From Streptomyces vietnamensis (GTDB lineage Bacteria; Actinomycetota; Actinomycetes; Streptomycetales; Streptomycetaceae): 64,000 nt of DNA. The notes under the pieces are model-generated. The model was not told the origin of the DNA. It did not search any database and was given only the letters and a program-made list of their open reading frames with translations. The translations under genes and the position numbers were made by a program. The first letter of the stretch is position 1; each line of letters starts with the position of its first letter. Location: positions 558,001-622,000 of the forward strand of contig NZ_CP010407.1 of the NCBI RefSeq assembly GCF_000830005.1, read 5' to 3'. Shown here in pieces: positions 1-64,000 of this stretch.

Positions 1-109
1 CCTTCCGTGGGGGCCGTGGGTTCTCCTGCCGCAACGTAACCCGAAGGGCGATACCTCACCAATCACGATAAAAAGGGTGAAACGACGCTCATACGGAAGG
101 GCGGACAGC

Positions 110-1492
110 GTGACGCGACCGAGGATTCTCGTGGTGGGCGCCGGTTTCGCCGGAGTGGGCTGCGTGCGGCGGCTCGAACGGCGCCTTGCCGCACGGGAGG
201 CGGTGATCACGCTCCTCTCACCGTTCTCGTACCAGCTGTACCTGCCGCTGCTCCCCCAGGTGGCCGCCGGCGTGCTGACCCCGCAGTCGGTCGCGCTGTC
301 GCTGCGGCGCAGCCGGCGGCACCGGACCCGGATCGTCCCGGGCGGTGTGGTCGGGATCGACACGGCGGCGAAGGTCTGCGTGGTGCGGACGATCTCCGGC
401 GAGCACGTGACGGAGCCGTACGACCATCTCGTCCTCGCGCCCGGCAGCGTGACCCGCACCTTCGACATCCCGGGGCTCGCCGAGTACGCGCGCGGGATGA
501 AGACGCTCGCGGAGGCCGTCTACATCCGGGACCACGTCATCGCCCAGCTGGACCTGGCGGACGCGAGCGACGACGAGGAGGAGCGGGCCGCGCGGCTGCG
601 GTTCGTCGTGGTCGGCGGCGGTTACGCCGGGACGGAGACGGCCGCCTGCCTCCAGTTGCTCACCTCCAACGCGGTCAAGCGGTACCCCCGGCTCGACCCC
701 GACCTCATCAAGTGGCACCTGGTGGACATCGCGCCGAAGCTGATGCCCGAACTGGGCGAGAAGCTGGGCTCCGCCGCCATGGACATCCTGACCAAGCGCG
801 GCATCGAGGTGTCGCTCGGCGTGTCGGTGGCCTCGGTGGACGAGGACACAGTGACGCTCACGGACGGGCGGGTGCTGCCGAGCCGGACGCTGATCTGGAC
901 GGCCGGCGTGGCCGCGAGTCCGCTGATCGGCACGCTCGGCGCGGAGACCGTCCGGGGCCGGCTCGTCGTCTCGTCCGAGATGGACGTGCCGGGGCTCGAC
1001 GGGGTGTGGGCGCTCGGCGACGCGGCGGCGGTCCCCGATCTCGCCAAGGGCGAGGAGGGGGCGATCTGCCCGCCGACCGCGCAGCACGCGATGCGGCAGG
1101 GCAAGGCCGTCGCCGACAACCTGGTCGCGACGCTGCGGGGCGAGCGGACCCACCCGTACATGCACAAGGACCTGGGGCTCGTGGTGGACCTCGGCGGGAT
1201 GGACGGGGTGTCGAAGCCGCTCGGCGTGGAGCTGCACGGGGCGCCCGCCCAGGCCGTGGCCCGCGGCTACCACTGGGCGGCGCTGCGGACCAATGTGGCC
1301 AAGACCCGGGTGATGACGAACTGGCTGCTCAACGCCGTCGCGGGCGACGACTACGTACGGACCGGATTCCTGGCCTCGAAGGCGGGGACGCTGCGGGACT
1401 TCGAGTACACGGACGCGTATCTGACGCCGGAGCAGGTCCGCGAGCACACGGCCTCGTTCCGCGGAGCGGTCGGGTCGGGCGGCGGGGACTGA
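110..1492 (+). CDS. Type II NADH dehydrogenase (NAD(P)/FAD-dependent oxidoreductase)
   Basis: A 460-residue single-subunit NADH:quinone oxidoreductase-like flavoprotein, expected at the inner face of the membrane passing electrons from NADH to menaquinone without pumping protons. The FAD Rossmann motif GAGFAG is at residues 10-15, the NAD-binding motif GGGYAG is near residue 170, and the conserved IWTAGV segment precedes the GDAAAVPD FAD-contact region. The length fits the NDH-2 family. A GTG at 77 is also in frame, but the GTG at 110 is preferred because GGAAGGG (95-101) sits 8 nt upstream and the protein then starts just before the Rossmann fold. It is alone on this strand and ends in a terminator shared with the convergent next gene. 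A carotenoid- or sulfide-type oxidoreductase is less likely. Confidence 0.85.
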   Translation: MTRPRILVVGAGFAGVGCVRRLERRLAAREAVITLLSPFSYQLYLPLLPQVAAGVLTPQSVALSLRRSRRHRTRIVPGGVVGIDTAAKVCVVRTISGEHVTEPYDHLVLAPGSVTRTFDIPGLAEYARGMKTLAEAVYIRDHVIAQLDLADASDDEEERAARLRFVVVGGGYAGTETAACLQLLTSNAVKRYPRLDPDLIKWHLVDIAPKLMPELGEKLGSAAMDILTKRGIEVSLGVSVASVDEDTVTLTDGRVLPSRTLIWTAGVAASPLIGTLGAETVRGRLVVSSEMDVPGLDGVWALGDAAAVPDLAKGEEGAICPPTAQHAMRQGKAVADNLVATLRGERTHPYMHKDLGLVVDLGGMDGVSKPLGVELHGAPAQAVARGYHWAALRTNVAKTRVMTNWLLNAVAGDDYVRTGFLASKAGTLRDFEYTDAYLTPEQVREHTASFRGAVGSGGGD

Positions 1493-1497
1493 CGGAC

Positions 1498-1533
1498 GTG
1501 CGGCGCCGGGGCGTTCCGCTCCCGGTGCCGCAC
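1498..1533. terminator. Bidirectional hairpin terminator
   Basis: A 13-bp stem with a single G-U type mismatch (1498-1510 with 1521-1533) and a 10-nt loop lies between the convergent NADH dehydrogenase and L,D-transpeptidase genes. There is no U tract, as is usual for Streptomyces terminators. Confidence 0.7.
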
Positions 1534-1540
1534 GGGTCCG

Positions 1541-2326
1541 TCACCGGGCGAGTACGGTCTTGGGGCCCATGACCACGACGGGACCCGCGGCCGGGTCGAG
1601 GGCGCGCAGGAGTTCGCGCAGCGCCTCCCGGTCCAGGGCGATGCAGGCCTGGGTCGGCCCGCCGTGGTCGACGTGGATCCAGACGCCGCCGCCCTTCTCC
1701 TCGCCGAGGGGGCGTTCCTTGTCGAGCGGGGTGCGGCCGGGAACCCGGTTGTAGTCGATGGCGATCACGTGGTCGAAGGAGCCTTCGAGGGGTTCGCCGG
1801 AGAGGCCGGTGCCGCTGATCTCGAACTCCTCGTCCTGGTCGTACGGGAGCCGGGAGCCGGGGTCGGGCAGCAGACCGCCCGCGTCGCCGATCCGGAAGAC
1901 GCCGATGGGGCTGCGCAGGTCGCCGGCGGTGTGGTCGTCGGTCCAGCCCTGGAGGGCGTTGTGGGCGGCCCACGGTCCGGCGGCCTCGGTCCACCGGCCG
2001 GCCCGGTCGCGCCTGTAGAGGGTGACGGTGGCCGTGTTGGAGTCGGCGGTGGCGCCGGTGGCGACGAGGACCTGGGTGGAGCCGTCGGGCACGAGGGCGT
2101 GCGTGGCGGGGCCGATGCCGGGGATCCGGGGTGTGGGGACCGGGGCGGAGGCGAGGTCGTCGGCGGCGACCCCGGGCGGGCCCGGGGCGGGGCGGCCGTC
2201 GCCCGCGGCGGGCGAGGACGACGGGACGGGTGCGGACGGGGCGGGGCCCGCGCAGCCGGTGAGCAACAGGGCCGCGCACAGTGTGCCGGCGCTCAGCAGC
2301 GCGGGGGCGCCCTTGCGGACGGGCAT
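1541..2326 (-). CDS. L,D-transpeptidase family lipoprotein (YkuD fold)
   Basis: A 261-residue lipoprotein. The N-terminus has a basic start, a hydrophobic stretch and a lipobox LLTGC with Cys25. A Pro/Ser/Ala-rich linker to about residue 60 is followed by a YkuD-like domain. The motif HVDHGGPTQACIAL, with the likely catalytic Cys228, resembles the HGGPTxGCI signature of the atypical L,D-transpeptidases that form 3-3 peptidoglycan cross-links or attach proteins to the wall. The reading frame is open further upstream, but the ATG at 2326 has a clear AGGAGGAAG ribosome-binding site and gives a proper signal peptide. Transpeptidase activity is inferred from the motif; some members of this group have unknown function. 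Confidence 0.8.
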   Translation of the reverse strand: MPVRKGAPALLSAGTLCAALLLTGCAGPAPSAPVPSSSPAAGDGRPAPGPPGVAADDLASAPVPTPRIPGIGPATHALVPDGSTQVLVATGATADSNTATVTLYRRDRAGRWTEAAGPWAAHNALQGWTDDHTAGDLRSPIGVFRIGDAGGLLPDPGSRLPYDQDEEFEISGTGLSGEPLEGSFDHVIAIDYNRVPGRTPLDKERPLGEEKGGGVWIHVDHGGPTQACIALDREALRELLRALDPAAGPVVVMGPKTVLAR

Positions 2327-2479
2327 GGGACGGCTTCCTCCTGGCCGGGGGCAGTGCAGCGATCCGTACCCGTTCGGCGGGCGGCGCTGCCTCCACGACC
2401 CTGCCCTCACCCGTACGGATGTGTCCCGGTGGGCCGGAAAGAGGTTGACCGGGCGGGGCGGCCGCGCTTTCCTGCGGGA

Positions 2480-2920
2480 ATGAGTGATCTTCGTATCGAA
2501 CGGGCGCGGACCGAGGAGCAGCTCGCCGACTGGCGGGCCGTGCACAACACGATCATCCCGACGGCGGTGCTGTCCCCCGAGGAAGTGCGGGAGCGTGCGG
2601 GCCGGAACCGGCTGGACGTCGCGTACCTCGGGGAGGTGGCGGTGGGGTGTTCGACGGTGCGTCCGCCGGACGGGGAGACCCCGGCGGCCACCGTGATCGC
2701 GCGGACGCTGCCCGGGTACCGCGGGCGGGGGTTCGGGACCGCGCTGTACGAGCGGGGGCTCGCGCACGCGCGGACGCTGAGCGACGAGGGCGTGGAGACG
2801 GTGGTGCTCGCCTCGAACGAGGAGGGGCTGCGGTTCGCGCTCGCGCGCGGTTTCGTGGAGGTGGAGCGGTACGTCCTGCCGGGGGACACGATTCCGTTCG
2901 TGGCGCTGCGACTGGCCTGA
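2480..2920 (+). CDS. GNAT family N-acetyltransferase
   Basis: A 146-residue single-domain acetyltransferase. The acetyl-CoA binding region reads TLPGYRGRGFGTALYERGL, matching the Q/RxxGxG/A motif A of GNAT enzymes, and the C-terminal NEEGLRFALARGFVEVERY follows the usual N-x-x-x-x-x-x-x-x-GF pattern. The substrate cannot be told. It is divergent from the L,D-transpeptidase gene across about 150 bp. The start is the first ATG giving a complete fold; the ribosome-binding site is weak (GCGGGA). Confidence 0.8.
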   Translation: MSDLRIERARTEEQLADWRAVHNTIIPTAVLSPEEVRERAGRNRLDVAYLGEVAVGCSTVRPPDGETPAATVIARTLPGYRGRGFGTALYERGLAHARTLSDEGVETVVLASNEEGLRFALARGFVEVERYVLPGDTIPFVALRLA

Positions 2921-3000
2921 CGAGCACCCTTTCTGACGAGTCGTCAGAACATCGTGCCGCGGGTCTGGGAACCTTCGGGGCCCGGCGCTACCCTCCGCGC

Positions 3001-4080
3001 ATGATTCGGACGGTGGTGTGGGGTACCGGAAATGTCGGGCGCGCGGCCATTCGCGCCGTGGACGCCCATCCGGGCCTGGAGCTCGCGGCCGTGCTGGTGT
3101 CCGATCCGGCCAAGGTGGGCCGGGACGCGGGCCGGCTCGCGGGGCTCGGGCGCGATCTCGGGGTGGTGGCCGGCGACGACGTCGGCGCGGTGCTCGACGG
3201 GCGGCCGGGGGCGGTGGTGTACGCGGCCTCCGGCGACACCCGGCCCGACGGGGCGCTCGCCGATGTGGCGCGGGCGGTGGCGGCGGGCGCGGTGGTGGTG
3301 ACGCCCGCCCTGTATCCGCTGTACGACCAGCGCAACGCGCCGCCCGAGTTCCGGAATCCGGTGCTCGCGGCCGTCGCCGAGGGCGGCGGTTCGCTCTTCG
3401 TGTCGGGCGTCGACCCGGGCTGGGGGAACGACGTGCTGCCGCTCCTGGTGAGCGGGCTCGCCGCGACGGTGGACGTGATCCGCTGTCAGGAGATCTTCGA
3501 CTACTCGACGTACGAGCAGGAGGAGTCGGTCCGCGAGCTGGTGGGGATGGGCAAGCCGATGGAGTACGAGCCGCCCATGCTGTGGCCTTCGGTGCCGACG
3601 ATGGTCTGGGGCGGGCAGATACGGCTGATGGCCCGGGCGCTCGGGGCCGAACTCGACGAGATCCGCGAGACTCTGGAGCGGCGCCCGCTGGAGTCCACGG
3701 TGAAGACGCGGACGATGGGCGTGTTCGAGGCGGGGACTCAGGGCGCGGTCCGCTTCGAGGTGCAGGGGATCGTCGGCGGGGAGCCCCGCATCGTGATCGA
3801 GCACGTCACCCGGATCCATCCCTCGTGCGCGCCGGACTGGCCGGTGCCGCCGGACGGGGCGGGCGCGCACCGGGTGGTCGTCGAGGGGAGCCCCCGGATC
3901 GAGGTGACGGTCGCGGCGACCGACGAGGGCGAGAACCGGTCGGCGGGCGGGAACGCCACGGCGGTGGGACGCCTCGTCGGGGCGATCGACTGGCTGGTGG
4001 CGGCGGAGCCGGGACTGTACGACGCGCTGGACGTGCCGTTGCGGCCGGCGGTCGGGAAGCTGGGAAGGAGACCACGGTGA
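3001..4080 (+). CDS. Dihydrodipicolinate-reductase-like NAD(P)-binding oxidoreductase
   Basis: A 359-residue protein with an N-terminal Rossmann fold (WGTGNVG, residues 7-13) resembling DapB and 2,4-diaminopentanoate dehydrogenase-type amine dehydrogenases. The middle contains SGVDPGWGNDVLPL, typical of this group in actinomycetes. It overlaps the next gene by 3 bp (GTGA), so the two are translationally coupled and probably act on one substrate. It is too long for DapB and is not in a lysine cluster, so a role in lysine synthesis is unlikely. The actual substrate is unknown. Confidence 0.75.
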   Translation: MIRTVVWGTGNVGRAAIRAVDAHPGLELAAVLVSDPAKVGRDAGRLAGLGRDLGVVAGDDVGAVLDGRPGAVVYAASGDTRPDGALADVARAVAAGAVVVTPALYPLYDQRNAPPEFRNPVLAAVAEGGGSLFVSGVDPGWGNDVLPLLVSGLAATVDVIRCQEIFDYSTYEQEESVRELVGMGKPMEYEPPMLWPSVPTMVWGGQIRLMARALGAELDEIRETLERRPLESTVKTRTMGVFEAGTQGAVRFEVQGIVGGEPRIVIEHVTRIHPSCAPDWPVPPDGAGAHRVVVEGSPRIEVTVAATDEGENRSAGGNATAVGRLVGAIDWLVAAEPGLYDALDVPLRPAVGKLGRRPR

Positions 4081-4565
4081 TCATCGACATTCCCGAGGGC
4101 CAGGAGCCGATCGGGTACGTGTGGGGCGACATGGTCCCGGAGATCGGGACGGCGGCGGCGAACTTCTCGCTGTCGGTGTACGCGCACACGACCCTGGGGC
4201 TGCGCGAGTTCGAGGCGGCGCGGCTGCGGATCGCGCAGATCAACGGCTGCGGCTTCTGTCTGGACTGGCGTACCGACCGGGACGGGGAGAAGGTCGAGGA
4301 GGGCTTCGACGCGCTCGTGGCGGCGTGGCGCGAGACGGAGGTCTCGGAGGCCTTCGACGAGCGGACGCGACTCGCGGCCGAGTACGCGGAGCGGTACGCG
4401 CTCGACCACCACGGCCTCGACGAGGAGTTCTGGGCGCGGATGACGGCGCGGTACAGCCAGGCGGAGATCGTGGAGCTGACGATGAGCCTGGGCTCGTGGC
4501 TGGCGTTCGGGCGGCTCAACCGGGTGCTCGGGCTCGACGAGGTGTGCGTGCTGCCGACGCACTGA
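4077..4565 (+). CDS. Carboxymuconolactone decarboxylase / AhpD-like protein
   Basis: A 162-residue all-helical protein of the CMD/AhpD family. It carries the redox pair Cys58-Gly-Phe-Cys61 in the NGCGFCLDW segment, but the His normally found four residues after the second Cys of AhpD is absent (Arg). Disulfide or peroxidase-type chemistry is possible but not proven. The GTG start overlaps the stop of the upstream reductase and follows a good GGGAAGGAG site. The pairing suggests joint oxidation or detoxification of a small ketone or amine. Confidence 0.8.
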   Translation: MIIDIPEGQEPIGYVWGDMVPEIGTAAANFSLSVYAHTTLGLREFEAARLRIAQINGCGFCLDWRTDRDGEKVEEGFDALVAAWRETEVSEAFDERTRLAAEYAERYALDHHGLDEEFWARMTARYSQAEIVELTMSLGSWLAFGRLNRVLGLDEVCVLPTH

Positions 4566-4574
4566 GGGTGCGGA

Positions 4575-4605
4575 GAGGGGCCGGCCGGAATCCGGCCGGC
4601 CCCTC
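4575..4605. terminator. Bidirectional hairpin terminator
   Basis: A perfect 15-bp inverted repeat (4575-4589 with 4591-4605), followed by TTT on the plus strand, between the convergent AhpD-like and cholesterol oxidase genes. Confidence 0.8.
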
Positions 4606-4647
4606 TTTCACGTGGGTCTTCCGCGTGGGTCTTTCGCGTGGGCGTGC

Positions 4648-6378
<1,731 letters not shown>

Positions 6379-6428
6379 TTATGGCCGGACATGCCCTCTT
6401 GATCGCCCCTGCCCGCCCTGTCCGCGCG

Positions 6429-7862
6429 TCAGCCGACGGCCTGGCCCGGCGCGCCGGTGAGGCGCTCGGGGGTGAGGAGCTCGGCGAGGCGGTGGGCGGG
6501 CAGCAGGCCCTTCTCCACGGTGAGTTCGACGACCCCGCGGCCCGTCGCGAGCGCCTCCTGGGCGATGGCCGTGGCGGCGGTGTAGCCGAGGTGCGGGTTC
6601 AGGGCGGTGGCGAGGCCGATGGAGTTCTCCACGGCCGCGCGGAGCGCCTCGGTGTTGGCGGTGATGCCGGTGACGCAGCGCTCGGCGAGGGTCAGGCAGG
6701 CGGCGCGCAACGAGAGCAGGCTCTTCGAGAGGGCGTGGAAGATGACCGGCTCGAAGGCGTTGAGCTGGAGCTGTCCCGCCTCGGCCGCCATGGTGATGGT
6801 GATGTCGTTGCCGATCACCTCGAAGGCGACCTGGTTGACGACCTCGGGGATCACCGGGTTGACCTTGCCGGGCATGATGCTGGAACCGGCCTGCACCGGC
6901 GGCAGGTTGATCTCGCCGAGGCCCGCGCGCGGCCCCGAGGAGAGCAGCCGCAGGTCGTTGCAGGTCTTGGAGAGCTTGACCGCGATCCGCTTGAGGACGC
7001 CGGAGAGCTGGACGAAGGCGCCGCAGTCCTGGGTGGCCTCGATGAGGTTGGCGGAGGTCACGAGCGGCAGGCCGGTCAGTTCGGCGAGGTGGCGGCGGGC
7101 GGTCTCGGCGTAGCCGGGGGCGGCGTTGAGACCGGTGCCGATGGCGGTGGCCCCGAGGTTGATCTCGTGGATGAGCTCGATCGCCTCGGCGAGCCGGCCG
7201 CGGTCCTCCTCCAGCATCACGGCGTACGTGGAGAACTCCTGGCCCAGCGTCATGGGCACCGCGTCCTGGAGCTGGGTGCGGCCCATCTTCACGACCTCGC
7301 GGAACTCCAGGGCCTTGGCGGCGAAGGCGTCCTGGAGGACGGCCATGGCCTTCAGGAGCTCACGGGCCGCGCCGATCGCCGCGATGCGGATGGCGGTCGG
7401 GTAGACGTCGTTGGTGGACTGGCCGAGGTTGACGTCCTCGTTGGGGTGCAGGTGGGTGTACTCGCCCTTGGCGTGGCCGAGGAGCTCCAGGGCCCGGTTG
7501 GCGACGACCTCGTTGGCGTTCATGTTGGTGGAGGTGCCGGCGCCGCCCTGGACGACGTCCACGACGAACTGGTCGTGGAACCGTCCCGTACGGATCTCCC
7601 GGCAGGCTCCGGTGATGGCGGCCGCCTTGTCGGCGGGGAGCAGGCCGAGCTCCTCGTTGGCGCGGGCGGCGGCCTCCTTGACGGCGGCGAGCGCGTCGAT
7701 CAGGAGGGGGTAGACCGAGATGGGCGTACCGGTGATGGCGAAGTTCTCGGTGGCGCGCAGCGTGTGGACGCCCCAGTAGGCGTCGGCGGGGACGTCCCGG
7801 TCGCCGAGCAGATCGTGCTCGCGGCGGACGGGGAGGTCGTGCGGGGCCGGTGCGGGAACCAT
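6429..7862 (-). CDS. aspA: Aspartate ammonia-lyase
   Basis: A 477-residue member of the fumarase/aspartase superfamily, converting L-aspartate to fumarate and ammonia in the cytoplasm. The superfamily signature AGSSIMPGKVNP is near residue 325. The N-terminal HTLRATENF and the GAGTSTNMNANEV segment are typical of aspartase rather than class II fumarase. The ATG at 7862 is the start that gives the family N-terminus; the frame continues upstream only through repetitive DNA. The L-asparaginase gene lies upstream on the same strand, so the two enzymes form a route from asparagine to fumarate plus two ammonia. Confidence 0.9.
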   Translation of the reverse strand: MVPAPAPHDLPVRREHDLLGDRDVPADAYWGVHTLRATENFAITGTPISVYPLLIDALAAVKEAAARANEELGLLPADKAAAITGACREIRTGRFHDQFVVDVVQGGAGTSTNMNANEVVANRALELLGHAKGEYTHLHPNEDVNLGQSTNDVYPTAIRIAAIGAARELLKAMAVLQDAFAAKALEFREVVKMGRTQLQDAVPMTLGQEFSTYAVMLEEDRGRLAEAIELIHEINLGATAIGTGLNAAPGYAETARRHLAELTGLPLVTSANLIEATQDCGAFVQLSGVLKRIAVKLSKTCNDLRLLSSGPRAGLGEINLPPVQAGSSIMPGKVNPVIPEVVNQVAFEVIGNDITITMAAEAGQLQLNAFEPVIFHALSKSLLSLRAACLTLAERCVTGITANTEALRAAVENSIGLATALNPHLGYTAATAIAQEALATGRGVVELTVEKGLLPAHRLAELLTPERLTGAPGQAVG

Positions 7863-7933
7863 GAGGGGCCGTCCTTGGGGAGGGTGGGGAGGGTGGGGTG
7901 TACGCGGACACCGGAAGTGGTGATCCGGTCTCC

Positions 7934-8060
7934 ACGCGTGCGCGTGCGCGTACGGGATCGGGCGGCGGCCACGCGTGTGCGTGCGGGCCCGGTGGTGAGT
8001 ACATGCGCGCGTGCGGGGCCTGGTGGTGGCTACGCGTGCGTGCGGGACCCGGTGGTGGCC
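7934..8060. repeat. Degenerate ~30-bp tandem repeat upstream of aspA
   Basis: Four consecutive imperfect units (7934-7970, 7971-8000, 8001-8031, 8032-8060) each run from an ACGCGTGCGTGCGGG-like block into GGTGGTGG. They fill the aspA upstream region. The open frames through them encode only low-complexity Arg/His-rich sequence, so this is treated as non-coding. The whole gap 7863-8231 holds this array and a hairpin and no gene. Confidence 0.75.
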
Positions 8061-8129
8061 GGTTCCGGGCACGGCGGAGCCGCCGGGCGGGCCCGGCGGG
8101 CGCGGTGCGCCGGTGAAGGAGGGTTGATT

Positions 8130-8172
8130 CCGGCTCGCGGGCGGGCGGGGGGAGGCGCCGTCCGCGAGCCGG
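8130..8172 (-). terminator. Hairpin downstream of asparaginase
   Basis: A perfect 11-bp stem (8130-8140 with 8162-8172) and a 21-nt G-rich loop lie about 60 bp after the asparaginase stop on the minus strand. It probably separates that gene from aspA. Confidence 0.5.
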
Positions 8173-8231
8173 GGTTCTGAGGGGCGCCGGGTCGTCGGAG
8201 CCGTATCGGCCCCTGATCCGGCGGACGGGCC

Positions 8232-9353
8232 CTACGCCCGGGCGGCGACGGCCGAGGCCGAGCGGGAGTGGCCGGTGGCGAGGGCGGGCTCGGCGCGGAC
8301 CGGTCCTTCGAGGAGGCGGCGCAGGAGGGCGGTGCTGCGGGCGGGGTCGCCCGCGCCGCCGGCGCCTTCGGCGAGGAGCGTGGCGAGGAGGGCGATCCGG
8401 GCCTGGCCGGCCCGGAGGGTGCCGGTGAGCAGGGCTCCGGAGGCGACGAGGTCGACCGCGCCGCCGCCGGTGTATATCTCGGCGAGCGGTCCGGCGGGGA
8501 CGCGGGTGGTGACGGCGACGAGGACTCCCCGGGCGATCGCGTCGGCCACGGCGGCGGCGATCTCGGGGGTGGCGTTGCCCGCGCCGGTGGCGACGAGGAC
8601 GATGCCCCGGGCGCCGGCGGAGACGGCCGCGTTCAGGAGGAACGGGTCGCCGTCGGAGTGGTGCGTGATGATGTCGACCCGGGGCAGCGGGGTGGCGTCG
8701 GGGCCGGTGGCCCCGGGGTTCGCGGTCCGGGCGGCGGCCGGCAGGGGCAGCGGGGCGGGGCGCTCCGGCTGCCGCTCGATGTCGACGCGGGAGAACCCGA
8801 CGCGGCCGAGGCGCTCGGCGGAGGGGTCGGAGAAGGCGTCGGCGGCGAGGGTCTGGGTCTTCACGGTGCCGCGTGCCGCGTGGACGCGTCCGTCGAAGAC
8901 GACGAGGACGCCGAGGTCGCGGACGCTCGCGGCGACCTGGAGCGCGTCGTAGAGGTTGCCGGGGCCGTCGCCGTCTCCGGTGCCGAAGGGCCGCTGGGCG
9001 CCGGTGAGGACGACCGGGCGGGAGTCGGCGTGGTGGAGGTCCAGGAGGAAGGCCGTCTCCTCCAGGGTGTCGGTGCCGTGGGTGACGACGATGCCGTCGA
9101 CGCCGGGGTCGGCGAAGGTCTCGTGGACGGTGCGCAGGAGGGCGAGCTGGTGGGCCGAGGTCATGCGGGAGCTGTTCACGTTGAACAGGTCGACGACCTC
9201 GACGGTGACGCCCTCGGGGAGGGGGGCGGTGGCCAGGACGTCGTCTCCGGAGGCGTCGGCCGCGTAGCCGGTGCCCTGCCAGCGGCTGGCGATCGTGCCC
9301 CCGGTGCTGATGACGACGATCCGGCGCGCTCCCCCGTCGTTCGTCCGCTTCAT
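8232..9353 (-). CDS. ansA: L-asparaginase
   Basis: A 373-residue asparaginase that hydrolyses L-asparagine to aspartate and ammonia. Both catalytic triad segments are visible: STGGTIAS with the nucleophile Thr17, and VTHGTDTLEETAF with Thr94-Asp95. There is no signal peptide, so it is cytoplasmic. It is divergent from an Lrp/AsnC regulator (118 bp between starts) and upstream of aspA on the same strand. Together the layout suggests an amino-acid-responsive asparagine/aspartate degradation module. A glutaminase side activity cannot be excluded. Confidence 0.88.
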   Translation of the reverse strand: MKRTNDGGARRIVVISTGGTIASRWQGTGYAADASGDDVLATAPLPEGVTVEVVDLFNVNSSRMTSAHQLALLRTVHETFADPGVDGIVVTHGTDTLEETAFLLDLHHADSRPVVLTGAQRPFGTGDGDGPGNLYDALQVAASVRDLGVLVVFDGRVHAARGTVKTQTLAADAFSDPSAERLGRVGFSRVDIERQPERPAPLPLPAAARTANPGATGPDATPLPRVDIITHHSDGDPFLLNAAVSAGARGIVLVATGAGNATPEIAAAVADAIARGVLVAVTTRVPAGPLAEIYTGGGAVDLVASGALLTGTLRAGQARIALLATLLAEGAGGAGDPARSTALLRRLLEGPVRAEPALATGHSRSASAVAARA

Positions 9354-9457
9354 GCCTGCCGTCCTTACTCCGTACCCATATCTCCTGCGGTCGCAACGAT
9401 AGGACAGGAGGCGCGCAAGGCGATTGCGAAATCAGCCCCTGGTCTGTTTCATCGTGG

Positions 9458-9471
9458 TAGATAATTGCGCC
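9458..9471 (+). promoter_or_regulatory. Extended -10 element for a leaderless Lrp/AsnC transcript
   Basis: TAGATAAT at 9458-9465 ends 6 nt before the ATG at 9472, and there is no ribosome-binding site. Transcription would start at or next to the ATG. No good -35 is visible. Confidence 0.5.
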
Positions 9472-9936
9472 ATGGACCGAATCGATCTCCACATCTTGCG
9501 TGAGCTCCAGAACGACGGCCGGCTGAGCAACCAGGAGCTGGCCCAGCGGGTCGGGCTCAGCCCCTCCCCCTGCCTGCGCCGGGTGCGCCAGCTGGAGCAG
9601 GACGGGGTGATCCGGGGCTACCGGGCGATCATCGACCCGGAGGCGGTGGGGCGCGGCTTCGAGGTCCTCGTCTCGGTGGAGGTGCGGCGGGACCGGGAGA
9701 CGGTGGAGGCCTTCGAGGAGGCGCTCCAGGACGTGCCGGACGTGATCGAGGCGTACCGGCTGTTCGGGAGTCCCGGCTGTCTGCTGCGGATCGCGGTGGC
9801 GGACCTCGCGGCGTACGAGCGGCTGTGGATCGAGCGGCTGACGACGCTCGCCGGGGTCACCGAGGTGAACTCGCAGATCATCATGAAGCGGATCAAGGAA
9901 CCGAAGGGGATGCCGGTGGACGTCCGGGGCGTCTGA
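9472..9936 (+). CDS. Lrp/AsnC family transcriptional regulator
   Basis: A 154-residue regulator. An N-terminal winged helix (LSNQELAQRVGLSPSPCLRRV, around residues 18-38) is followed by an RAM/AsnC ligand-binding domain (residues about 65-145). These proteins form dimers or octamers that sense amino acids and usually control the divergent gene, here L-asparaginase. An in-frame upstream start at 9424 is rejected because the ATG at 9472 begins the standard MDRIDLHIL N-terminus and lies just after a -10 element. Confidence 0.88.
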   Translation: MDRIDLHILRELQNDGRLSNQELAQRVGLSPSPCLRRVRQLEQDGVIRGYRAIIDPEAVGRGFEVLVSVEVRRDRETVEAFEEALQDVPDVIEAYRLFGSPGCLLRIAVADLAAYERLWIERLTTLAGVTEVNSQIIMKRIKEPKGMPVDVRGV

Positions 9937-9989
9937 GGCTCCCGGTTCCGCCGTATGCGAGAACGTCACGGAACAGCCTCCTCCGCGTT

Positions 9990-10011
9990 ACATGACAGGT
10001 ACCTGACGTGT
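9990..10011. promoter_or_regulatory. Imperfect inverted repeat upstream of the endonuclease gene
   Basis: Two 11-bp arms (9990-10000 and 10001-10011) match at 9 of 11 positions around the perfect core CAGGTACCTG. The site is about 100 bp upstream of the secreted endonuclease start and may be an operator. Confidence 0.35.
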
Positions 10012-10111
10012 GCCACCCTCCCGATGACACGTAGTCAACACGCGTAGACAGCGGATCGGTTGAGTCGCCGGCCGCCGTCCCGCGCGTGCCGTCCCCGGGA
10101 AAGGGCCCCCC

Positions 10112-10915
10112 ATGTCCGTTGTGCGGACCGGCAGATGGAAGGTGTGGGCGGCGGCCGTCGCCGCCACCCTCGTCGGCGTCACGCTCCCCACGGTCGCCGC
10201 GACTCCCGCGAGCGCCACGACGACCGCGTACGACACCACGTACTACAAGGACGCGATCGGCAAGACCGGGACTAGCCTCAAGTCCTCGCTGCACACCATC
10301 ATCAGCAGCCAGAGCAAGATCTCGTACGACGCGGTCTGGAACGCGCTGAAGGTCACCGACCAGGACCCGAACAACACCAACAACGTGATCCTGCTCTACA
10401 GCGGCGTCTCGCGCAGCAAGTCGCTCAACGGCGGCTCCGTGGGCGACTGGAACCGCGAGCACACCTGGGCCCAGTCCCACGGCAACTTCGGCACCTCGGC
10501 CGGCCCGGGCACCGATCTGCACCACCTGCGCGCCTGCGACGTGCAGGTCAACAGCACCCGCGGCAACAAGGACTGGGACAACGGCGGCAGCCCGGTCAGC
10601 GGCGCGCCGGGCGCCTACACGGACAGCGACTCCTTCGAGCCGCGCGACGCGGACAAGGGCGACGTCGCCCGCATGATCCTGTACATGGCCGTCCGGTACG
10701 AGGGTGACGACGGCTGGCCCGACCTGGAGCCCAACGAGTCCTCCACCAACGGCAGCGTCCCCTTCCACGGCCGCCTCTCGATCCTGAAGCAGTGGAACCA
10801 GCAGGATCCGCCGAGCGCCTTCGAGGAGCGCCGCAACGACGTCATCTACAACACGTACCAGCACAACCGGAACCCGTTCATCGACCACCCCGAGTGGATC
10901 GAGGCGATCTGGTAG
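10112..10915 (+). CDS. Secreted endonuclease I (EndA/NucM) family nuclease
   Basis: A 267-residue extracellular nuclease. It has a Sec-type signal peptide with cleavage expected after Ala-Ser-Ala35, and the beta-beta-alpha-metal catalytic motif DWNREHTWAQSHG with His117. LHHLRACDVQVNSTRGNKD follows, as in the endonuclease I / HNH-signature family that degrades DNA and RNA nonspecifically. A likely role is scavenging of extracellular nucleic acid. It is monocistronic and ends in a strong hairpin. The ATG follows GGGAAAGGG. Confidence 0.88.
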   Translation: MSVVRTGRWKVWAAAVAATLVGVTLPTVAATPASATTTAYDTTYYKDAIGKTGTSLKSSLHTIISSQSKISYDAVWNALKVTDQDPNNTNNVILLYSGVSRSKSLNGGSVGDWNREHTWAQSHGNFGTSAGPGTDLHHLRACDVQVNSTRGNKDWDNGGSPVSGAPGAYTDSDSFEPRDADKGDVARMILYMAVRYEGDDGWPDLEPNESSTNGSVPFHGRLSILKQWNQQDPPSAFEERRNDVIYNTYQHNRNPFIDHPEWIEAIW

Positions 10916-10939
10916 TCCGAGCACCACGCGAGAAGTGAC

Positions 10940-10976
10940 GGAGCCGGGCCGGGTTCGCCTTACCCGGCCCGGCTCC
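10940..10976 (+). terminator. Strong hairpin terminator
   Basis: A perfect 15-bp stem (10940-10954 with 10962-10976) and a 7-nt loop, 24 bp after the endonuclease stop codon. Confidence 0.8.
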
Positions 10977-11061
10977 CCGCTTCCGGGGCCTTCAAACGCG
11001 AAATCCCGGATTTTCTCACGTTCTTGAGATAACACCTGTGGTAACCCAGAGGCGTTATCCA

Positions 11062-11076
11062 CCCGTTATAAACGGG
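11062..11076. promoter_or_regulatory. Inverted repeat in the ect upstream region
   Basis: CCCGTT-ATA-AACGGG is a perfect 6-bp inverted repeat with a 3-bp spacer, about 150 bp before ectA in an unusually AT-rich stretch (11000-11090). It is a candidate operator or promoter element for the osmotically controlled ect operon. Nearer the gene, TAGCTT at 11212-11217 could be a -10 for a leaderless ectA transcript. Confidence 0.35.
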
Positions 11077-11225
11077 GATTCTGTACCGATTCGTCCGCGT
11101 CTGCCGTGCGCACGGGAGGAGATTCCCGGCACGGACACCGCCGACGCACCTATCACGTCCCCACCACCCCGAACAAGGCCTCCGCCCCAGGAAGTTCCGC
11201 GGTCCGCTCGGTAGCTTCGGCGCCC

Positions 11226-11756
11226 ATGACCACTGCCCCCCTGACATCCCTGGTCGGCGGCGTCTCCGTCGGCCCGGCCGAGATCGCGGACGGCGCCGCA
11301 CTCTGGCGGATCGCCCGCGGCTCGGGCGAACTCGACCTCAACTCGCCGTACAGCTATCTGCTGTGGTGCCGTGACTTCGCCGGCACGACCGCCGTCGCCC
11401 GTGACGCCTCCGGACGGCCGGTGGGCTTCGTCACCGGATACCTGCGGCCCGACGCGCCCGGGACGCTCTTCGTCTGGCAGGTCGCCGTGGAGGGTTCGCA
11501 CCGAGGAACCGGGGTAGCCGGGACCCTGCTCGACGCTCTGGCCGCCCGGGTGGCGGCCGAGCACGGACTCGACCGGGTGGAGGCGACCGTCACACCGGGG
11601 AACCTGGCGTCCGACCGGCTCTTCCGGTCCTTCGCCCGCAGGCACGGCGCCGACCTGACCCACGAGGTCCTGTTCCCGTCCGCCTCCTTCCCCTCCGCGG
11701 GACACGACGCCGAAGTGCTGTACCGCATCGGTCCCTTCGCCCCCGCGGCGTCCTGA
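11226..11756 (+). CDS. ectA: L-2,4-diaminobutyrate acetyltransferase EctA
   Basis: A 176-residue GNAT enzyme that acetylates L-2,4-diaminobutyrate to N-gamma-acetyl-diaminobutyrate, the second step of ectoine synthesis. The N-terminal DLNSPYSYLLWCRDF and the acetyl-CoA motif VEGSHRGTGVAGTLLD are characteristic of EctA. It is the first gene of ectABCD and lies 48 bp before ectB. The frame is open further upstream, but the ATG at 11226 gives the family N-terminus. Confidence 0.95.
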   Translation: MTTAPLTSLVGGVSVGPAEIADGAALWRIARGSGELDLNSPYSYLLWCRDFAGTTAVARDASGRPVGFVTGYLRPDAPGTLFVWQVAVEGSHRGTGVAGTLLDALAARVAAEHGLDRVEATVTPGNLASDRLFRSFARRHGADLTHEVLFPSASFPSAGHDAEVLYRIGPFAPAAS

Positions 11757-11804
11757 GCCGACTCCGCGCCACTCCCCCGCACCACACCCTGGAGAAGAGA
11801 CTTC

Positions 11805-13076
11805 GTGACCCTGACCGACATCGCCGCCCCCTCCGTCTTCGAGACCGTCGAATCCGAGGTCCGCAGCTACTGCCGCGCCTGGCCCGTCGTCTTCGAACGC
11901 GCCAGTGGGAGCCGACTGTACGACGAGGACGGCCGTCCGTACCTGGACTTCTTCGCCGGGGCGGGCTCGCTCAACTACGGCCACAACAACCCGGTGCTCA
12001 AGCGCGCCCTCCTCGACTACCTCGCCGACGACGGCATCACCCACGGCCTCGACATGTCGACGACTGCCAAACGCACCTTCCTCGAGACCTTCCGCGCGAC
12101 GGTCCTCGAACCCCGCGCCCTGCCCTACAAGGTGATGTTCCCCGGTCCCACCGGCACCAACGCCGTGGAGGCCGCCCTCAAACTCGCCCGCAAGGTCACA
12201 GGGCGCCAGACGGTCGTCTCCTTCACCAACGCCTTCCACGGCATGTCGCTCGGCTCGCTGGCCGTCACCGGCAACGCCGCCAAGCGCGCCGGAGCCGGCG
12301 TCCCGCTGCACCACGCCGCCCGGATGCCCTTCGACGACTACCTCGACGGGCAGGTCACCGACTTCCTCTGGTTCGAACGGCTCCTGGACGACGCCGGCTC
12401 CGGCCTCGACCACCCGGCGGCCGTGATCGTCGAGACCGTCCAGGGCGAGGGCGGCATCAACGTCGCACGGGCCGAGTGGCTGCGCGCGCTCGCGGAGCTC
12501 TGCCGCCGGCACGAGATGCTCCTCATCGTCGACGACATCCAGATGGGCTGCGGACGCACCGGCGAGTTCTTCTCCTTCGAGGAGGCGGGCATCACGCCCG
12601 ACATCGTCACCCTGTCCAAGTCCATCAGCGGCTACGGCCTGCCCATGTCCCTCTGCCTCTTCCGGCCGGAGCTCGACCTGTGGGAGCCCGGCGAGCACAA
12701 CGGCACCTTCCGCGGCAACAACCCGGCCTTCGTCACCGCCACGGCCGCCCTCGACGCGTACTGGCGCGACGGCACCCTGCGCGAACGCACCCTGGGCCGG
12801 GCCGGCCGGGTCGAGCGCGCCCTCCTCGACCTGTGCGGCGACGACGGCCGCTCGGGCCTGGCCGTGCGCGGGCGCGGCCTCGTGTGGGGCCTGGAGTTCG
12901 CCGACGGGGAGCGCGCCGCGGCCGTGTGCCGGCGGGCCTTCGAGATCGGCCTGCTCCTGGAGACCTCGGGGCCGCGGGGCGAGGTGGTCAAGCTGCTGCC
13001 ACCGCTGACCGCGACGGACGACGAACTCGACGAGGGCCTCGGCATGCTGGCCCGCTCCGTACGCCACTCCGCCTGA
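11805..13076 (+). CDS. ectB: Diaminobutyrate-2-oxoglutarate transaminase EctB
   Basis: A 423-residue class III PLP-dependent aminotransferase that converts aspartate semialdehyde to L-2,4-diaminobutyrate with glutamate as donor, the first committed ectoine step. The PLP lysine lies in TLSKSISGYGLPMS, and the cofactor-binding aspartate in LLIVDDIQMGCGRTGEFFSF. The length is normal for EctB. The start is GTG after GGAGAAGAG. Confidence 0.95.
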   Translation: MTLTDIAAPSVFETVESEVRSYCRAWPVVFERASGSRLYDEDGRPYLDFFAGAGSLNYGHNNPVLKRALLDYLADDGITHGLDMSTTAKRTFLETFRATVLEPRALPYKVMFPGPTGTNAVEAALKLARKVTGRQTVVSFTNAFHGMSLGSLAVTGNAAKRAGAGVPLHHAARMPFDDYLDGQVTDFLWFERLLDDAGSGLDHPAAVIVETVQGEGGINVARAEWLRALAELCRRHEMLLIVDDIQMGCGRTGEFFSFEEAGITPDIVTLSKSISGYGLPMSLCLFRPELDLWEPGEHNGTFRGNNPAFVTATAALDAYWRDGTLRERTLGRAGRVERALLDLCGDDGRSGLAVRGRGLVWGLEFADGERAAAVCRRAFEIGLLLETSGPRGEVVKLLPPLTATDDELDEGLGMLARSVRHSA

Positions 13077-13112
13077 GACCGCACCGACAGAACCACCCGA
13101 AAGGCCATCGCC

Positions 13113-13529
13113 ATGATCGTCCGTACCTTCGACGAGCTGGAGAACACCGAGCGGCACGTCCGGGCCGCGTCCGGGACCTGGGAGAGCAAGCGCATCGTCC
13201 TCGCCCGCGAACGGGTCGGCTTCTCCCTCCACGAGACCGTGCTCTACGCCGGCACCGAGACCTCCATGTGGTACGCCCACCACGTCGAGGCCGTCGTCTG
13301 CACCGCCGGAGAGGCCGAGCTCACCGACCACGAGACGGGTCGTACGTACACGATCCTGCCCGGAACGATGTACCTGCTCGACGGGCACGAGCGCCACACC
13401 CTCGAGGTCAAGCGGGACTTCCGCTGCCTGTGCGTCTTCAACCCGCCCGTCACCGGGCGCGAGGACCACGACGAGAACGGCGTCTACCCGCTCCTCACGG
13501 AACCCGAATCCGAGCCCGGCCAGGCCTGA
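13113..13529 (+). CDS. ectC: L-ectoine synthase EctC
   Basis: A 138-residue cupin that cyclises N-gamma-acetyl-diaminobutyrate to ectoine. The beginning [16 protein letters not shown] and the cupin segments [13 protein letters not shown] and [13 protein letters not shown], with the metal-coordinating residues, match EctC. It lies 36 bp after ectB in the same operon. Confidence 0.95.
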
Positions 13530-13571
13530 CACCCACCTGATTCCGTACGCGAAAGGAAGGCACCCCGCCCC

Positions 13572-14468
13572 ATGGCCTCCGCACCCACCCGTCCCGTCGA
13601 CCTCTACCCCACCCGCGGCTCCCGGGAGGAGCTCATCGGCCGCAAGGACCCCGTCGTGTGGTCCGAGCCCGGTACGCCAGGCCCCTTCTGGGCCAGGGAA
13701 CTGGAGGAGTACGACCGCGACGGCTTCGTCACGGTGGACGAGATCGTCACCCCGGACGAGGTCGACGAGCTCCGCGCCGAGCTGGACCGGCTCCCCCCCC
13801 ACCCCGCCGTACGGGCGGACGAGCGGGCCGTCGTCGAGCCCCGCTCCCAGGAGATCCGCTCCGTCTTCGAGGTGCACCGGATCAGCGAGGTCTTCCGCCG
13901 CCTCGCCGAGGACCCGCGGATCGTGGGACGGGCCCGCCAGATCCTCGGCTCAGACGTCTACGTCCACCAGTCGCGGGTCAACGTCAAGCCCGGCTTCGGC
14001 GCCAGCGGCTTCTACTGGCACTCCGACTTCGAGACCTGGCACGCCGAGGACGGCCTGCCCCGGATGCGGACCGTCTCGGTCTCGATCGCGCTCACCCCGA
14101 ACCACACCACCAACGGCAGCCTGATGATCATGCCGGGCTCGCACCGCACCTTCCTGGGCTGCGCGGGCGAGACGCCCGAGGACAACTACAAGCAGTCGCT
14201 GCGGATGCAGGACGCCGGGACCCCGTCCCACGAGGCGCTCACCACCTTCGCCGACGCCTGCGGCATCCGGCACTTCACGGGCCCGGCGGGATCGGCCACC
14301 TGGTTCGACTGCAACGCCCTGCACGGTTCGGGCGACAACATCACCCCGTACCCCCGGAGCAATGTGTTCCTCGTCTTCAACAGCGTCGAGAACGTGCCCG
14401 AGGCCCCCTTCGCCGCCCCGGTCCGGCGCCCCTCCTTCATCGCCGCGCGCCCGGGGGAGCACTCATGA
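13572..14468 (+). CDS. ectD: Ectoine 5-hydroxylase EctD
   Basis: A 298-residue Fe(II)/2-oxoglutarate-dependent dioxygenase that converts ectoine to 5-hydroxyectoine. The iron-binding facial triad is visible as FYWHSDFETWH (His and Asp) and WFDCNALHGSGDN (distal His). The length matches EctD. It overlaps the next gene (solute-binding protein) by 4 bp (ATGA), tying hydroxyectoine synthesis to a transporter. Confidence 0.95.
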   Translation: MASAPTRPVDLYPTRGSREELIGRKDPVVWSEPGTPGPFWARELEEYDRDGFVTVDEIVTPDEVDELRAELDRLPPHPAVRADERAVVEPRSQEIRSVFEVHRISEVFRRLAEDPRIVGRARQILGSDVYVHQSRVNVKPGFGASGFYWHSDFETWHAEDGLPRMRTVSVSIALTPNHTTNGSLMIMPGSHRTFLGCAGETPEDNYKQSLRMQDAGTPSHEALTTFADACGIRHFTGPAGSATWFDCNALHGSGDNITPYPRSNVFLVFNSVENVPEAPFAAPVRRPSFIAARPGEHS

Positions 14469-15355
14469 CGCTCGGCCGCCGTGACTTCCTCACCGGAGCG
14501 GCCCTCCTCGGCGGTCTCGCCCTGACCGCGTGCACCCGCACCCAGGCCGGGACGGGAGCACCCGGCGACGACGGGAAGCTCCTCGCGCGCCTGCGGGAAC
14601 AGGGCTTCGTGCGGGTCGGCTTCGCCGGTGAGGCGCCGTACGGCTTCCAGGACGGCGGCGAACTCGCCGGCGAGGCCCCGACGCTGCACCGCGAGATATT
14701 CACGGCGCTCGGCGTGCGCGAACTGCGCCCGACGCTCACGGAGTTCGGCGCGCTGATCCCCGGACTGCTCGCCGGCCGCTTCGACGTCGTGAGCGCGGGC
14801 ATGTCGATCACGCCGGAGCGCTGCGCCAAGGTGGTCTTCTCCGAGCCGGAGTTCGTCTCCCCCACCGCGCTCATGGTCCGCAAGGGCAACCCGAAGGGGG
14901 TGAGCGACCTGGAGTCCTGCGCGGCGAACGGCGCCACCGTCGGGGTGCTGACCGCGGCCGTGGAGGCTTCCTACGCGAAGGCGGCGGGGGTTCCGGAGGG
15001 GTCGGTGAAGACGCTCGCCAAGCAGCAGGACGGGCTCGACGCCCTGCTCGCCGGCCGGATCGACGCCTTCGCGCTGACCGCGGTCTCCCTGCGCTGGCTC
15101 GCCCGGACGAACGCGGGCGCGCCGGTGGAGGTGGGCGAGGCGTTCGTCCCGGTGGTCGGCGGGGTACGGCAGCTCGGCGCGGGCGGGGCCGTGTTCCGGC
15201 CCGGGGCGGGCGGGCTGCGGGACGCCTTCGACCGGGAGCTCCTGAAGATCACCGGCTCCCCCGAGCGGTTCGTCGGGCTCGTCGGGAAGTACGGCTTCAC
15301 CGCCCGCGAGGTCCCGCCCCGCTCGCTGCGGACCGCCGACCTGTGCGCAGGATGA
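14465..15355 (+). CDS. ehuB: Ectoine/hydroxyectoine-type ABC transporter solute-binding lipoprotein
   Basis: A 296-residue family 3 (amino-acid type) solute-binding protein. The N-terminus GRRDFLTG, a hydrophobic core and the lipobox LTAC (Cys23) indicate a lipoprotein, perhaps exported by Tat. The downstream permeases and ATPase and the coupling to ectD make it the likely EhuB of an ectoine/hydroxyectoine importer. The assignment rests on context and family: canonical EhuB proteins are usually linked to degradation genes, absent here. Another polar compatible solute or amino acid remains possible. Confidence 0.75.
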   Translation: MTLGRRDFLTGAALLGGLALTACTRTQAGTGAPGDDGKLLARLREQGFVRVGFAGEAPYGFQDGGELAGEAPTLHREIFTALGVRELRPTLTEFGALIPGLLAGRFDVVSAGMSITPERCAKVVFSEPEFVSPTALMVRKGNPKGVSDLESCAANGATVGVLTAAVEASYAKAAGVPEGSVKTLAKQQDGLDALLAGRIDAFALTAVSLRWLARTNAGAPVEVGEAFVPVVGGVRQLGAGGAVFRPGAGGLRDAFDRELLKITGSPERFVGLVGKYGFTAREVPPRSLRTADLCAG

Positions 15356-15367
15356 GGGGCGGCGGGA

Positions 15368-16126
15368 GTGGCTGACGCCCTGCCCGTCGCGGCCGACGCC
15401 CTGCCCGCCGGGGCCGGCTCGCTGTCCCTCGGGTCCGGCTCCCTGCCCGTCGCGGCCGGGTTCCTGCCCGAGCTGCGGCGTGCGCTGCCCCGGCTCGCCG
15501 AGGGGCTCCTCGTCACGGTGGAGGCCACGGTGCTCGGCGCCGCGCTCGCCCTGGTCCTCGCGTACGTCCTCGGGCTGCTCTCCCGGTCGGCGCGGCTGCC
15601 GGTGCGGGGCGGTGCGCGCCTCGTCGTGGAGTTCTTCCGGGGGACCTCGCTGTACGTGCAGCTGTTCTGGCTGTTCTTCGCGCTGCCGATGGTCGGCTTC
15701 CGGCTCGAACCGCTGGCCTGCGCGGTCCTCGCCCTCGGCCTCAACTACGGGGCGTACGGCGCCGAGGTGGTGCGGGGCGCGGTGGCGGCGGTCCCCCGGG
15801 CCCAGACCGAGGCGGGGATCGCGCTCGGCATGGGGGCGGGGCTGCGGCTGCGACGGGTCGTCCTGCCGCAGGCGCACGCCCTGATGGTGGCGCCGTTCAA
15901 GAACCTGCTCGTGCAGCTCCTGAAGGCGACACCGCTGCTCTCCCTGGTCACGGTCCCCGACCTCACCTTCCAGATCGACCAGCTGCGCTCGTCGACGGGC
16001 GCGACGGCCGCCTCGTACCTGCTGCTCCTCGGGCTCTACTTCGGCATGGCCGTCGTGCTGAGCCTCCTCATGAACGCGCTGGAGCGGGCGGCGAAGGCCC
16101 GGCTCGGGCAGGAAGGCGGTGCCTGA
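15368..16126 (+). CDS. ehuC: ABC transporter permease (EhuC-like)
   Basis: A 252-residue HisM/GlnP-type inner-membrane permease with about five transmembrane helices and the EAA loop region (ALGMGAGLRLRRVVLPQAHALM). Its first 35 residues contain the internally repeated LPVAA/SLPVAAG pattern, an oddity; translation could start further in. The GTG start is 12 bp after the solute-binding gene. The stop overlaps the next start (TGATG). Confidence 0.8.
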   Translation: MADALPVAADALPAGAGSLSLGSGSLPVAAGFLPELRRALPRLAEGLLVTVEATVLGAALALVLAYVLGLLSRSARLPVRGGARLVVEFFRGTSLYVQLFWLFFALPMVGFRLEPLACAVLALGLNYGAYGAEVVRGAVAAVPRAQTEAGIALGMGAGLRLRRVVLPQAHALMVAPFKNLLVQLLKATPLLSLVTVPDLTFQIDQLRSSTGATAASYLLLLGLYFGMAVVLSLLMNALERAAKARLGQEGGA

Positions 16127-16750
16127 TGTGGGACGGGGAGGCGGCCCGGGCCGCGCTGCCCGCCGTACTGGAGGGGTTCGGCGTCACCGTCCTGGCCACC
16201 GTGCCGGCGTTCGCCGTCGCCATGCTCCTCGGGCTCGTCCTCGCCCTCGTGCAGCGGGCGGGCCCCGGGTGGCTGGCGCTTCCGGTGCGCGGGGCGGCCG
16301 CGTTCGTCCGTACGACGCCGCTCCTGGTGCAGCTGTTCGCGGCCTGGGTCCTGGTGCCCGCCCTCGACGCGCCGGTGCTCGGCGTCCTGGTGCTGGGCAC
16401 GCACTACGCCACGTACCTCTCGGAGGTGTACCGGACGGGCATCGACGCCGTGCCGAAGGGGCAGTGGGAGGCGTGCACGGCGCTTTCGCTGCCGCGCCGG
16501 CGGGTGTGGCGGGCGGTGGTGCTGCCGCAGGCCGTACGGAACGTGCTGCCGCCGCTCGGGAACTACGCGGTGTCCATGTTCAAGGAGACGCCCCTGCTCT
16601 CGGTGATCACCGTGCACGAGATGGTCCACGAGGCGAACACCTTCGGCAGTACCCACTTCGCCTATCTGGAGAGCTTCACCCTGGCCGCCGCGGTGTTCCT
16701 GCTCGCGAGCTGGCCGACGTCCGTGCTCGTACGACGACTGGAGGCACGCC

Positions 16751-16761
<11 letters not shown>
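16126..16761 (+). CDS. ehuD: ABC transporter permease (EhuD-like)
   Basis: A 211-residue polar amino acid/ectoine-type permease. It has about five hydrophobic helices and an EAA loop (SLPRRRVWRAVVLPQAVRNVLP). It should form a heterodimer with the preceding permease. It overlaps both neighbours, showing tight translational coupling. Confidence 0.8.
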
Positions 16762-17539
<778 letters not shown>

Positions 17540-17543
17540 GCCG

Positions 17544-17568
17544 GGCCCGGTCCGGTGAGAACCGGGCC
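17544..17568. terminator. Hairpin between the ect/ehu operon and the sigma factor gene
   Basis: An 8-bp perfect stem (17544-17551 with 17561-17568) with a 9-nt loop fills the 32-bp gap between two convergent genes, so it can serve both. Confidence 0.6.
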
Positions 17569-17571
17569 GGG

Positions 17572-18444
17572 TCAGCCGTCGGCCTCCGTCCCGACCATCC
17601 CCTCCCGCAACCGGTTCAGGCTCCGGGCCAGGAGCCGCGAGACGTGCATCTGGGACACGCCGATCCGCTCGCCTATCTGCGTCTGGGTCAGCTCCTCGAC
17701 GAAGCGCAGGTGCAGCAGCAGCCGGTCGCGCTCGTCGAGGGCCCCCACGAGCGGGGCGAGGGTGTGGAAGTCCTCGAAGAGCGCGAGCGCCGGGTCCTCA
17801 TCGCCGATGAGGTCGGCCAGGGCCGCGTCGTCCGTCTCGTCGTCACCACTGCCGATCGCGGCGTCCAGGGACGTCGAGTGGTAGCCGTTCGCGGCCAGCT
17901 GGGCCTCGACCACCTGGTCCTCGGACAGGTCCATGACGGGCGCCAGTTCCGCGACCCGGGGCGCGCGGCCGAGCCGCGAGCTCAGTTCGTCGGTCGCCTT
18001 CGCCAGCTCCACGCGCGCCTCCTGGAGCCGGCGCGGGACGTGCACCGCCCAGGAGGTGTCGCGGAAGAACCGCTTGATCTCGCCCACGATGTACGGCACC
18101 GCGAAGGTGGTGAACTCCACCTCGCGGGACAGGTCGAAGCGGTCGATCGCCTTGATGAGGCCGATCATGCCGACCTGGACGATGTCCTCCATCTCCTCGG
18201 CCCGCCCGCGGAAGCGGCCGGCCGCGTACCGCACGAGCGTCATGTTCATCTCGATCAGGGTGTTCCGGACGTACTGGTGTCCCGCCGTCCCCTCCTCCCG
18301 TGCCGCGAGTTCGCGGAGGAACACCCGTGACAGGGCACGCGCGTCCCGGGGCGCGACCTCGTGGGGGGCCTCGATATCGGGCAGACCCTCCCCCGTACCG
18401 CTCGTCACGTACGTCTCCGTCGCCTTGGCCACCTCGATCCGCAC
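17572..18444 (-). CDS. RNA polymerase sigma factor, SigB/SigF/SigG subfamily
   Basis: A 290-residue group 3 sigma factor. Region 2 (MEDIVQVGMIGLIKAIDRFD ... FTTFAVPYIVGEIKRFFRD), region 3 (RLGRAPRVAELA) and region 4 (LTQTQIGERIGVSQMHVSRLLARSLNRLR) are complete. Streptomyces paralogues control stress response and sporulation and are held by HATPase anti-sigma factors. The GTG at 18444 is chosen because AGGAGGAGG lies just upstream; the open frame extends much further but only through shadow sequence. The divergent HATPase gene is a plausible partner. The adjacency to osmolyte genes fits an osmotic stress role, which is inference. Confidence 0.88.
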   Translation of the reverse strand: MRIEVAKATETYVTSGTGEGLPDIEAPHEVAPRDARALSRVFLRELAAREEGTAGHQYVRNTLIEMNMTLVRYAAGRFRGRAEEMEDIVQVGMIGLIKAIDRFDLSREVEFTTFAVPYIVGEIKRFFRDTSWAVHVPRRLQEARVELAKATDELSSRLGRAPRVAELAPVMDLSEDQVVEAQLAANGYHSTSLDAAIGSGDDETDDAALADLIGDEDPALALFEDFHTLAPLVGALDERDRLLLHLRFVEELTQTQIGERIGVSQMHVSRLLARSLNRLREGMVGTEADG

Positions 18445-18613
18445 GGGGACGACCTCCTCCTGCTCTCTGTCCGTTCGGCGGTCCCGGTTCGCGTACCCGC
18501 TCCGCCCGGGGGCACTCCTCACCGGTGCGCGCCGTGTCCGAGGCATCACCCGGGCCTGGGTGGGCAGGCGTAACCCGTCACCCTCTGACACATCGGGAAG
18601 AAAGGGACCCGCG

Positions 18614-19024
18614 ATGAACAGCCGGAGCGAACCCCGGCCCCGCGTCCCCACTGCCGGGAGCACCGGAACGTCCCCGCTCCTCACTCCGGCGCAGGCCCGG
18701 CAGCTGGTCCGCCACACGCTCACGGCCCTCGGCCCCCTGCGGCCCTCCCAGGTCGACGACCTGCTGCTCGTCACCTCGGAACTGGTCACGAACGCCCACC
18801 GGCACGGGGGCGGGGTCACCTCCTTCGGGGTCGCCGTCGGCCGCGACCGGGTCACCGTCTCCGTGGCCGATTCCAGCGGGGAGCCGCCGCGCCACGAGCT
18901 CCGCGAGGAGCTGCGGCCCGGCGGCTTCGGCTGGCCGATCGTGCTGCGCCTGTGCCGCGAGGTGACGGTGGACACGCGGCCGGACGGCAAGACCGTGCAC
19001 GCGGCGGTGGCCGTCGACCGCTGA
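18614..19024 (+). CDS. ATP-binding anti-sigma-factor-like protein (HATPase_c_2)
   Basis: A 136-residue single GHKL domain. The N box reads LLLVTSELVTNAHRHG and the G2-like loop GGFGWPIVL; the G1 region VADSSGEPP is degenerate. This is the RsbW/SpoIIAB-like serine kinase group abundant in Streptomyces. It is divergent from the sigma factor gene with about 170 bp between, so an anti-sigma role against that factor is plausible but not shown. Confidence 0.75.
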   Translation: MNSRSEPRPRVPTAGSTGTSPLLTPAQARQLVRHTLTALGPLRPSQVDDLLLVTSELVTNAHRHGGGVTSFGVAVGRDRVTVSVADSSGEPPRHELREELRPGGFGWPIVLRLCREVTVDTRPDGKTVHAAVAVDR

Positions 19025-19048
19025 GCCGTACCGCGGTGGTCCGGCCCC

Positions 19049-20536
19049 TCAGACGTGCCGCTCCGGCGGCCCGTGCAGGTGGACGGAGGCGGGGCCGCCG
19101 GCCGTGCGGTGGCGGTCGGCCCAGGAGTCGAGCGCGGCCCGGCACGCGTGGTCGAGGTGGTGGAGCCCCGAGAGGTCCAGGACGACGGGGCGGTCGCGCG
19201 GCAGGGATTCGAGGGTGTCGAGGATCTTCGGCAGCCGCAGGAAGGTCACGGTGCCCGACAGGCCGACGCGCACCGGCCCCTCCCCCTCGTCGGTGTGGTC
19301 GACGCGGAGGTGGGAGGCGTCCCAGGCCGCTTTGGCGACGGAGACGACGAGCCCGAGGAGGACGCCTTCGAGCATGTTCACGGTGACGATCGCCAGGGCC
19401 GTCACCACGAGGACCAGCGCTTCGCCGCGGTGGCCGCGCCACAGGGTGACGAGGCCGCGGAAGGGGATCAGCTTCCAGCCCGCGTGGACGAGGATCCCGG
19501 CGAGGGCCGCGAGCGGCACGTACTCCAGGGTGCCGGGCAGCAGGGCGGCGAAGAGCAGCAGCCACAGGCCGTGGAGCACGCGGGAGGCCTTGGTCCTGCC
19601 GCCCGCCTGGACGTTGGCGGAGCTGCGGACGATCACGGCGGTCATGGGCAGGGCCCCGAGCAGTCCGCAGAGCGCGTTGCCGCATCCCTGGGCGAGCAGT
19701 TCCCGGTCGTAGTCGGTGGGCGGCCCGTCGTGCAGCCGGTCCACGGCCGCCGCGCTGAACAGGGACTCCGCGGAGGCGATCAGCGCGAAGGCGAGGACGG
19801 TGCCGAGCAGGGCCAGGTCGGTCAGGGCGGAGAGCCCGTCGGGCCCCGGCAGCCGTACGGCGTCCAGTACCCCGCCCACCCGTACGGTCGCCACCGGCAG
19901 GTCGAGCAGGGCGGTCGCGAGCGCCGCGAGGAGGACGGCGACGAGCGCGCCGGGGACGATCCGCACCCGGCGGGGCAGGCGCCGCCAGCCGACGATCACG
20001 AGGACCGTGGCGGCGGCGACGGCGAGCGGGACGAGGGTGGTGCCGCCGGTCACCGCGCGCCCCAGTGCGGTCGGCAGTCCGGCGAGCCGGGCGGGGCCGG
20101 AGGCGGGGGCGTCGAGTCCGGCCGCGGCGTAGAGCTGGCCGGCCACGATGACGAGGCCGATCCCGGCGAGCATGCCCTCGACGACGGAGAGGGAGATGGC
20201 CCGGAACCAACGGCCCCAGCGCAGCAGGCCCATGGCGACCTGGAGCAGACCGGCGAGGAGCACGACGACGCCGAGCCCGGCCGGGCCCAGCGTCCGGACG
20301 GCGTCGAGGACGAGGACGGTGAGGCCGGCGGCGGGGCCGGAGACCTGGATGCTGCTGCCCCGCATGAGGCCGGTGACGGCGCCGCCGACGATGCCGGTGA
20401 CGAGACCGAGTTCGGCGGGGACGCCGGAGGCGACGGCCACGCCGATGCAGAGGGGCAGCGCGACGAGGAAGACGACGAGGGAGGCGGCGAAGTCCTGCCG
20501 GAGGTACGGAAAGGAGGAGGCCATACAGGGGGTCAT
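19049..20536 (-). CDS. SulP family anion transporter with C-terminal STAS domain
   Basis: A 495-residue membrane protein with 10-12 hydrophobic helices (SLVVFLVALPLCIGVAVASG at the start is the SulP signature region) and a STAS domain from about residue 400 (PVVLDLSGLHHLDHACRAAL). It may carry sulfate, bicarbonate or another anion. Unlike some Streptomyces SulP proteins there is no fused carbonic anhydrase. The ATG at 20536 has GAGGG upstream; a second ATG 12 nt later is possible. Confidence 0.85.
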   Translation of the reverse strand: MTPCMASSFPYLRQDFAASLVVFLVALPLCIGVAVASGVPAELGLVTGIVGGAVTGLMRGSSIQVSGPAAGLTVLVLDAVRTLGPAGLGVVVLLAGLLQVAMGLLRWGRWFRAISLSVVEGMLAGIGLVIVAGQLYAAAGLDAPASGPARLAGLPTALGRAVTGGTTLVPLAVAAATVLVIVGWRRLPRRVRIVPGALVAVLLAALATALLDLPVATVRVGGVLDAVRLPGPDGLSALTDLALLGTVLAFALIASAESLFSAAAVDRLHDGPPTDYDRELLAQGCGNALCGLLGALPMTAVIVRSSANVQAGGRTKASRVLHGLWLLLFAALLPGTLEYVPLAALAGILVHAGWKLIPFRGLVTLWRGHRGEALVLVVTALAIVTVNMLEGVLLGLVVSVAKAAWDASHLRVDHTDEGEGPVRVGLSGTVTFLRLPKILDTLESLPRDRPVVLDLSGLHHLDHACRAALDSWADRHRTAGGPASVHLHGPPERHV

Positions 20537-20736
20537 ACGCCCTCGTTGCGGACGGTCCGGCGTCCACGGGCGACTTCCGACCGGAACAGGCCGGAAGGTG
20601 ACCCGATCACCCCCGGGGAAGGCGCCCGGAGGTGCGGATCACCGGGGCGCACCGGGCCGCAGGCGCCCGCACACGCGATCAGCGGGAGGGCGTACGGTCG
20701 CCACCCCGGGGCGCAGGGGTGCGGAGGCTCCGGGCC

Positions 20737-21294
20737 TCACCACCAGTAGGCGGGGTACCTCGGTGCGGCGCGGCGGATGCGGGAGGCGGCGAACGCGGTC
20801 AGGACGAGCAGCACCGTGGACCCGAACAGCAGGGGGACGAAGCGGCCGGGCGCGGGGGCCTGGAGCACGATGACGACGGCGGTCGCGCAGGCCGGCGAGT
20901 GCGGGGTGCGGGCCAGCGTGTTCAGGGCCAGGGCGACTCCGGCGGCGAGGGCGGCGGCCCAGGCGCTGCCGTGCGCGGCGACGGCCGCGACGGCGTATCC
21001 GGCGGCGGCGCCGATGAGGTGGCCGACGATCACGTTGCGGGGCTGGGCCAGGGGCAGCGCGGGGGCGCAGTGCACGAGCGCGGCGCTGGCGGCCAGCGGG
21101 GGTATCAGTACCGGTTCGTGGATGAGGGCGCCGATGGCGACGAGCCCGAGGAGGGCGGCGGTCGCGGCGCTGACGCTGTGGAAGGCGGCGCCGGGCGCGG
21201 GGCGGGCCGGGGCGCGCCCGGCGATCCACCGCGGGCGGGAACCCCGCGGGGCGGAAGCGGTGGTGTCGGGACGCGGTGCGGCGTCGATGCTCAT
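20737..21294 (-). CDS. HPP family integral membrane protein
   Basis: A 185-residue protein. It has about four transmembrane helices and the HPP-family pattern (PVLIPPLAASAALVHCAPALPLAQPRNVIVGHLIGA), the last segment also resembling nitrite-transport-linked HPP proteins. It is not linked to nitrate genes here. The start is the ATG at 21294; no strong ribosome-binding site is visible. It lies 200 bp upstream of the SulP gene on the same strand. Confidence 0.75.
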   Translation of the reverse strand: MSIDAAPRPDTTASAPRGSRPRWIAGRAPARPAPGAAFHSVSAATAALLGLVAIGALIHEPVLIPPLAASAALVHCAPALPLAQPRNVIVGHLIGAAAGYAVAAVAAHGSAWAAALAAGVALALNTLARTPHSPACATAVVIVLQAPAPGRFVPLLFGSTVLLVLTAFAASRIRRAAPRYPAYWW

Positions 21295-21471
21295 GGGATG
21301 CGCGATTTCCGGGACAGGGACGGCAGGGGCGGGAAAGGACGGTCGTACGGGTCCCTGTGGTCGACAGTCGGCCCGGTCTCGCGCCTGGTCCTGGTGCGGT
21401 GGCGCGACCTCGTACCACTCTAACCAGCGGTTTCGCCACGGAGCGGGCGGGGTCGGAGGCAGGATCGCCTC

Positions 21472-22293
21472 ATGACCGACACCGCGCCCTCCTTCCGCCT
21501 CCTCCCCGGAGCCCCGGACTCCCCCGTCCTCCTCCACGTACCGCACTCCTCCCGCGAGGTGCCTCCGGACGTGCGCGAGGGGATCCTGCTCGGCGACAAG
21601 GAGCTGGCCCTCGAACTGGACCACATCACCGACTCCCACACGGCGGAGATCGCCGCCGTGGCCGCGGCGGCGGCCGGCACGACACCCTGGCGGTTCGTCA
21701 ACGGGCTCTCGCGCCTCGTCGTCGATCCGGAGCGCTTCCCGGACGAGCGCGAGGAGATGCTGTCGGTGGGGATGGGTGCGGTGTACACCCGTACCACCCA
21801 CCGCGCGCCGCTGCGGCCGGACGGTTTCGACCCGGCGCCGCTGCTCGACCGGTACTTCACCCCGTACGCCCGGGCCATGACGGAGGCCGTGGCCGAGCGG
21901 CTCGCCGTGGCGGGACGGGTGGTGATCGTCGACGTCCACTCGTACCCGACCGAGCGGCTGCCGTACGAGCTGCACGGCGAAGGGCCGCGCCCGCCGGTCT
22001 GCCTCGGCACGGACGCCTTCCACACGCCGCCCGCGCTGCTCGACGCGGCGCGGGAGGCGTTCGCCGGGTTCGGCGGCGTCGGCACGGACAGTCCCTTCGC
22101 GGGGACGTACGTGCCGCTGGCGCACTACGGCCGGGATCCGCGGGTGAGCGCCCTGATGGTGGAGATCCGCCGCGACCTGTACATGAGCGAGCCGGGCGGT
22201 CCGGCGGGCCCGGGCGCCGAGGCCCTCGGGGCGGCCCTGGCCGCCCTGGTCGACGCGGTGGCCTCAGCGGGTGAGCATGCCCGATCGGCGTAA
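21472..22293 (+). CDS. N-formylglutamate amidohydrolase (HutG2-like)
   Basis: A 273-residue FGase-family hydrolase that releases formate from N-formyl-L-glutamate in some histidine degradation routes. Typical segments are LLHVPHSS, ELDHITDSHT, NGLSRLVVDPERF and VIVDVHSYP, which carry likely metal ligands. No other hut gene is near. It is followed after 10 bp by a small protein gene, probably cotranscribed. Confidence 0.82.
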   Translation: MTDTAPSFRLLPGAPDSPVLLHVPHSSREVPPDVREGILLGDKELALELDHITDSHTAEIAAVAAAAAGTTPWRFVNGLSRLVVDPERFPDEREEMLSVGMGAVYTRTTHRAPLRPDGFDPAPLLDRYFTPYARAMTEAVAERLAVAGRVVIVDVHSYPTERLPYELHGEGPRPPVCLGTDAFHTPPALLDAAREAFAGFGGVGTDSPFAGTYVPLAHYGRDPRVSALMVEIRRDLYMSEPGGPAGPGAEALGAALAALVDAVASAGEHARSA

Positions 22294-22303
22294 AATCGGG
22301 TAG

Positions 22304-22552
22304 ATGAACCCACTCCGCTACGAGCTGGTGTTCTCCGACAGCACAGGCTCGGCCCAGGACGTCGTGATCGTGGAGCGCACGCAGCTCACGGGGTCCGGAG
22401 GCCATCCCGTGTACACCGACGCCACCGGCATCATCCGGGCCGAGATCAGCGACCGGGACGAGGTACGGATCCTCGCCTCGGGCGGCCACCAGGAGCCCTC
22501 CCACAGCGTCAGGGCCCGCCCGCTCCCCGACACGGAGGCCCCCTCGGCCTGA
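22304..22552 (+). CDS. Small conserved Streptomyces protein (possibly DUF6296)
   Basis: An 82-residue protein beginning RYELVFSDSTGSAQDVV, with GGHPVYTDATGIIRAEISDRDEVRILASGGHQ. I associate this pattern with the short DUF6296-like proteins of Streptomyces from memory; function unknown. It has no membrane segment or Cys. TAAAAT at 22291-22296 overlaps the preceding stop and could act as a -10 for a leaderless transcript, or the gene may be read through from upstream. Confidence 0.7.
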   Translation: MNPLRYELVFSDSTGSAQDVVIVERTQLTGSGGHPVYTDATGIIRAEISDRDEVRILASGGHQEPSHSVRARPLPDTEAPSA

Positions 22553-22676
22553 CGCCCCGCCCCGGGCCCCCATGCGTTCGGTCGCTCCGGACCGGCCCGG
22601 CCGACCGGGTGCGCAGGGCCGGGGGCGGGCCCCGGGAGGGGGCCCGCACCCGGGACGAGGAGACCCCGCCGATCGC

Positions 22677-22712
22677 GCCGCTTTTTGCTCAGAAGCCGCT
22701 TTTTGCTCAGAA
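22677..22712. repeat. Perfect 18-bp tandem duplication at the WYL-gene stop
   Basis: The unit GCCGCTTTTTGCTCAGAA occurs twice without change (22677-22694, 22695-22712). The WYL gene stop codon lies in the second unit, and the first supplies a second in-frame stop. Confidence 0.9.
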
Positions 22713-23672
22713 AGAGCCCGGCGGCCCGTACACACCGGCCAGCTCGACCGCCAGACGTGCGAGCCGCTCCCTTGCCTCCGGCGGGTCCAGCACCTCGACG
22801 CGTGCCCCAAGGCCGGCCAGCTGGGTCGCGACGACCTCCGGCGTCGGCCCGTCGACCCGTATCTCCGTCCACCCGTCGGGGAGCATCGGACCGACGTGCA
22901 GGCGCCCGTCGAACAGCCGCTCCAGGATCGCCATGGCACCCGGCTCGGCCCGGGCCCGAACCGTCGCCGCGTACAGCCGCTCCTCCAGGCGCGCGGCGAA
23001 CGAACGCCAGACCGTGGGAAGGTCGAAGCCGGGTGGCCGTACGACGGGTTCGCCGGTTGCCTGAACCGAGGCGACCCGGCTGAGCCGGAAGGTTCGCAAG
23101 CCCCGCTCCGTCTCGGCGACGAGGTAGTCGTGACCGGCCTTGGTCACGAGCCCGAGCGGATGGACGGTTCGCACGCCGACGGGCTTGCCGGGCCCGGCGT
23201 ACCCGAGCCGCACCTGGATCCCGTCCACCACGGCCCGCCGGAGCGCGTCGAGGTGCGGCCCGGTGGCCGTGACGTCGGCGCGCGACCAGTTCGTGCCGTC
23301 GGTGAGGCCGGCCCGCGACGCGGCCTCGGCGCCCGCACGCAGGGGTGCGGGCAGCGCACGTACCAACTTGCGCAATGCCGTGCGGAGTTCGGGCGTGGTG
23401 GACGAAGGGCCCGCGAGCAGGAACAGTGCCCGGATCTCCTCGGCGGTCAGCCCGGTGAGGTCCGTACGGGCGCCGCCGACCAGCGACCAGCCGCCGCCAC
23501 GGCCACGCTGCGAGTAGACGGGGATGCCCGCGGTGGACAGGGCCTCCAGGTCACGGCGTGCGGTCCGTGGCGACACTTCGAGTTCGGCGGCGACCTCGGC
23601 CACGGTCACACGGGTGCGTGTTTGGAGGAACAGCAGGGTTGCCACCAGGCGATCGGCTCTCATGGCTGCCAT
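22707..23672 (-). CDS. WYL-domain transcriptional regulator (DeoR-type HTH)
   Basis: A 321-residue regulator. The N-terminal winged helix (VTVAEVAAELEVSPRTARRDLEAL) is followed by a WYL ligand-sensing domain (about residues 130-220) and a C-terminal WCX extension. WYL proteins bind nucleic acid-related or other small ligands. It is divergent from the isomerase gene (53 bp apart) and probably controls it. The ATG at 23672 is chosen because GGAAAAGA is just upstream; the frame is open further but through AT-richer intergenic DNA. Confidence 0.85.
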   Translation of the reverse strand: MAAMRADRLVATLLFLQTRTRVTVAEVAAELEVSPRTARRDLEALSTAGIPVYSQRGRGGGWSLVGGARTDLTGLTAEEIRALFLLAGPSSTTPELRTALRKLVRALPAPLRAGAEAASRAGLTDGTNWSRADVTATGPHLDALRRAVVDGIQVRLGYAGPGKPVGVRTVHPLGLVTKAGHDYLVAETERGLRTFRLSRVASVQATGEPVVRPPGFDLPTVWRSFAARLEERLYAATVRARAEPGAMAILERLFDGRLHVGPMLPDGWTEIRVDGPTPEVVATQLAGLGARVEVLDPPEARERLARLAVELAGVYGPPGSF

Positions 23673-23725
23673 TCTTTTCCGGAAAGCGGCCAGGAGATGA
23701 CCTATTCGGCTTCCAGGATGAAGCC

Positions 23726-24358
23726 ATGACACAGATGGAGAACACCCCACGGTTTGAGAACACCCCACGGTCCACTGTCGCCCCTGATGCCACCGCCGAC
23801 CCTCGCCAGGGCCTTCTGAAGGCGATCGCGCTGGCCGGGCGTACCGTCGCCGCAGTCCGGCCCGAGCAGTTCGACGGACCCACGCCCTGCCCCGAGTTCA
23901 CCGTCCGGCGGCTGGCCGGGCACCTCGTCGCCGTCCTGCGCCGGATCGCCCTCGCCGGGCGCGGTGGCGACGTGACGAGTCTCCCCACGGTCGCCGACGA
24001 CCTCGCGGACACCGAATGGCAGGAGGCGTGGGACGCCGCGGTGCGTGAGGTCGAGGCGGCATGGGCGGATCCCGCGGTCCTGGGCCGGATACTGACACTG
24101 CCGTTCGGCAGCCTTCCGGGTGCTGCCGCCGCGGCCGTCTGGACCTCGGAATTCACCGTGCACACCTGGGACATGGCCACCGCGACCGGGCAGTTCCCGG
24201 ACTGGGACCCCGAACTCGTGGCGATCTCGTACGCCGCCATGAGGCGCGGGCTGCCCGCCGGGCCGCGTGACGGTGCGCCGTTCGGGGCCGCGGTGGACGT
24301 CGACGCGGACGCGCCGGCCATCGACCGCCTCGTGGCGTGGTGCGGACGCAAGCCGTAA
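23726..24358 (+). CDS. Mycothiol-dependent maleylpyruvate isomerase-like protein (DinB fold)
   Basis: A 210-residue protein of the TIGR03086-type group. The metal-site pattern typical of mycothiol-dependent enzymes is visible as RRLAGHLVAVLRR and SEFTVHTWDMATATG. The real substrate is unknown; many members act in thiol-dependent detoxification. Residues 5-16 contain ENTPRF-ENTPRS, the product of an 18-bp tandem duplication. It is divergent from the WYL regulator. A perfect hairpin follows. Confidence 0.8.
   Translation: MTQMENTPRFENTPRSTVAPDATADPRQGLLKAIALAGRTVAAVRPEQFDGPTPCPEFTVRRLAGHLVAVLRRIALAGRGGDVTSLPTVADDLADTEWQEAWDAAVREVEAAWADPAVLGRILTLPFGSLPGAAAAAVWTSEFTVHTWDMATATGQFPDWDPELVAISYAAMRRGLPAGPRDGAPFGAAVDVDADAPAIDRLVAWCGRKP
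23738..23773. repeat. 18-bp in-frame tandem duplication
   Basis: Two 18-bp units (23738-23755, 23756-23773) share GAGAACACCCCACGGT and differ only in the last two bases. They encode the repeated ENTPR near the N-terminus of the isomerase-like protein. Confidence 0.9.
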
Positions 24359-24372
24359 TCAGCATCCGGAAA

Positions 24373-24408
24373 AGGGAGGGCGGCCCCATGGCCGGGGCCG
24401 CCCTCCCT
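24373..24408. terminator. Strong bidirectional hairpin terminator
   Basis: A perfect 15-bp stem (24373-24387 with 24394-24408) and a 6-nt loop, 14 bp after the isomerase stop; the LysR gene converges on it. Confidence 0.85.
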
Positions 24409-24479
24409 GCGCGTTCGGGAAGGACGGCGTCACGCCCCGGCGCCCGGCGGCGACATTGAACCCGGCGGCGCGATCGCGT

Positions 24480-24525
24480 CCGAGGGCTCCTGCTCCGACA
24501 TCCCGAGGGTTCCTGCTCCGACATC
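24480..24525. repeat. 23-bp tandem repeat
   Basis: Two 23-bp units (24480-24502, 24503-24525), each containing CCTGCTCCGACATC, differ at one base. They lie in the non-coding gap between convergent genes. Confidence 0.85.
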
Positions 24526-24587
24526 GTGACCGCCGGCACTGGTCGGGGGCGTGGATCCGGCCGAACCCCGGCCTCGCCGGGGTGCGT

Positions 24588-25535
24588 TCAGCTGGGCGGC
24601 CCACTCCGATCGTCCGGTGTCTCGCCGCGAGCCAGCGCGCCGACGAGCCCGCGGAGCCATGCGTGGGCGGGGTCGTCGCCGGCACTGCCGTGCCAGGTGG
24701 CGCTGACGGTGTACGCGGGCATCGGGATGGGGGGCGGGGTCTCGGTGAGGTCGAGCAGGTCGGCGTAGACGGTGGCCGCGTGGGCGGGGACGGTGGCGAG
24801 GGCGGGCAGGGTCGCGAGCTGGAGGGCCGCTCCGGCGAAGTGGGTGGTGGAGGCGACCACGCGGCGGGTGAGGCCGCGTGCTTCCAGGATGTCGTCGACG
24901 ATGCCGCGCCGGCCGTCGTAGGAGATCAGCAGGTGGGGGTGAGCGAGGTAGTCGTCGAGGGTGAGCGGGGTCCGGAGCGGCAGGAGGCGGGGGTTGAACA
25001 GGCAGGTGTAACCGGAGGGGAACAGGTCCTGGCTGCGGTGGTCGGGGCCGTGTGCGGGGGCGGCGGCCACGCCGAGGTCGATCTCTCCGCGGTCGAGCAT
25101 GTCGGCGACGGTGTTGCGGCTGGCCTGCCGTACGGCGAGCCGGATGCCCGGCAGGCCGGCCGTGGCGTTCAGCAGGCGGGGCAGCAGGACCGCCTCCAGG
25201 TCGTCCGACATGCCCAGGGTGAAGGTGCGCCGGGCGGTCGCCGGGTCGAAGCGGTCACGATCGGTCATGGCGCCGTGGATCAGGCCGAGGGCCGGCTCGA
25301 TGCGGCGGGCCAGTGCGACGGCGCGCGGCGTCGGCTCGACGCCGGTGCGCGTGCGGGTGAACAGCTCGTCGCCGAAGAGCCCGCGCAGGCGTCCGAGGGC
25401 CGCGCTGGTGGCGCCCTGGCTCAGGTGCAGCGCGGCGGCGGCCCGGGTGACGCTGCGCTCGCGCATCAGGGCGGCGAAGACCACCAGAAGGTTGAGGTCG
25501 GCCTTCCTGAATTCGGTTTCATAGATGTCGATCAT
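24588..25535 (-). CDS. LysR family transcriptional regulator
   Basis: A 315-residue LysR protein. The winged helix is at residues 13-70 (LLVVFAALMRERSVTRAAAALHLSQGATSAALGRLRGLFGDELF) and a periplasmic-binding-like effector domain runs from about residue 95. It is divergent from the nitrilase gene with 50 bp between starts, the standard arrangement for a LysR regulator and its target, so it probably responds to a nitrile or related effector. Confidence 0.88.
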   Translation of the reverse strand: MIDIYETEFRKADLNLLVVFAALMRERSVTRAAAALHLSQGATSAALGRLRGLFGDELFTRTRTGVEPTPRAVALARRIEPALGLIHGAMTDRDRFDPATARRTFTLGMSDDLEAVLLPRLLNATAGLPGIRLAVRQASRNTVADMLDRGEIDLGVAAAPAHGPDHRSQDLFPSGYTCLFNPRLLPLRTPLTLDDYLAHPHLLISYDGRRGIVDDILEARGLTRRVVASTTHFAGAALQLATLPALATVPAHAATVYADLLDLTETPPPIPMPAYTVSATWHGSAGDDPAHAWLRGLVGALARGETPDDRSGPPS

Positions 25536-25585
25536 CAGGAAGATTAGTTTGCCGGATGCGTGGTGGGGTTTCTAGCGTGAAGGGC

Positions 25586-26533
25586 ATGACCACGACTGCC
25601 TCAGGGCCCCGCCGCACCGTGACCGTCGCCGTCGCCCAGGCGGCCGCCCCGCTCTTCGACACCCCGGCCGCGGTGGCCCGGGCCGAGGAACTCCTCCGCG
25701 AGGCCTCCGCCCGGGGCGCCGAGGTCGTCGTCCTTCCCGAGGCGTTCATCGGCGGCTACCCCAAGGGACTGGACTTCGGCATCACGGTCGGCAGCCGCAC
25801 CCCCGCGGGCCGTGACCTCTTCCGCCGCTACCAGGCCGCCGCCATCGAGGTCCCGGGACCGGAGACCGGGACGCTCGCCGCCGTCACCCGGGAACTCGGC
25901 GTCCACGCCGTGATCGGCGCGGTCGAACGCCGGGGCTCCACCCTGTACTGCGTCGCGCTCTTCTTCGGCCCCGACGGCTACCTCGGCCTGCACCGCAAGC
26001 TCATGCCCACCGCCGCCGAGCGCTACCTGTGGGGCCAGGGCGACGGCTCCACCCTGCCCGTCGTCGACACCGGCACCGCCCGCCTCGGCGCGGCCATCTG
26101 CTGGGAGAACTACATGCCGCTCCTGCGCACCGCGATGTACGCCAAGGGCGTGGACCTGTGGTGCGCGCCGACCGTCGACGACCGCGACGCCTGGCAGGCC
26201 ACCATGCGCCACATCGCCCTGGAAGGCCGCTGCTTCGTCCTCTCCGCCTGCCAGTACCTGCGCCGCGACGGCCTGCCGGACGACCTCCACCCCGTCCAGG
26301 GCGACGCGCCCGACACCGTACTGATCGGCGGCGGCTCCGTCATCGTCTCCCCGCTGGGCGAGGTCCTCGCCGGGCCGCTGCGCGACGGCGAGGGCGTCCT
26401 GACCGCCGAGCTCGACCTCGACGAGCTCGCCCGCGCCCGCTTCGACCTCGACACCACCGGCCACTACGCCCGCCCCGACGTCTTCACCCTCCACGTCGAC
26501 GAAACCGCCCGCACCACCGTCACCGGGAGCTGA
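25586..26533 (+). CDS. Nitrilase
   Basis: A 315-residue carbon-nitrogen hydrolase that converts a nitrile to a carboxylic acid and ammonia. The Glu52-Lys138-Cys172 triad is present in VVLPEAFIGGYPKG, LHRKLMPTAAERYLWGQGDG and AICWENYMPLLR. These sequences match the true nitrilase branch (aliphatic/aromatic nitrilase, cyanide-metabolising relatives) rather than amidases. The upstream ATG at 25586 is preferred to an earlier frame opening. It is likely controlled by the divergent LysR gene. Confidence 0.88.
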   Translation: MTTTASGPRRTVTVAVAQAAAPLFDTPAAVARAEELLREASARGAEVVVLPEAFIGGYPKGLDFGITVGSRTPAGRDLFRRYQAAAIEVPGPETGTLAAVTRELGVHAVIGAVERRGSTLYCVALFFGPDGYLGLHRKLMPTAAERYLWGQGDGSTLPVVDTGTARLGAAICWENYMPLLRTAMYAKGVDLWCAPTVDDRDAWQATMRHIALEGRCFVLSACQYLRRDGLPDDLHPVQGDAPDTVLIGGGSVIVSPLGEVLAGPLRDGEGVLTAELDLDELARARFDLDTTGHYARPDVFTLHVDETARTTVTGS

Positions 26534-26628
26534 CCGGTGATGTCCGGACGAAAGTCCCAGGGCGTGTCTTTCGGATCTTCGACAGCGCACCCACCCAGCT
26601 CGTAGAGCGGCATGCTCCGACTGCAGGA

Positions 26629-26659
26629 GCCCTTGCGGACAGCCACGGTCCGCAAGGGC
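26629..26659. terminator. Bidirectional hairpin terminator
   Basis: A perfect 12-bp stem (26629-26640 with 26648-26659) and 7-nt loop between the convergent nitrilase and protein kinase genes. Confidence 0.85.
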
Positions 26660-26666
26660 GGCGGCC

Positions 26667-28379
26667 TCAGGACGCGGGCAGGGTCGAGACGACCTTGCCT
26701 GAGGCGTCGGCGGCGAGATAGCCGCTGGCCCGGTAGTCGTTGCTGAGGTAGAAGCGCAGTGTCGGACGGTCGTCGTTGAAGGTCCAGCGGTCGACGACGA
26801 CGTAGCGCATCGTGGGGTCGTCCACCTTGAGGTCGCGTTCGCCGCGCTTCATCAGCGCGGGGAGGCTGTCCCAGGGCATCGTGGACACGTCGAAGGGCTG
26901 CTCGTCGGCGTCGTCGGCGCTGATGGTGCCGCCGGGGCCGGTCTTCCTGACCACGCCGGCCCGGTACTCATACGCGTCGTAGGTCTTCGCGCCGGGCCGG
27001 GTCGGGATGTTCGCCAGGGCGTACTCCTCGTAGACCGTCAGGTCCTTGATCGTCGTGGTGCCGCTCGCCCGGCGGAACTCCGCGATGACGGCACGGACGT
27101 TGGCGGTGGTGAGGAGGCTGCCGCGGACCGCGGGGGCGGGGGCGGAGGCGGAGGCGGACGAAACCGTGCCCGTGCCCGGGCCCTGGCCGGGGGTGCGCAC
27201 GGCGCCGGTCGGCGAGGCGCCGCCCTTCGCCCCGGAGGTCCCGCCGCTGCCGTCGCCGCCGTCGTTGCCGTCGGGGAACAGGTTCACGACGGCGATCACC
27301 GCGGCGGCCGCCAGCGCGAGGCCGACGGCGACGCCTGCGGCGCGCTTGCGCGGGCTCGAGGGCGCGGGAGTGGGCAGCGTCGGCGGGCCGAAGCCCGCGC
27401 CCGGCGCGGCGGGTGGGCCGTAGGCAGGGTGCGGGTACGGCGCGGGCGCCGGCGCGTACGGGCCGGGAGTGGCGGGGACGGCGACGGGCGCGGAAGGAGC
27501 GGCGGGAACAGCGGCGGGAACAGGCGCCGCGGCCGCGCCGCCCTCAGCCTCCGCCAACAGCCGGTCCAGGAGCGCCCCGTCCGGCCGCTGCGCCGGATCG
27601 CGGACGAGGAGCCGGGTCAGTACGGGACCCAGCGCGCCGGACCGCACCGGCGCGGGGATCGGGTCGTCGAGCACCGCGACCACGGTCGCGAGGCCGGTGG
27701 CGCGGCGCAGCGGGTGGTGGCCCTCGGCCGCCACGTACAGGAGCATGCCGAGCGACCACAGGTCGGAGGCCGGGTTGCCCTCCTCGCCGCGGACCCGCTC
27801 GGGAGCGATGAACTCCGGCGAGCCGATCAGGTCGCCCGTGGAAGTGAGCCGGGAGGTGGCGCCGTCGAACGCGGCGATGCCGAAGTCGGTGAGCACGGCT
27901 CCGCCGTCGTGGCGGAGCAGGACGTTGGCGGGTTTGACGTCGCGGTGCTGGATGCCGGCGGCGTGCGCGGCGCGCAGTGCGGAGAGGACCTGGCGGCCGA
28001 GGACGAGCACCTCGGGGACGGGCATCGGGCCCGCGGCGAGCCGGTCGTACACGGAGCTGCCCTCGACGAGCTCCATCACGATCCACGGGTGCGAGCCGTC
28101 CTGCGGCTCGACGATGTGGTGGATCGTCACGACGTGCGGGTTCGACAGCCGGGCCAGGGCGCGGGCTTCGCGGACGGCGCGTTCACGCAGCTGCGCGGCG
28201 AATCCGGGGTTCGCGTCCTCGACGGCGGGGTCGGGCGGGCGGACCTCCTTGAGGGCGACGTCGCGGTCGAGGGCGATGTCGCGGGCGCGCCAGACGGTGC
28301 CCATGCCACCGCTGCCGAGTCGGGAGATCAGTCGGAAGCGTCCGTCGACCAGGGGTCTTCGGTCGTCATTCGTGCTCAT
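26667..28379 (-). CDS. Receptor-type serine/threonine protein kinase
   Basis: A 570-residue PknB-type kinase. Residues 15-275 form the kinase domain: Gly-loop LGSGGMGTVW, ATP lysine Lys44, catalytic HRDVKPAN (Asp147), DFG at 165-167 and APE in SPEFIAPERV. An Ala/Pro-rich linker is followed by a single transmembrane helix (about 343-367) and an extracellular domain of about 190 residues with no recognised PASTA repeat. The sensor domain is probably lineage-specific and its ligand unknown. No phosphatase or FHA gene is adjacent. Confidence 0.9.
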   Translation of the reverse strand: MSTNDDRRPLVDGRFRLISRLGSGGMGTVWRARDIALDRDVALKEVRPPDPAVEDANPGFAAQLRERAVREARALARLSNPHVVTIHHIVEPQDGSHPWIVMELVEGSSVYDRLAAGPMPVPEVLVLGRQVLSALRAAHAAGIQHRDVKPANVLLRHDGGAVLTDFGIAAFDGATSRLTSTGDLIGSPEFIAPERVRGEEGNPASDLWSLGMLLYVAAEGHHPLRRATGLATVVAVLDDPIPAPVRSGALGPVLTRLLVRDPAQRPDGALLDRLLAEAEGGAAAAPVPAAVPAAPSAPVAVPATPGPYAPAPAPYPHPAYGPPAAPGAGFGPPTLPTPAPSSPRKRAAGVAVGLALAAAAVIAVVNLFPDGNDGGDGSGGTSGAKGGASPTGAVRTPGQGPGTGTVSSASASAPAPAVRGSLLTTANVRAVIAEFRRASGTTTIKDLTVYEEYALANIPTRPGAKTYDAYEYRAGVVRKTGPGGTISADDADEQPFDVSTMPWDSLPALMKRGERDLKVDDPTMRYVVVDRWTFNDDRPTLRFYLSNDYRASGYLAADASGKVVSTLPAS

Positions 28380-28749
28380 GGGCGGTCATCGTAGGCGGTT
28401 TCGGGTGAGAGGCCGGAGCGGGCCCGGCCTGCCACCCGGCTCGGGCGCGGCAAGGCGGCTACCGGGCCATCTCGTACGCGCCGGACAGCGCCTCGACGCG
28501 CTGCGAGCACTCCGTATCGACGACCGGGCAGCGGGGCGTCTGATTCGGCCATACATGTCACCGGTACGGGCCATGCGGGTGATCGGGCGGCCGACTCCGC
28601 GACCGTTGGCGCGGCGACCGGTCCTTCCACCCGACGAGGCGAGACAGTAGACCGGATCTTCGGCCGGACCGAGCAGGGCGTTGCCGACGTCGGCAGCCGG
28701 GTGTGCTTGACCGGCTGACCACCCACCTCGTCCGCAAGGGGACACATCG
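28380..28749. other. Intergenic region without recognised gene
   Basis: This 370-bp gap between divergent kinase and reductase genes holds short open frames on both strands, none with a good start site or recognisable motif. The only clear signal is AAGGGG before the ATG at 28750. A promoter for each flanking gene is expected but I could not pick one. Confidence 0.5.
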
Positions 28750-29466
28750 ATGACCGACTCCGGCACCTCCTACACGGACCTTCGCGCCCTGGTGATCAAC
28801 TGCACGCTCAAGCGGTCGCCGGAGCGCAGCCACACTCAGGGGCTGATCGACATCAGCACCGGGATCATGGAGCGCCAGGGCGTGCAGGTCGAGGTGCTCA
28901 GGGCGGTGGACATCGACATCGCGACCGGTGTGTGGCCGGACATGACGGAGCACGGGTGGGAGACCGATGAGTGGCCCGTCATCTACTCGAAGGTGATGGC
29001 CGCCGACATCCTCACCTTGGCCGGGCCTGTGTGGCTGGGAGACAACTCCTCGGTCATGAAGCAGGTGATCGAGCGCCTGTACGCCTGCTCGTCGATCCTG
29101 AACGAGCGCGGCCAGTACGCGTACTACGGTCGGGTCGGAGGCTGTCTGATCACCGGCAACGAGGACGGCGCCAAGCACTGCGCGATGAACGTCATCTACA
29201 GCCTCCAGCACCTCGGGTACGTGATCCCGCCGCAGGCCGACGCGGGGTGGGTCGGCCCGGCCGGACCCGGCCCTTCCTACCTCGACGAGGGCTCGGGCGG
29301 TCCGGAGAACGACTTCACCAACCGCAACACCACCTTCATGACCTGGAACCAGCTCCACCTCGCCCGGATGCTCAAGGACGCCGGCGGCATCCCGGCGTAC
29401 GGCAACCAGCGCTCCGAATGGGACGCCGGCTGCCGCTTCGACTTCGAGAACCCCGAGCACCGTTGA
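28750..29466 (+). CDS. Flavodoxin-fold NAD(P)H-dependent oxidoreductase
   Basis: A 238-residue NADPH-dependent FMN reductase-like protein. The phosphate-binding loop NCTLKRSPERSHTQGL and the later AGPVWLGDNSSVMKQVIERL fit the flavodoxin_2/FMN_red fold. It may reduce quinones or supply reduced flavin. It is monocistronic; the sequence just downstream is a decayed transposase fragment. Confidence 0.82.
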   Translation: MTDSGTSYTDLRALVINCTLKRSPERSHTQGLIDISTGIMERQGVQVEVLRAVDIDIATGVWPDMTEHGWETDEWPVIYSKVMAADILTLAGPVWLGDNSSVMKQVIERLYACSSILNERGQYAYYGRVGGCLITGNEDGAKHCAMNVIYSLQHLGYVIPPQADAGWVGPAGPGPSYLDEGSGGPENDFTNRNTTFMTWNQLHLARMLKDAGGIPAYGNQRSEWDAGCRFDFENPEHR

Positions 29467-29510
29467 GTGCGGTCCAGGGGACGAGGCCCTGGACGCCCTC
29501 GCGGCCTGGG

Positions 29511-29600
29511 TACCAGGCCTGCCTCACCCGGCGGATCCTCGTACTCGCGGACCGCGCCCACCAGGGCGCCGGCGCCACCGTCCGTACCCCGTGCAGGCCG
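29511..29600 (+). mobile_element. Transposase remnant (C-terminal DDE fragment)
   Basis: One frame reads ILVLADRAHQGAGATVRTP, close to the LADKAYQGAGGTVRTPY motif of IS5-like DDE transposases common in Streptomyces. No start, no other domain and no terminal inverted repeats remain, so this is a scar. Confidence 0.6.
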
Positions 29601-29695
29601 TCCACACGCTGCTGGCCTGCGGCTGTCCAGGATGAAAACGGCCCAGTGGCTGCAGTGCGGGTTGTCTGTTCGTGTGTGGGGTCGGACCGTGGCGG

Positions 29696-29851
29696 TCAGC
29701 TCCCGGACACCGCGGAATAGCCGCCGACCACTACGATCGCCATGAGGATGATCAAAGCCAGCAGAACACCCATGCAGAAGCCACAGCCCTGCCCCGTCCC
29801 GCGGCTGAACGAACCGCCGCCCCCGCTGGGCCCCTGTCCTTGACCTGCCAT
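29696..29851 (-). CDS. Small membrane protein with Cys-Gly-Phe-Cys motif
   Basis: A 51-residue protein: a Gly/Gln/Ser-rich hydrophilic N-terminus, then GCGFCMGVLLALIILMAI as the start of a single transmembrane helix. The CGFC pair sits at the membrane boundary and could bind metal, be acylated or form a disulfide. A strong GGGAGGCGAG ribosome-binding site precedes the ATG at 29851. It lies downstream of an AraC-type regulator on the same strand (125 bp gap). Function unknown. Confidence 0.65.
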   Translation of the reverse strand: MAGQGQGPSGGGGSFSRGTGQGCGFCMGVLLALIILMAIVVVGGYSAVSGS

Positions 29852-29976
29852 CTCGCCTCCCGAATTCTCCTGGATACCGCAGGTGTCAGGGCCTGTTCTG
29901 TCCCCCGGTACCGCGCACCCATCGTGGTGTGCCGTGTGTTCGTGGAGTTGGCGACGAGTGCGGAGCGGATGTGCAT

Positions 29977-30981
29977 TCAGCGCGGAGAACGTGCTGCGGC
30001 CGTGCCGTCCCGGAATTGCCGGGGCGTCTCGCTGTAGGTTCTCTTGAACACCCGGCTGAACTCGCCCGGGCTGGAGAATCCCCATCGGGCGGCGATCACG
30101 CCGATGGGCTGCTTGCGCAGGGAGGGCGTTGCGAGGGCTTGCCGGCAGCGTTCCAGCCGTCGGCGCCGCACGGTTGCCATGACGCCTTCGGGCTCGGCGT
30201 TGAACAGTTGGTGCAGGGTGCGGACCGAGATGTGGTGTTGTGAGGCGATGGCGGCCGGAGTGAGCCCCGGGTCGCCGAGGTTCGCCTCGATGAACGCTCC
30301 GATTCTCGCGACGAGGGCTCGGCGCCTCGTCTCGGTCGGGAGGAAGCCACTGGCGTCGATGTGGCCGGCGAGGAAGGCGGCTGCCAGGTCGACGGCGATC
30401 GTGCCCAGGCGCTGGTTCTCCGTCTGCGACTGGTCCGCGACCGGCCCGAGCGCGGATCCCATGAGGTGGCGCAGGAGAGAACCCGTGGCACTGCACGTGG
30501 ACAACGGCTGGGCGAGCAGCCGGTCAACCTGGTCGTCGGGAAGCGGCATCGACGCCCTTGGCAGTCGCAGGATCGTGACCACGACGTGGTGCCCATGGTC
30601 CGGAAACACTGCCTCCAGGGGGTAGGAGGTGTCGAACAGCACCAGCTCACCCGCCCGAACGGCCACGGTCTCGCGTTTCTGGGCGACCTGCATGGGAGCA
30701 CGCTGGATAAGCCCCAGCATGTAGGTCTCGGGGTCACCGCGCCGGATGTGGCGGGCGGTGCGTACTGCGTCGAGAGCGGGGAAGGAGAAGGTCGCCAGCT
30801 GGGTGGCGCCGAGATCGGCGCTCACCACCCGCGCGGTGAAGTCCCCCGAGTAGGGGCTGGACAACGCGAAGGGAGCGATTCCCTCGCGCACCGCATCGAT
30901 GAACCAGGCGAAGCGATCGGGCCGGCTGAGACCACTGTTCGACTGGGAGAGTACGGAAGTGGCGGCATGGGATAAGGACAC
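29977..30981 (-). CDS. AraC family transcriptional regulator
   Basis: About 334 residues. An N-terminal AraC-binding-like (cupin) domain is followed by a C-terminal double HTH (residues about 235-330: IASQHHISVRTLHQLFN ... IGVIAARWGFSSPGEFSRVFKRTYSETPRQFR). The start is uncertain: the frame is open to 31101, but that extension crosses a transposase scar in another frame, so the GTG at 30981 is preferred although it has no clear ribosome-binding site. Its third codon is TTA, so translation may depend on the bldA tRNA and be limited to differentiated growth. Target genes are not evident. Confidence 0.75.
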   Translation of the reverse strand: MSLSHAATSVLSQSNSGLSRPDRFAWFIDAVREGIAPFALSSPYSGDFTARVVSADLGATQLATFSFPALDAVRTARHIRRGDPETYMLGLIQRAPMQVAQKRETVAVRAGELVLFDTSYPLEAVFPDHGHHVVVTILRLPRASMPLPDDQVDRLLAQPLSTCSATGSLLRHLMGSALGPVADQSQTENQRLGTIAVDLAAAFLAGHIDASGFLPTETRRRALVARIGAFIEANLGDPGLTPAAIASQHHISVRTLHQLFNAEPEGVMATVRRRRLERCRQALATPSLRKQPIGVIAARWGFSSPGEFSRVFKRTYSETPRQFRDGTAAARSPR

Positions 30982-31046
30982 GTCGCCATGGTCGGGACCG
31001 CAAGACAGGGACGGGAAGCAGGTGTTCAGCCATGTCAGGGCCTGCG

Positions 31047-31150
31047 CCGGCACGGTCGCCCCCGAGTCGACAGCCCCTGGTACGCCTTGTCGGCCCAGCA
31101 CTTGAGCCCGGCCTCGGCGAGCGCAGGGTGCCCCAACCAGCCCGACTCGC
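31047..31150 (-). mobile_element. Transposase remnant
   Basis: A minus-strand frame reads ALAEAGLKCWADKAYQGLS, matching the same C-terminal region of IS5-like transposases as the fragment at 29.5 kb but in opposite orientation. It lies upstream of the AraC gene and is clearly broken. Confidence 0.6.
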
Positions 31151-31220
31151 CGCGAGGTCGGAAAAGGCTCACGGAGACGTCACCGGCTCCCAGCGGTCGA
31201 GGCCGCCCCTGCCGGTCGAC

Positions 31221-31262
31221 CATTTACATAAACTATGAATATAAAAACGCTATGCTTCGAGC
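31221..31262 (+). promoter_or_regulatory. AT-rich promoter/operator of the marR operon
   Basis: A strikingly AT-rich 35-bp stretch (TTTACATAAACTATGAATA at 31223-31241, then TATGCT at 31251-31256) directly precedes the ATG at 31263. TATGCT as -10 leaves 6 nt to the start, so the transcript may be leaderless. CATA-AAC-TATG is a small inverted repeat, a possible MarR contact. Confidence 0.5.
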
Positions 31263-31721
31263 ATGAGTCGTCAAGACACCACTCCCGGCGCGTCCGCCGC
31301 CATCGGGGCAGCCCTCTACGGCCTGGCCACCAGGGCCACGAGACGCCTGCCCCGGGACATGAGCCTGACGTCCGCCGCCACCCTGGCCACCCTGGACAGG
31401 ACCGGCCCGCGGCGCATCACCGATCTGGCCGCGGTCGAGGGCGTCACCCAGCCCGCGATGACCGCCCTGGTCCGGGTGATGGAGGAGTCCGGTCTGGTCG
31501 AGCGGCGGGGCGACGCGTCCGACAAACGGGTCACGCTGGTGTGCCTGACCGAGGCCGGCGCCTCCTACGTCCGGGCGCGGCGCCAGGCGGGCGTCCACGC
31601 GTTCGAGCGGTTGATCGGCGAGCTCACCGGCGACGAGGTCGAGACGCTGGTGGCGGCCCTTCCGGCGCTGAAGCATCTGGCAGAGCTCGAAAGCCAGGAC
31701 CGCGAAGGGCCGAAGCAGTGA
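31263..31721 (+). CDS. MarR family transcriptional regulator
   Basis: A 152-residue MarR regulator with a winged helix (RITDLAAVEGVTQPAMTALVRVMEESGLVERRGDASDKRVTLV, around residues 50-95). It overlaps the following MFS transporter by 4 bp (GTGA) and most likely represses its own operon until bound by a drug-like ligand. The preceding AT-rich DNA is its probable operator. Confidence 0.9.
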   Translation: MSRQDTTPGASAAIGAALYGLATRATRRLPRDMSLTSAATLATLDRTGPRRITDLAAVEGVTQPAMTALVRVMEESGLVERRGDASDKRVTLVCLTEAGASYVRARRQAGVHAFERLIGELTGDEVETLVAALPALKHLAELESQDREGPKQ

Positions 31722-33151
31722 CCGGGCAGCCGGTCGACGGGGCCACGGTGAAGGCGTTCCCGGTGGCGCGTTCCGAGGCGCGGCTGCTGGTCCCCGCCCT
31801 GGTGTTCATCGCTCTGGTGGTGGCGGCGGTCGCCAGCCTCGGGACGCCGCTCATCACCAGCGTGGCGACCTCGTTCCACGTCTCGCTCGGCAGCGCGCAG
31901 TGGACGCTGACCGTCGCGCTGCTCAGCGGCGCCGTCGCCACGCCGGTCCTGGGGCGGCTCGGAGCCGGCCCGCACCGGCGGGCCGCGATCCTCGCCACGC
32001 TGGCGGTCGTCGTCGCCGGCAGCGCGCTCACCGTGCTGCCGCTGCCGTTCGCGTGGCTGCTGGCCGGCAGGGCGGCCCAGGGCGTCGGGCTCGGACTGAC
32101 CGCGCTGATGATGGGCGTGGCCCGGGACCACCTCCCCGAGGAGCGCAGCGCGGCCGTGATCGCCCTGATCTCGGTGGTCTCGGTCATCGGGGCCGGCGTC
32201 GGCTACCCGCTGGCCGCGCTGCTCGCCGAGCTCGGCGGGGTACGGGCCGCGTACGGCCTCGGCCTGGTCGTCACCGCCGCCGCCCTCCTGACCGCGTGGC
32301 GCTCCATGCCCGAAGCCCCCGAAGGCCGCTCCGCCCACGTGGACGTGGCAGGCGCGGTCGTCCTGGCCGCTGCGCTGCTCCTGGTGCTGTTCCTCGCCGG
32401 GGAACGGAATCTGTGGAGCCGGCACCTCGCCGTGGCGGCGGGCCTCGCCGTCGTCGCGGTGGTGCTGCTCTGCCTCTGGGCCGTCATCGAGCTGCGCAGC
32501 ACGACGCCCCTGGTCGATGTGCGGGCGGTGCGGCACCCGGCGGTCGCCGGGGCGAACCTCGCCATGTTCGTCGGCGGGATCGGCATGTACCTCCTGCTCA
32601 CGCTCATCACCCGGTACGCGCAGACGCCGCACGGCGCCGGCTACGGCTTCGGGCTGACGACCTTCGTCGCCGGGCTGGTCCTCATCCCGTTCTCGGTCCT
32701 CGGGTTCGTCGCCGGCAAGCTCACGCCGCGGGTCCGGACGCGGATCGCCGACCCCCTGCGCCTGGCCGGCAGCGCCGTCGTGGTCGGCGGCGGGTTCGCC
32801 CTGTTCGCGGCGGCCCGGTCGGACCTGGCCGAACTGTTCGCGGCGATGGGCGTGCTCGGCTTCGGCGTCGGCGGCTTCTCGGCCGCGATGCCCGGCGTCA
32901 TCCTGGCCGTCATCCCCAGGAGCGAGACGTCGAGCGCCATGAGCTTCAACTACGTCGTCCGCAGCGTCGGGTACTCCCTGGGCAGCGCCATCGGCGGCCT
33001 GATCCTCGCCGCGGGCACCGGCCCCGGCCACCTCTTCCCCGACGACAGCGCCTACACCACCGCGGCGCTGGTCGGCATCGGCGCCATGGCGATCACGACG
33101 CTGACAAGCCTCGCTCTCGCCCGCCGCCGCTCGTCCGGGACCAACCCGTAA
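31718..33151 (+). CDS. MFS drug-efflux transporter (DHA2-like)
   Basis: A 477-residue major facilitator protein with about 14 hydrophobic segments, typical of DHA2-type proton/drug antiporters. The segment FAWLLAGRAAQGVGLGLTAL resembles motif C/D regions of the family. It is cotranscribed and translationally coupled with the MarR gene. The substrate is unknown. Confidence 0.85.
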   Translation: MTGQPVDGATVKAFPVARSEARLLVPALVFIALVVAAVASLGTPLITSVATSFHVSLGSAQWTLTVALLSGAVATPVLGRLGAGPHRRAAILATLAVVVAGSALTVLPLPFAWLLAGRAAQGVGLGLTALMMGVARDHLPEERSAAVIALISVVSVIGAGVGYPLAALLAELGGVRAAYGLGLVVTAAALLTAWRSMPEAPEGRSAHVDVAGAVVLAAALLLVLFLAGERNLWSRHLAVAAGLAVVAVVLLCLWAVIELRSTTPLVDVRAVRHPAVAGANLAMFVGGIGMYLLLTLITRYAQTPHGAGYGFGLTTFVAGLVLIPFSVLGFVAGKLTPRVRTRIADPLRLAGSAVVVGGGFALFAAARSDLAELFAAMGVLGFGVGGFSAAMPGVILAVIPRSETSSAMSFNYVVRSVGYSLGSAIGGLILAAGTGPGHLFPDDSAYTTAALVGIGAMAITTLTSLALARRRSSGTNP

Positions 33152-33184
33152 GTCAGATGCACTCATCCCCACATTGGAGGTTCC

Positions 33185-33478
33185 ATGCCCAAGGGCTACT
33201 GGGTCAGCGTCTACCGCACCATTTCAGACCCTGAGAAGCTGGCTGCTTACAACGAGCTGGCCGCTGCGGCCGTCAGGGCCGGGGGCGGTCGGACCATCGT
33301 CCGTGGCGGTCGGGTCTCGGCGCATGACGCCGGAATCGCCGAGCGCACCGTCCTGGTCGAGTTCGACAGCTTCGAGCAGGCCGTCGCGGCGCGCGAGAGC
33401 GCTGCCTACCAGGAGGCGCTGGCCGCCCTCTCCGACGGCGTCGAGCGCGACTTCCGCATCGTCGAGGGCATCGACTGA
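33185..33478 (+). CDS. DUF1330 domain protein
   Basis: A 97-residue ferredoxin-like (dimeric alpha-beta barrel) protein beginning MPKGYWVSVYRTISDPEKLAAYNELA, typical of DUF1330. It has a good ribosome-binding site (TTGGAGG) 33 bp after the MFS gene, so it is the third gene of the marR operon. Function unknown; such proteins may modify small molecules. Confidence 0.85.
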   Translation: MPKGYWVSVYRTISDPEKLAAYNELAAAAVRAGGGRTIVRGGRVSAHDAGIAERTVLVEFDSFEQAVAARESAAYQEALAALSDGVERDFRIVEGID

Positions 33479-33558
33479 CCGAGGTCCGGTCGGATCTCCA
33501 CTGAGCCTTTTCCGAGCCGGCGGCGCTGACCGCGTGCTGGACACGCATGCGCGACGAC

Positions 33559-33614
33559 GAAGCTCCTGGCAGACGGGTCCTCGACCGAGATCACCCGTGT
33601 CTGCCGGGAGCTTC
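33559..33614. repeat. Long hairpin in the 33.5-33.75 kb intergenic region
   Basis: Arms of about 20 nt (33559-33578 and 33593-33614) pair almost perfectly (one mismatch and a 2-nt bulge) around a 14-nt loop. It may end the marR operon or be a remnant of a mobile repeat. The rest of 33479-33730 shows no gene. Confidence 0.65.
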
Positions 33615-33734
33615 GCGTGCTTGTCCACCCTTCCCCGAGCTCTCGGCTCCGCTCGAGCAGGGAGACCCCATTCGGTCGATCTGCCCCCTCGCATGAGCAG
33701 CCCTTCCGGGGGCTGGGACGTGTGTCACCCCGGC

Positions 33735-33764
33735 TTGACGTGCACACAGGTGAGAACTTAGCTT
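33735..33764 (+). promoter_or_regulatory. Promoter of the iron-regulated membrane protein gene
   Basis: -35 TTGACG (33735-33740) and -10 TAGCTT (33759-33764) are separated by 18 bp. The -10 is covered by the iron box, so bound repressor would block RNA polymerase. Confidence 0.6.
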
Positions 33765-33776
33765 CGCCTTACCTAA
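33758..33776. promoter_or_regulatory. Iron box (DmdR/IdeR/DtxR operator)
   Basis: TTAGCTTCGCCTTACCTAA matches the 19-bp DmdR/DtxR-type iron box TTAGGTTAGGCTCACCTAA at 15 of 19 positions, with both outer TTAG/CTAA halves intact. It overlaps the -10 of the next gene. Confidence 0.7.
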
Positions 33777-33809
33777 TTTATGCCGTTCATACGTCCGGAA
33801 GATCAACGC

Positions 33810-34364
33810 ATGTCCAGAACCGCGCAGGAGCTCAGACCCGCGCAGGAGCTCACCCCGTCCTGGCTCCTCACCGCCATCGGGCTCGCCGCCACCGCCTGCA
33901 TCGCGGCGGCCTGCTGGACCGCCGGACACGTCCACGCGGACGCCTCCCTGCTGACCGTGGCCCGGTTCTTCCACGTCGCCTTCCTCGTCGTCGGACTCGG
34001 CTCCGTCCTCGCCGTCGACTGGTTCGCCGTCCTCTGGCTGACCGGGAAGCGCCCCCTCGCCGGCGTCCTCGACACGGCCGTCGCCCTCCAGACGCCGATC
34101 TGGGCCGGTCTCGGCGGGCTCGTCGTCTCCGGGCTCTTCCTCCGCCCCGACCTCCACTCCCCGCTGACCCTGGCCAAGCTGGGGCTCGTCGTCGCCGTCA
34201 CCGTCAACGGCCTCTGGGCGCACCGGCTCGGCCAGCGCCTCGAAGCCCACCGCACCGGCCCCGTCCCGCGCCGGCTGCTCGTCCTCGCGGGCCTGGCCGC
34301 GACCGTCAGCCAGACCGGTTGGTGGGGCGCCTCCCTCATCGGCTTCCTCAACAGCCAGGCCTGA
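33810..34364 (+). CDS. Iron-regulated four-helix membrane protein of unknown function
   Basis: A 184-residue integral membrane protein with four predicted helices (starting near residues 17, 46, 84 and 155). Histidines occur near the membrane faces in TAGHVHADA, FFHVAF and LWAHRLGQRLEAH, which might bind haem or a metal. It resembles small CopD/DUF2269-like membrane proteins only loosely. The ATG at 33810 has GGAAG 9 nt upstream and is preferred to the ATG at 33780. An iron box over its promoter indicates expression under iron limitation. It is monocistronic as far as can be seen. Confidence 0.75.
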   Translation: MSRTAQELRPAQELTPSWLLTAIGLAATACIAAACWTAGHVHADASLLTVARFFHVAFLVVGLGSVLAVDWFAVLWLTGKRPLAGVLDTAVALQTPIWAGLGGLVVSGLFLRPDLHSPLTLAKLGLVVAVTVNGLWAHRLGQRLEAHRTGPVPRRLLVLAGLAATVSQTGWWGASLIGFLNSQA

Positions 34365-34387
34365 TCCCGTCAACAGTCGGACCTGAT

Positions 34388-34429
34388 TTGGGTTTGTCGC
34401 ACGATCATCAATACGATCCGGCGATGATC
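34388..34429 (+). promoter_or_regulatory. Leaderless promoter with inverted repeat before the VWA gene
   Basis: -35 TTGGGT (34388-34393), an 18-bp spacer, and -10 TACGAT (34412-34417) lie 6 nt before the ATG. Perfect 7-bp arms GATCATC (34403-34409) and GATGATC (34423-34429) flank the -10 and the start codon, a possible operator. Confidence 0.5.
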
Positions 34430-35695
34430 ACGAGAAAACGGCTGGCGACCGGGGCCTGCGCGCTGCTCGCCGCCCTGAGCGTCGCGCTCCTGCCGACGGG
34501 CGCGGCCGCCGACGAGCCGGCGGCGAAGGAATCCCCCAAGGTCGAGCTGGTCCTCGACGTCAGCGGCTCCATGCGGGCCAAGGACATCGACGGCAAGTCC
34601 CGTATGAGCGCCGCCAAGCAGGCCTTCAACGAGGTCCTGGACGCGGTGCCGGAGGAGGTCCGGCTCGGCATCCGCACGCTCGGCGCCGACTACCCCGGCA
34701 ACGACCGCAAGCGCGGCTGCAAGGACACCCGCGCCCTGTACCCGGTCGGGCCGCTCGACCGGACCGAGGCCAAGACCGCCGTCGCCACCCTCGCCCCGAC
34801 CGGCTGGACGCCGATCGGCCCGGCGCTGCTCGGCGCGGCCGACGACCTCGGCAAGGACGGGGCGACCAAGCGGATCGTCCTCATCACCGACGGCGAGGAC
34901 ACCTGCGGCGTCGACCCGTGCCAGATCGCCCGCCAGATCGCCGCCGAGGGCATCCACCTCGTGATCGACACCCTGGGCCTCGTGCCGGACGCCAAGACCC
35001 GGCAGCAGCTCGCCTGCATCGCCGAGGCCACCGGAGGCACGTACACCTCGGTCCACCACACCGAGGACCTCGCCGGCCGCGTCAAGCAGTTGGTGGACCG
35101 TGCGGCCGACCCGGTCGTCACCCCCGTGGCCACCCAGGGTGCGGCGCGGTGCGAGAAGGCGCCGCAGCTGAAGCCCGGCCTGTACACGGACCGCGAGTCC
35201 TTCGGCGAGCACCGCTGGTACCGGGTGGACCTGCTGCCCGGCCAGGAACTGCGCGCCTCCGTCAGCGTGTCGGCCGACCGGGCCGTCAACAACGACTACG
35301 GGGTGCTGCTGCGCGCCGTCACGCTCCACGGCCGGGAGATCGTCCGCGGCTCCGAGGCGGGCGACGGACGCACCGACGTGATCTCGACCGGCCTTCGCTA
35401 CCCGAAGCCGGAGGCCGACGACGAGCCCGGTGACGCCAAGCCGGCGGCCGAGACGGTCTGCCTCCAGGTCAGCAACTCCTTCTCCGCTCCCCCGTCGGTC
35501 AAGACGACGCCGGGCATGCCGGTCGAGCTGACGGTGGACGTCGTCGACGGCCCCGCGTCCGCCTCGGACATCGCCTCGTTCGGTCTCGGCCGCGGCTGGT
35601 GGCTGCTCGGCGTGCTGGTGCTCGTCGGCTTCCTGGCCGGTCTGCTCTGGGGCTGGCTGTCCCGCTGGCGCGTCGCTGTCTGGAGGACCAACTGA
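34424..35695 (+). CDS. Secreted/membrane-anchored von Willebrand factor A domain protein
   Basis: A 423-residue protein. It has a signal peptide (about residues 1-29), a VWA domain (about 38-220) with the MIDAS motif DVSGSM and later T and D ligands (TPIG, TDGED), a beta-rich domain, and a C-terminal transmembrane helix (WWLLGVLVLVGFLAGLLWGW) with a short basic tail. The VWA domain faces outward and probably binds protein or peptidoglycan partners through a metal ion. It overlaps the next gene by 1 bp (TGATG). Both proteins have the same topology, so they may form one surface complex. Confidence 0.85.
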   Translation: MITRKRLATGACALLAALSVALLPTGAAADEPAAKESPKVELVLDVSGSMRAKDIDGKSRMSAAKQAFNEVLDAVPEEVRLGIRTLGADYPGNDRKRGCKDTRALYPVGPLDRTEAKTAVATLAPTGWTPIGPALLGAADDLGKDGATKRIVLITDGEDTCGVDPCQIARQIAAEGIHLVIDTLGLVPDAKTRQQLACIAEATGGTYTSVHHTEDLAGRVKQLVDRAADPVVTPVATQGAARCEKAPQLKPGLYTDRESFGEHRWYRVDLLPGQELRASVSVSADRAVNNDYGVLLRAVTLHGREIVRGSEAGDGRTDVISTGLRYPKPEADDEPGDAKPAAETVCLQVSNSFSAPPSVKTTPGMPVELTVDVVDGPASASDIASFGLGRGWWLLGVLVLVGFLAGLLWGWLSRWRVAVWRTN

Positions 35696-36522
35696 TGCGT
35701 ACCGTACGCCTGCTCGCCACGGCCGCGCTCGCGGGCGCGGCCCTGCTCGGTCTGACGGCCCCGGCCGCCCTGGCCGACACGCCCAGTCCCTCGGCGTCCT
35801 CCTCCGAGGAGGCCGGCCCCACGGAGGCGGGCACCACCTTCCGTACCGCCGCCCGGTTCCTGCCGGGGCAGCAGGCCACGGCTCAGGCCGCCACGGGTGA
35901 CTACCTGTACTGGGTGTTCCCGGCGGACACCGGGGAGCGGCCGACCGTGAAGGCCACGGTCACGCTGCCCGAGGCGGCACTGCGGCACGGGCCCGCCACC
36001 TGGCGGATCGACGTGTACGACGGGCTGCGGCGGCGCCAGCCGTGCATGTACGGCATGCAGTCCCGTACGGCGGCGAAGGAGGCCGCGACCGTGGAGCTGG
36101 CCTGTGTGCTGCGCCCGGTCCGGGCCTCGGCCGACGCCTGGGCCAACGACCCGCTGCCCGGCAGCTACTACGTCCGGCTGACCGCCGGCGATCTGCCCGA
36201 CGAGGACCTCGGCCAGCCGTTCACCGCACGGATCGGCGCCGACATCCTCGACAAGGGCGGCGCCTACGCCACCGACGGTTCGCTCGCCGCGCCGCTCGTC
36301 CCGGGGGCGACCACCGCCGACCAGGCGAAGGCGGACGAGGACGCCGGCCGGAAGACCGCCGTCGAGGCGGCGGCCCCGGAGGACGGCTGGTCCTCCGGCT
36401 GGTGGTCGGACCGCTGGATCTGGACCCTCGCGGGCGGCGTCCTGGCCGCGCTCGCGGGCATCGGCGGCTACGCCCTGACGCGCGGCACGGGCCGCCCGTC
36501 CCGGGTGCCGCCGGCCGTCTGA
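35695..36522 (+). CDS. Surface-exposed membrane-anchored protein, VWA partner
   Basis: A 275-residue protein. A signal peptide (cleavage near Ala-Leu-Ala27), an extracellular domain with two Cys (in RRQPCMYGM and VELACVLRP) and a C-terminal transmembrane helix (WIWTLAGGVLAALAGIGGYAL) are visible. The domain is similar in general layout to the C-terminal part of the preceding VWA protein. It is translationally coupled to it. No family is recognised. Confidence 0.75.
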   Translation: MRTVRLLATAALAGAALLGLTAPAALADTPSPSASSSEEAGPTEAGTTFRTAARFLPGQQATAQAATGDYLYWVFPADTGERPTVKATVTLPEAALRHGPATWRIDVYDGLRRRQPCMYGMQSRTAAKEAATVELACVLRPVRASADAWANDPLPGSYYVRLTAGDLPDEDLGQPFTARIGADILDKGGAYATDGSLAAPLVPGATTADQAKADEDAGRKTAVEAAAPEDGWSSGWWSDRWIWTLAGGVLAALAGIGGYALTRGTGRPSRVPPAV

Positions 36523-36541
36523 CCCGGCTCGCAGCAGTACG

Positions 36542-36571
36542 GAGGCCCCCACCGCGCGCGGTGGGGGCCTC
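36542..36571. terminator. Perfect palindromic terminator
   Basis: A perfect 30-nt palindrome (13-bp stem, GCGC loop) 20 bp after the VWA operon and 28 bp before the end of the convergent MFS gene. Confidence 0.85.
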
Positions 36572-36598
36572 GGTGCGTCCGGGTGGGACAGGCGGGGT

Positions 36599-37819
36599 TC
36601 ACCCGCGGGCCGGGAAGCCGTGGGCGCGGGCGCCGGTCACGATCACGACCACCGGGACGAGCAGGGCGAGGACGCTCCAGGGCAGGGCGCCGGCGCCGAG
36701 CCCGTCGAGGAGGAGGCCGCCCGCGACGCCGCCCGCCGCCATGGCCGCGTTCCAGAGGCTGACCAGCATCGTCTGCGCGGTGTCGGCGTCGTCCCCGCCC
36801 GCCTCGGCGACGGCCGTCTGCAGGAGGGTGGGCGCGCCGCCCCAGCCGAAGCCCCAGAGGGCCGCGGCCACGAGGACCAGGGCGGTGCTCGCCGCCGGGA
36901 CGGCGAACGCGGCCGCGGCGACCGCGAAGAGGATCGTTCCGGCGAGGGTCAGGGCCCGCAGCCTGCGGTCGATGTGACGGCCCGTGAACCAGATCCCGGC
37001 GAGCGAGGCGGCGCCGAAGACCAGCAGGACCAGCCCGGTGGAGCCGCCGAGGCCGAGGTGGTCGAGGTAGGCGGCGATGTAGGTGTAGAGGACGGTGTGG
37101 GCCAGGACCAGGGTGAACGTGACGGCGAGGACGGGCAGGACGCCCGGGGTCCTCAGGGTGCGGGCCACCGGGGCGCGCCCGCCGCGCGGTTCGCCCGGCA
37201 GGTCGGGGACGGCGAGGGCGATCCAGCCGAGGAGCGCGACGGCGATCACGGTCATGGCGGTGAAGGCGGCCCGCCAGCCGACGGCGTCGCCGAGGAAGGT
37301 GCCGGCCGGGACGCCGAGGGAGAGCGCGAGCGGGATGCCGGTCATCGCGACGGCGACGGCGCGGCCCTGGAGGTGTGCCGGGGCGAGGCGGCGGGCGTAG
37401 CCGGCGAGCAGGGCCCAGGCGACGCCCGCGGCGACCCCGGCGAGGAAGCGGGCGCCCATGGTGAGGGCGTACGAGGAGGAGACCGCCGTCACCGTGTTGG
37501 CGGCGGCGAATCCGGCCATCGAGGTGAGCAGCAGGCGCTTGCGGCGCCAGCCGGCGGTGCGGGCGGCGAGCGGTACGGCGGTGAGGGCCGTCCCGAGGGC
37601 GTAGCCGGTGACCGACTGGCCCATGGCGGCCTCGCCGACGCCGAGGTCGGCACTCATGCCGGGCAGGACTCCGGCGGGGAGGGTCTCGGTGAGGCTGGTG
37701 ACGAAGACGGCGGTGGCGAGGGCGAGGAGTGCGGGGAGGGGCAACCGGCCGGATTCGGGGCGGAGTTGCGCGGGCGTGGGGGTGGCGGGACCGGCCGCCA
37801 CTGTCGTGTCGTGGGTCAT
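36599..37819 (-). CDS. MFS transporter, DHA1 family
   Basis: A 406-residue, 12-helix major facilitator of the arabinose-efflux-like DHA1 type (SVTGYALGTALTAVPLAARTAGWRRKRLLL has the loop 2-3 RxxGRR-like pattern). It probably exports a drug or metabolite. It is divergent from a MerR gene across 63 bp that hold a near-perfect operator. Confidence 0.85.
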   Translation of the reverse strand: MTHDTTVAAGPATPTPAQLRPESGRLPLPALLALATAVFVTSLTETLPAGVLPGMSADLGVGEAAMGQSVTGYALGTALTAVPLAARTAGWRRKRLLLTSMAGFAAANTVTAVSSSYALTMGARFLAGVAAGVAWALLAGYARRLAPAHLQGRAVAVAMTGIPLALSLGVPAGTFLGDAVGWRAAFTAMTVIAVALLGWIALAVPDLPGEPRGGRAPVARTLRTPGVLPVLAVTFTLVLAHTVLYTYIAAYLDHLGLGGSTGLVLLVFGAASLAGIWFTGRHIDRRLRALTLAGTILFAVAAAAFAVPAASTALVLVAAALWGFGWGGAPTLLQTAVAEAGGDDADTAQTMLVSLWNAAMAAGGVAGGLLLDGLGAGALPWSVLALLVPVVVIVTGARAHGFPARG

Positions 37820-37834
37820 GTCCGTATGCTCGAA

Positions 37835-37857
37835 CCCTCACATTGATGTGAAGGTCA
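37835..37857. promoter_or_regulatory. MerR-type operator between MFS and merR genes
   Basis: Nine-bp arms CCCTCACAT (37835-37843) and ATGTGAAGG (37846-37854) pair at 8 of 9 positions around TG. A minus-strand -35 TTGACC (37852-37857) abuts it, the placement expected when MerR-family activators bind within a long spacer. Confidence 0.65.
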
Positions 37858-37882
37858 AGCGATTCCCTGGAGGGGGGTTCCC

Positions 37883-38251
37883 ATGCGGATCGGCGAGCTG
37901 TCCGAGCGCACCGGAACACCGCGCAGACTGCTGCGCTACTACGAGGAGCAGGGTCTCATCGTCGCCGACCGGCTGCCGAACGGCTACCGCGTCTACGACG
38001 CGTCGAACGTGGACCGGGTGATGCAGATCCGGGGCCTGCTCGACGCCGGCCTGCCCACCCGGATCATCAAGCAGATCCTGCCGTGCCTGAACAAGCCGCG
38101 GACGATCCACTTCCCCGACGCGACCCCGGAGATGCTGGAGACCCTGGAGAACGAGCGGGACCGGATGACCGACCGGATCCGCTGCCTGACCCGGAACCGG
38201 GACGCGGTGGCGGAGTATCTCGACGCGGTACGGGAGAAGTTGACGGCGTAG
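37883..38251 (+). CDS. MerR family transcriptional regulator
   Basis: A 122-residue MerR regulator. The N-terminal winged helix (MRIGELSERTGTPRRLLRYYEEQGLI) is followed by a dimerisation coiled coil. There is no metal-binding Cys pair at the C-terminus (a lone Cys lies in RCLTRN), so it is more like a drug- or organic-effector sensor. It most likely regulates the divergent MFS gene. Confidence 0.88.
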   Translation: MRIGELSERTGTPRRLLRYYEEQGLIVADRLPNGYRVYDASNVDRVMQIRGLLDAGLPTRIIKQILPCLNKPRTIHFPDATPEMLETLENERDRMTDRIRCLTRNRDAVAEYLDAVREKLTA

Positions 38252-38345
38252 CCGGTGCCCTCCGTGGGCGTCGGACGGCGTACCGGCCGTCGTGCCGCTC
38301 CACGGCGAGGGGCAGGCCGGAGCAGGCGCCGAGCAGCTCCCCGGC

Positions 38346-38390
38346 GAGGACGGCCTCGGCGGGGAGGACGGCCTCGGCGGGGAGGACGGG
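38346..38390. repeat. 18-bp tandem repeat between merR and leuA
   Basis: GAGGACGGCCTCGGCGGG occurs at 38346-38363 and 38364-38381, with a partial third copy to 38390. It lies in the gap between two convergent genes. Confidence 0.85.
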
Positions 38391-38407
38391 CACGTGCGGG
38401 GGCCGGC

Positions 38408-40141
38408 TCACGCCGCGTACGCCCGGTTCACGGCGGAGAGGACGGCCTGGACGGAGGCGGTGAGGACGGAGGTGTCGAGGCCCGCGCCCCAGGCGGTGCG
38501 GTCCCCCACCCGGCACTCGGCGTAGGCGGCGGCCTCGCCCGCACTGCCGGTGGTGACGGCGTGCTCGCTGAAGTCGAGGACGTCGACGGGGACTTCGGCC
38601 CGGGTGAGGGCGTCGGCCAGGGCGGAGAGTGGTCCGTTGCCCTTGCCCTCGGCCGGTTCCGTACGGTCGCCGACGCGCAGGACGCAGGTGAAGCGGTGGC
38701 CGCCCTCCGTGTCCCGGTCGGTGCTCCAGGACTCCAGGGCGACGGGTCCCGCGCCCCGGCCGGGCTCCAGGTAGTCCGTGCGGAAGATCGCGCGGAGGTC
38801 GTCGGGGGTGGCCTCGCGGCCGCTGTCGTCGGTCACCGCCTGGACGGCCCGGGAGACGTCCGGGCGCATCCGCTCCGGCAGGTCGAGGCCGTGGTGGGTG
38901 CGGAGCAGATGGGCGACTCCCCCCTTGCCGGACTGGGAGTTGACGCGGATGACGGCCTCGTAGCCGCGGCCGAGGTCGGCGGGGTCGAGGGGCAGGTAGG
39001 GCACGTTCCAGGGGGCGAGCTCCGGCGGGATCCCGGCCTCGGCGGCGTCCTTGGCGTGCCGGGCGAGGCCCTTGCTGATGGCGTCCTGGTGGGTGCCGGA
39101 GAAGGCGGTGTGGACGAGTTCGCCCGCGTAGGGGTGGCGGGGGTGGACGGGGAGCCGGTTGCAGTGCTCGACGACGTCGCGGACGGCGTCGATGTCGGAG
39201 AGGTCGAGCATGGGGTCGACGCCCTGGGCGTAGAGGTTGAGGGCGAGGGTCACCAGGTCGACGTTGCCCGTCCGTTCGCCGTTGCCGAAGAGGCAGCCCT
39301 CGACGCGCTGGGCGCCGGCGAGGACGGCGAGTTCGGCGCAGGCCACGCCGGTGCCGCGGTCGTTGTGGGGGTGGACGGAGAGGATCACGGAGTCGCGGCG
39401 GGCGAGGTGGCGGTGCACGTACTCGACCTGGTCGGCGTACACGTTGGGGGTGGAGATCTCGACGGTCGCGGGCAGGTTGTGGGTGACCGGCCGGTCGGGG
39501 CTCGCGTCCCACAGCTCGGTGAGGCCGTCGCACAGCTCCAGGACGTAGTCCGGTTCGGTGAGGTTGAAGGTCTCCGGGGAGAACTGGAAGCGGATGTCGG
39601 CGCCGGGGCGCGCCTCGGCGAGCCGTGCCATGAGCGTGGCGGCCTCGTGGACGGTGCGGCGGACCTCGGCGCGGTCGCGGCCGAGGACGGTGTCGCGCCA
39701 GACCGGCGAGGTCGCGATGTAGAGGTGGACGACGGCGCGGGGCAGGCCGTCGAGGGACTCGAAGGTGCGCTCGATGAGTTCGGGGCGGGCCGGGGTGAAG
39801 ACGACGGGGGTGACGTCGTCGGGGACGGCTCCGGAGGCGACGAGTCCGGCGAGGTGGCGGACGAAGTCGAAGTCGGCGCGGCTGGCGGAGGGGTAGCCGA
39901 CCTCGATCTCCTTGAAGCCCGTGCGGACGAGCAGGTCGAAGAAGCGCTGCTTGCGGTCGGTGTCCATGGGCTCGGCGAGGGCCTGGTTGCCGTCGCGGAG
40001 GTCGACGGGGACCCAGAGCGGGGCGCGCTCCAGGCGGGCGGTGGGCCAGCGGCGGTCGAACTCGGGGACGTGGACGCGGTCCTGGAAGGGGCGGTAGCGG
40101 TGGTACGGCATGGGGCTCGGGCGCTGGGGATTGCGGATCAT
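38408..40141 (-). CDS. leuA: 2-isopropylmalate synthase
   Basis: A 577-residue enzyme condensing acetyl-CoA with 2-oxoisovalerate, the first step of leucine synthesis. The catalytic TIM-barrel starts with [12 protein letters not shown]; the metal-binding [11 protein letters not shown] and the [11 protein letters not shown] signature follow. A C-terminal regulatory domain (about 445-577) for leucine feedback is present. The start is set at ATG 40141; an in-frame GTG at 40159 and an ATG at 40093 are alternatives. Spacing to GAGGAG is unusually long, so the mRNA may be leaderless or start internally. It diverges from a GntR gene. Confidence 0.92.
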
Positions 40142-40158
40142 GGCGGGTACCGTAACCA

Positions 40159-40196
40159 CTCCTCAGCTCCTCAGACAAGTACTCCTCAGACAAGTT
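40159..40196. repeat. 15-bp tandem repeat in the leuA/gntR divergent region
   Basis: The unit CTCCTCAGACAAGT plus one base occurs at 40167-40181 and 40182-40196; its first 8 bases occur a third time at 40159-40166. The spacing and position suggest tandem binding sites for the adjacent GntR regulator. Confidence 0.7.
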
Positions 40197-40200
40197 CGGG

Positions 40201-40228
40201 TAGATTCCTCGGCAGCGTTCCCGTGATC
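40201..40228. promoter_or_regulatory. 28-bp motif shared with the rraA-like gene upstream region
   Basis: The motif starts TAGATT and contains CAGCGTTCCC; 24 of 28 bases match 47432-47459. It lies 60 bp from the leuA ATG; the second copy lies 59 bp from the rraA-like ATG in the same orientation. Confidence 0.6.
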
Positions 40229-40294
40229 CGGAGGGCGCGCCCACGATCCGGAACGGCGGAGAAGCTCCGGACCATCAGAGAAACAGGTGACCCC

Positions 40295-40987
40295 ATGTCG
40301 CTCGGTGCCCTACGCCCCAGCCCCCTGGTCGAACAGGCCGCCGAGCGGCTGCGCGAGCAGATCGTCCGGGGCCACTGGCCGGTCGGCACGAAACTCCCCG
40401 GGGAGACGACGCTCGCCAAGGAGCTGGGCGTGGGGCGCTCCACGGTCCGCGAGGCGCTGCAGGCCCTGGCCGGCGCGGGGCTCGTCAAGGCCCGGCAGGG
40501 CGCGGGCGTCTTCGTGATCGCGACCCGGCCGACGGAGGACTGGCCGGCCCGGCTGCGCAGGGCGGCGGTGACGGACGTGTACGAGGTGCGGATGCTGGTC
40601 GAGGTGGAGGCGGCGCGGCTCGCCGCACTGCGCAGGACCGAGGAGGACGTGGCGGCGATGCGGGAGGCGCTGACCGGGCGGGTGGCGGCCGCCGAGGGTG
40701 ACGACGCGGCCTTCGTCGACGCCGACATCGCCCTGCACGCGGCCATCGTGGCCTCGGCCCGCAACCCCGTCCTGACCGACCTGTTCGGGGAGTTCGCGCC
40801 GGTGCTCCGCGAGGGCCTGATCGAACTGCTCGACCTGCTCGGGCTGCGGGGCACCGACCTCCGGCACGGCGAGGACGCCCACGCGGACGTGGTCCGGGCG
40901 GTGGAGGCGGGCGACCCCGAGGAGGCCGCCCGGCTGACCCGCCAAGAGCTGGAGTCCACGCTCGCCCTGCTCCAGTCGACGCCCTGA
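40295..40987 (+). CDS. GntR family regulator, FadR/FCD subfamily
   Basis: A 230-residue regulator. The N-terminal GntR winged helix (LREQIVRGHWPVGTKLPGETTLAKELGVGRSTVREALQAL) is followed by the all-helical FCD ligand domain with conserved metal-site residues (Asp in DADIALHAAI, His in RHGEDAHADVVRAV). These proteins sense organic acids. It is divergent from leuA, so keto-acid control of leucine synthesis is a reasonable hypothesis. AGGTGA precedes the ATG. Confidence 0.88.
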   Translation: MSLGALRPSPLVEQAAERLREQIVRGHWPVGTKLPGETTLAKELGVGRSTVREALQALAGAGLVKARQGAGVFVIATRPTEDWPARLRRAAVTDVYEVRMLVEVEAARLAALRRTEEDVAAMREALTGRVAAAEGDDAAFVDADIALHAAIVASARNPVLTDLFGEFAPVLREGLIELLDLLGLRGTDLRHGEDAHADVVRAVEAGDPEEAARLTRQELESTLALLQSTP

Positions 40988-41075
40988 CCCCGCGGGGCGG
41001 TACGGGGCCGGGCCACAGCACCCGGCACGGCCGACGGCGCCCGGCACGGGCCGCAGCACCCGCCTCGGACGGGAA

Positions 41076-41173
41076 CGTACGGCTCACGCCGGGGCACCCG
41101 GCGCGGACCTGAACGCACGGCTCACGCCGGGACACCCCGCGCGGGCGACGGCGTACGGCTCGCGCGGGGGCGG
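41076..41173. repeat. 38-bp tandem repeat between gntR and iorA
   Basis: Two full 38-bp units (41076-41113, 41114-41151) and a partial third (41152-41173), each beginning CGNACGGCTC, fill most of the gap between convergent genes. Weaker copies seem to extend back to about 41015. No gene is seen in 40988-41208. Confidence 0.75.
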
Positions 41174-41208
41174 CGAGGAAGCCAGGGCCTCCGTGGTGCG
41201 AACCGATC

Positions 41209-41688
41209 TCACGTCATCCGGCGGGCGCCCTCCAGGACGGCCTGCCGGATGCGGTGGTAGGTGCCGCACCGGCAGATGTTGCGGATCGTGTCGAGGTCGG
41301 CCTCGGTGACCTCGCGTCCGGCCTCGCGCGCCTTGCGGACGGTGGCGACGGCGGCCATGATCTGGCCCGGCTGACAGAAGCCGCACTGGGCGACGTCGAG
41401 GTCGAGCCAGGCCTCCTGCATCGGGTGGAGTTCGGCGCCGACGGTGTCGGGGAGGCCCTCGATGGTGGTGATCTCGTCGGTCGGGGCCACGTCGTCGACG
41501 CGTACGGCGCAGGGCGTGAACGCCTTGCCGTTGAGGTGGCTCGTACAGGCCCGGCAGACGCCGACCCCGCAGCCGTACTTGGGTCCGGTGACGCCGAGGA
41601 CGTCCCGGAGGACCCACAGGAGCCGGACGTCGCCCTCGACGTCGGCGGTGACGGCCTTGCCGTTCAGGATGAAGGTGTGCTGCGGCAC
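41209..41688 (-). CDS. iorA: [2Fe-2S] subunit of an aldehyde/isoquinoline-type molybdenum oxidoreductase
   Basis: A 159-residue electron-transfer subunit. The plant-type ferredoxin cluster (YGCGVGVCRACTSHL ... PC) and the second helical cluster (QCGFCQPGQ ... CRCGTY) are both intact. The GTG at 41688 with GGAG upstream is the start; the larger open frame is a shadow of the preceding gene. It lies 14 bp after the large subunit, with which it should pair in the periplasm or at the membrane. Confidence 0.88.
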   Translation of the reverse strand: MPQHTFILNGKAVTADVEGDVRLLWVLRDVLGVTGPKYGCGVGVCRACTSHLNGKAFTPCAVRVDDVAPTDEITTIEGLPDTVGAELHPMQEAWLDLDVAQCGFCQPGQIMAAVATVRKAREAGREVTEADLDTIRNICRCGTYHRIRQAVLEGARRMT

Positions 41689-41702
41689 GGGGGCTCCAGG
41701 TC

Positions 41703-44084
41703 TCAGATGGTGCGGTCGCGGCCGTCGGTGGGCGAGGCCGGGACGGGCGGGACGGTCGGCAGGGGGGTGAAGGCGAGCGGCTCGGCGTGGTTGACGGGGA
41801 AGACCGTCGGCATCGTGCCGGTGGCCCGGCCGTAGGCGCAGGCCACGGCGGCCATGGCGCCGGCGACCGCCAGTTCGCCCGCGCCGCCCGGCTTGTCGCC
41901 GCTCGGCGGCATCACGATGATCTCCAGCTCGGGCGGGGTGTTCCACTGCCGGGTGTAGAAGTACTGGTCCCAGCTGCCTTCGAGGAAGTGCCCGTCGCTC
42001 AGGTGGAGTCCGGAGGTCAGGGTGATGGCGATGCCGTCGGCGATGCCGCCCATCATCTGGGCCTCCAGGCCGCGCGGGTTGACCGCGAGGCCGACGTCGA
42101 CGGCGCAGACGACCTTGGTGACGCGGGGCCCGGTGTACGCACCCGGGATCTTCCGTCCGGTGGTCTCGGGCCGGCAGTCGATCTCGGCGAGGATCGCGAC
42201 GGCCGAGTGGTACTCGGTGTGGACGGCGATGCCCTGGCCCGTGCCGGCCGGCATGCTCCGGCCCCACGACCCCACCTCGGCGACCTTGTCGAGGACGGCG
42301 CGGGCCCGCGCGTCCTTGAGCAGCTTGCGCCGCATCCGGTACCGGTCCTGGCCCGTCCGCTCGGCCAGTTCGTCCATGACGAGTTCCTGGGCGCAGCGGA
42401 CGTTGGGCGAGTAGATGTTCCGCATGGAGCCGGTGTTGAAGCCCTTGTCGGTCTCGGCGAGGAGCTGGGTGGTGACGCCGAGGTGGTAGGGGCTGATCTG
42501 GGTGAGCTGGAACATCGTCTCGGAGAAGGTGGCGTCGGCGACGGGCAGCCGGGCCGCCTCCGCCGTGAGGACCTCGCCGACGCCGTGCCCGAAGTCGGTG
42601 GCCACGGAGGTGTGGCGCTGCTCGTACGTGAGGACCTCGCCGAGCGAGTACGTGGCCCGGACCCGGGAGGTGGACATCGGGTGCGTACGGCCCTGGCGGA
42701 AGTCGTCGGTGCGGTGCCACATCAGCTTCACGGGCTTGCCGAGGGCCTTGGAGATCTCGGCGGCCTCCTGGGCGGCGTCGGAGAACAGCTTCCGGCCGAA
42801 GGAGCCGCCGCCCTCGGTGACGTGGACGCGGACGGCGGTGGGCGGCAGGCCGAGCTTGAGGGCGATCTTCTCCTGGGCGACGATCGGCGCCTTGACCGAG
42901 GCCCAGATCTCCGCGGAGTCCTTCCGCACGTCGGCGATCGCGCAGTTGGTCTCCAGGGCGGCGTTGCTGGCGAAGTGGAAGGTGAAGCGGGCGTCGACCG
43001 CCTTGGTAAGGAGCGGCAGCGGCGGGACGACCAGCGGAAGTTCGGCCCGGCGCAGCTTCTCCAGGATCGTGGCGTCGGAGGCGCCCTCCGCCGTGCCGGG
43101 CCCCCAGTCGACGCGGAGGGCGCGGACGGCGTCGATGCACTGGCCGAAGGTGCGGCCGCGGACGGCGACGCCGGTGGAGACGGTGACGACGTCGGTGATG
43201 CCGGGCATGGCCCGGACCTCGGCGAGGTTGGCCACGGAGCGGACCGTGCCGTTGATGGTGGGCGGGCGGCAGACCATGGTGGGCAGCGCGTCCGGGACCT
43301 GGAGGTCCATGGCGAACTTCTTGCGCCCGGTGACCGCTTCGAGGGCGTCCACCCGGCGCTGTCCGGTGCCGATGACGCGGAAGCGGTCCGGGTCCTTCAG
43401 GGTCACCTCCACCGCCGCGTCGGTGACGGCGGCGGCCTTCGCGGCCAGTTCGCCGTAGCCGAGCACCGCTCCGGCCGGGGAGAGGACGGTGCCGGCCTTC
43501 GTGGTGAGGGTGTCGACGGCGTCGCCGAGGACGAGGGAGGCGGCGTGGAGCAGCCGGGCGCGGGCGAGGGCGGCGGCGACCCGGATGGGGGTGTAGGTGG
43601 AGTAGGTGGTGTTGGAGCCGCCGGTGAGCTGGTTGAAGAGCAGCTCGGGGCGGGCGTCGGCGAGGGTGACCTTCACCTTGTCCAGGGGCAGGTCGAGTTC
43701 CTCCGCGACGATCATGGCGCTGGAGGTGGTGACGCCCTGGCCGACCTCGGCGCGCGGCAGGGCGAAGTGGGCCGTGCCGTCGGCGTCGACGCGGATGGTG
43801 ATGAGGTTGCTGGTGGGCGCGGCCGCGAGCGTGAGCAGCTCGTTGAGGTCGAGGAGTTCGGCCGGTCCCGGCAGCGAGGGGATGAGCGCCGGCGTCGCCG
43901 CGGCGGCCTGCCGCGGGGCGAGGGCCTCGGCGCCGAGCTGGGCGGCGACGGTGAGGGTGGGCGCGGCCAGGACGTACCCGAGGAACCGGCGCCGTCCGAT
44001 GCCGGGTTCGCTCGCGCGGGCCGGGGTTCCGTCCCCGGTTCCGCTCGTGTGGTGGTCGTCCCGCGCGGGGTGCCGCCTCGCCAT
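41703..44084 (-). CDS. iorB: Molybdopterin subunit of an IorB-type oxidoreductase
   Basis: A 793-residue xanthine-oxidase-family large subunit of the isoquinoline 1-oxidoreductase beta type, with two tandem molybdopterin domains. A Tat signal (GRRRFLGY) shows export of the folded cofactor-loaded protein. The active-site Glu appears in GAGELAVAGAMAAVA near the C-terminus. The physiological substrate is unknown: N-heterocycles or aldehydes are hydroxylated by relatives. No maturation (CoxF/XdhC) gene is visible nearby. Confidence 0.88.
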   Translation of the reverse strand: MARRHPARDDHHTSGTGDGTPARASEPGIGRRRFLGYVLAAPTLTVAAQLGAEALAPRQAAAATPALIPSLPGPAELLDLNELLTLAAAPTSNLITIRVDADGTAHFALPRAEVGQGVTTSSAMIVAEELDLPLDKVKVTLADARPELLFNQLTGGSNTTYSTYTPIRVAAALARARLLHAASLVLGDAVDTLTTKAGTVLSPAGAVLGYGELAAKAAAVTDAAVEVTLKDPDRFRVIGTGQRRVDALEAVTGRKKFAMDLQVPDALPTMVCRPPTINGTVRSVANLAEVRAMPGITDVVTVSTGVAVRGRTFGQCIDAVRALRVDWGPGTAEGASDATILEKLRRAELPLVVPPLPLLTKAVDARFTFHFASNAALETNCAIADVRKDSAEIWASVKAPIVAQEKIALKLGLPPTAVRVHVTEGGGSFGRKLFSDAAQEAAEISKALGKPVKLMWHRTDDFRQGRTHPMSTSRVRATYSLGEVLTYEQRHTSVATDFGHGVGEVLTAEAARLPVADATFSETMFQLTQISPYHLGVTTQLLAETDKGFNTGSMRNIYSPNVRCAQELVMDELAERTGQDRYRMRRKLLKDARARAVLDKVAEVGSWGRSMPAGTGQGIAVHTEYHSAVAILAEIDCRPETTGRKIPGAYTGPRVTKVVCAVDVGLAVNPRGLEAQMMGGIADGIAITLTSGLHLSDGHFLEGSWDQYFYTRQWNTPPELEIIVMPPSGDKPGGAGELAVAGAMAAVACAYGRATGTMPTVFPVNHAEPLAFTPLPTVPPVPASPTDGRDRTI

Positions 44085-44239
44085 TCGGTGTGCCCTTTCG
44101 CCGTGGACCCGGCCTGCTACCGCCGAGTATCTTCAGAGGCGACGATCATCGCGCATGCGGGGGACCTCTGGGGACCCCTCGTCGGGGACGAGCGGGAACG
44201 GACGGGGACGAGCGGGGACGAGCGCCATAGGGTGCCGCC

Positions 44240-44893
44240 ATGACCGAAGCCGCGCACCTCACCGCCACCCGCCGCTCGTACGACACCGTCGCCGTCGACT
44301 ACGAGCGGCTGCTCGCCGACCAGTTGGCGACGACGCCGCTGGACCGGGCGATGATCGCCGGTTTCGTGGAGAAGGTGGAGACGGCGGGCGGGCCGCGCGC
44401 GATCGGCGACCTCGGCTGCGGGACGGGCCGGGTGACCTCCCATCTGCGGGACCTCGGCGCCGAGGTCTTCGGCGTGGACCTGTCGCCCGGGATGATCGCG
44501 GTCGCCCGGGACACCTATCCGGGGCTTCGCTTCGAGGTGGGTTCGATGACCGCGCTCGACCTGCCCGGCGCCTCGCTCGGCGGGGTCCTCTCCTGGTACT
44601 CGACGGTCCACATGCCCGAGGCCGAACTCGCCGCCTCCTTCGCCGAGTTCCACCGGGTCCTCGCGCCGGGCGGGTACGCCCTCGTCGCCTTCAAGGTGGG
44701 CGACGAGCGGGTGCGTCTGGAGCGGGCGTACGGGCACGAGGTCAGCCTCGACGTGTACCGCTGGTCACCCGACCGTCTCGCGGGCCTGCTGTCCGCGGCG
44801 GGTCTGGTCGAATCGGCCCGTCTGGTACGGGAGCCGGACCCCGCGGAGAGCACGCCGCAGGCCTTCCTCCTGGCGCGCAGGCCGCGCGACTGA
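44240..44893 (+). CDS. SAM-dependent class I methyltransferase
   Basis: A 217-residue methyltransferase_11/25-type enzyme. SAM motif I is DLGCGTGRVTSHL, with the acidic loop GVDLSPGMIAVAR and the post-motif RVLAPGGYALVAF. The substrate is unknown. The upstream leader contains three copies of GGGGACGAGCG (44184-44224). It is divergent from the iorB gene. Confidence 0.85.
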   Translation: MTEAAHLTATRRSYDTVAVDYERLLADQLATTPLDRAMIAGFVEKVETAGGPRAIGDLGCGTGRVTSHLRDLGAEVFGVDLSPGMIAVARDTYPGLRFEVGSMTALDLPGASLGGVLSWYSTVHMPEAELAASFAEFHRVLAPGGYALVAFKVGDERVRLERAYGHEVSLDVYRWSPDRLAGLLSAAGLVESARLVREPDPAESTPQAFLLARRPRD

Positions 44894-45178
44894 ACCGGGC
44901 CGTACACCGGGTCGGATCCGTACGCCGGGGCGGAGCCGTACGCCCGGGCGGAGCCGGACACCGGACCGGAGCCGGACACCGGACCGGAGCTGCGCGCGGG
45001 AGATCCGGGCGCGCTGGCCGCCGCCCGCGATCAGGGCGTTGACGGAGGCCATAGGGTCCCCGCCGACCGACTTGGCGAGCAGCGCGCCGACGACCAGCGG
45101 GCCGAGGGCCACCGCGAGGGCCGAGCCGGTGGCGGTGACGTGCTGGAGGCGGCGGGTGCGCCGGGCGTCGAAGGTCAT
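44765..45178 (-). CDS. Possible membrane/secreted protein with hexapeptide repeat tail (dubious)
   Basis: The first 60 codons have clean Streptomyces codon usage and encode a hydrophobic, signal-like N-terminus (VTATGSALAVALGPLVVGALL). The frame then enters five copies of an RLRPGV-like hexapeptide made by an 18-bp array, and finally overlaps the methyltransferase gene by about 130 bp in antisense. This looks like a real gene whose 3' end was lost or disturbed by repeat expansion. There is no recognised domain. Confidence 0.35.
   Translation of the reverse strand: MTFDARRTRRLQHVTATGSALAVALGPLVVGALLAKSVGGDPMASVNALIAGGGQRARISRAQLRSGVRLRSGVRLRPGVRLRPGVRIRPGVRPGSVARPARQEEGLRRALRGVRLPYQTGRFDQTRRGQQARETVG
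44902..44991. repeat. Five-unit 18-bp tandem array
   Basis: Five contiguous 18-bp units (44902, 44920, 44938, 44956, 44974) follow the pattern G(T/G)AC(A/G)CC(G/C)GG(T/G/A)CGGA(T/G)C(C/T). The period is exact with no indels. It starts 9 bp after the methyltransferase stop. Confidence 0.9.
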
Positions 45179-45365
45179 GACCCCAGTCCATCAGCGGGCG
45201 GCGGCCGCCGTATCGGTCGGCGTACTCAGGCTCCCGTACCGGGCTACTCAGATGTGCTCACGCACGCGTCCCCGAGGGCTCCCGCACCGGCCCTTCTTCG
45301 GAGATCCTCGGGAGGGCGAACGCACCCGGGCGTTCCCGGGAACGAGACGTGGAGGCGGGGCGACC

Positions 45366-46121
45366 GTGACGACGGAGACGCAGGAGACAGGGCAGGCCGT
45401 GCTCGTCGTCCAGCACGAGGCGGACGCCGGCCCCGGCCTGGTCGGCGAGCACCTCGTACGGACCGGGCTCCGGCTCCACGTGATACGCGCCTGGAAGGGC
45501 GAGGCGCTCCCGGAGACCCTCGGCGGCCACACGGGACTCCTCGTCCTCGGCGGGTCCGTCAACTGCGAGGACGACGAGGCCGCGCCGTGGCTCCCCCGGG
45601 TCCGTGCGCTCGTCCGCGAGGCCGTGGCCGGCGAGGTGCCGCTGCTCGGGATATGCCTGGGCGGCCAGATCGTCGCCCATGCCCTGGGCGGTTCGGTGGC
45701 GCGGCGGGTCCAGGGGCCCGAGGTGGGGTCCGTGTCCCTGCGCAGACTGCCGGCCGCCGCGGGCGATCCGGTGCTCGGCGCGGTGCCGGAGGGTGCCCCG
45801 GCGGCGCAGTGGCACTGGGACGAGGTCGACCGGCTCCCGGCCGGCGCCGTGCCGCTGCTGACCGGTGACGACTGCCCGTACCAGGCGTTCCGGGTCGGGA
45901 GCGCGGGCTGGGCGGTGCAGTTCCATCCGGAGGTGGGCGCGGACACGGTCGCGGTGTGGGCGGACGCCGACGGGGAGGACCTGCGCGCGGCGGGCGGCGA
46001 CCCGGAGGCCGCGGTGGCGTCGGTGCGGGAGGCGGAGCCGGAACTCCGCGCGGTCTGGGGCGCGGTGTCCGAGGCGTGGGGCACGGTCGTCCGCGCCCAC
46101 GCGGGCGCGCGGATCGCCTGA
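45366..46121 (+). CDS. Class I glutamine amidotransferase-like protein
   Basis: A 251-residue GATase-1 protein of the GuaA-related type. The nucleophile Cys is in LLGICLGGQIVAHALGG and the catalytic His in VQFHPEVG. No synthase domain is fused. Relatives hydrolyse gamma-glutamyl amide bonds or act in polyamine metabolism. The GTG at 45366 is chosen (GGAGG about 10 nt upstream). The preceding 45179-45365 shows no gene. Confidence 0.82.
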   Translation: MTTETQETGQAVLVVQHEADAGPGLVGEHLVRTGLRLHVIRAWKGEALPETLGGHTGLLVLGGSVNCEDDEAAPWLPRVRALVREAVAGEVPLLGICLGGQIVAHALGGSVARRVQGPEVGSVSLRRLPAAAGDPVLGAVPEGAPAAQWHWDEVDRLPAGAVPLLTGDDCPYQAFRVGSAGWAVQFHPEVGADTVAVWADADGEDLRAAGGDPEAAVASVREAEPELRAVWGAVSEAWGTVVRAHAGARIA

Positions 46122-46181
46122 GCACCGCCCCCGGCGCGTACCGTACGGGAACACGCACGTGAACGAAGGAGCTTCGCCGCC

Positions 46182-46619
46182 ATGGCCGACTATCGGATCG
46201 AGACCGTCCGCACCGGGTACCGGAACTGGACCGCCCGCAACGACCGGGGCGCGGAGGTCCGGATGGCCGCCGCCGACGACGCGGACGCGCAGCCCTCGTT
46301 CACCCCGGTCGAGTTGCTGCTGGCGGCGATGGGCGGCTGCGGCGGGCTCGTCATCGACCGGACGGCCAGGGCGGTGGACCACGACGACCTGCGGATCGTG
46401 GTGGAGTCGGTGTCGGGTCCCGAGGACGACGGCCGGCTGGGTCGGATCCGGGTGAGTTACGAGTTCGACCTGCCGGACAACAATCCGAAGGCGGCCGAGG
46501 TGTTCGCCCGGGGCGTGCGTCTGACGCACGAGAAGTTCTGCACGGTGAGCCGGACCGTGGAGCACGGCGCGCACGTGGAGGCGATCCTGCCGGACGGCAC
46601 GGTCGGCTTCGAGGGCTGA
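46182..46619 (+). CDS. OsmC family protein
   Basis: A 145-residue OsmC/Ohr-fold protein. One Cys lies in LLAAMGGCGGLVIDR and the second in HEKFCTVSRT, the two positions used for thiol peroxidase activity against organic hydroperoxides. The ribosome-binding site is GAAGGAG. It lies 60 bp after the GATase gene and may be cotranscribed. Confidence 0.88.
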   Translation: MADYRIETVRTGYRNWTARNDRGAEVRMAAADDADAQPSFTPVELLLAAMGGCGGLVIDRTARAVDHDDLRIVVESVSGPEDDGRLGRIRVSYEFDLPDNNPKAAEVFARGVRLTHEKFCTVSRTVEHGAHVEAILPDGTVGFEG

Positions 46620-46632
46620 CCGCGCCGCCCGG

Positions 46633-46672
46633 CCAGGTCCTGTCCGGCGGGTCAGGGACGGACAGGACCTGG
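46633..46672. terminator. Bidirectional hairpin terminator
   Basis: A perfect 14-bp stem (46633-46646 with 46659-46672) and 12-nt loop between the convergent osmC-like and rraA-like genes. Confidence 0.85.
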
Positions 46673-46680
46673 GGAGGGCG

Positions 46681-47373
46681 TCACTCCTCGATCGCGCCGC
46701 CGATCCGGCGCAGGTGCCGGCGGAAGGTGTACGAGGGGTCCTCGGCGCGGCCCGCGAGGTACGCGTCGAACCGGGTCTGGGCGCGCAGGGTCTCCCCCGC
46801 CCTGATCCGACGGGCCTGTTCCCGCTCGGTGCGGAAGATCTCCCGGGCGGTCTCCAGGACGGCGTCCACGCGGTCGGCCGCCACGAAGAGCACGCCGTCG
46901 TCGTCGCCGAACACCACGTCGGCGGCGGTCACCTCGTGGTCGCCGCACCGCGCGGCGGTCAGCGCGTCCGGGTCCCGGTCGTCGAGGCGTACGGGGCCGG
47001 GCGCGTGGCGTCCGTACGAGAAGACGGGCAGTCCGATCCCGACCAGGTCCGGGGTGTCCCGGTGCAGCCCCCAGACGACGACCCCGGCGACGCCCGCCGC
47101 TTCGGCCTCCAGGACGGCGAGGTCGCCGATGCAGGCCTCGTCGCGGCGGCCCGCGTTGTCGATGACGAGGACGTCTCCGGGTGCGGCGCGGGTGAAGGCC
47201 TCCAGGAAGACGTCGACGCTTCCGTAGTGGCGGGCGGGCAGCACCCGTCCGGCGACGCGCTGCCCGGGGACGACGGGCAGGATCCCGGCGGGCGCGGCCC
47301 GCAGCGGTTCCCCGAGCCGTACGCAGGCGTCGGCGATCAGCGGCGTGGAGAGGTCGGCGAAGTCCTTCAGCAT
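46681..47373 (-). CDS. RraA-like / 4-hydroxy-4-methyl-2-oxoglutarate aldolase family protein
   Basis: A 230-residue protein of the RraA/HMG aldolase fold (DVLVIDNAGRRDEACIGDL, then VVWGLHRDT). The Gly-x-x-Arg-Asp segment retains the Arg and Asp used by class II pyruvate aldolases, but the first position differs from canonical GGVRD. Actinomycetes lack a typical RNase E regulation by RraA, so an aldolase or decarboxylase role is more likely. Its upstream region shares a 28-bp motif with leuA. Confidence 0.78.
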   Translation of the reverse strand: MLKDFADLSTPLIADACVRLGEPLRAAPAGILPVVPGQRVAGRVLPARHYGSVDVFLEAFTRAAPGDVLVIDNAGRRDEACIGDLAVLEAEAAGVAGVVVWGLHRDTPDLVGIGLPVFSYGRHAPGPVRLDDRDPDALTAARCGDHEVTAADVVFGDDDGVLFVAADRVDAVLETAREIFRTEREQARRIRAGETLRAQTRFDAYLAGRAEDPSYTFRRHLRRIGGAIEE

Positions 47374-47431
47374 CTGGCGTTCCGATCCGTCCGTGGCGGG
47401 TGCGGTGGGTCGGGCCCCGTGTCCAGGGCCC

Positions 47432-47459
47432 TAAATACCTCGACAGCGTTCCCATGATC
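47432..47459. promoter_or_regulatory. 28-bp motif shared with the leuA upstream region
   Basis: The motif starts TAAATA and contains CAGCGTTCCC. It is 59 bp from the rraA-like ATG and lies between that gene and the divergent dinB gene. Confidence 0.6.
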
Positions 47460-47475
47460 GGGGAGGCTTCACGCG

Positions 47476-47982
47476 ATGACCAGAATCGACGACACACCGC
47501 CCGCGTGGGACGAGCGCACCCAGCTCACCACGTTCCTCGACTACGCACGTGACACCGCCCGCGCCAAGTGCGAGGGCGTCTCGGCGGAGAACGCCCGCAA
47601 GGCTCTTCTGCCTGGCTCGCCCCTGATGACCCTGAGCGGACTGATCAACCACCTCCGCTGGGTCGAGTACTACTGGTTCCAGGTGGTCTTCCTCGGCGAG
47701 GAGGACCAGGGACCCTGGACCGAGGAGGACCCCGACCGCGAGATGCGGATCGCCGTCGACTTCCCGCTCGCGCAGCTGCTCGACGAGTACGCCGGACAGA
47801 GCGCCCGCTACCGCGAACTGGTCGCCGGGAACGACCTGGACGCCAAGGCGAAGCGAACCGTCCGCGACGGCCTCCACGTCGACCTGCGCTGGATCCTCCT
47901 CCACCTCACCGAGGAGACGGCCCGCCACAACGGCCACCTGGACATCCTGCGCGAGCTCCTCGACGGCACGACCGGCGACTAG
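47476..47982 (+). CDS. DinB family (DUF664-like) putative metal-dependent hydrolase/thiol transferase
   Basis: A 168-residue four-helix DinB-fold protein. The three metal-binding His are visible (LINHLRW, LLHLTEETARHNGHLDIL). The family includes bacillithiol/mycothiol S-transferases, so a detoxification role is likely. GGGGAGG precedes the ATG. Its TAG stop abuts the left end of an IS remnant. Confidence 0.85.
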   Translation: MTRIDDTPPAWDERTQLTTFLDYARDTARAKCEGVSAENARKALLPGSPLMTLSGLINHLRWVEYYWFQVVFLGEEDQGPWTEEDPDREMRIAVDFPLAQLLDEYAGQSARYRELVAGNDLDAKAKRTVRDGLHVDLRWILLHLTEETARHNGHLDILRELLDGTTGD

Positions 47983-48219
47983 AGCGTGTCTCTTCGAGCG
48001 GTTGGTCAGTTGATCGGATGCGTCTGCCCGGTTGGTGATCACTGATGCGATGCGGGACCGGATCGAGCCGCTGATGCCGGCCGATCCGGTCCGCGGTCGG
48101 CGGTGGGCCGTGGACGGCACCTGGGAACGCGTCGTTGCCCGGGTCCTGGCGGCGGCCGACGCCGATGACGACATCGGCTGGACCGTGTCGGTCACTGCAT
48201 CGACCGGCTCAAGCAGTTA
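47983..48219 (+). mobile_element. Internally deleted IS5-family element remnant
   Basis: It begins with an end-like GCGTGTCTCTTCGAGCG right after the CTAG at the dinB stop. A frame then starts DAMRDRIEPLMPADP (transposase N-terminus), jumps to RRWAVDGTWERVVARVLAAAD (central part), and after another deletion and frame change ends CIDRLKQ (C-terminal part). The three pieces are in the correct order of a Streptomyces IS5-type transposase, but about two thirds is missing. Confidence 0.8.
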
Positions 48220-48756
48220 GGGCTGATCGCCGATGTCGAGGGCGTGTTCTTTGAGGAATGCGCCCGCGTGGGCCGCTGCTTCTTCGGCGGTCGCGTACGG
48301 CGCCCCGTCGGCGGCCGTGCCGGACACTCCGTCAGCGCCTCGCCCGGTCCAGCCCCAACCGCCGGAAGGCGACTGCACCAGCTCAGCAGTCCCTCCGAAC
48401 AGCGCGAGCCTGCTTTTGCCCGCTGTTGCGGGTGCCGGGCGGCTGACGGCCTCGGGCCATTTCTTGCGGGCGCCCTGCCGGGTGATGCCCCAGACGGCTC
48501 CCAACTGCTCATAACTCGCGCCGTAGGAGCCGGCGGTCGCCGCAGCCTGCTCCGTGAGCCGCTTGACCTCCCCGTCCACCACCTTCCACGCGGCCAGGAC
48601 GGACAGCGCCACTTCGACAGGATCCGCCTCCCACATACGGTCGACGGGCAGCCCGGTCTCCCGGGAGCGGATGGCCGAGGCCAGGGGGTTCAGGGCGTCG
48701 TACAGGGCCTTGTCGAGCTCTGTCTGCTCTTCTGGGGTGATCTCAGAGACCGTCAT
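48217..48756 (-). CDS. Putative HTH DNA-binding protein of unknown family
   Basis: A 179-residue protein. A helical N-terminal part (EEQTELDKALYDALNPLASAI) precedes a likely HTH (GSYGASYEQLGAVWGITRQGARKKWPEAV, about residues 88-116). The C-terminus is a small GWGWTGRG/ATAEEAAAHAGAFLKEHA region. The ATG at 48756 follows a well-formed leaderless promoter with twin palindromes, suggesting autoregulation. Its TAA stop lies inside the IS remnant, so the original C-terminus may have been altered. Confidence 0.75.
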   Translation of the reverse strand: MTVSEITPEEQTELDKALYDALNPLASAIRSRETGLPVDRMWEADPVEVALSVLAAWKVVDGEVKRLTEQAAATAGSYGASYEQLGAVWGITRQGARKKWPEAVSRPAPATAGKSRLALFGGTAELVQSPSGGWGWTGRGADGVSGTAADGAPYATAEEAAAHAGAFLKEHALDIGDQP

Positions 48757-48761
48757 GCGAC

Positions 48762-48800
48762 AACTATAGTTCCCGAGCCTGTCTACGTAAACTAAAGTTT
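48762..48800 (-). promoter_or_regulatory. Leaderless promoter with twin palindromic operators
   Basis: On the minus strand, -35 TTTACG (48786-48791), a 17-bp spacer and -10 TATAGT (48763-48768) end 6 nt before the ATG. AACTATAGTT (48762-48771) covers the -10 and AACTNNAGTT with extra flanking A/T (48789-48800) covers the -35; centres are 28 bp apart. Confidence 0.65.
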
Positions 48801-48877
48801 CCACGCCGTATCGGTCGTCACGCATCCGCGTAAGCAGATTGACCGGCAAGCACAAGAGACAGTGACAGAAGGACGAC

Positions 48878-49282
48878 TCAGGAGGCGGACGGCTCGATCT
48901 CCCCCGCAAAGACGATGACCTGGTCGATGAGGCTCCGCCGCAGATGGACGACGTCCGTTCCCGCCAGGCGGGGGCCTCCGTCCGGCGTGGTGAAGACCCA
49001 CTGGTACCGGGCCCACTCGTCAGGCATGTCCACCGCTGAGCAGCGCACCATCGTGCCGGTCCCCGCCGGGTGGCGCCGGATGTCCAGCACGAACTGCTCG
49101 ACCGCCGCGATTCCTTCGCTGCGGCCCAACGGCCCCCAGAAGACCACGTCCGAGGTCAGGGCCTGGGAGAGCAGGGCAGTCACATAGCCGTCGTCCGAGG
49201 CGTTGAACGCGGAGATGAACGTGTCGATCGCGGAGCGTGCCGTCTCTTCCTGCATGCCCCAGTAATACCAGCCGTTGCTCAT
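48878..49282 (-). CDS. SnoaL/NTF2-like protein
   Basis: A 134-residue (or 125 if started at the ATG at 49255) cone-shaped NTF2-fold protein: SAIDTFISAFNASDDGYVTALLSQALTSDVVFWGPLGRSEG, then the beta-sheet WARYQWVFTTPDGGPRLAGTDVVHL. The family includes small polyketide cyclases and isomerases; nothing here fixes the substrate. It lies 55 bp upstream of nothing on the minus strand except the HTH gene further on. Confidence 0.75.
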   Translation of the reverse strand: MSNGWYYWGMQEETARSAIDTFISAFNASDDGYVTALLSQALTSDVVFWGPLGRSEGIAAVEQFVLDIRRHPAGTGTMVRCSAVDMPDEWARYQWVFTTPDGGPRLAGTDVVHLRRSLIDQVIVFAGEIEPSAS

Positions 49283-49336
49283 GCGCTCGTCCCGCGAGCC
49301 GCCTTCCGGTCACGGTGGACCGTCCCGGTCACAGCA

Positions 49337-50473
49337 CTAGACGTCCGCGGGCTGGAAGAAGGACAGCAGGCGTTGGGCGGCGTCGGGTGCCATGAGCATC
49401 TCGTGGACTCGTGCGGAGAAGCGTGCGGCCTCTTCCGCCCGCGGGAACATGGCCGTCTCGTAACGGCGTACGGCGGCGTCGAGGTCCCCGCCCCCGGCGG
49501 CGATGGCGAGACCGAGCTCGGCCCCGTCCAGCAGGGCCATGTTCGCGCCCGTGCCCGCGGGCGGCATCAGGTGGGCGGCGTCGCCGAGGAGGGTGACGCC
49601 GCGCGTGTGGGGCCAGCTGAGGCCGACCGGCAGGGTGGCGAGGGTGCGGGGGACGACGGTGTCGTCGCAGGCGTCGATCAGTTCGGTGAACTGCGGGGCC
49701 CAGTCGGCGAACAGGCCCGCCAGCCGGGCCCGGGCGACGGCCGGGTCGTCGAAGTCGATGCCGCAGGTGGCGAGCCAGTCCTCGGGGCCGTGGAAGGTGA
49801 GGTAGACGCGCAGCCGGCCGTCCCCGTTGAGCTGCGCGGACAGCGACCGGTCGGGCCCGAAGGCCCAGTAGTTCCCGCGTCCGACCCTCGCCGCCAGGTC
49901 GGGGCGCGTACGGACGAGGTCGGGGATGCCCGTCTCGATGATGTGGGCGCCGAGGTGGGCCGGGCGGGCGTCGGTGAGCAGCGGGCGCACGCGTGAGTTC
50001 GCGCCGTCCGCGCCGACGAGCAGGTCGCATTCGGCGGTGCTGCCGTCGGTGAGGTGCAGGCGGTGGCGGCCCTCGGGCAGGGCCTCGGCGTGCCGGAGGC
50101 CGCGCCCCCAGGCGATCGTGCTCGGCGGCAGTGAGTCCAGGAGGATCGCGCGCAGGTCTGCACGGTCGACTTCGGGGCGGTCCATGGGCGCGTCCTCGGG
50201 GGTGTCCTCCTGGAGGAGGAGTTTCCCGGTGTGGTCGAGCAGGCGCATGTCCTGACCCTCGCGCCGGGCCATGCGGAGGAACTCCGCTTCCAGTCCGGCC
50301 TCGCGCAGGGCGCGTTGGCCGCTCTCGGTGTGGAGGTCGAGCATGCCGCCCTGCGTGCGGGCGTCGGGCGACGCGTCGCGTTCGTAGACGACGGCTTCGA
50401 TGCCGTGCAGGTGCAGGACGCGGGCGAGGACCAGGCCGCCGGGCCCGGCTCCGACGATGGCGATACGTGACAC
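49337..50473 (-). CDS. FAD-dependent aromatic-type monooxygenase (TetX-like)
   Basis: A 378-residue class A flavin monooxygenase. The FAD motif GAGPGG (residues 8-13), the DG fingerprint LLVGADGANSRVR and the GD motif VTLLGDAAHLMPPAGTGANMALLDGAELG are all present. The nearest characterised type I recall is TetX, which hydroxylates and inactivates tetracyclines, but related enzymes use other phenolic substrates. The GTG at 50473 follows GGAGGG. It is divergent from a TetR regulator over two matching operators, so it is inducible. Confidence 0.85.
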   Translation of the reverse strand: MSRIAIVGAGPGGLVLARVLHLHGIEAVVYERDASPDARTQGGMLDLHTESGQRALREAGLEAEFLRMARREGQDMRLLDHTGKLLLQEDTPEDAPMDRPEVDRADLRAILLDSLPPSTIAWGRGLRHAEALPEGRHRLHLTDGSTAECDLLVGADGANSRVRPLLTDARPAHLGAHIIETGIPDLVRTRPDLAARVGRGNYWAFGPDRSLSAQLNGDGRLRVYLTFHGPEDWLATCGIDFDDPAVARARLAGLFADWAPQFTELIDACDDTVVPRTLATLPVGLSWPHTRGVTLLGDAAHLMPPAGTGANMALLDGAELGLAIAAGGGDLDAAVRRYETAMFPRAEEAARFSARVHEMLMAPDAAQRLLSFFQPADV

Positions 50474-50495
50474 GGCTCTGCCCTCCAGTCGATTC

Positions 50496-50526
50496 GATAC
50501 ACCGTATCGGCAAGATACACTGTATC
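50496..50526. promoter_or_regulatory. Twin TetR operators
   Basis: GATAC-ACC-GTATC (50496-50508) and GATAC-ACT-GTATC (50514-50526) are perfect 5-bp inverted repeats 18 bp apart. TACACT in the second can serve as a plus-strand -10. They lie between the TetX-like and TetR genes and should control both. Confidence 0.85.
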
Positions 50527-50553
50527 GATGGGGAGTGAGGAAAGGACGCACGC

Positions 50554-51270
50554 ATGCTCATCTGGGAACGCCCCGAACCGGCCTCGCGTTCGACGCTGAG
50601 CCCGCTGAGCCGCGAGCGGATCGTGCGGGCCGCGATCGGACTGGCCGACGCCGACGGACTGCAGGCGGTGTCGCTGCGCAAGGTCGCGGGCGCGCTCGAC
50701 GCGGGTCCCATGCGGCTCTACCGCTACGTGGACACCAAGGAGGAACTCCTCGACCTGATGGTCGACGCGGTGTACGGGGAGATCCCCGCGCCGCCGCCGG
50801 CCACGGGCGGCGACTGGCAGGCGGAGGTGAGGTCCCTCGCGCGCGGCTTCAGGGACACCGCCCTCCGCCACGAGTGGCTCGCCGACCTCCTCGGCGGCCG
50901 CCCCCAAGTGGGGCCCTCGGCCCTTGCCCACATGGAGGCGACCCTGGCGGCGCTGCGCTCCGCGCCCGGGATCGGCGACGACCCCGACACGCTGATGCAG
51001 GCCCTGCAGGCGGTGAACGGCTACGTCTTCGGAGCGGTCCGCCACGAGGTCGCGGAGCGGCGCGTGGAACGCGCGAGCGGCCTCACGGAGAGTCAGTGGC
51101 GGGCGGCGACGGGTCCCTACCTCGGCCGTATGCTCGCCACCGGCCGCTATCCCACGCTCGCGCACGTCGTCGGGAACGCCTCGGAGCAGGCCCCCGCCGA
51201 GATGTTCGACGCGGGCCTCGCGGTCCTGCTCGCGGGCCTGACGGCCGGCCTCTCCCGCGGCACGTCCTGA
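50554..51270 (+). CDS. TetR family regulator with TetR_C-type effector domain
   Basis: A 238-residue regulator. The N-terminal HTH (RIVRAAIGLADADGLQAVSLRKVAGALDAGPMRLYRYVDTKEELLDLMVD) includes the typical TetR recognition helix, and the C-terminal helical domain resembles that of true tetracycline repressors. GAGGAAAGGA precedes the ATG. It autoregulates and represses the divergent monooxygenase through the twin palindromes. Confidence 0.9.
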   Translation: MLIWERPEPASRSTLSPLSRERIVRAAIGLADADGLQAVSLRKVAGALDAGPMRLYRYVDTKEELLDLMVDAVYGEIPAPPPATGGDWQAEVRSLARGFRDTALRHEWLADLLGGRPQVGPSALAHMEATLAALRSAPGIGDDPDTLMQALQAVNGYVFGAVRHEVAERRVERASGLTESQWRAATGPYLGRMLATGRYPTLAHVVGNASEQAPAEMFDAGLAVLLAGLTAGLSRGTS

Positions 51271-51411
51271 ACCCAGGCCCCGGTCGCCCCCGTCCGGTGC
51301 CCGGACCTCATGGCGCGTCAGCCGGCCCCGCGGGACGGCCGACCGGTCGAGGCGCGCAGGATCGGGCTCGTCGGCAGGCGGACGCACGCGGGGGCGGGAC
51401 GGCCGGTCGGC

Positions 51412-52854
51412 TCAGTCGAGCCAGAGTGCGCGGACCCGGTGCACGGGGTCCGCGGCGATCCGGGGCTCCGCGTCCCAGATCTTCGTGGCGCGTTCCGCGG
51501 AGGTGTAGCGCGGCCAGTCGGCGCCCGGGTCCTGGTCGGTGACGAAGGCGACCCAGGCCCGGTGCATCGCGTCGGCGAGCGAGCGCGGCGGCGCGTCCCC
51601 GGCGACGGCCGCGACGCCCTCGGCGTCGAGGAGGTCGAAGGCGAAGGGCAGGTCCAGGCAGTGGAAGGCGAGCCCGAGCGCCGGGGACCGCCAGCGGAAC
51701 TCGTAGAACCAGGTGGGCCGTTCACGCGCGGCGCGGGCGTCCGCGACGGCGAGGCTCGGGGCGCGGAAGACGGTGTCCGTCAGCGCCTGGCCGAAGTACC
51801 GTTCCTCACCGCCCGCCGCGTACGCCTCGGCGAAGTCGTCGGCCCTGGCGGGGTCGAGGCCGAGCCCCCCGAGGAGGACGGACAGCGGCGGGCCGTCGGG
51901 GCCGGGCGCGGGGAACATCGAGAACTCGTCCTCGGTGAAGCCGAGCATCAGCGGCACGTCGGCGCCCGCGTCGCCCGTCGTCAGGGCGTCCAGGACGGGT
52001 ACGGGGATCAGGTCGCCGTCGGCGAAGGGGGCGAGGGCCAGCATCGGCGGCAGGCCCTCGCGGTCGGGGCCCGGTTCGGACATGCGGTCCTGGAGGTCGA
52101 GGAGTTCGTCGTCGGTCAGGTCGCGGAGGGCGGCGGCGGTGGCGGGGACGCCGGTGCGGGAGGTGAAGAGCCGGGCCGCGGCGCGGGCGACCTCGGGGCC
52201 GTCGGGCCGCATGACCGCGCCGGAGACGGACAGTGCGCCCCGGAACAGGCCCTGGGCGGAGGGGACGGCGAGCAGGGTCTGTACGGCGCCGCCGCCCGCC
52301 GACTGCCCGGCGACGGTCACCTTGGCCGGGTCGCCGCCGAAGGCCGCGATGTTGTCCCGCACCCATTCCAGGGCCGCGATCCAGTCCCGTACCCCCCGGT
52401 TGTCCGGCGCGCCCTCCAGGTGGAGGAACCCCTCGATGCCCAGCCGGTAGCCGATCGACACGAGCACGACGCCGTCCCGGTTGAACGCGGCCCCGTCGTA
52501 CCAGGGACTCGCCGCCGAACCCGCCACGTATCCCCCGCCGTGGATCCACACCAGGACCGGCAGGCCTGCCTCCGGGTCGGCATCGGGCGTGAACACGTTC
52601 AGGTTCAGTACCCCCGCCCCCGGGATCGACGGCTCCGGGATCGTCGTGACCTCCGCGAACGGCCGCCGCTGGGCCGTCGGCCCGTACGCCGTCGCCTCCA
52701 GCGGCTCCGACCACGGCACCGGCGGCACCGGAGCCGCGAACCGCAGCTCGCCCACCGGCGGCTGCGCGTACGGGATCCCCAGGAAACGCAGACTGCCGTC
52801 CGCACGGCGCTCGCCGCGCACGGGTCCTCGGGCGGTGGTGACGATGGTGCTCAT
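51412..52854 (-). CDS. Type B carboxylesterase
   Basis: A 480-residue alpha/beta hydrolase (para-nitrobenzyl esterase-like). The oxyanion-hole motif VWIHGGGYVAGSA, the nucleophile in GQSAGGGAV, a catalytic Glu in FTEDEFSMF and the His in FHCLDLPFAF make up the active site. No signal peptide is present, so it is cytoplasmic. The ATG at 52854 has AAGGAG 9 nt upstream. A minus-strand TTGACA with ACACGTGT palindrome (52917-52927) may be its promoter. Confidence 0.88.
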   Translation of the reverse strand: MSTIVTTARGPVRGERRADGSLRFLGIPYAQPPVGELRFAAPVPPVPWSEPLEATAYGPTAQRRPFAEVTTIPEPSIPGAGVLNLNVFTPDADPEAGLPVLVWIHGGGYVAGSAASPWYDGAAFNRDGVVLVSIGYRLGIEGFLHLEGAPDNRGVRDWIAALEWVRDNIAAFGGDPAKVTVAGQSAGGGAVQTLLAVPSAQGLFRGALSVSGAVMRPDGPEVARAAARLFTSRTGVPATAAALRDLTDDELLDLQDRMSEPGPDREGLPPMLALAPFADGDLIPVPVLDALTTGDAGADVPLMLGFTEDEFSMFPAPGPDGPPLSVLLGGLGLDPARADDFAEAYAAGGEERYFGQALTDTVFRAPSLAVADARAARERPTWFYEFRWRSPALGLAFHCLDLPFAFDLLDAEGVAAVAGDAPPRSLADAMHRAWVAFVTDQDPGADWPRYTSAERATKIWDAEPRIAADPVHRVRALWLD

Positions 52855-53007
52855 GGGGTGCTGCTCCTTCTGCGCGGGCACACGGGGCCGGAGAAGGAGC
52901 CTGTCACCGCTCGCTTACACGTGTCAATCCACCGAGGGGCGAGACCCCGCCCCTGGACTCGGAGGCTCGCGCAGAACCCGTGGGTCCAAGGGGGAGGACG
53001 GCCGGCG

Positions 53008-53373
53008 ATGGGGTGGGATGCCGATGCCGCCGTGGGGGTGCTCGTCGCGCTGCTCGGGGTGGGTCTCGTGGCCGCCGGGGCGCGCTGGAAGGGCCGGGCC
53101 GTGCGGCCTTTCGCCGCCTCGCGGGCGCGGGCCGTCGCCCAGCGGGAGTACGCCCGGGACCTCCAGCGGGCGGCCGACCACGTGATCGCGGCGGCCCGCC
53201 GGGCCGCCGGCGAGGGCGAGCCGGCGATCGTCACCGTCGAGGCGGTGATGCGGATGACCGAGGAGCGGTACGGCTACGCGGGGGTGGAGCGCCGGCACGC
53301 GGCGGCGGCGCTCCGCCGCCGCTTCGAGCACGGGCGCTGTGCCGCCGACTGCGTCACCGACGCCTACGGATAG
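53008..53373 (+). CDS. Small membrane-anchored hypothetical protein
   Basis: A 121-residue protein with one N-terminal transmembrane helix (AAVGVLVALLGVGLVAAGA) followed by a basic helical cytoplasmic region and two Cys near the C-terminus (RCAADC). It ends 5 bp before the convergent sulfatase gene. No family recognised. GGGGAGG precedes the ATG at a somewhat long distance. Confidence 0.6.
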   Translation: MGWDADAAVGVLVALLGVGLVAAGARWKGRAVRPFAASRARAVAQREYARDLQRAADHVIAAARRAAGEGEPAIVTVEAVMRMTEERYGYAGVERRHAAAALRRRFEHGRCAADCVTDAYG

Positions 53374-53378
53374 GGCGG

Positions 53379-55691
53379 TCACTCGAAGGCCGCTGCGGCC
53401 TCCTTCAGTGCGGCGGCGACCGTCTCCGGGGCGTCGGGGCCCGGGGCGCCCGGGCGGTAGGTGACCGAGCGGAGGCGGCCGGTGTAGCGGAAGGAGCGGT
53501 GGCGCTCGTAGAGGGGCCAGGAGACCGGGGACTTGCGGTCGACGCCGACGCTGATGCCCTGGAAGGGGGCCATGCCGATGAGCTGGTGGACGCTGTCCGG
53601 CGCGGCCCGGTGTCCGCCGTCGACGGTGACGGTGAAGCGCCAGCGCAGGCCCTTCTCGGCCGTCGCCGCGAGGAGGATCTCGTGGGGGCCGGGGGCGAGC
53701 GGGCCCGCGTCGGTCTCGTGGAGGTCACCGTACTCGTTGTACGCGAAGGTCAGCCGGCCGTTCTCGACGTACAGGCTGTAGCCGCCGCCCTGGTCGCCGT
53801 GGGAGACGAGGACGCCGTCGCCGGTCTCGTCGACGGCCACGGCGATCTCGAAGGAGCGCAGGGAGACAAGCCGTGAGGAGCGGTAGCGCTCCAGTTCCGG
53901 GGTGCCGGGGAGGAGGGTGAGGGGGCGGGCGAGGCGCTCCTCGGCGGGGTTGCGGCGGGCGAGGGCGCCGCTGTGGTCGGGGAGCGGGAAGACGCCGTTG
54001 CGCCAGGCGGCCTCCTCCCAGGCGGCCGAGAGTTCCTTGACCAGTTCGGGGTGCTCGGCGGCGAGGTCGTGGATCTCCGTGGGGTCGGTGCGGATGTCGT
54101 ACAGGGCCCATTCGGAGTCGTCGTAGGGCGCCCCGGGCCGGTGCAGGGTGACGAGCTTGTGGCCGTCGCGGTAGTGGCTGCGGTTGCCGGACATCTCGCA
54201 GTACTGCTCGGGGTGGGTGGAGTCGTGGGAGGGGTCGGCGAGGACGGCGGTGAAGCTGGTGCCGTCCGGTTCCTGGAGCGGGACCCCCCGGCGGGTCTCG
54301 GGGCGGGCGAGGCCGGCGAGTTCGAGGAGGGTGGGTGCGATGTCGGTGACGTACTGGTACTGGGGCCGGTGCCCGGTGGCGAGCCTGCCGTCCCTGACGC
54401 CCTCCGGCCAGGAAAGGACGAAGGGGACGCGGACGCCGCCCGCGTAGGTGTCGCCCTTGTAGAGGCGGAAGGGGGTGTTGGAGGCCATGCCCCAGCCGCG
54501 GGGGTAGTGGACGAGGCTGCGGGGGCCGCCGATGAGCTCGGGGTCGCGGTCGACGTCCGGGTTCCAGTCGCCGGGCACCGGCTGGTGGACGAAGCGGCTG
54601 AAGTAGGAGCGGGTGCCTTCTCTTCCGCCCTCCCCCGTGCCGCCGTTGTCGGAGGTGAAGACGATGATGGTGTTGTCAAGTTCGCCGAGTGCGGCGAGGG
54701 TGTCGGTGAGCCGGCCGAGGTTCTGGTCGATGTTGTCGACGAGGGCCGCGTACACCTCCATGTAGCGGGCGTAGAGCCGCTTCTGGTCTTCCGTCAGGGA
54801 GTCCCAGGCGGGGACGTCGAGTCCGGCTTCGCTGTTGCGTTCGGGGAGTTCGGTGCCGGGCGGGAAGAGTCCGGCGGCGATCTGGGCGGCGAAGCGCCGC
54901 TCGCGCAGGGCGTCCCAGCCCTCGTCGTAGCGGCCGCGGTGGCGGGCGATGTCCTCGGCCTTGGCCTGGAGGGGGCCGTGGACGGCGTTGTGCGCGAGGT
55001 AGAGGAAGAAGGGCTTGTCGGGGTCGTGGGCGCGCAGCGACTTCACCATGGAGATCGCCTGGTCGGTGATGTCGTCGGTGTAGTAGTAGTCGTCGGGGAA
55101 CTCGTCGATGTCGAGGGGGCTGTTGTCCCGGACGAGCTGGTGCGGGTGGAAGAGGCTGGTGAGGCCCTCCAGGACGCCGTAGTACTGGTCGAAGCCCTTC
55201 TGGAGCGGCCAGTTGCCGCGGTGGTCGGCGGCGTTGGAGGCGGAGTCGCGGACGAGGTGCCACTTGCCGACGGCGTACGTGGCGTAGCCGGCGTCGTGGA
55301 GGAGCTCGGCGAGGGTGGGGATGTCGTCGGCGACCTCCATGCCGTAGCCGGGGAAGCCGGGATCGAAGTTGGCGACCATGCCGTAGCCGACGCGGTGCGG
55401 GTTGAGGCCGGTGAGCAGGGCGGCGCGGGCCGGGGAGCAGAGCGGCATGGTGTGGTAGTTGCCGAGCCGCACGCCCGCGTCGGCGAGGCCGTCGAGAACG
55501 GGGGTGGGGATCTCGGAGCCGAAGGGGCCGATGTCGCTGTATCCCATGTCGTCGACGAGGACGACCACGATGTTGGGGGCCTTGGCGGGCGGGGTGGTAC
55601 GGGTCGGCCAAGCGGGCTCGGACTCGGCGAAGGTGCGGCCGACACGGCCGGCGAAGCCCTCGTAGGGGTCGCGTCGGGGGGCGGTGCTCAT
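53379..55691 (-). CDS. Formylglycine-dependent sulfatase (arylsulfatase family), cytoplasmic
   Basis: A 770-residue type I sulfatase that hydrolyses a sulfate ester to an alcohol plus sulfate. Metal-binding Asp47-Asp48 lie in VLVDDMGYSD. Cys85 in PLCSPARAALLTG is the CxPxR site that FGE converts to formylglycine. Further conserved parts are VGKWHL and FTSDNGG. An extra beta-rich C-terminal domain (about 570-770) resembles those of large arylsulfatases. There is no signal peptide, so the substrate must be imported. It overlaps the FGE gene by 4 bp (ATGA) and ends the operon. Confidence 0.92.
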   Translation of the reverse strand: MSTAPRRDPYEGFAGRVGRTFAESEPAWPTRTTPPAKAPNIVVVLVDDMGYSDIGPFGSEIPTPVLDGLADAGVRLGNYHTMPLCSPARAALLTGLNPHRVGYGMVANFDPGFPGYGMEVADDIPTLAELLHDAGYATYAVGKWHLVRDSASNAADHRGNWPLQKGFDQYYGVLEGLTSLFHPHQLVRDNSPLDIDEFPDDYYYTDDITDQAISMVKSLRAHDPDKPFFLYLAHNAVHGPLQAKAEDIARHRGRYDEGWDALRERRFAAQIAAGLFPPGTELPERNSEAGLDVPAWDSLTEDQKRLYARYMEVYAALVDNIDQNLGRLTDTLAALGELDNTIIVFTSDNGGTGEGGREGTRSYFSRFVHQPVPGDWNPDVDRDPELIGGPRSLVHYPRGWGMASNTPFRLYKGDTYAGGVRVPFVLSWPEGVRDGRLATGHRPQYQYVTDIAPTLLELAGLARPETRRGVPLQEPDGTSFTAVLADPSHDSTHPEQYCEMSGNRSHYRDGHKLVTLHRPGAPYDDSEWALYDIRTDPTEIHDLAAEHPELVKELSAAWEEAAWRNGVFPLPDHSGALARRNPAEERLARPLTLLPGTPELERYRSSRLVSLRSFEIAVAVDETGDGVLVSHGDQGGGYSLYVENGRLTFAYNEYGDLHETDAGPLAPGPHEILLAATAEKGLRWRFTVTVDGGHRAAPDSVHQLIGMAPFQGISVGVDRKSPVSWPLYERHRSFRYTGRLRSVTYRPGAPGPDAPETVAAALKEAAAAFE

Positions 55692-56611
55692 GCGGGGGCG
55701 GGTCCTTCCGGGAGGGGCGAGCGGGCGCAGCGGAAGCCGCCGTGGCCGGTCGAGGAGTCGGGGGTGTTGTGGGAGCGGGCGGCGACCCGGTAGCGGTTGC
55801 AGTAGGAGGCGTGGCAGAGGTAGGAGCCGCCGCGGATCACGCGCTCGGCGGGGCCGAAGGCGTCGGCGCACCACTCCCAGACGTTGCCGGAGGTGTTGTG
55901 GAGGCCGTACCCGTTGGGTTCGTACGCCGTGACGGGGACGGTGCCGATGCGTCCGCCGGGCCTCTCGGAGCGGTGCGGGAAGGTGCCGATCCAGGTGTTG
56001 CACCTCTCGCGGCCGTCCGGGGTGAACTCGTCGCCCCAGGGGTAGCGGGCGGAGTCGAGGCCGCCGCGGGCCGCGTACTCCCATTCGGCCTCGGTGGGCA
56101 GCCGGACGCCGGCCCAGGCGCAGTACGCGAGGGCGTCGTCGTACGAGATGTGGACGACGGGGTGGTCGGCGCGGCCTTCGAGGTCGGAGCCGGGACCCTC
56201 CGGGCTGTGCCAGGCGGCCCCTGCGACGCCGAGCCACCAGGGGGCCTGCGGGACCCGGCCGAGGACGTGGCGTTCGGCGTCGGGGTGGAGCAGGAGGTGG
56301 AAGACGAAGGAGGAGCCGAAGCGTTCGGCGTCGGTGCGGTGCCCGGTGGCCTCGACGAACGCGGCGTACCGGGCGTTGGTGACGGCGGTCGCGTCGATCG
56401 CGAAGGGGGCGACGGTGACCTCCCGTACGGGTCCCTCGCGGTCGGTGGGATAGCCCTCGCCGAAGGCGTCGCCCATGCGGAACGTGCCGCCCGGCAGCTC
56501 CACCATGGGGTGGGGCGGCGGGGAGGTCCGTACGGTCGGCAGCGGCAGGAGTTCGACGGCCGCCGGGTGGCCTCCCGTACAGCCGCGTCCCGGGGTGCAG
56601 CAGGCGCTCAC
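55688..56611 (-). CDS. Formylglycine-generating enzyme (SUMF1/FGE)
   Basis: A 307-residue FGE that oxidises the CxPxR cysteine of the sulfatase to formylglycine using copper and oxygen. The key pair Cys266 and Cys271 is in RGGSYLCHASYCNRYR, equivalent to the active-site pair of human and Streptomyces FGE. FRMG, VSYDDALAYCAWAG and WEYAARGG are typical. The N-terminus has an additional CCTPGRGC cluster. The GTG at 56611 overlaps the ATPase stop by 4 bp, and the stop overlaps the sulfatase start, so both are translationally coupled. Confidence 0.92.
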   Translation of the reverse strand: MSACCTPGRGCTGGHPAAVELLPLPTVRTSPPPHPMVELPGGTFRMGDAFGEGYPTDREGPVREVTVAPFAIDATAVTNARYAAFVEATGHRTDAERFGSSFVFHLLLHPDAERHVLGRVPQAPWWLGVAGAAWHSPEGPGSDLEGRADHPVVHISYDDALAYCAWAGVRLPTEAEWEYAARGGLDSARYPWGDEFTPDGRERCNTWIGTFPHRSERPGGRIGTVPVTAYEPNGYGLHNTSGNVWEWCADAFGPAERVIRGGSYLCHASYCNRYRVAARSHNTPDSSTGHGGFRCARSPLPEGPAPA

Positions 56612-58482
56612 GCGGACACCGCCTCGGCCACGGCGCGTACGGGCACGGGTTCGGGCGCGGCGGCGAGCAGCGCCCGGGTGTAGGGGTCGCGGGGGCGCTC
56701 GCACAGCTCGTCGGCGTCGCCGGTCTCCACGATCCTGCCGCCGTGCATGACGGCGATGCGGTGGCTGACCTGGCGGACGACGGCCAGGTCGTGGGCGATG
56801 AAGACGAGGGCGAGGCCCAGGTCGCGCTGGAGGTCGGTGAGCAGGCCGACGATCTGGGCCTGGACGGAGACGTCGAGGGCCGAGACGGGTTCGTCGCAGA
56901 TGAGGACGGCCGGTTCGGGGGCGAGGGCGCGCGCGATGCCGATGCGCTGGCGCTGCCCGCCGGAGAAGGAGCGCGGGTGCCGGTCGGCGGCGGCCGGGTC
57001 GAGGCCGACGAGGCGGAGGAGGTCCGCGACGCGGTCGGCCCGCTCCCCGGGGGCGCCGATACCGAAGGCGCGCAGTGGTTCGGCGACGATCTCGCCGACG
57101 GTCATGCGGGGATTGAGGGAGGCGTAGGGGTCCTGGAAGACCATCTGGACGCGGCGGCGTACGGCGTGCAGCTCGGCGCGGCCGGGGCGGGTGACGTCCC
57201 GGCCGTCGAGGAGGATGCGGCCGCCGTCGGCGGGGTGGGCGTGGGCGAGGACCCGGGCGAGGGTGGACTTGCCGGAGCCGGACTCGCCGACGATGCCGAG
57301 GGTCTCCCCCGCCGCGAGGGTGAGGGAGACGTCGTCGAGGGCGGTGAAGCGGCGTCGGCGGCGGCCGTACGTCTTGCTCAGCGACTCGGCGGCGAGGACG
57401 GTGGCGCCGGGTGCGGGGCGGTCGATGCGGGCGGGGGGCGGGGGAAACAGCGGTTCGTCCCGTTCGGCGCCTTCGGCGGCGGGCAGGCAGGCGACGCGGA
57501 CGGTGTCGCCGGACGCGTTCGGCTGCGGTACGGCGGGGAGGGTGGATACGGCGGTGAGCGGGGGTACGGCCGTGTGGCAGCGGTCCTCGGCGAGGGCGCA
57601 GCGGGCGGCGAAGGCGCAGCCGGCGAGCGGGAGGCTCAGGTCGGGCGGGGTGCCGGGGATGCCGGTGAGGCGGGTGCCGGAGGGTGCGGAGAGCCGGGGC
57701 ACGGCGGCGAGGAGGCCGGCGGTGTAGGGGTGGCGCGGTCGGGTGAGGACCTCGGCGGTGGGGCCGTCCTCCACGACGGTGCCGCCGTACATGACCAGGA
57801 CGCGTTCGCAGGCGCGGGCGACGACGCCCATGTTGTGGGTGATGAGGACGAGCGCGGTGCCAGTGGTACGGGTGAGCTCGCCGAGGAGGGTGAGGATCTG
57901 GTCCTGGACGGTGGCGTCGAGGGCGGTTGTGGGTTCGTCGGCGAGGAGGACGTCGGGTTCGCCGGCGAGGGCCATGGCGATGAGGACGCGTTGGCGCTGG
58001 CCGCCGGAGAACTGGTGCGGGTGGTCGTCGAGGCGGCGCTCGGGGTCGGGGATGCCGACGAGGCGCAGGAGCTCGACGGCGCGGTCCTTGCGCGCCCGCT
58101 TGTCGCGCCCGCCGTGCGCGCGGAGCACCTCGTCGAGGTGGCGGCCGACGGTGAGGACGGGGTTGAGGGCCGTCATCGGGTCCTGGAAGACCATGCCGAT
58201 CCGGGCACCGCGCACGGCCCGCAGCCGGTCCTCGCCGGCGGTGGCGAGGTCCTCGCCGTCGAGGCGTACGGCGCCGCCGGTGATCCGGCCGGTGCCGGGG
58301 AGCATGCGGAGCAGGGCGAGGGCGGTGGTGGACTTCCCGGAGCCGGACTCCCCGACGACGGCGAGGGTCTCACCCCGCCGGAGCGTGAAGGAGACGTCCC
58401 GGACGGCGTACAGGGTGCCGCCGTCGGGGGTGGTGAACTCCACGTCCAGGCCCTGGACTTCGAGGAGCGGTGGGGTGGTCAT
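56608..58482 (-). CDS. Dual-domain ABC transporter ATP-binding protein (DppD-DppF fusion)
   Basis: A 624-residue protein with two complete nucleotide-binding domains of the peptide/nickel class. The first has Walker A GESGSGKST (about 45-52) and FSGGQRQRVLIAMAL, followed by the C-terminal oligopeptide-transport extension with CAFAARCALAEDRC. The second has Walker A near residue 400 and FSGGQRQRIGIARAL. Together they form the ATPase of the importer. It overlaps the upstream permease by 4 bp. Confidence 0.92.
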   Translation of the reverse strand: MTTPPLLEVQGLDVEFTTPDGGTLYAVRDVSFTLRRGETLAVVGESGSGKSTTALALLRMLPGTGRITGGAVRLDGEDLATAGEDRLRAVRGARIGMVFQDPMTALNPVLTVGRHLDEVLRAHGGRDKRARKDRAVELLRLVGIPDPERRLDDHPHQFSGGQRQRVLIAMALAGEPDVLLADEPTTALDATVQDQILTLLGELTRTTGTALVLITHNMGVVARACERVLVMYGGTVVEDGPTAEVLTRPRHPYTAGLLAAVPRLSAPSGTRLTGIPGTPPDLSLPLAGCAFAARCALAEDRCHTAVPPLTAVSTLPAVPQPNASGDTVRVACLPAAEGAERDEPLFPPPPARIDRPAPGATVLAAESLSKTYGRRRRRFTALDDVSLTLAAGETLGIVGESGSGKSTLARVLAHAHPADGGRILLDGRDVTRPGRAELHAVRRRVQMVFQDPYASLNPRMTVGEIVAEPLRAFGIGAPGERADRVADLLRLVGLDPAAADRHPRSFSGGQRQRIGIARALAPEPAVLICDEPVSALDVSVQAQIVGLLTDLQRDLGLALVFIAHDLAVVRQVSHRIAVMHGGRIVETGDADELCERPRDPYTRALLAAAPEPVPVRAVAEAVSA

Positions 58483-59336
58483 CGGCGTATCTCCCGGTTC
58501 AGTGCCTCGGCGGTCAGGGAGAGGCCGAGGACGAGCGCGGTCACGGTCACGAGCGGTCCGGCGGCGAAGTGCGGGGCCTGGGCGAGGTAGGGCATGGACT
58601 GGCTGAGGACGGCTCCGAGGGTGGGCTCGGGGGGCCGGACGCCGACGCCGAGGAAGCTCATGGCGCCTTCGACGAAGACGGCGACGGTGAGGGAGACGGC
58701 GATCTGGACGACGAGCGGGTCGGCGGCGTTGGGCAGGATGTGCCGGGTGAGGATCCGGCCGCCGGAGGTGCCGCCGACGCGGGCGGCCGTCACGTACTCC
58801 CGGCCGCGCTGGACGAGGATGCCGGTGCGCAGGAGCCGTCCGAAGACGGGGATCTCGGCGAGGGCGATGACGAGGACCACGGGCAGCCGGCCGGGGCCGA
58901 GGATCGCGGTCACGGCGAGCGCGAGGATCAGTCCGGGGAAGGCGAGGATCAGGTCGAAGGTCCGCTGGACGACGGTGTCGAGGACCGGGTGTACGGCGGC
59001 GGCCAGGGCGAGGAGGCAGCCGAGGGCGGCGCCGAGCGGGACGGCGGCGGCGATGATGCCGAGGTCCGCGCGGATGCCGTACAGGAGGCGGGCGAGGAGG
59101 TCGCGGCCCAGGTCGTCGGTGCCGAGCGGGTGGCCGGGGGTGCCGGGCACGGCGAGCGCCAGGCCGCTCTGGTCGGTGGGGCCGTGTCCGGCGAGGAGCG
59201 GGGCGAGGAGCCCCGCGAGGACGACGGCGGCGACGAGGGCGAGACCGGTGCGGCCGCGGGCGGTGCCGAGGGCGGCGCGGTAGCCGTGGCGGGGGCGACG
59301 CGCGCGGGGCGAAGCGGGCTTGGTGAGCGTGGTCAT
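58479..59336 (-). CDS. ABC transporter permease (DppC-like)
   Basis: A 285-residue inner-membrane permease with the DppC N-terminal helix, a GTDDLGRDLLARLLYG segment characteristic of the peptide class, and an EAA loop (YVTAARVGGTSGGRILTRHILPN). The ATG at 59336 has GGGAG 8 nt upstream; a GTG at 59345 that overlaps the upstream stop is an alternative. Confidence 0.9.
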   Translation of the reverse strand: MTTLTKPASPRARRPRHGYRAALGTARGRTGLALVAAVVLAGLLAPLLAGHGPTDQSGLALAVPGTPGHPLGTDDLGRDLLARLLYGIRADLGIIAAAVPLGAALGCLLALAAAVHPVLDTVVQRTFDLILAFPGLILALAVTAILGPGRLPVVLVIALAEIPVFGRLLRTGILVQRGREYVTAARVGGTSGGRILTRHILPNAADPLVVQIAVSLTVAVFVEGAMSFLGVGVRPPEPTLGAVLSQSMPYLAQAPHFAAGPLVTVTALVLGLSLTAEALNREIRR

Positions 59337-59341
59337 GGCGG

Positions 59342-60286
59342 TCACTCCCACCTGATCCGGGGGTCGAGCCAGGCGTGGACGAGGTCGGTGAGGAGCTGGA
59401 CGAGGACGAAGACGGTGACGAGGAGGAGCAGGAGGTCCTGGACGACGGGGTAGTCGCGGCGGATCAGGGCTTGTTCGGCGAGCTGTCCGAGGCCGGGCCA
59501 GGCGAAGATCGCCTCGACGAGGACGGCGCCGCCGAGGAGGTAGCCGGTCTGCATGCCGAGAAGGGTGACGACGGGCGGGAGGGCGTTGGGCAGGGCGTGC
59601 CTCAGCAGGAGGCGGCGGGGGGCGATGCCGGCGGCGGTGGCGGTGCGGACGTAGTCCTCGGCGAGGGCGCGTTCGATGCCGTCCTCGAGGTAGCGGCCGA
59701 GGACGGCGGCGCTGGGCAGGGCGAGGCAGAGCGAGGGCAGCAGCAGGTACTGGACGCCGAGGTCGGGTGCGGTGAGAAGGGGGACGCGGCCGCCCGGGGG
59801 CAGGACGCCGAGGAGGACGGAGAAGAGGAGGACGAGGAGGACACCGGTGACGAAGGGCGGCACGGCGAGGGCACCGGTCGTGAGGACGCGTACGGTGCCG
59901 AGGACCCAGCGGTTGCGGGCGGTCGCGCCGAGGATGCCGAAGGCGGCGCCGAGGACGACGACGAACAGCAGGGCCCCGAGGGTGAGTTCGACGGTGGCGC
60001 CGAGTCCGTCGCCGATGAGGTCGGCGGTCCGGCCGCCGATCGCGTAGGACGGTCCGAGGTCGCCGGTGAGGAGGTCGCCGAGCCAGCGGACGTACTGGGT
60101 GGGCAGGGGCGCGTCGAGGCCGAGGCGCGCCCGGATCACGGCCTCGGTCTCGGCGCTCGCGTCGGGTCCGGCGAGGACGGCGGCCGGGTCGCCGGGGACG
60201 AGTCGGAGGACGGCGAAGGCGAGGAAGGAGGCGGCGAGGAGGACGAGGAGGGCGGAGGGGAGTCTCCGGAGCAGGTAGCCGCGCAT
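59342..60286 (-). CDS. ABC transporter permease (DppB-like)
   Basis: A 314-residue permease with the DppB-type N-terminus (YLLRRLPSALLVLLAASFLAFAVLRLVPGDPA) and EAA loop (YVRTATAAGIAPRRLLLRHALPNALPP). It heterodimerises with the DppC-like subunit. The gene begins 1 bp after the stop of the solute-binding gene. Confidence 0.9.
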   Translation of the reverse strand: MRGYLLRRLPSALLVLLAASFLAFAVLRLVPGDPAAVLAGPDASAETEAVIRARLGLDAPLPTQYVRWLGDLLTGDLGPSYAIGGRTADLIGDGLGATVELTLGALLFVVVLGAAFGILGATARNRWVLGTVRVLTTGALAVPPFVTGVLLVLLFSVLLGVLPPGGRVPLLTAPDLGVQYLLLPSLCLALPSAAVLGRYLEDGIERALAEDYVRTATAAGIAPRRLLLRHALPNALPPVVTLLGMQTGYLLGGAVLVEAIFAWPGLGQLAEQALIRRDYPVVQDLLLLLVTVFVLVQLLTDLVHAWLDPRIRWE

Positions 60287-60287
60287 C

Positions 60288-61880
60288 TCAGCCCGCCAGG
60301 TAGGCGTCGTCGAGGTTGAGGTAGGCGAACTTGTTGAGGGTGACGCCGTGCAGCTTCTTCGCGGAGACCTGGACGGAGCCGCGGATGACGAGGTCGATGA
60401 TGAACGCCTCGTCGAGGAGGGTGTCGGTGATCTGCTGCCGCAGCGCGTTGGCGCGGGCGCCGGTCGCGGGGGTGGTCCAGGCTTCGCGGACGACCTTCGT
60501 GTAGGCGGCGGAGCGGAACTTCGAGGTGTTCTTGGCCTCGTTGAAGGGGTAGGCGCTGACGGCGAGGGTGGAGGGCTGCACCTGGGCGAAGCCGTGGCCC
60601 ATGGTCCAGAGGGCGGGCATGGACTGGGAGATGAGCTTCTTCTGGGCGGTGGCCGGGTCGGTGGGCTGGAGGGTGACCTGGACGCCGATCTGCTTGAGGT
60701 CGTACTGGATCGCTTCGGCGACCGCGGTGTCGCCGGGCAGGCCGAGATGCAGCAGCGGGAGGTCGAGCCGGGAGTGACCGGCGGACTTGAGGAGTTCGCG
60801 GGCCTTGCCGGGGTCGTACGTGTAGTGGGTGCGGCCGGCCTCGGTGAAGGCGGGCGAGGACTTGGGCCAGGGGGTGGCGGAGGCGAGACCGTGACCGCCG
60901 AGGACCTGCTTGAGGATGCGCTCGCGGTCGATGCCCCAGGCGAGGGCCTGCCGGACGGTCTTGTCGTTCAGCGGGGCCACGGTGGTGTTGACGCCGAGGT
61001 ACAGGGCTCCGGCTCCGGTGGCGTACTCGCCGAGGGCGAGATCGGGGGTGGTGGCGACGGTGGCGAGGTTGTTGCCGGGGACGTCGAAGGAGAGCTGGGA
61101 CTGGCCGGTGCGGAGGGAGGAGAGCAGGGCGTCGGCCTGGGGTACGACGCGGAACTCGACGGCGTCCAGGTAGGGACGGTCGGGCTGCCAGTACTTCTCG
61201 TTCCGGATGAAGCCGAGACCGGCGCCGGGGCTCCACTTGGTCAGCTTGAAGGGGCCCGTGCCGTTGAGCTTCTTGCCGGTGACGGCGTCCTCGACGCTGT
61301 TCCGGTCGGTGAGGATCATGAACTCGAAGAGGTCGAACAGGTTGTTCACCGGGTGGGCGAGCTTGAGCACGAGTTCGTGGTCGCCATGCTTCTCGAAACC
61401 GGCGACGGCGGCGGCCGTCGCCCTCAACTGCGAGGCTCGGACCGGATTCTGAAGGTTCTTCACCGCGAAGATCACGTCGTCGGCGGTGAACGGCCGACCG
61501 TCGTGGTAGGTCACGCCGGTGCGCAGCTTGAGCGTGATGCTGCGGCCGTCCTTCGCGTACTCCCAGGAGGTGGCGAGTTCGGGCTGCGGCTTCAGCTGGT
61601 CGTCGTACCGGGTGAGGGTGTTGTAGATCAGCCGCTGCTGGAGCGACTGGCCGCTCTGGGCGAAGAGCAGGCTCGGTGTGAAGTCCGAGTTGATGGCGAC
61701 GGTGAGGGTGCCGCCGCGCTCCGGCTCCGTGGCGGCCTTGCCGGCGGGCGCCTCGGCCTCGGAGACCGCGGAGCGGCAGCCCGTGAGGCCGAGCCCGAGC
61801 AGCAGGGTGCCGCCGCCCGCGGCGCGCAGGGTCGTGCGCCGGGAGAGGGCGGTGGGCGTGGAGGAGTACAGCTCGGTCAT
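60288..61880 (-). CDS. Family 5 solute-binding lipoprotein of the sulfate-ester operon
   Basis: A 530-residue SBP_bac_5 (peptide/nickel/sugar) binding protein. The N-terminus has SRRTTLRAAG and the lipobox GLTGC with Cys35. The family segments GGTLTVAINSD, TVKLRTGVTYHDGRPFTADDVIFAV and RQALAWGIDRERI are seen. Family 5 proteins bind peptides, opines or oligosaccharides. In this operon the ligand is inferred to be an organic sulfate ester. The ATG at 61880 begins about 340 nt after the predicted transcription start, leaving a long regulated leader. Confidence 0.88.
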   Translation of the reverse strand: MTELYSSTPTALSRRTTLRAAGGGTLLLGLGLTGCRSAVSEAEAPAGKAATEPERGGTLTVAINSDFTPSLLFAQSGQSLQQRLIYNTLTRYDDQLKPQPELATSWEYAKDGRSITLKLRTGVTYHDGRPFTADDVIFAVKNLQNPVRASQLRATAAAVAGFEKHGDHELVLKLAHPVNNLFDLFEFMILTDRNSVEDAVTGKKLNGTGPFKLTKWSPGAGLGFIRNEKYWQPDRPYLDAVEFRVVPQADALLSSLRTGQSQLSFDVPGNNLATVATTPDLALGEYATGAGALYLGVNTTVAPLNDKTVRQALAWGIDRERILKQVLGGHGLASATPWPKSSPAFTEAGRTHYTYDPGKARELLKSAGHSRLDLPLLHLGLPGDTAVAEAIQYDLKQIGVQVTLQPTDPATAQKKLISQSMPALWTMGHGFAQVQPSTLAVSAYPFNEAKNTSKFRSAAYTKVVREAWTTPATGARANALRQQITDTLLDEAFIIDLVIRGSVQVSAKKLHGVTLNKFAYLNLDDAYLAG

Positions 61881-62111
61881 CGATGCCTGCCTGTGAAAGA
61901 GGGTGTGAGGCGAAAGAGGGTGTGAAGCCGCAGGGTGCACGGATTCGTTCCGCTGCGGAAGGAAGAGGCGCGAAGGGAGGCCCGCGCGGCCGGCGGAGGG
62001 CGTGCGGAGGTACGCGGTGGGGTGCGCCGTCACACGGGAAGGGCGTACGGCGTGTCAGCGAGGGGGGTGCGAGGGGCCCGCGTGCGGCGTGGCCGGGGCG
62101 GGAGTGGCGAG

Positions 62112-62129
62112 GCCGGTGCGGCGACCGGC
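62112..62129 (-). promoter_or_regulatory. Hairpin after the leader peptide (candidate attenuator element)
   Basis: GCCGGT and ACCGGC arms (6 bp, 6-nt loop) lie 8 nt after the leader peptide stop on the minus strand. Ribosome stalling in the leader could change folding here. The leader 61881-62136 holds no other gene. Confidence 0.4.
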
Positions 62130-62136
62130 GCCGGGG

Positions 62137-62220
62137 TCAGGCGCGGACGGCACAGACCGCACTGGCCTGTCGACAGAGGTCGACGTGCCTGCGGGAGATG
62201 AGGTGCATGTCCGGATTCAC
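62137..62220 (-). CDS. Cys-containing regulatory leader peptide
   Basis: A 27-codon open frame (GTG start) encoding a peptide with RRHVDLCRQASAVCAVRA at its C-terminus. Many actinobacterial sulfur, cysteine and sulfonate genes are preceded by short peptides of this form (RxHVDLxRxxSxxC). I know this from annotated putative leader peptides, not from a search. The two Cys codons near the end would stall ribosomes when cysteinyl-tRNA is low. The GTG lies about 6 nt after the predicted -10, so it may be leaderless; an internal ATG (codon 5) is an alternative start. Confidence 0.7.
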   Translation of the reverse strand: MNPDMHLISRRHVDLCRQASAVCAVRA

Positions 62221-62226
62221 GGGAGC

Positions 62227-62270
62227 AATATGACAGCGGCTTCACGGAGCGGTCAACCGGCATTGACCGC
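62227..62270 (-). promoter_or_regulatory. Operon promoter and inverted-repeat operator
   Basis: On the minus strand, -35 TTGACC (62251-62256), an 18-bp spacer and -10 CATATT (62227-62232) precede the leader peptide. GCGGTCAA-N6-TTGACCGC (62249-62270) is a perfect inverted repeat covering the -35, a likely repressor site, perhaps for the adjacent ROK protein. Confidence 0.6.
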
Positions 62271-62284
62271 ATGATGAGACGACA

Positions 62285-63517
62285 TCAGCTTTCACACAGG
62301 GCGGGAAGCAGCTCTCCTGAGGTCTCAAGAGGCCTTCTGAACAGGGGATTCAGCAGAACCGTGCCCGCCGCGACGGGCAGCGTGGCCGGTCCAGCATGTG
62401 GACTGACGATGCGTTCGGGGTCGTCGCAGACGTGCGAGAGGTCGATCGCGGCCCCGCGGATCTCCTCCAGATAGTCCGGTTCGAGGATGCTGGACTGCTC
62501 GGTCACGACGACCAGATCGGGGTTGAGGACGTCGAGGAGCAGGGCGACGGCGCGGCCGACCGCACGCGCCCGTTCGCGCAGCAGCCGGTCGGCGCGCCGG
62601 TCCCCGGCCGCCGCCGCGTCCACGACCAGGAAGGTGTCGGGCTCGGGCACGATGCCCCGGCGGACGGCCGTGGTCGCGAGGGCGGTGTTCGACGCCGTGG
62701 CCTCCAGGCAGCCGGAACGTCCGCACGGGCAGGGTGCCGTGGAGTCCGGTACGGGCAGGTGGGCCACGTCCCCGGCCGCCGCGCCGGGTCCCTGGTGCAC
62801 GACGCCGGCGAGGCCGACGGCCGCGTCGACGACATTGCCGACGAAGAGGTGGACCAGGCTGCGGCGGGCGGCGGGCCGCCCGAAGAGGATCTCCGACTGG
62901 GCGATGGAGCGCGCGTGGTTGTCCAGGCGTACGGTGCGTCCGCCGAGGCCGCGGGCGAGTTCGGCGGCGAGCGGCCGACGGCGCCAGCCCAGGGCGTCGT
63001 GCCGGACGACCACCCCCTCGGCGGGGTCCACCCAGCCGCCGACCGCGGCGCCCACCCCGAGCAGGGGGCGCCCCCGCGCATGGGCGTCGAGGAATCCGCG
63101 CAGTTCACGGGCGATCGCGGCGGGCAGGGCGTCCGGCGCGATGCCGTCGTGGGGGTAGGTGCGCCGGGCGACCACCTGTCCGCGCAGGTCGACGAGGGCG
63201 AACGTCGAGCCGGGGACGCCCAGGTGGACGCCGCCCGCGACGGGCCCGGCGATGGCTCCGATGTGCAGGTCGACGGGGATCTGGGGCCGTCCGACTCCCC
63301 CGCCCCCGGCGAGTTCGGGCAGCTCGCGCAGGAGGCCGAGGCGGGTGAGGTCGGTCGCCTGGCGCGAGACGGCGGCGGGGCTGAGGCCGGAGAGCCGCGC
63401 GACGGCACTGCGGGCGACCGGGCCGTGATCGAGGACGGTCCTCAGCACGGTGGCGGCATTGGCCTCGCGCCGGCCGTCGCCCGCCATGCGAGAACCGTGC
63501 GGGGTGGTCGTCGTCAT
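62285..63517 (-). CDS. ROK family transcriptional regulator
   Basis: A 410-residue ROK repressor. The N-terminal winged helix (VLDHGPVARSAVARLSGLSPAAVSRQATDL) is followed by an ROK sugar-kinase-like domain with the zinc motif CPCGRSGCLEATAS. ROK repressors sense sugars or sugar phosphates. The ATG at 63517 has GAGAGG upstream. It lies immediately upstream of the sulfatase operon promoter on the same strand and is the best candidate regulator of it. Confidence 0.88.
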   Translation of the reverse strand: MTTTTPHGSRMAGDGRREANAATVLRTVLDHGPVARSAVARLSGLSPAAVSRQATDLTRLGLLRELPELAGGGGVGRPQIPVDLHIGAIAGPVAGGVHLGVPGSTFALVDLRGQVVARRTYPHDGIAPDALPAAIARELRGFLDAHARGRPLLGVGAAVGGWVDPAEGVVVRHDALGWRRRPLAAELARGLGGRTVRLDNHARSIAQSEILFGRPAARRSLVHLFVGNVVDAAVGLAGVVHQGPGAAAGDVAHLPVPDSTAPCPCGRSGCLEATASNTALATTAVRRGIVPEPDTFLVVDAAAAGDRRADRLLRERARAVGRAVALLLDVLNPDLVVVTEQSSILEPDYLEEIRGAAIDLSHVCDDPERIVSPHAGPATLPVAAGTVLLNPLFRRPLETSGELLPALCES

Positions 63518-63635
63518 GGGTGCCTCTCTGGTGACTGTTGCGGTGGTGTGAAATCCCGGGGCCGCCGGACGCGGGCCCGCCGGCCGCCCCTTCGCCACCG
63601 GTCGTGTCTGCCGTACGGAGGGAAGTCTTCGCTGG

Positions 63636-63773
63636 TCAACGGCGGTTCCGCAGACCGTGGGGACTCCGGCCATCGGCGCCGGGCAGGCGCCGATTCAACC
63701 ATCGTGAGCGGTCGTTCGGGGCACGGACGGCCGCTTGACGTGCGGCGGCGGCCGCTGCGAGTCTCCGGGACAT
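63636..63773 (-). CDS. Possible small basic peptide upstream of the ROK gene
   Basis: A 45-codon frame preceded by an ideal GGAGGAGG ribosome-binding site. The product is Arg/Ala-rich (MSRRLAAAAAARQAAVRA at the start) without recognised motif. It could be a short leader for the ROK transcript or chance. It lies about 120 bp upstream of the ROK start. Confidence 0.35.
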   Translation of the reverse strand: MSRRLAAAAAARQAAVRAPNDRSRWLNRRLPGADGRSPHGLRNRR

Positions 63774-63993
63774 GTTCGCGACCTCCTCCTGTCCCGCCGT
63801 CCTCGGCGCCTGACCCTCGCGACCCTCGCGCGTGGCCGGCCCGCCGGGCCCACCGCCTCCCCCGTACGCCCCGCTGTCCCGACCCCATCTTGTACGGGTT
63901 CCCGTACCACCCCCTCGGGCATTCGTCACCTCATTGCTTCCGCTCCGAGATTAATTGCTCCGGGAGCTCCCCGGACCTCCGAAAGGACCCGCC

Positions 63994-64000
63994 ATGTCGA
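63994..64000 (+). CDS. Start of a plus-strand gene cut by the window end
   Basis: ATGTCG at the very end is preceded by GAAAGGA at a good distance and by an AT-richer stretch near 63930-63957 that may hold its promoter. Only the first two codons are in the window, so the product is unknown. Confidence 0.5.

Follow-up and report, generated by a model that had tools for sequence, protein, structure and literature searches.

A putative cysteine-controlled operon for sulfate-ester import and cytoplasmic desulfation in Streptomyces vietnamensis

Why should an Opp-type ABC importer share an operon with a formylglycine-generating enzyme (FGE) and a sulfatase that appears to stay in the cytoplasm? 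This question is raised by a locus of Streptomyces vietnamensis, which we analysed within a window of 64,000 nucleotides (the whole stretch of DNA under study). An earlier note on this DNA had described a self-contained operon, which imports an intact sulfate ester and hydrolyses it inside the cell by an unusual route. The coordinates and domain matches bear out the six minus-strand genes that it listed, in the order solute-binding lipoprotein (SBP), permease, permease, two-domain ATPase, FGE and sulfatase (Table 1). The junction letters likewise confirm its three 4-bp overlaps, which read ATGA (permease/ATPase), GTGA (ATPase/FGE) and ATGA (FGE/sulfatase). The SBP and permease 1 genes are separated by 1 nt, and a fourth overlap, GTGA, is possible between the two permeases if GTG 59345 is the start of the second.

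Table 1. Features of the locus, with positions given in the window.
Feature	Position	Strand	Evidence or remark
Solute-binding lipoprotein (SBP), family 5	60288..61880	-	PF00496; Tat/lipobox-like start
Opp-type permease 1	59342..60286	-	PF00528 + PF19300
Opp-type permease 2	58479..59345	-	PF00528; start GTG 59345 or ATG 59336
Two-domain ABC ATPase, OppD+OppF-like	56608..58482	-	PF00005 (ABC_tran) x2, PF08352
FGE (formylglycine-generating enzyme)	55688..56611	-	PF03781, 263 bits
FGly sulfatase, cytoplasmic-looking, 770 aa	53379..55691	-	PF00884, 200 bits; CSPAR motif
Leader peptide ORF	62137..62220	-	NF042934; GTG start
Predicted promoter TTGACC-18-CATATT	62227..62256	-	Pattern scan
Leader-to-SBP gap, C-rich, possible attenuation site	61881..62136	-	Alignment, composition
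ROK-family regulator, conserved neighbour	62285..63517	-	PF00480
AtsK-type dioxygenase gene, first seven bases	63994..64000	+	Divergent; rest beyond window end

The CSPAR motif of the sulfatase, seen in the earlier note, is part of a complete active-site signature, CSPARAALLTG, which together with the PF00884 domain places the enzyme among the formylglycine (type I, S1) sulfatases. The pattern CxPxRxxxLTG is present in the best matched stretch of 75 of 78 named relatives, Cys85 is invariant in 18 aligned sequences, and the protein has an additional ~200 aa at its C-terminus. Its best-matching named and characterised relative is an arylsulfatase of family S1_4, which is thus a candidate family for the enzyme. 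P. aeruginosa AtsA (1hdh), assigned in PMC5066984 to SulfAtlas S1_4 as the family of that enzyme, shares 39.3% identity over 509 positions in a pairwise comparison, although 7all scores higher. A Kyte-Doolittle scan for a hydrophobic segment in the 36 residues ahead of the sulfatase domain found none. Over the first 38 residues the 15-residue mean peaked at -0.31, whereas the start of the SBP reached 1.31 and that of a second sulfatase in this genome, which looks exported, reached 1.79. This agrees with the proposed lack of a signal peptide and would fit a cytoplasmic location. FGEs convert the active-site Cys of a sulfatase into formylglycine. Both active-site Cys of the protein encoded here (...SYLCHASYCNRYR...) are retained, as had been claimed, when it is aligned to the solved FGE 6muj; 6muj and 2q17 are its best solved relatives. 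With its PF03781 domain it belongs to the FGE family and is predicted to be active.

What, then, does the importer carry? Family 5 SBPs and their Opp importers transport mostly peptides, nickel chelates, opines or sugars. The SBP begins with a twin-arginine plus lipobox pattern (SRRTTLRA...LTGC), and its AlphaFold2 model (mean pLDDT 78) showed the expected fold in two structure comparisons, in which opine, dipeptide and nickel binders came close to a tie and no ligand class was singled out. In fold and domain order the system resembles the Opp/Dpp/Nik importers with a family 5 SBP (DppA, AppA, AgaA, AapF, NikA). The cargo might be a metal chelate or ordinary peptides, with the importer only co-regulated with the sulfatase or beside it by accident. 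Consistent with this, the SBP and the Opp permeases score best against models of peptide and nickel systems, the folds closest to the SBP include DppA and AppA, and one genome (G205, locus L192) has the transporter, ROK and AtsK, while its retrieved DNA revealed neither a sulfatase nor an FGE. However, the position of DppA Asp408, which contacts the peptide N-terminus, is Gly in the SBP and G, S, D, N or T in its relatives (26 aligned sequences, in an alignment of modest quality), so that the Asp expected of a peptide-binding DppA/OppA protein is not conserved. Unlike the Opp/Dpp/Nik systems, moreover, the importer here is linked to sulfatase genes.

The conservation of this linkage also speaks against a peptide or metal cargo. 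When we searched other genomes for the same gene order, a check that the earlier note had suggested, 49 of the 69 named loci offering more than 7 kb of upstream DNA had the four transporter genes ahead of the sulfatase. The order SBP-permease 1-permease 2-ATPase-(FGE)-sulfatase is shared by loci of Streptomyces, Kitasatospora, Yinghuangia and Embleya, and because the arrangement recurs in other genomes it reflects more than chance. Across 293 genomes of the order, our own included, SBP orthologues occur in 14, full sulfatase orthologues in 15 and both in 12 (Fisher p 6e-17, treating the genomes as unrelated; the count excludes a 41%-identical SBP of genome G244 and a sulfatase fragment of G290).

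Parts of the locus are exchanged between genomes, and among the loci checked this sulfatase or AtsK repeatedly has a different importer nearby. Family models place distant sulfatase relatives of Frankia (L146), Acidimicrobiaceae (L168), Glycomyces (L170) and Acidimicrobiia (L174) near Ssu/NMT1-type importers. Three atsK genes in same-genus genomes (L194-L196) adjoin another ABC importer, whose binding protein in L195 is NMT1 in Pfam. The enzymes vary too: a different FGly sulfatase fills the slot after FGE in L191, and a sulfatase of that type is an extra gene in eight retrieved loci, some of which are one genome twice. Of the 49 transporter loci, 22 have FGE ahead of the sulfatase; it was not found in the other 27, where the FGly motif is nonetheless retained. 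These 27 loci count against a role in desulfation, as do some of the 20 loci without the transporter: gene lists show no importer beside the sulfatase in L140, L147, L162 and L185, and the sole importer of L142 is Opp-type, on the other strand and about 6 kb off. We consider transport of ordinary peptides or a metal chelate very improbable.

The conserved locus extends beyond the six genes, and the description of the operon as self-contained does not hold: FGE is optional, while an AtsK-type dioxygenase gene and a ROK regulator belong to it. The dioxygenase gene begins at the window edge, with its first seven bases inside, is divergent from ROK and ends at what would be window position 64953 (L092:1995-2954; genome position 621994-622950, stop excluded); in this genome it is divergent from the operon and not co-transcribed with it. 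Its best solved relative is P. putida AtsK (E 6.7e-113; 61% identity, 172/282). According to PMC5066984, an S2 alkylsulfodioxygenase is 30% or more identical to AtsK across roughly 300 residues and has an HxD/E...H motif; the present protein reaches its 61% over 282 positions, carries WHSD...QHY and scores 221.5 with the taurine dioxygenase model, below the cutoff of 313. It thus belongs to the same family (SulfAtlas S2) and has the same HxD...H iron motif as P. putida AtsK and M. tuberculosis Rv3406, both of which prefer 2-ethylhexyl sulfate according to PMC3675115. Unlike theirs, its gene adjoins an importer and an FGly sulfatase. An AtsK homologue (at least 50% identity) lies upstream in 41 of the 49 transporter loci, divergent in 26 and on the same strand in 15; in five of the remaining eight the retrieved DNA ends right at ROK, and only L156, L165 and L169 are without AtsK in view. 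AtsK/TauD-like proteins occur in 166 of the 293 genomes (E 1e-60), and the argument therefore rests on adjacency rather than presence. ROK precedes the transporter genes, in the same orientation, in 44 of the 49 loci. A second short ORF (MFATSSCP...) seen upstream of atsK was set aside, as it is missing in some relatives.

ROK regulators usually respond to sugars, which raises the possibility of a sulfated sugar or glycoside as ligand, sensed by ROK and desulfated by the sulfatase for sulfur and perhaps carbon. The regulator retains the ROK zinc motif CxCGxxGC, the fold relatives of the SBP include binders of sialic acid, agrocinopine and glucose-2-phosphate, and at 2.6-7 kb past atsK the window genome carries genes for a PfkB-type sugar kinase and a GH32 protein (L092:5534-9907). 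PfkB was found in only 1 and GH32 in 0 of 93 retrieved loci, however, a weak counterargument since many loci end near atsK. In addition, the position of ExGH, the usual ROK sugar motif, reads DVAH, where Asp250 and His253 do not vary among 11 aligned sequences. Both the arylsulfatase match in S1_4 and the neighbouring AtsK, from a family acting on alkyl sulfates, also argue against a sugar. A sulfated sugar or glycoside is therefore improbable as ligand, and small aryl and medium-chain alkyl sulfates are the likeliest candidates.

How might such an operon be controlled? The leader ORF (MNPDMHLISRRHVDLCRQASAVCAVRA) has a GTG start and two Cys codons, both TGT. It scores 36.9 bits against NCBIfam NF042934 (cutoff 27; scored on the 23-aa ATG version), which supports the leader peptide of the earlier note, and it more probably starts at GTG 62220 (27 aa) than at ATG 62208. 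Within the actinobacterial Cys-rich leaders (NF042934, NF042933, NF042936) it differs in having two non-contiguous Cys codons only and in falling short of the cutoffs set for the Ms5788A and Ms4527A models. A loose peptide pattern detected the leader upstream of the SBP in 31 named loci. A GTG-CCGGAC-type start is common to 29 of them, a set selected by this start pattern itself; TTGACC is present in all 29 listed loci and CATATT in 27. The promoter pattern TTGACC-18-CATATT was found once, against 0.1 expected from shuffles. Its CATATT hexamer ends 6 nt upstream of the leader GTG, and the mRNA is therefore probably leaderless.

Nine leaders in the genome score above the NF042934 cutoff, and all nine lie upstream of sulfur-related genes: cysteine synthase (after a ThiS-like gene), sulfite/PAPS reductase, SsuA/SsuC-type and SsuD-like genes, cysteine dioxygenase, rhodanese, another sulfatase and the present operon. 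By leader family, the operon falls into one regulon with these genes. None of the 14 control genomes gave a match over the cutoff. Five below-cutoff matches (L084-L087, L091), whose surroundings were inspected, are excluded from the nine; L084 has Ser at a consensus Cys.

Alternatively, ROK alone could control the operon, the leader ORF being a relic or acting otherwise than as a cysteine sensor. The stretch between leader and SBP is compatible with this: an alignment of relatives showed no sequence conservation, RNA folding of the leader region was not convincing (z -1.53) and revealed no conserved structure, and terminator-like sites numbered 1 against 0.5 expected by chance. Kitasatospora-type loci, furthermore, keep the transporter, and the pattern search found no leader there. 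No Rfam family, and hence no curated riboswitch or attenuator, reached its gathering threshold anywhere in the window. The C-rich gap (C 0.51, G 0.24) may act as a Rho-type signal, a suggestion weakened by the modest contrast with the coding genes, which are also C-rich (C 0.41-0.48, G 0.26-0.34). Against control by ROK alone stand the conservation of peptide and promoter in the 29 loci, the uniform association of the nine over-cutoff leaders with sulfur genes, and the mycobacterial polycysteine leaderless ORFs, which are reported to be cysteine-responsive attenuators (Canestrari 2020, as cited in PMC9031893). We regard a regulator-only scheme as unlikely.

The locus is thus probably a cysteine-starvation-controlled sulfur-scavenging module, which imports intact aryl or alkyl sulfate esters and desulfates them in the cytoplasm. 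When cysteine is low, ribosomes would move slowly across the leader's Cys codons, allowing transcription or translation to enter the operon. The SBP lipoprotein would capture an organic sulfate ester, which the Opp-type importer would take in intact. FGE would convert the active-site Cys of the sulfatase into formylglycine, and the ester could then be hydrolysed by the FGly sulfatase or oxidatively cleaved by the AtsK-type dioxygenase in the cytoplasm, releasing sulfate for assimilation. ROK probably governs the atsK/operon pair. Our confidence is slightly lowered by the PfkB/GH32 neighbours and by the loci without a visible importer.

Of the route proposed in the earlier note, intact import and cytoplasmic hydrolysis are well supported by the conserved context; its description as unusual, like that as self-contained, is not. 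In Pseudomonas sp. UW4, the atsACBR-sftR-atsK-sftP cluster unites an arylsulfatase, a sulfate-ester ABC importer, a regulator and AtsK in one sulfate-ester desulfurization locus, as described in PMC3596284. Because this cluster follows the same logic, importing and then desulfating is not new; the importer class is. Both enzyme types of the Streptomyces locus are homologous to Pseudomonas AtsA (39%) and AtsK (61%). In contrast, the Pseudomonas importer is annotated as aliphatic-sulfonate (Ssu) type and its regulator is the LysR protein SftR, the pair that marks a Pseudomonas-type ats cluster, whereas the importer here is of Opp type and control falls to ROK and a leader peptide. The Pseudomonas cluster also has a TonB receptor, none of which was seen here, while an FGE gene within the operon is particular to the Streptomyces locus. 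The locus is therefore best read as an actinobacterial counterpart, in which an Opp-type importer, ROK and leader would replace the Ssu-type importer and LysR; it would function like an ats cluster without being classed as one. We somewhat favour the more specific view that the Opp-type importer is a dedicated sulfate-ester transporter. It would have taken the place of the Ssu-type in Streptomycetaceae and would serve an AtsK dioxygenase together with changing sets of cytoplasmic FGly sulfatases drawn from three kinds, all controlled by a cysteine-sensing leaderless peptide.

According to PMC4267179, sulfate esters and sulfonates are the major forms of soil organic sulfur. In the parts of the literature open to our search, with subscription journals little covered, we recognised no description of the present locus and found none of sulfate-ester uptake by Streptomyces or of sulfate esters as a ligand class for Opp-type/family 5 importers. 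Because the genes, the likely class of ligand and a switch for regulation can now be named, the locus makes sulfate-ester uptake by Streptomyces directly testable. It also suggests that importers and sulfatases are interchangeable modules attached to a core of AtsK and ROK. The family models for family 5 binding proteins carry peptide or nickel names, and the locus predicts that such proteins also bind a further, new class of ligand.

The gene content and order that the earlier note had given for the operon were borne out, with the same gene types in series on the minus strand. The three 4-bp overlaps between genes proved exact when the junction letters were read, the FGE has both active-site cysteines, and the sulfatase carries CSPARAALLTG with no hydrophobic segment ahead of its domain. 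The genome is 9.15 Mb in size, and the closest named relatives of the operon sulfatase are from Streptomyces.

Coordinates of the operon, its surroundings and further observations (window positions unless a fetched locus, L number, is named)
Feature	Position	Strand	Remark
Leader-to-sulfatase operon	62220 to 53379	minus	Leader peptide ORF, family 5 solute-binding lipoprotein, two Opp-type permeases, two-domain ATPase, FGE, FGly sulfatase
Operon leader	62137-62220	minus	Consensus last Cys codon TGT, shared by the genome's eight other over-cutoff leaders (L076-L083)
Sulfatase C-terminus	53382-54000	minus	About 200 additional residues, without match in Pfam or in the AtsA structure alignment
ROK regulator	62288-63517		DVAH motif; its Asp and His do not vary across the 11 sequences aligned
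TTGACG element	about 63745		Between ROK and atsK, upstream of atsK; conserved in part of the relatives
PfkB-type carbohydrate kinase and GH32 glycosidase genes	L092:5534-9907		Window genome, beyond atsK
Second leader-sulfatase unit	L076:5812-7405 (G000:C1:285811-287404)		Window genome; sulfatase start twin-arginine-like, export type
Two sulfatase genes of the operon kind	L174:8162-12875		Acidimicrobiia MAG; seemingly in tandem (similar translated starts), Ssu-type ABC importer near
Class III aminotransferase gene and short neighbouring genes	11106-13529		By appearance presumably an ectoine biosynthesis cluster
SulP-family sulfate permease gene	19052-20536

A contig search of genomes gave 78 named loci with sulfatase relatives, and conservation was counted over the 69 whose upstream DNA exceeds 7 kb, transporter genes being accepted at 50% identity or more. 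The same gene order does recur elsewhere: all four transporter genes stand ahead of the sulfatase, on the same strand, in 49 of the 69 loci. These 49 also hold a ROK gene (44 loci), an AtsK homologue (41, of which 26 divergent and 15 same-strand), a leader by the strict pattern (29) and an FGE with at least 70% identity (22). In five of the eight transporter loci without AtsK the fetched DNA runs out at ROK, and AtsK is not in view in the DNA fetched for L156, L165 and L169. The transporter is absent from 20 loci (L140, L142, L146, L147, L162, L167, L168, L170, L171, L174, L175, L176, L180, L181, L182, L183, L185, L188, L189 and L190). Ssu/NMT1-type importer genes lie nearby in all four of these checked by family models (L146, L168, L170, L174); L142 has an Opp-type importer on the opposite strand, some 6 kb from the sulfatase; and the gene lists of L140, L147, L162 and L185 showed no importer beside the sulfatase.

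Co-occurrence was assessed in 293 genomes of the order, window genome included. Sulfatase orthologues (80% or more) occur as full genes in 15, one further fragment being left out of the count, and SBP orthologues (60% or more) in 14; the two are found together in 12 genomes (Fisher p 6e-17, relatedness not corrected). AtsK-like proteins are present in 166 of the 293, so that adjacency, and not presence, is informative.

Only the first seven bases of the next gene fall within the window; this gene encodes a dioxygenase and is divergent from the ROK regulator. AtsK and Rv3406 are alkyl sulfatases, and the best solved relatives of the dioxygenase are P. putida AtsK (E 6.7e-113; identical at 172 of 282 positions) and M. 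tuberculosis Rv3406; against the taurine dioxygenase model it stays under the cutoff. According to PMC3675115, both AtsK and Rv3406 prefer 2-ethylhexyl sulfate, and growth on this ester as sole sulfur source needs Rv3406. A short ORF follows the TTGACG element upstream of atsK (MFATSSCP... in several relatives, not kept in all) and could be a second leader-like ORF. ROK proteins usually have ExGH at the position of DVAH in the regulator; the effector may be other than an ordinary sugar. Of 93 loci fetched, many stopping close to atsK, one showed the PfkB-type kinase and none GH32.

The predicted model of the SBP gave near-equal matches to AapF, AgaA (opine), DppA, AccA (agrocinopine) and sialic acid binders. 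At the position aligned to DppA Asp408, a residue that contacts the peptide N-terminus, the SBP has Gly, and the position is not conserved among relatives; this weakens a plain peptide reading without singling out a ligand. The case for aryl and medium-chain alkyl sulfates as ligands comes from the enzymes.

The leader more probably starts at GTG 62220; the ATG at 62208 is replaced by AAG in some of the leader loci. By a looser peptide pattern, a leader precedes the SBP in 31 named loci, L165 and L169 coming on top of the 29 strict ones, in which the GTG is followed by CCGGAC-type letters (themselves the selection pattern); in L162 a leader lies directly ahead of the sulfatase. Upstream, TTGACC, which is not part of the selection pattern, is found in 29/29 loci and CATATT in 27/29. 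The promoter predicted by pattern scan ends six bases before the GTG, which suggests that the operon transcript is leaderless. The gap between leader and SBP is neither conserved by alignment nor strongly folded by RNA folding. Of the 61 cysteines encoded by the 29 operon leaders, 59 have TGT, compared with 2 of 27 in eight genes counted (operon, ROK and neighbouring esterase); 30 coding-like ORFs in the window use it for 5 of 83 and TGC for 78 of 83. Selection on the codon, or on a DNA or RNA motif itself, is possible. Leaderless polycysteine ORFs of mycobacteria are cysteine-responsive attenuators (Canestrari 2020, as cited in PMC9031893).

NF042934, a family of Cys-containing leader peptides, had 20 matches in the window genome, nine of them over cutoff (among 150 of 337 first-look candidates scored); in 14 control genomes no match exceeded the cutoff. 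On the same strand, one of the nine leaders precedes the operon under study. The others stand ahead of a sulfatase whose start looks export-like; a ThiS-like gene followed by cysteine synthase; cysteine dioxygenase; a gene resembling alkanesulfonate monooxygenase, beyond which comes a taurine-type SBP; sulfite and PAPS reductase; a permease followed by SsuA; rhodanese; and two NMT1/SsuA-like genes. Several of these genes match curated models below cutoff, and their names are therefore family-level. Because sulfur-related genes follow all nine, this type of leader marks a sulfur regulon in the window genome, in which one leader family is common to one exported-looking and one cytoplasmic-looking sulfatase.

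Parts are exchanged between loci. In L191 (genome G210) FGE is followed by another FGly sulfatase (PF00884, 597 aa) in place of the usual one. Eight fetched loci carry that gene as an addition, placed between FGE and sulfatase; some of the eight are the same genome fetched twice (L065, L066, L067, L122, L132, L133, L136, L137). L125 and several other loci have a third sulfatase (486 aa) on the far side of atsK; two kinds were found together, all three in no locus seen. In L194, L195 and L196, atsK has another ABC importer and a luciferase-like monooxygenase as neighbours, assigned by Pfam in L195 (NMT1 binding protein, Bac_luciferase) and by the look of translations in the other two; ROK (about 70% identity) accompanies atsK in two of the three. 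L192 (G205) has AtsK, ROK and transporter, with no sulfatase or FGE detected, and L193 (G261) the ROK-atsK pair alone, save a distant ATPase match. The common theme is an importer with putative sulfate-ester cleaving enzymes that have no apparent export signals.

The closest described system that we found is the Pseudomonas cluster atsACBR-sftR-atsK-sftP (PMC3596284), and in its light the "unusual route" of the earlier note was too strong a claim. Both enzymes, the sulfatase and the AtsK-type dioxygenase, are homologous between the two systems, whereas the importer, the regulator and the placing of FGE inside the Streptomyces operon differ; we therefore count the operon as a variant of the known ats-type system, and by analogy it would function like an ats cluster. 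What is new about it is its class of importer, its probable control by a leader and its modular make-up.
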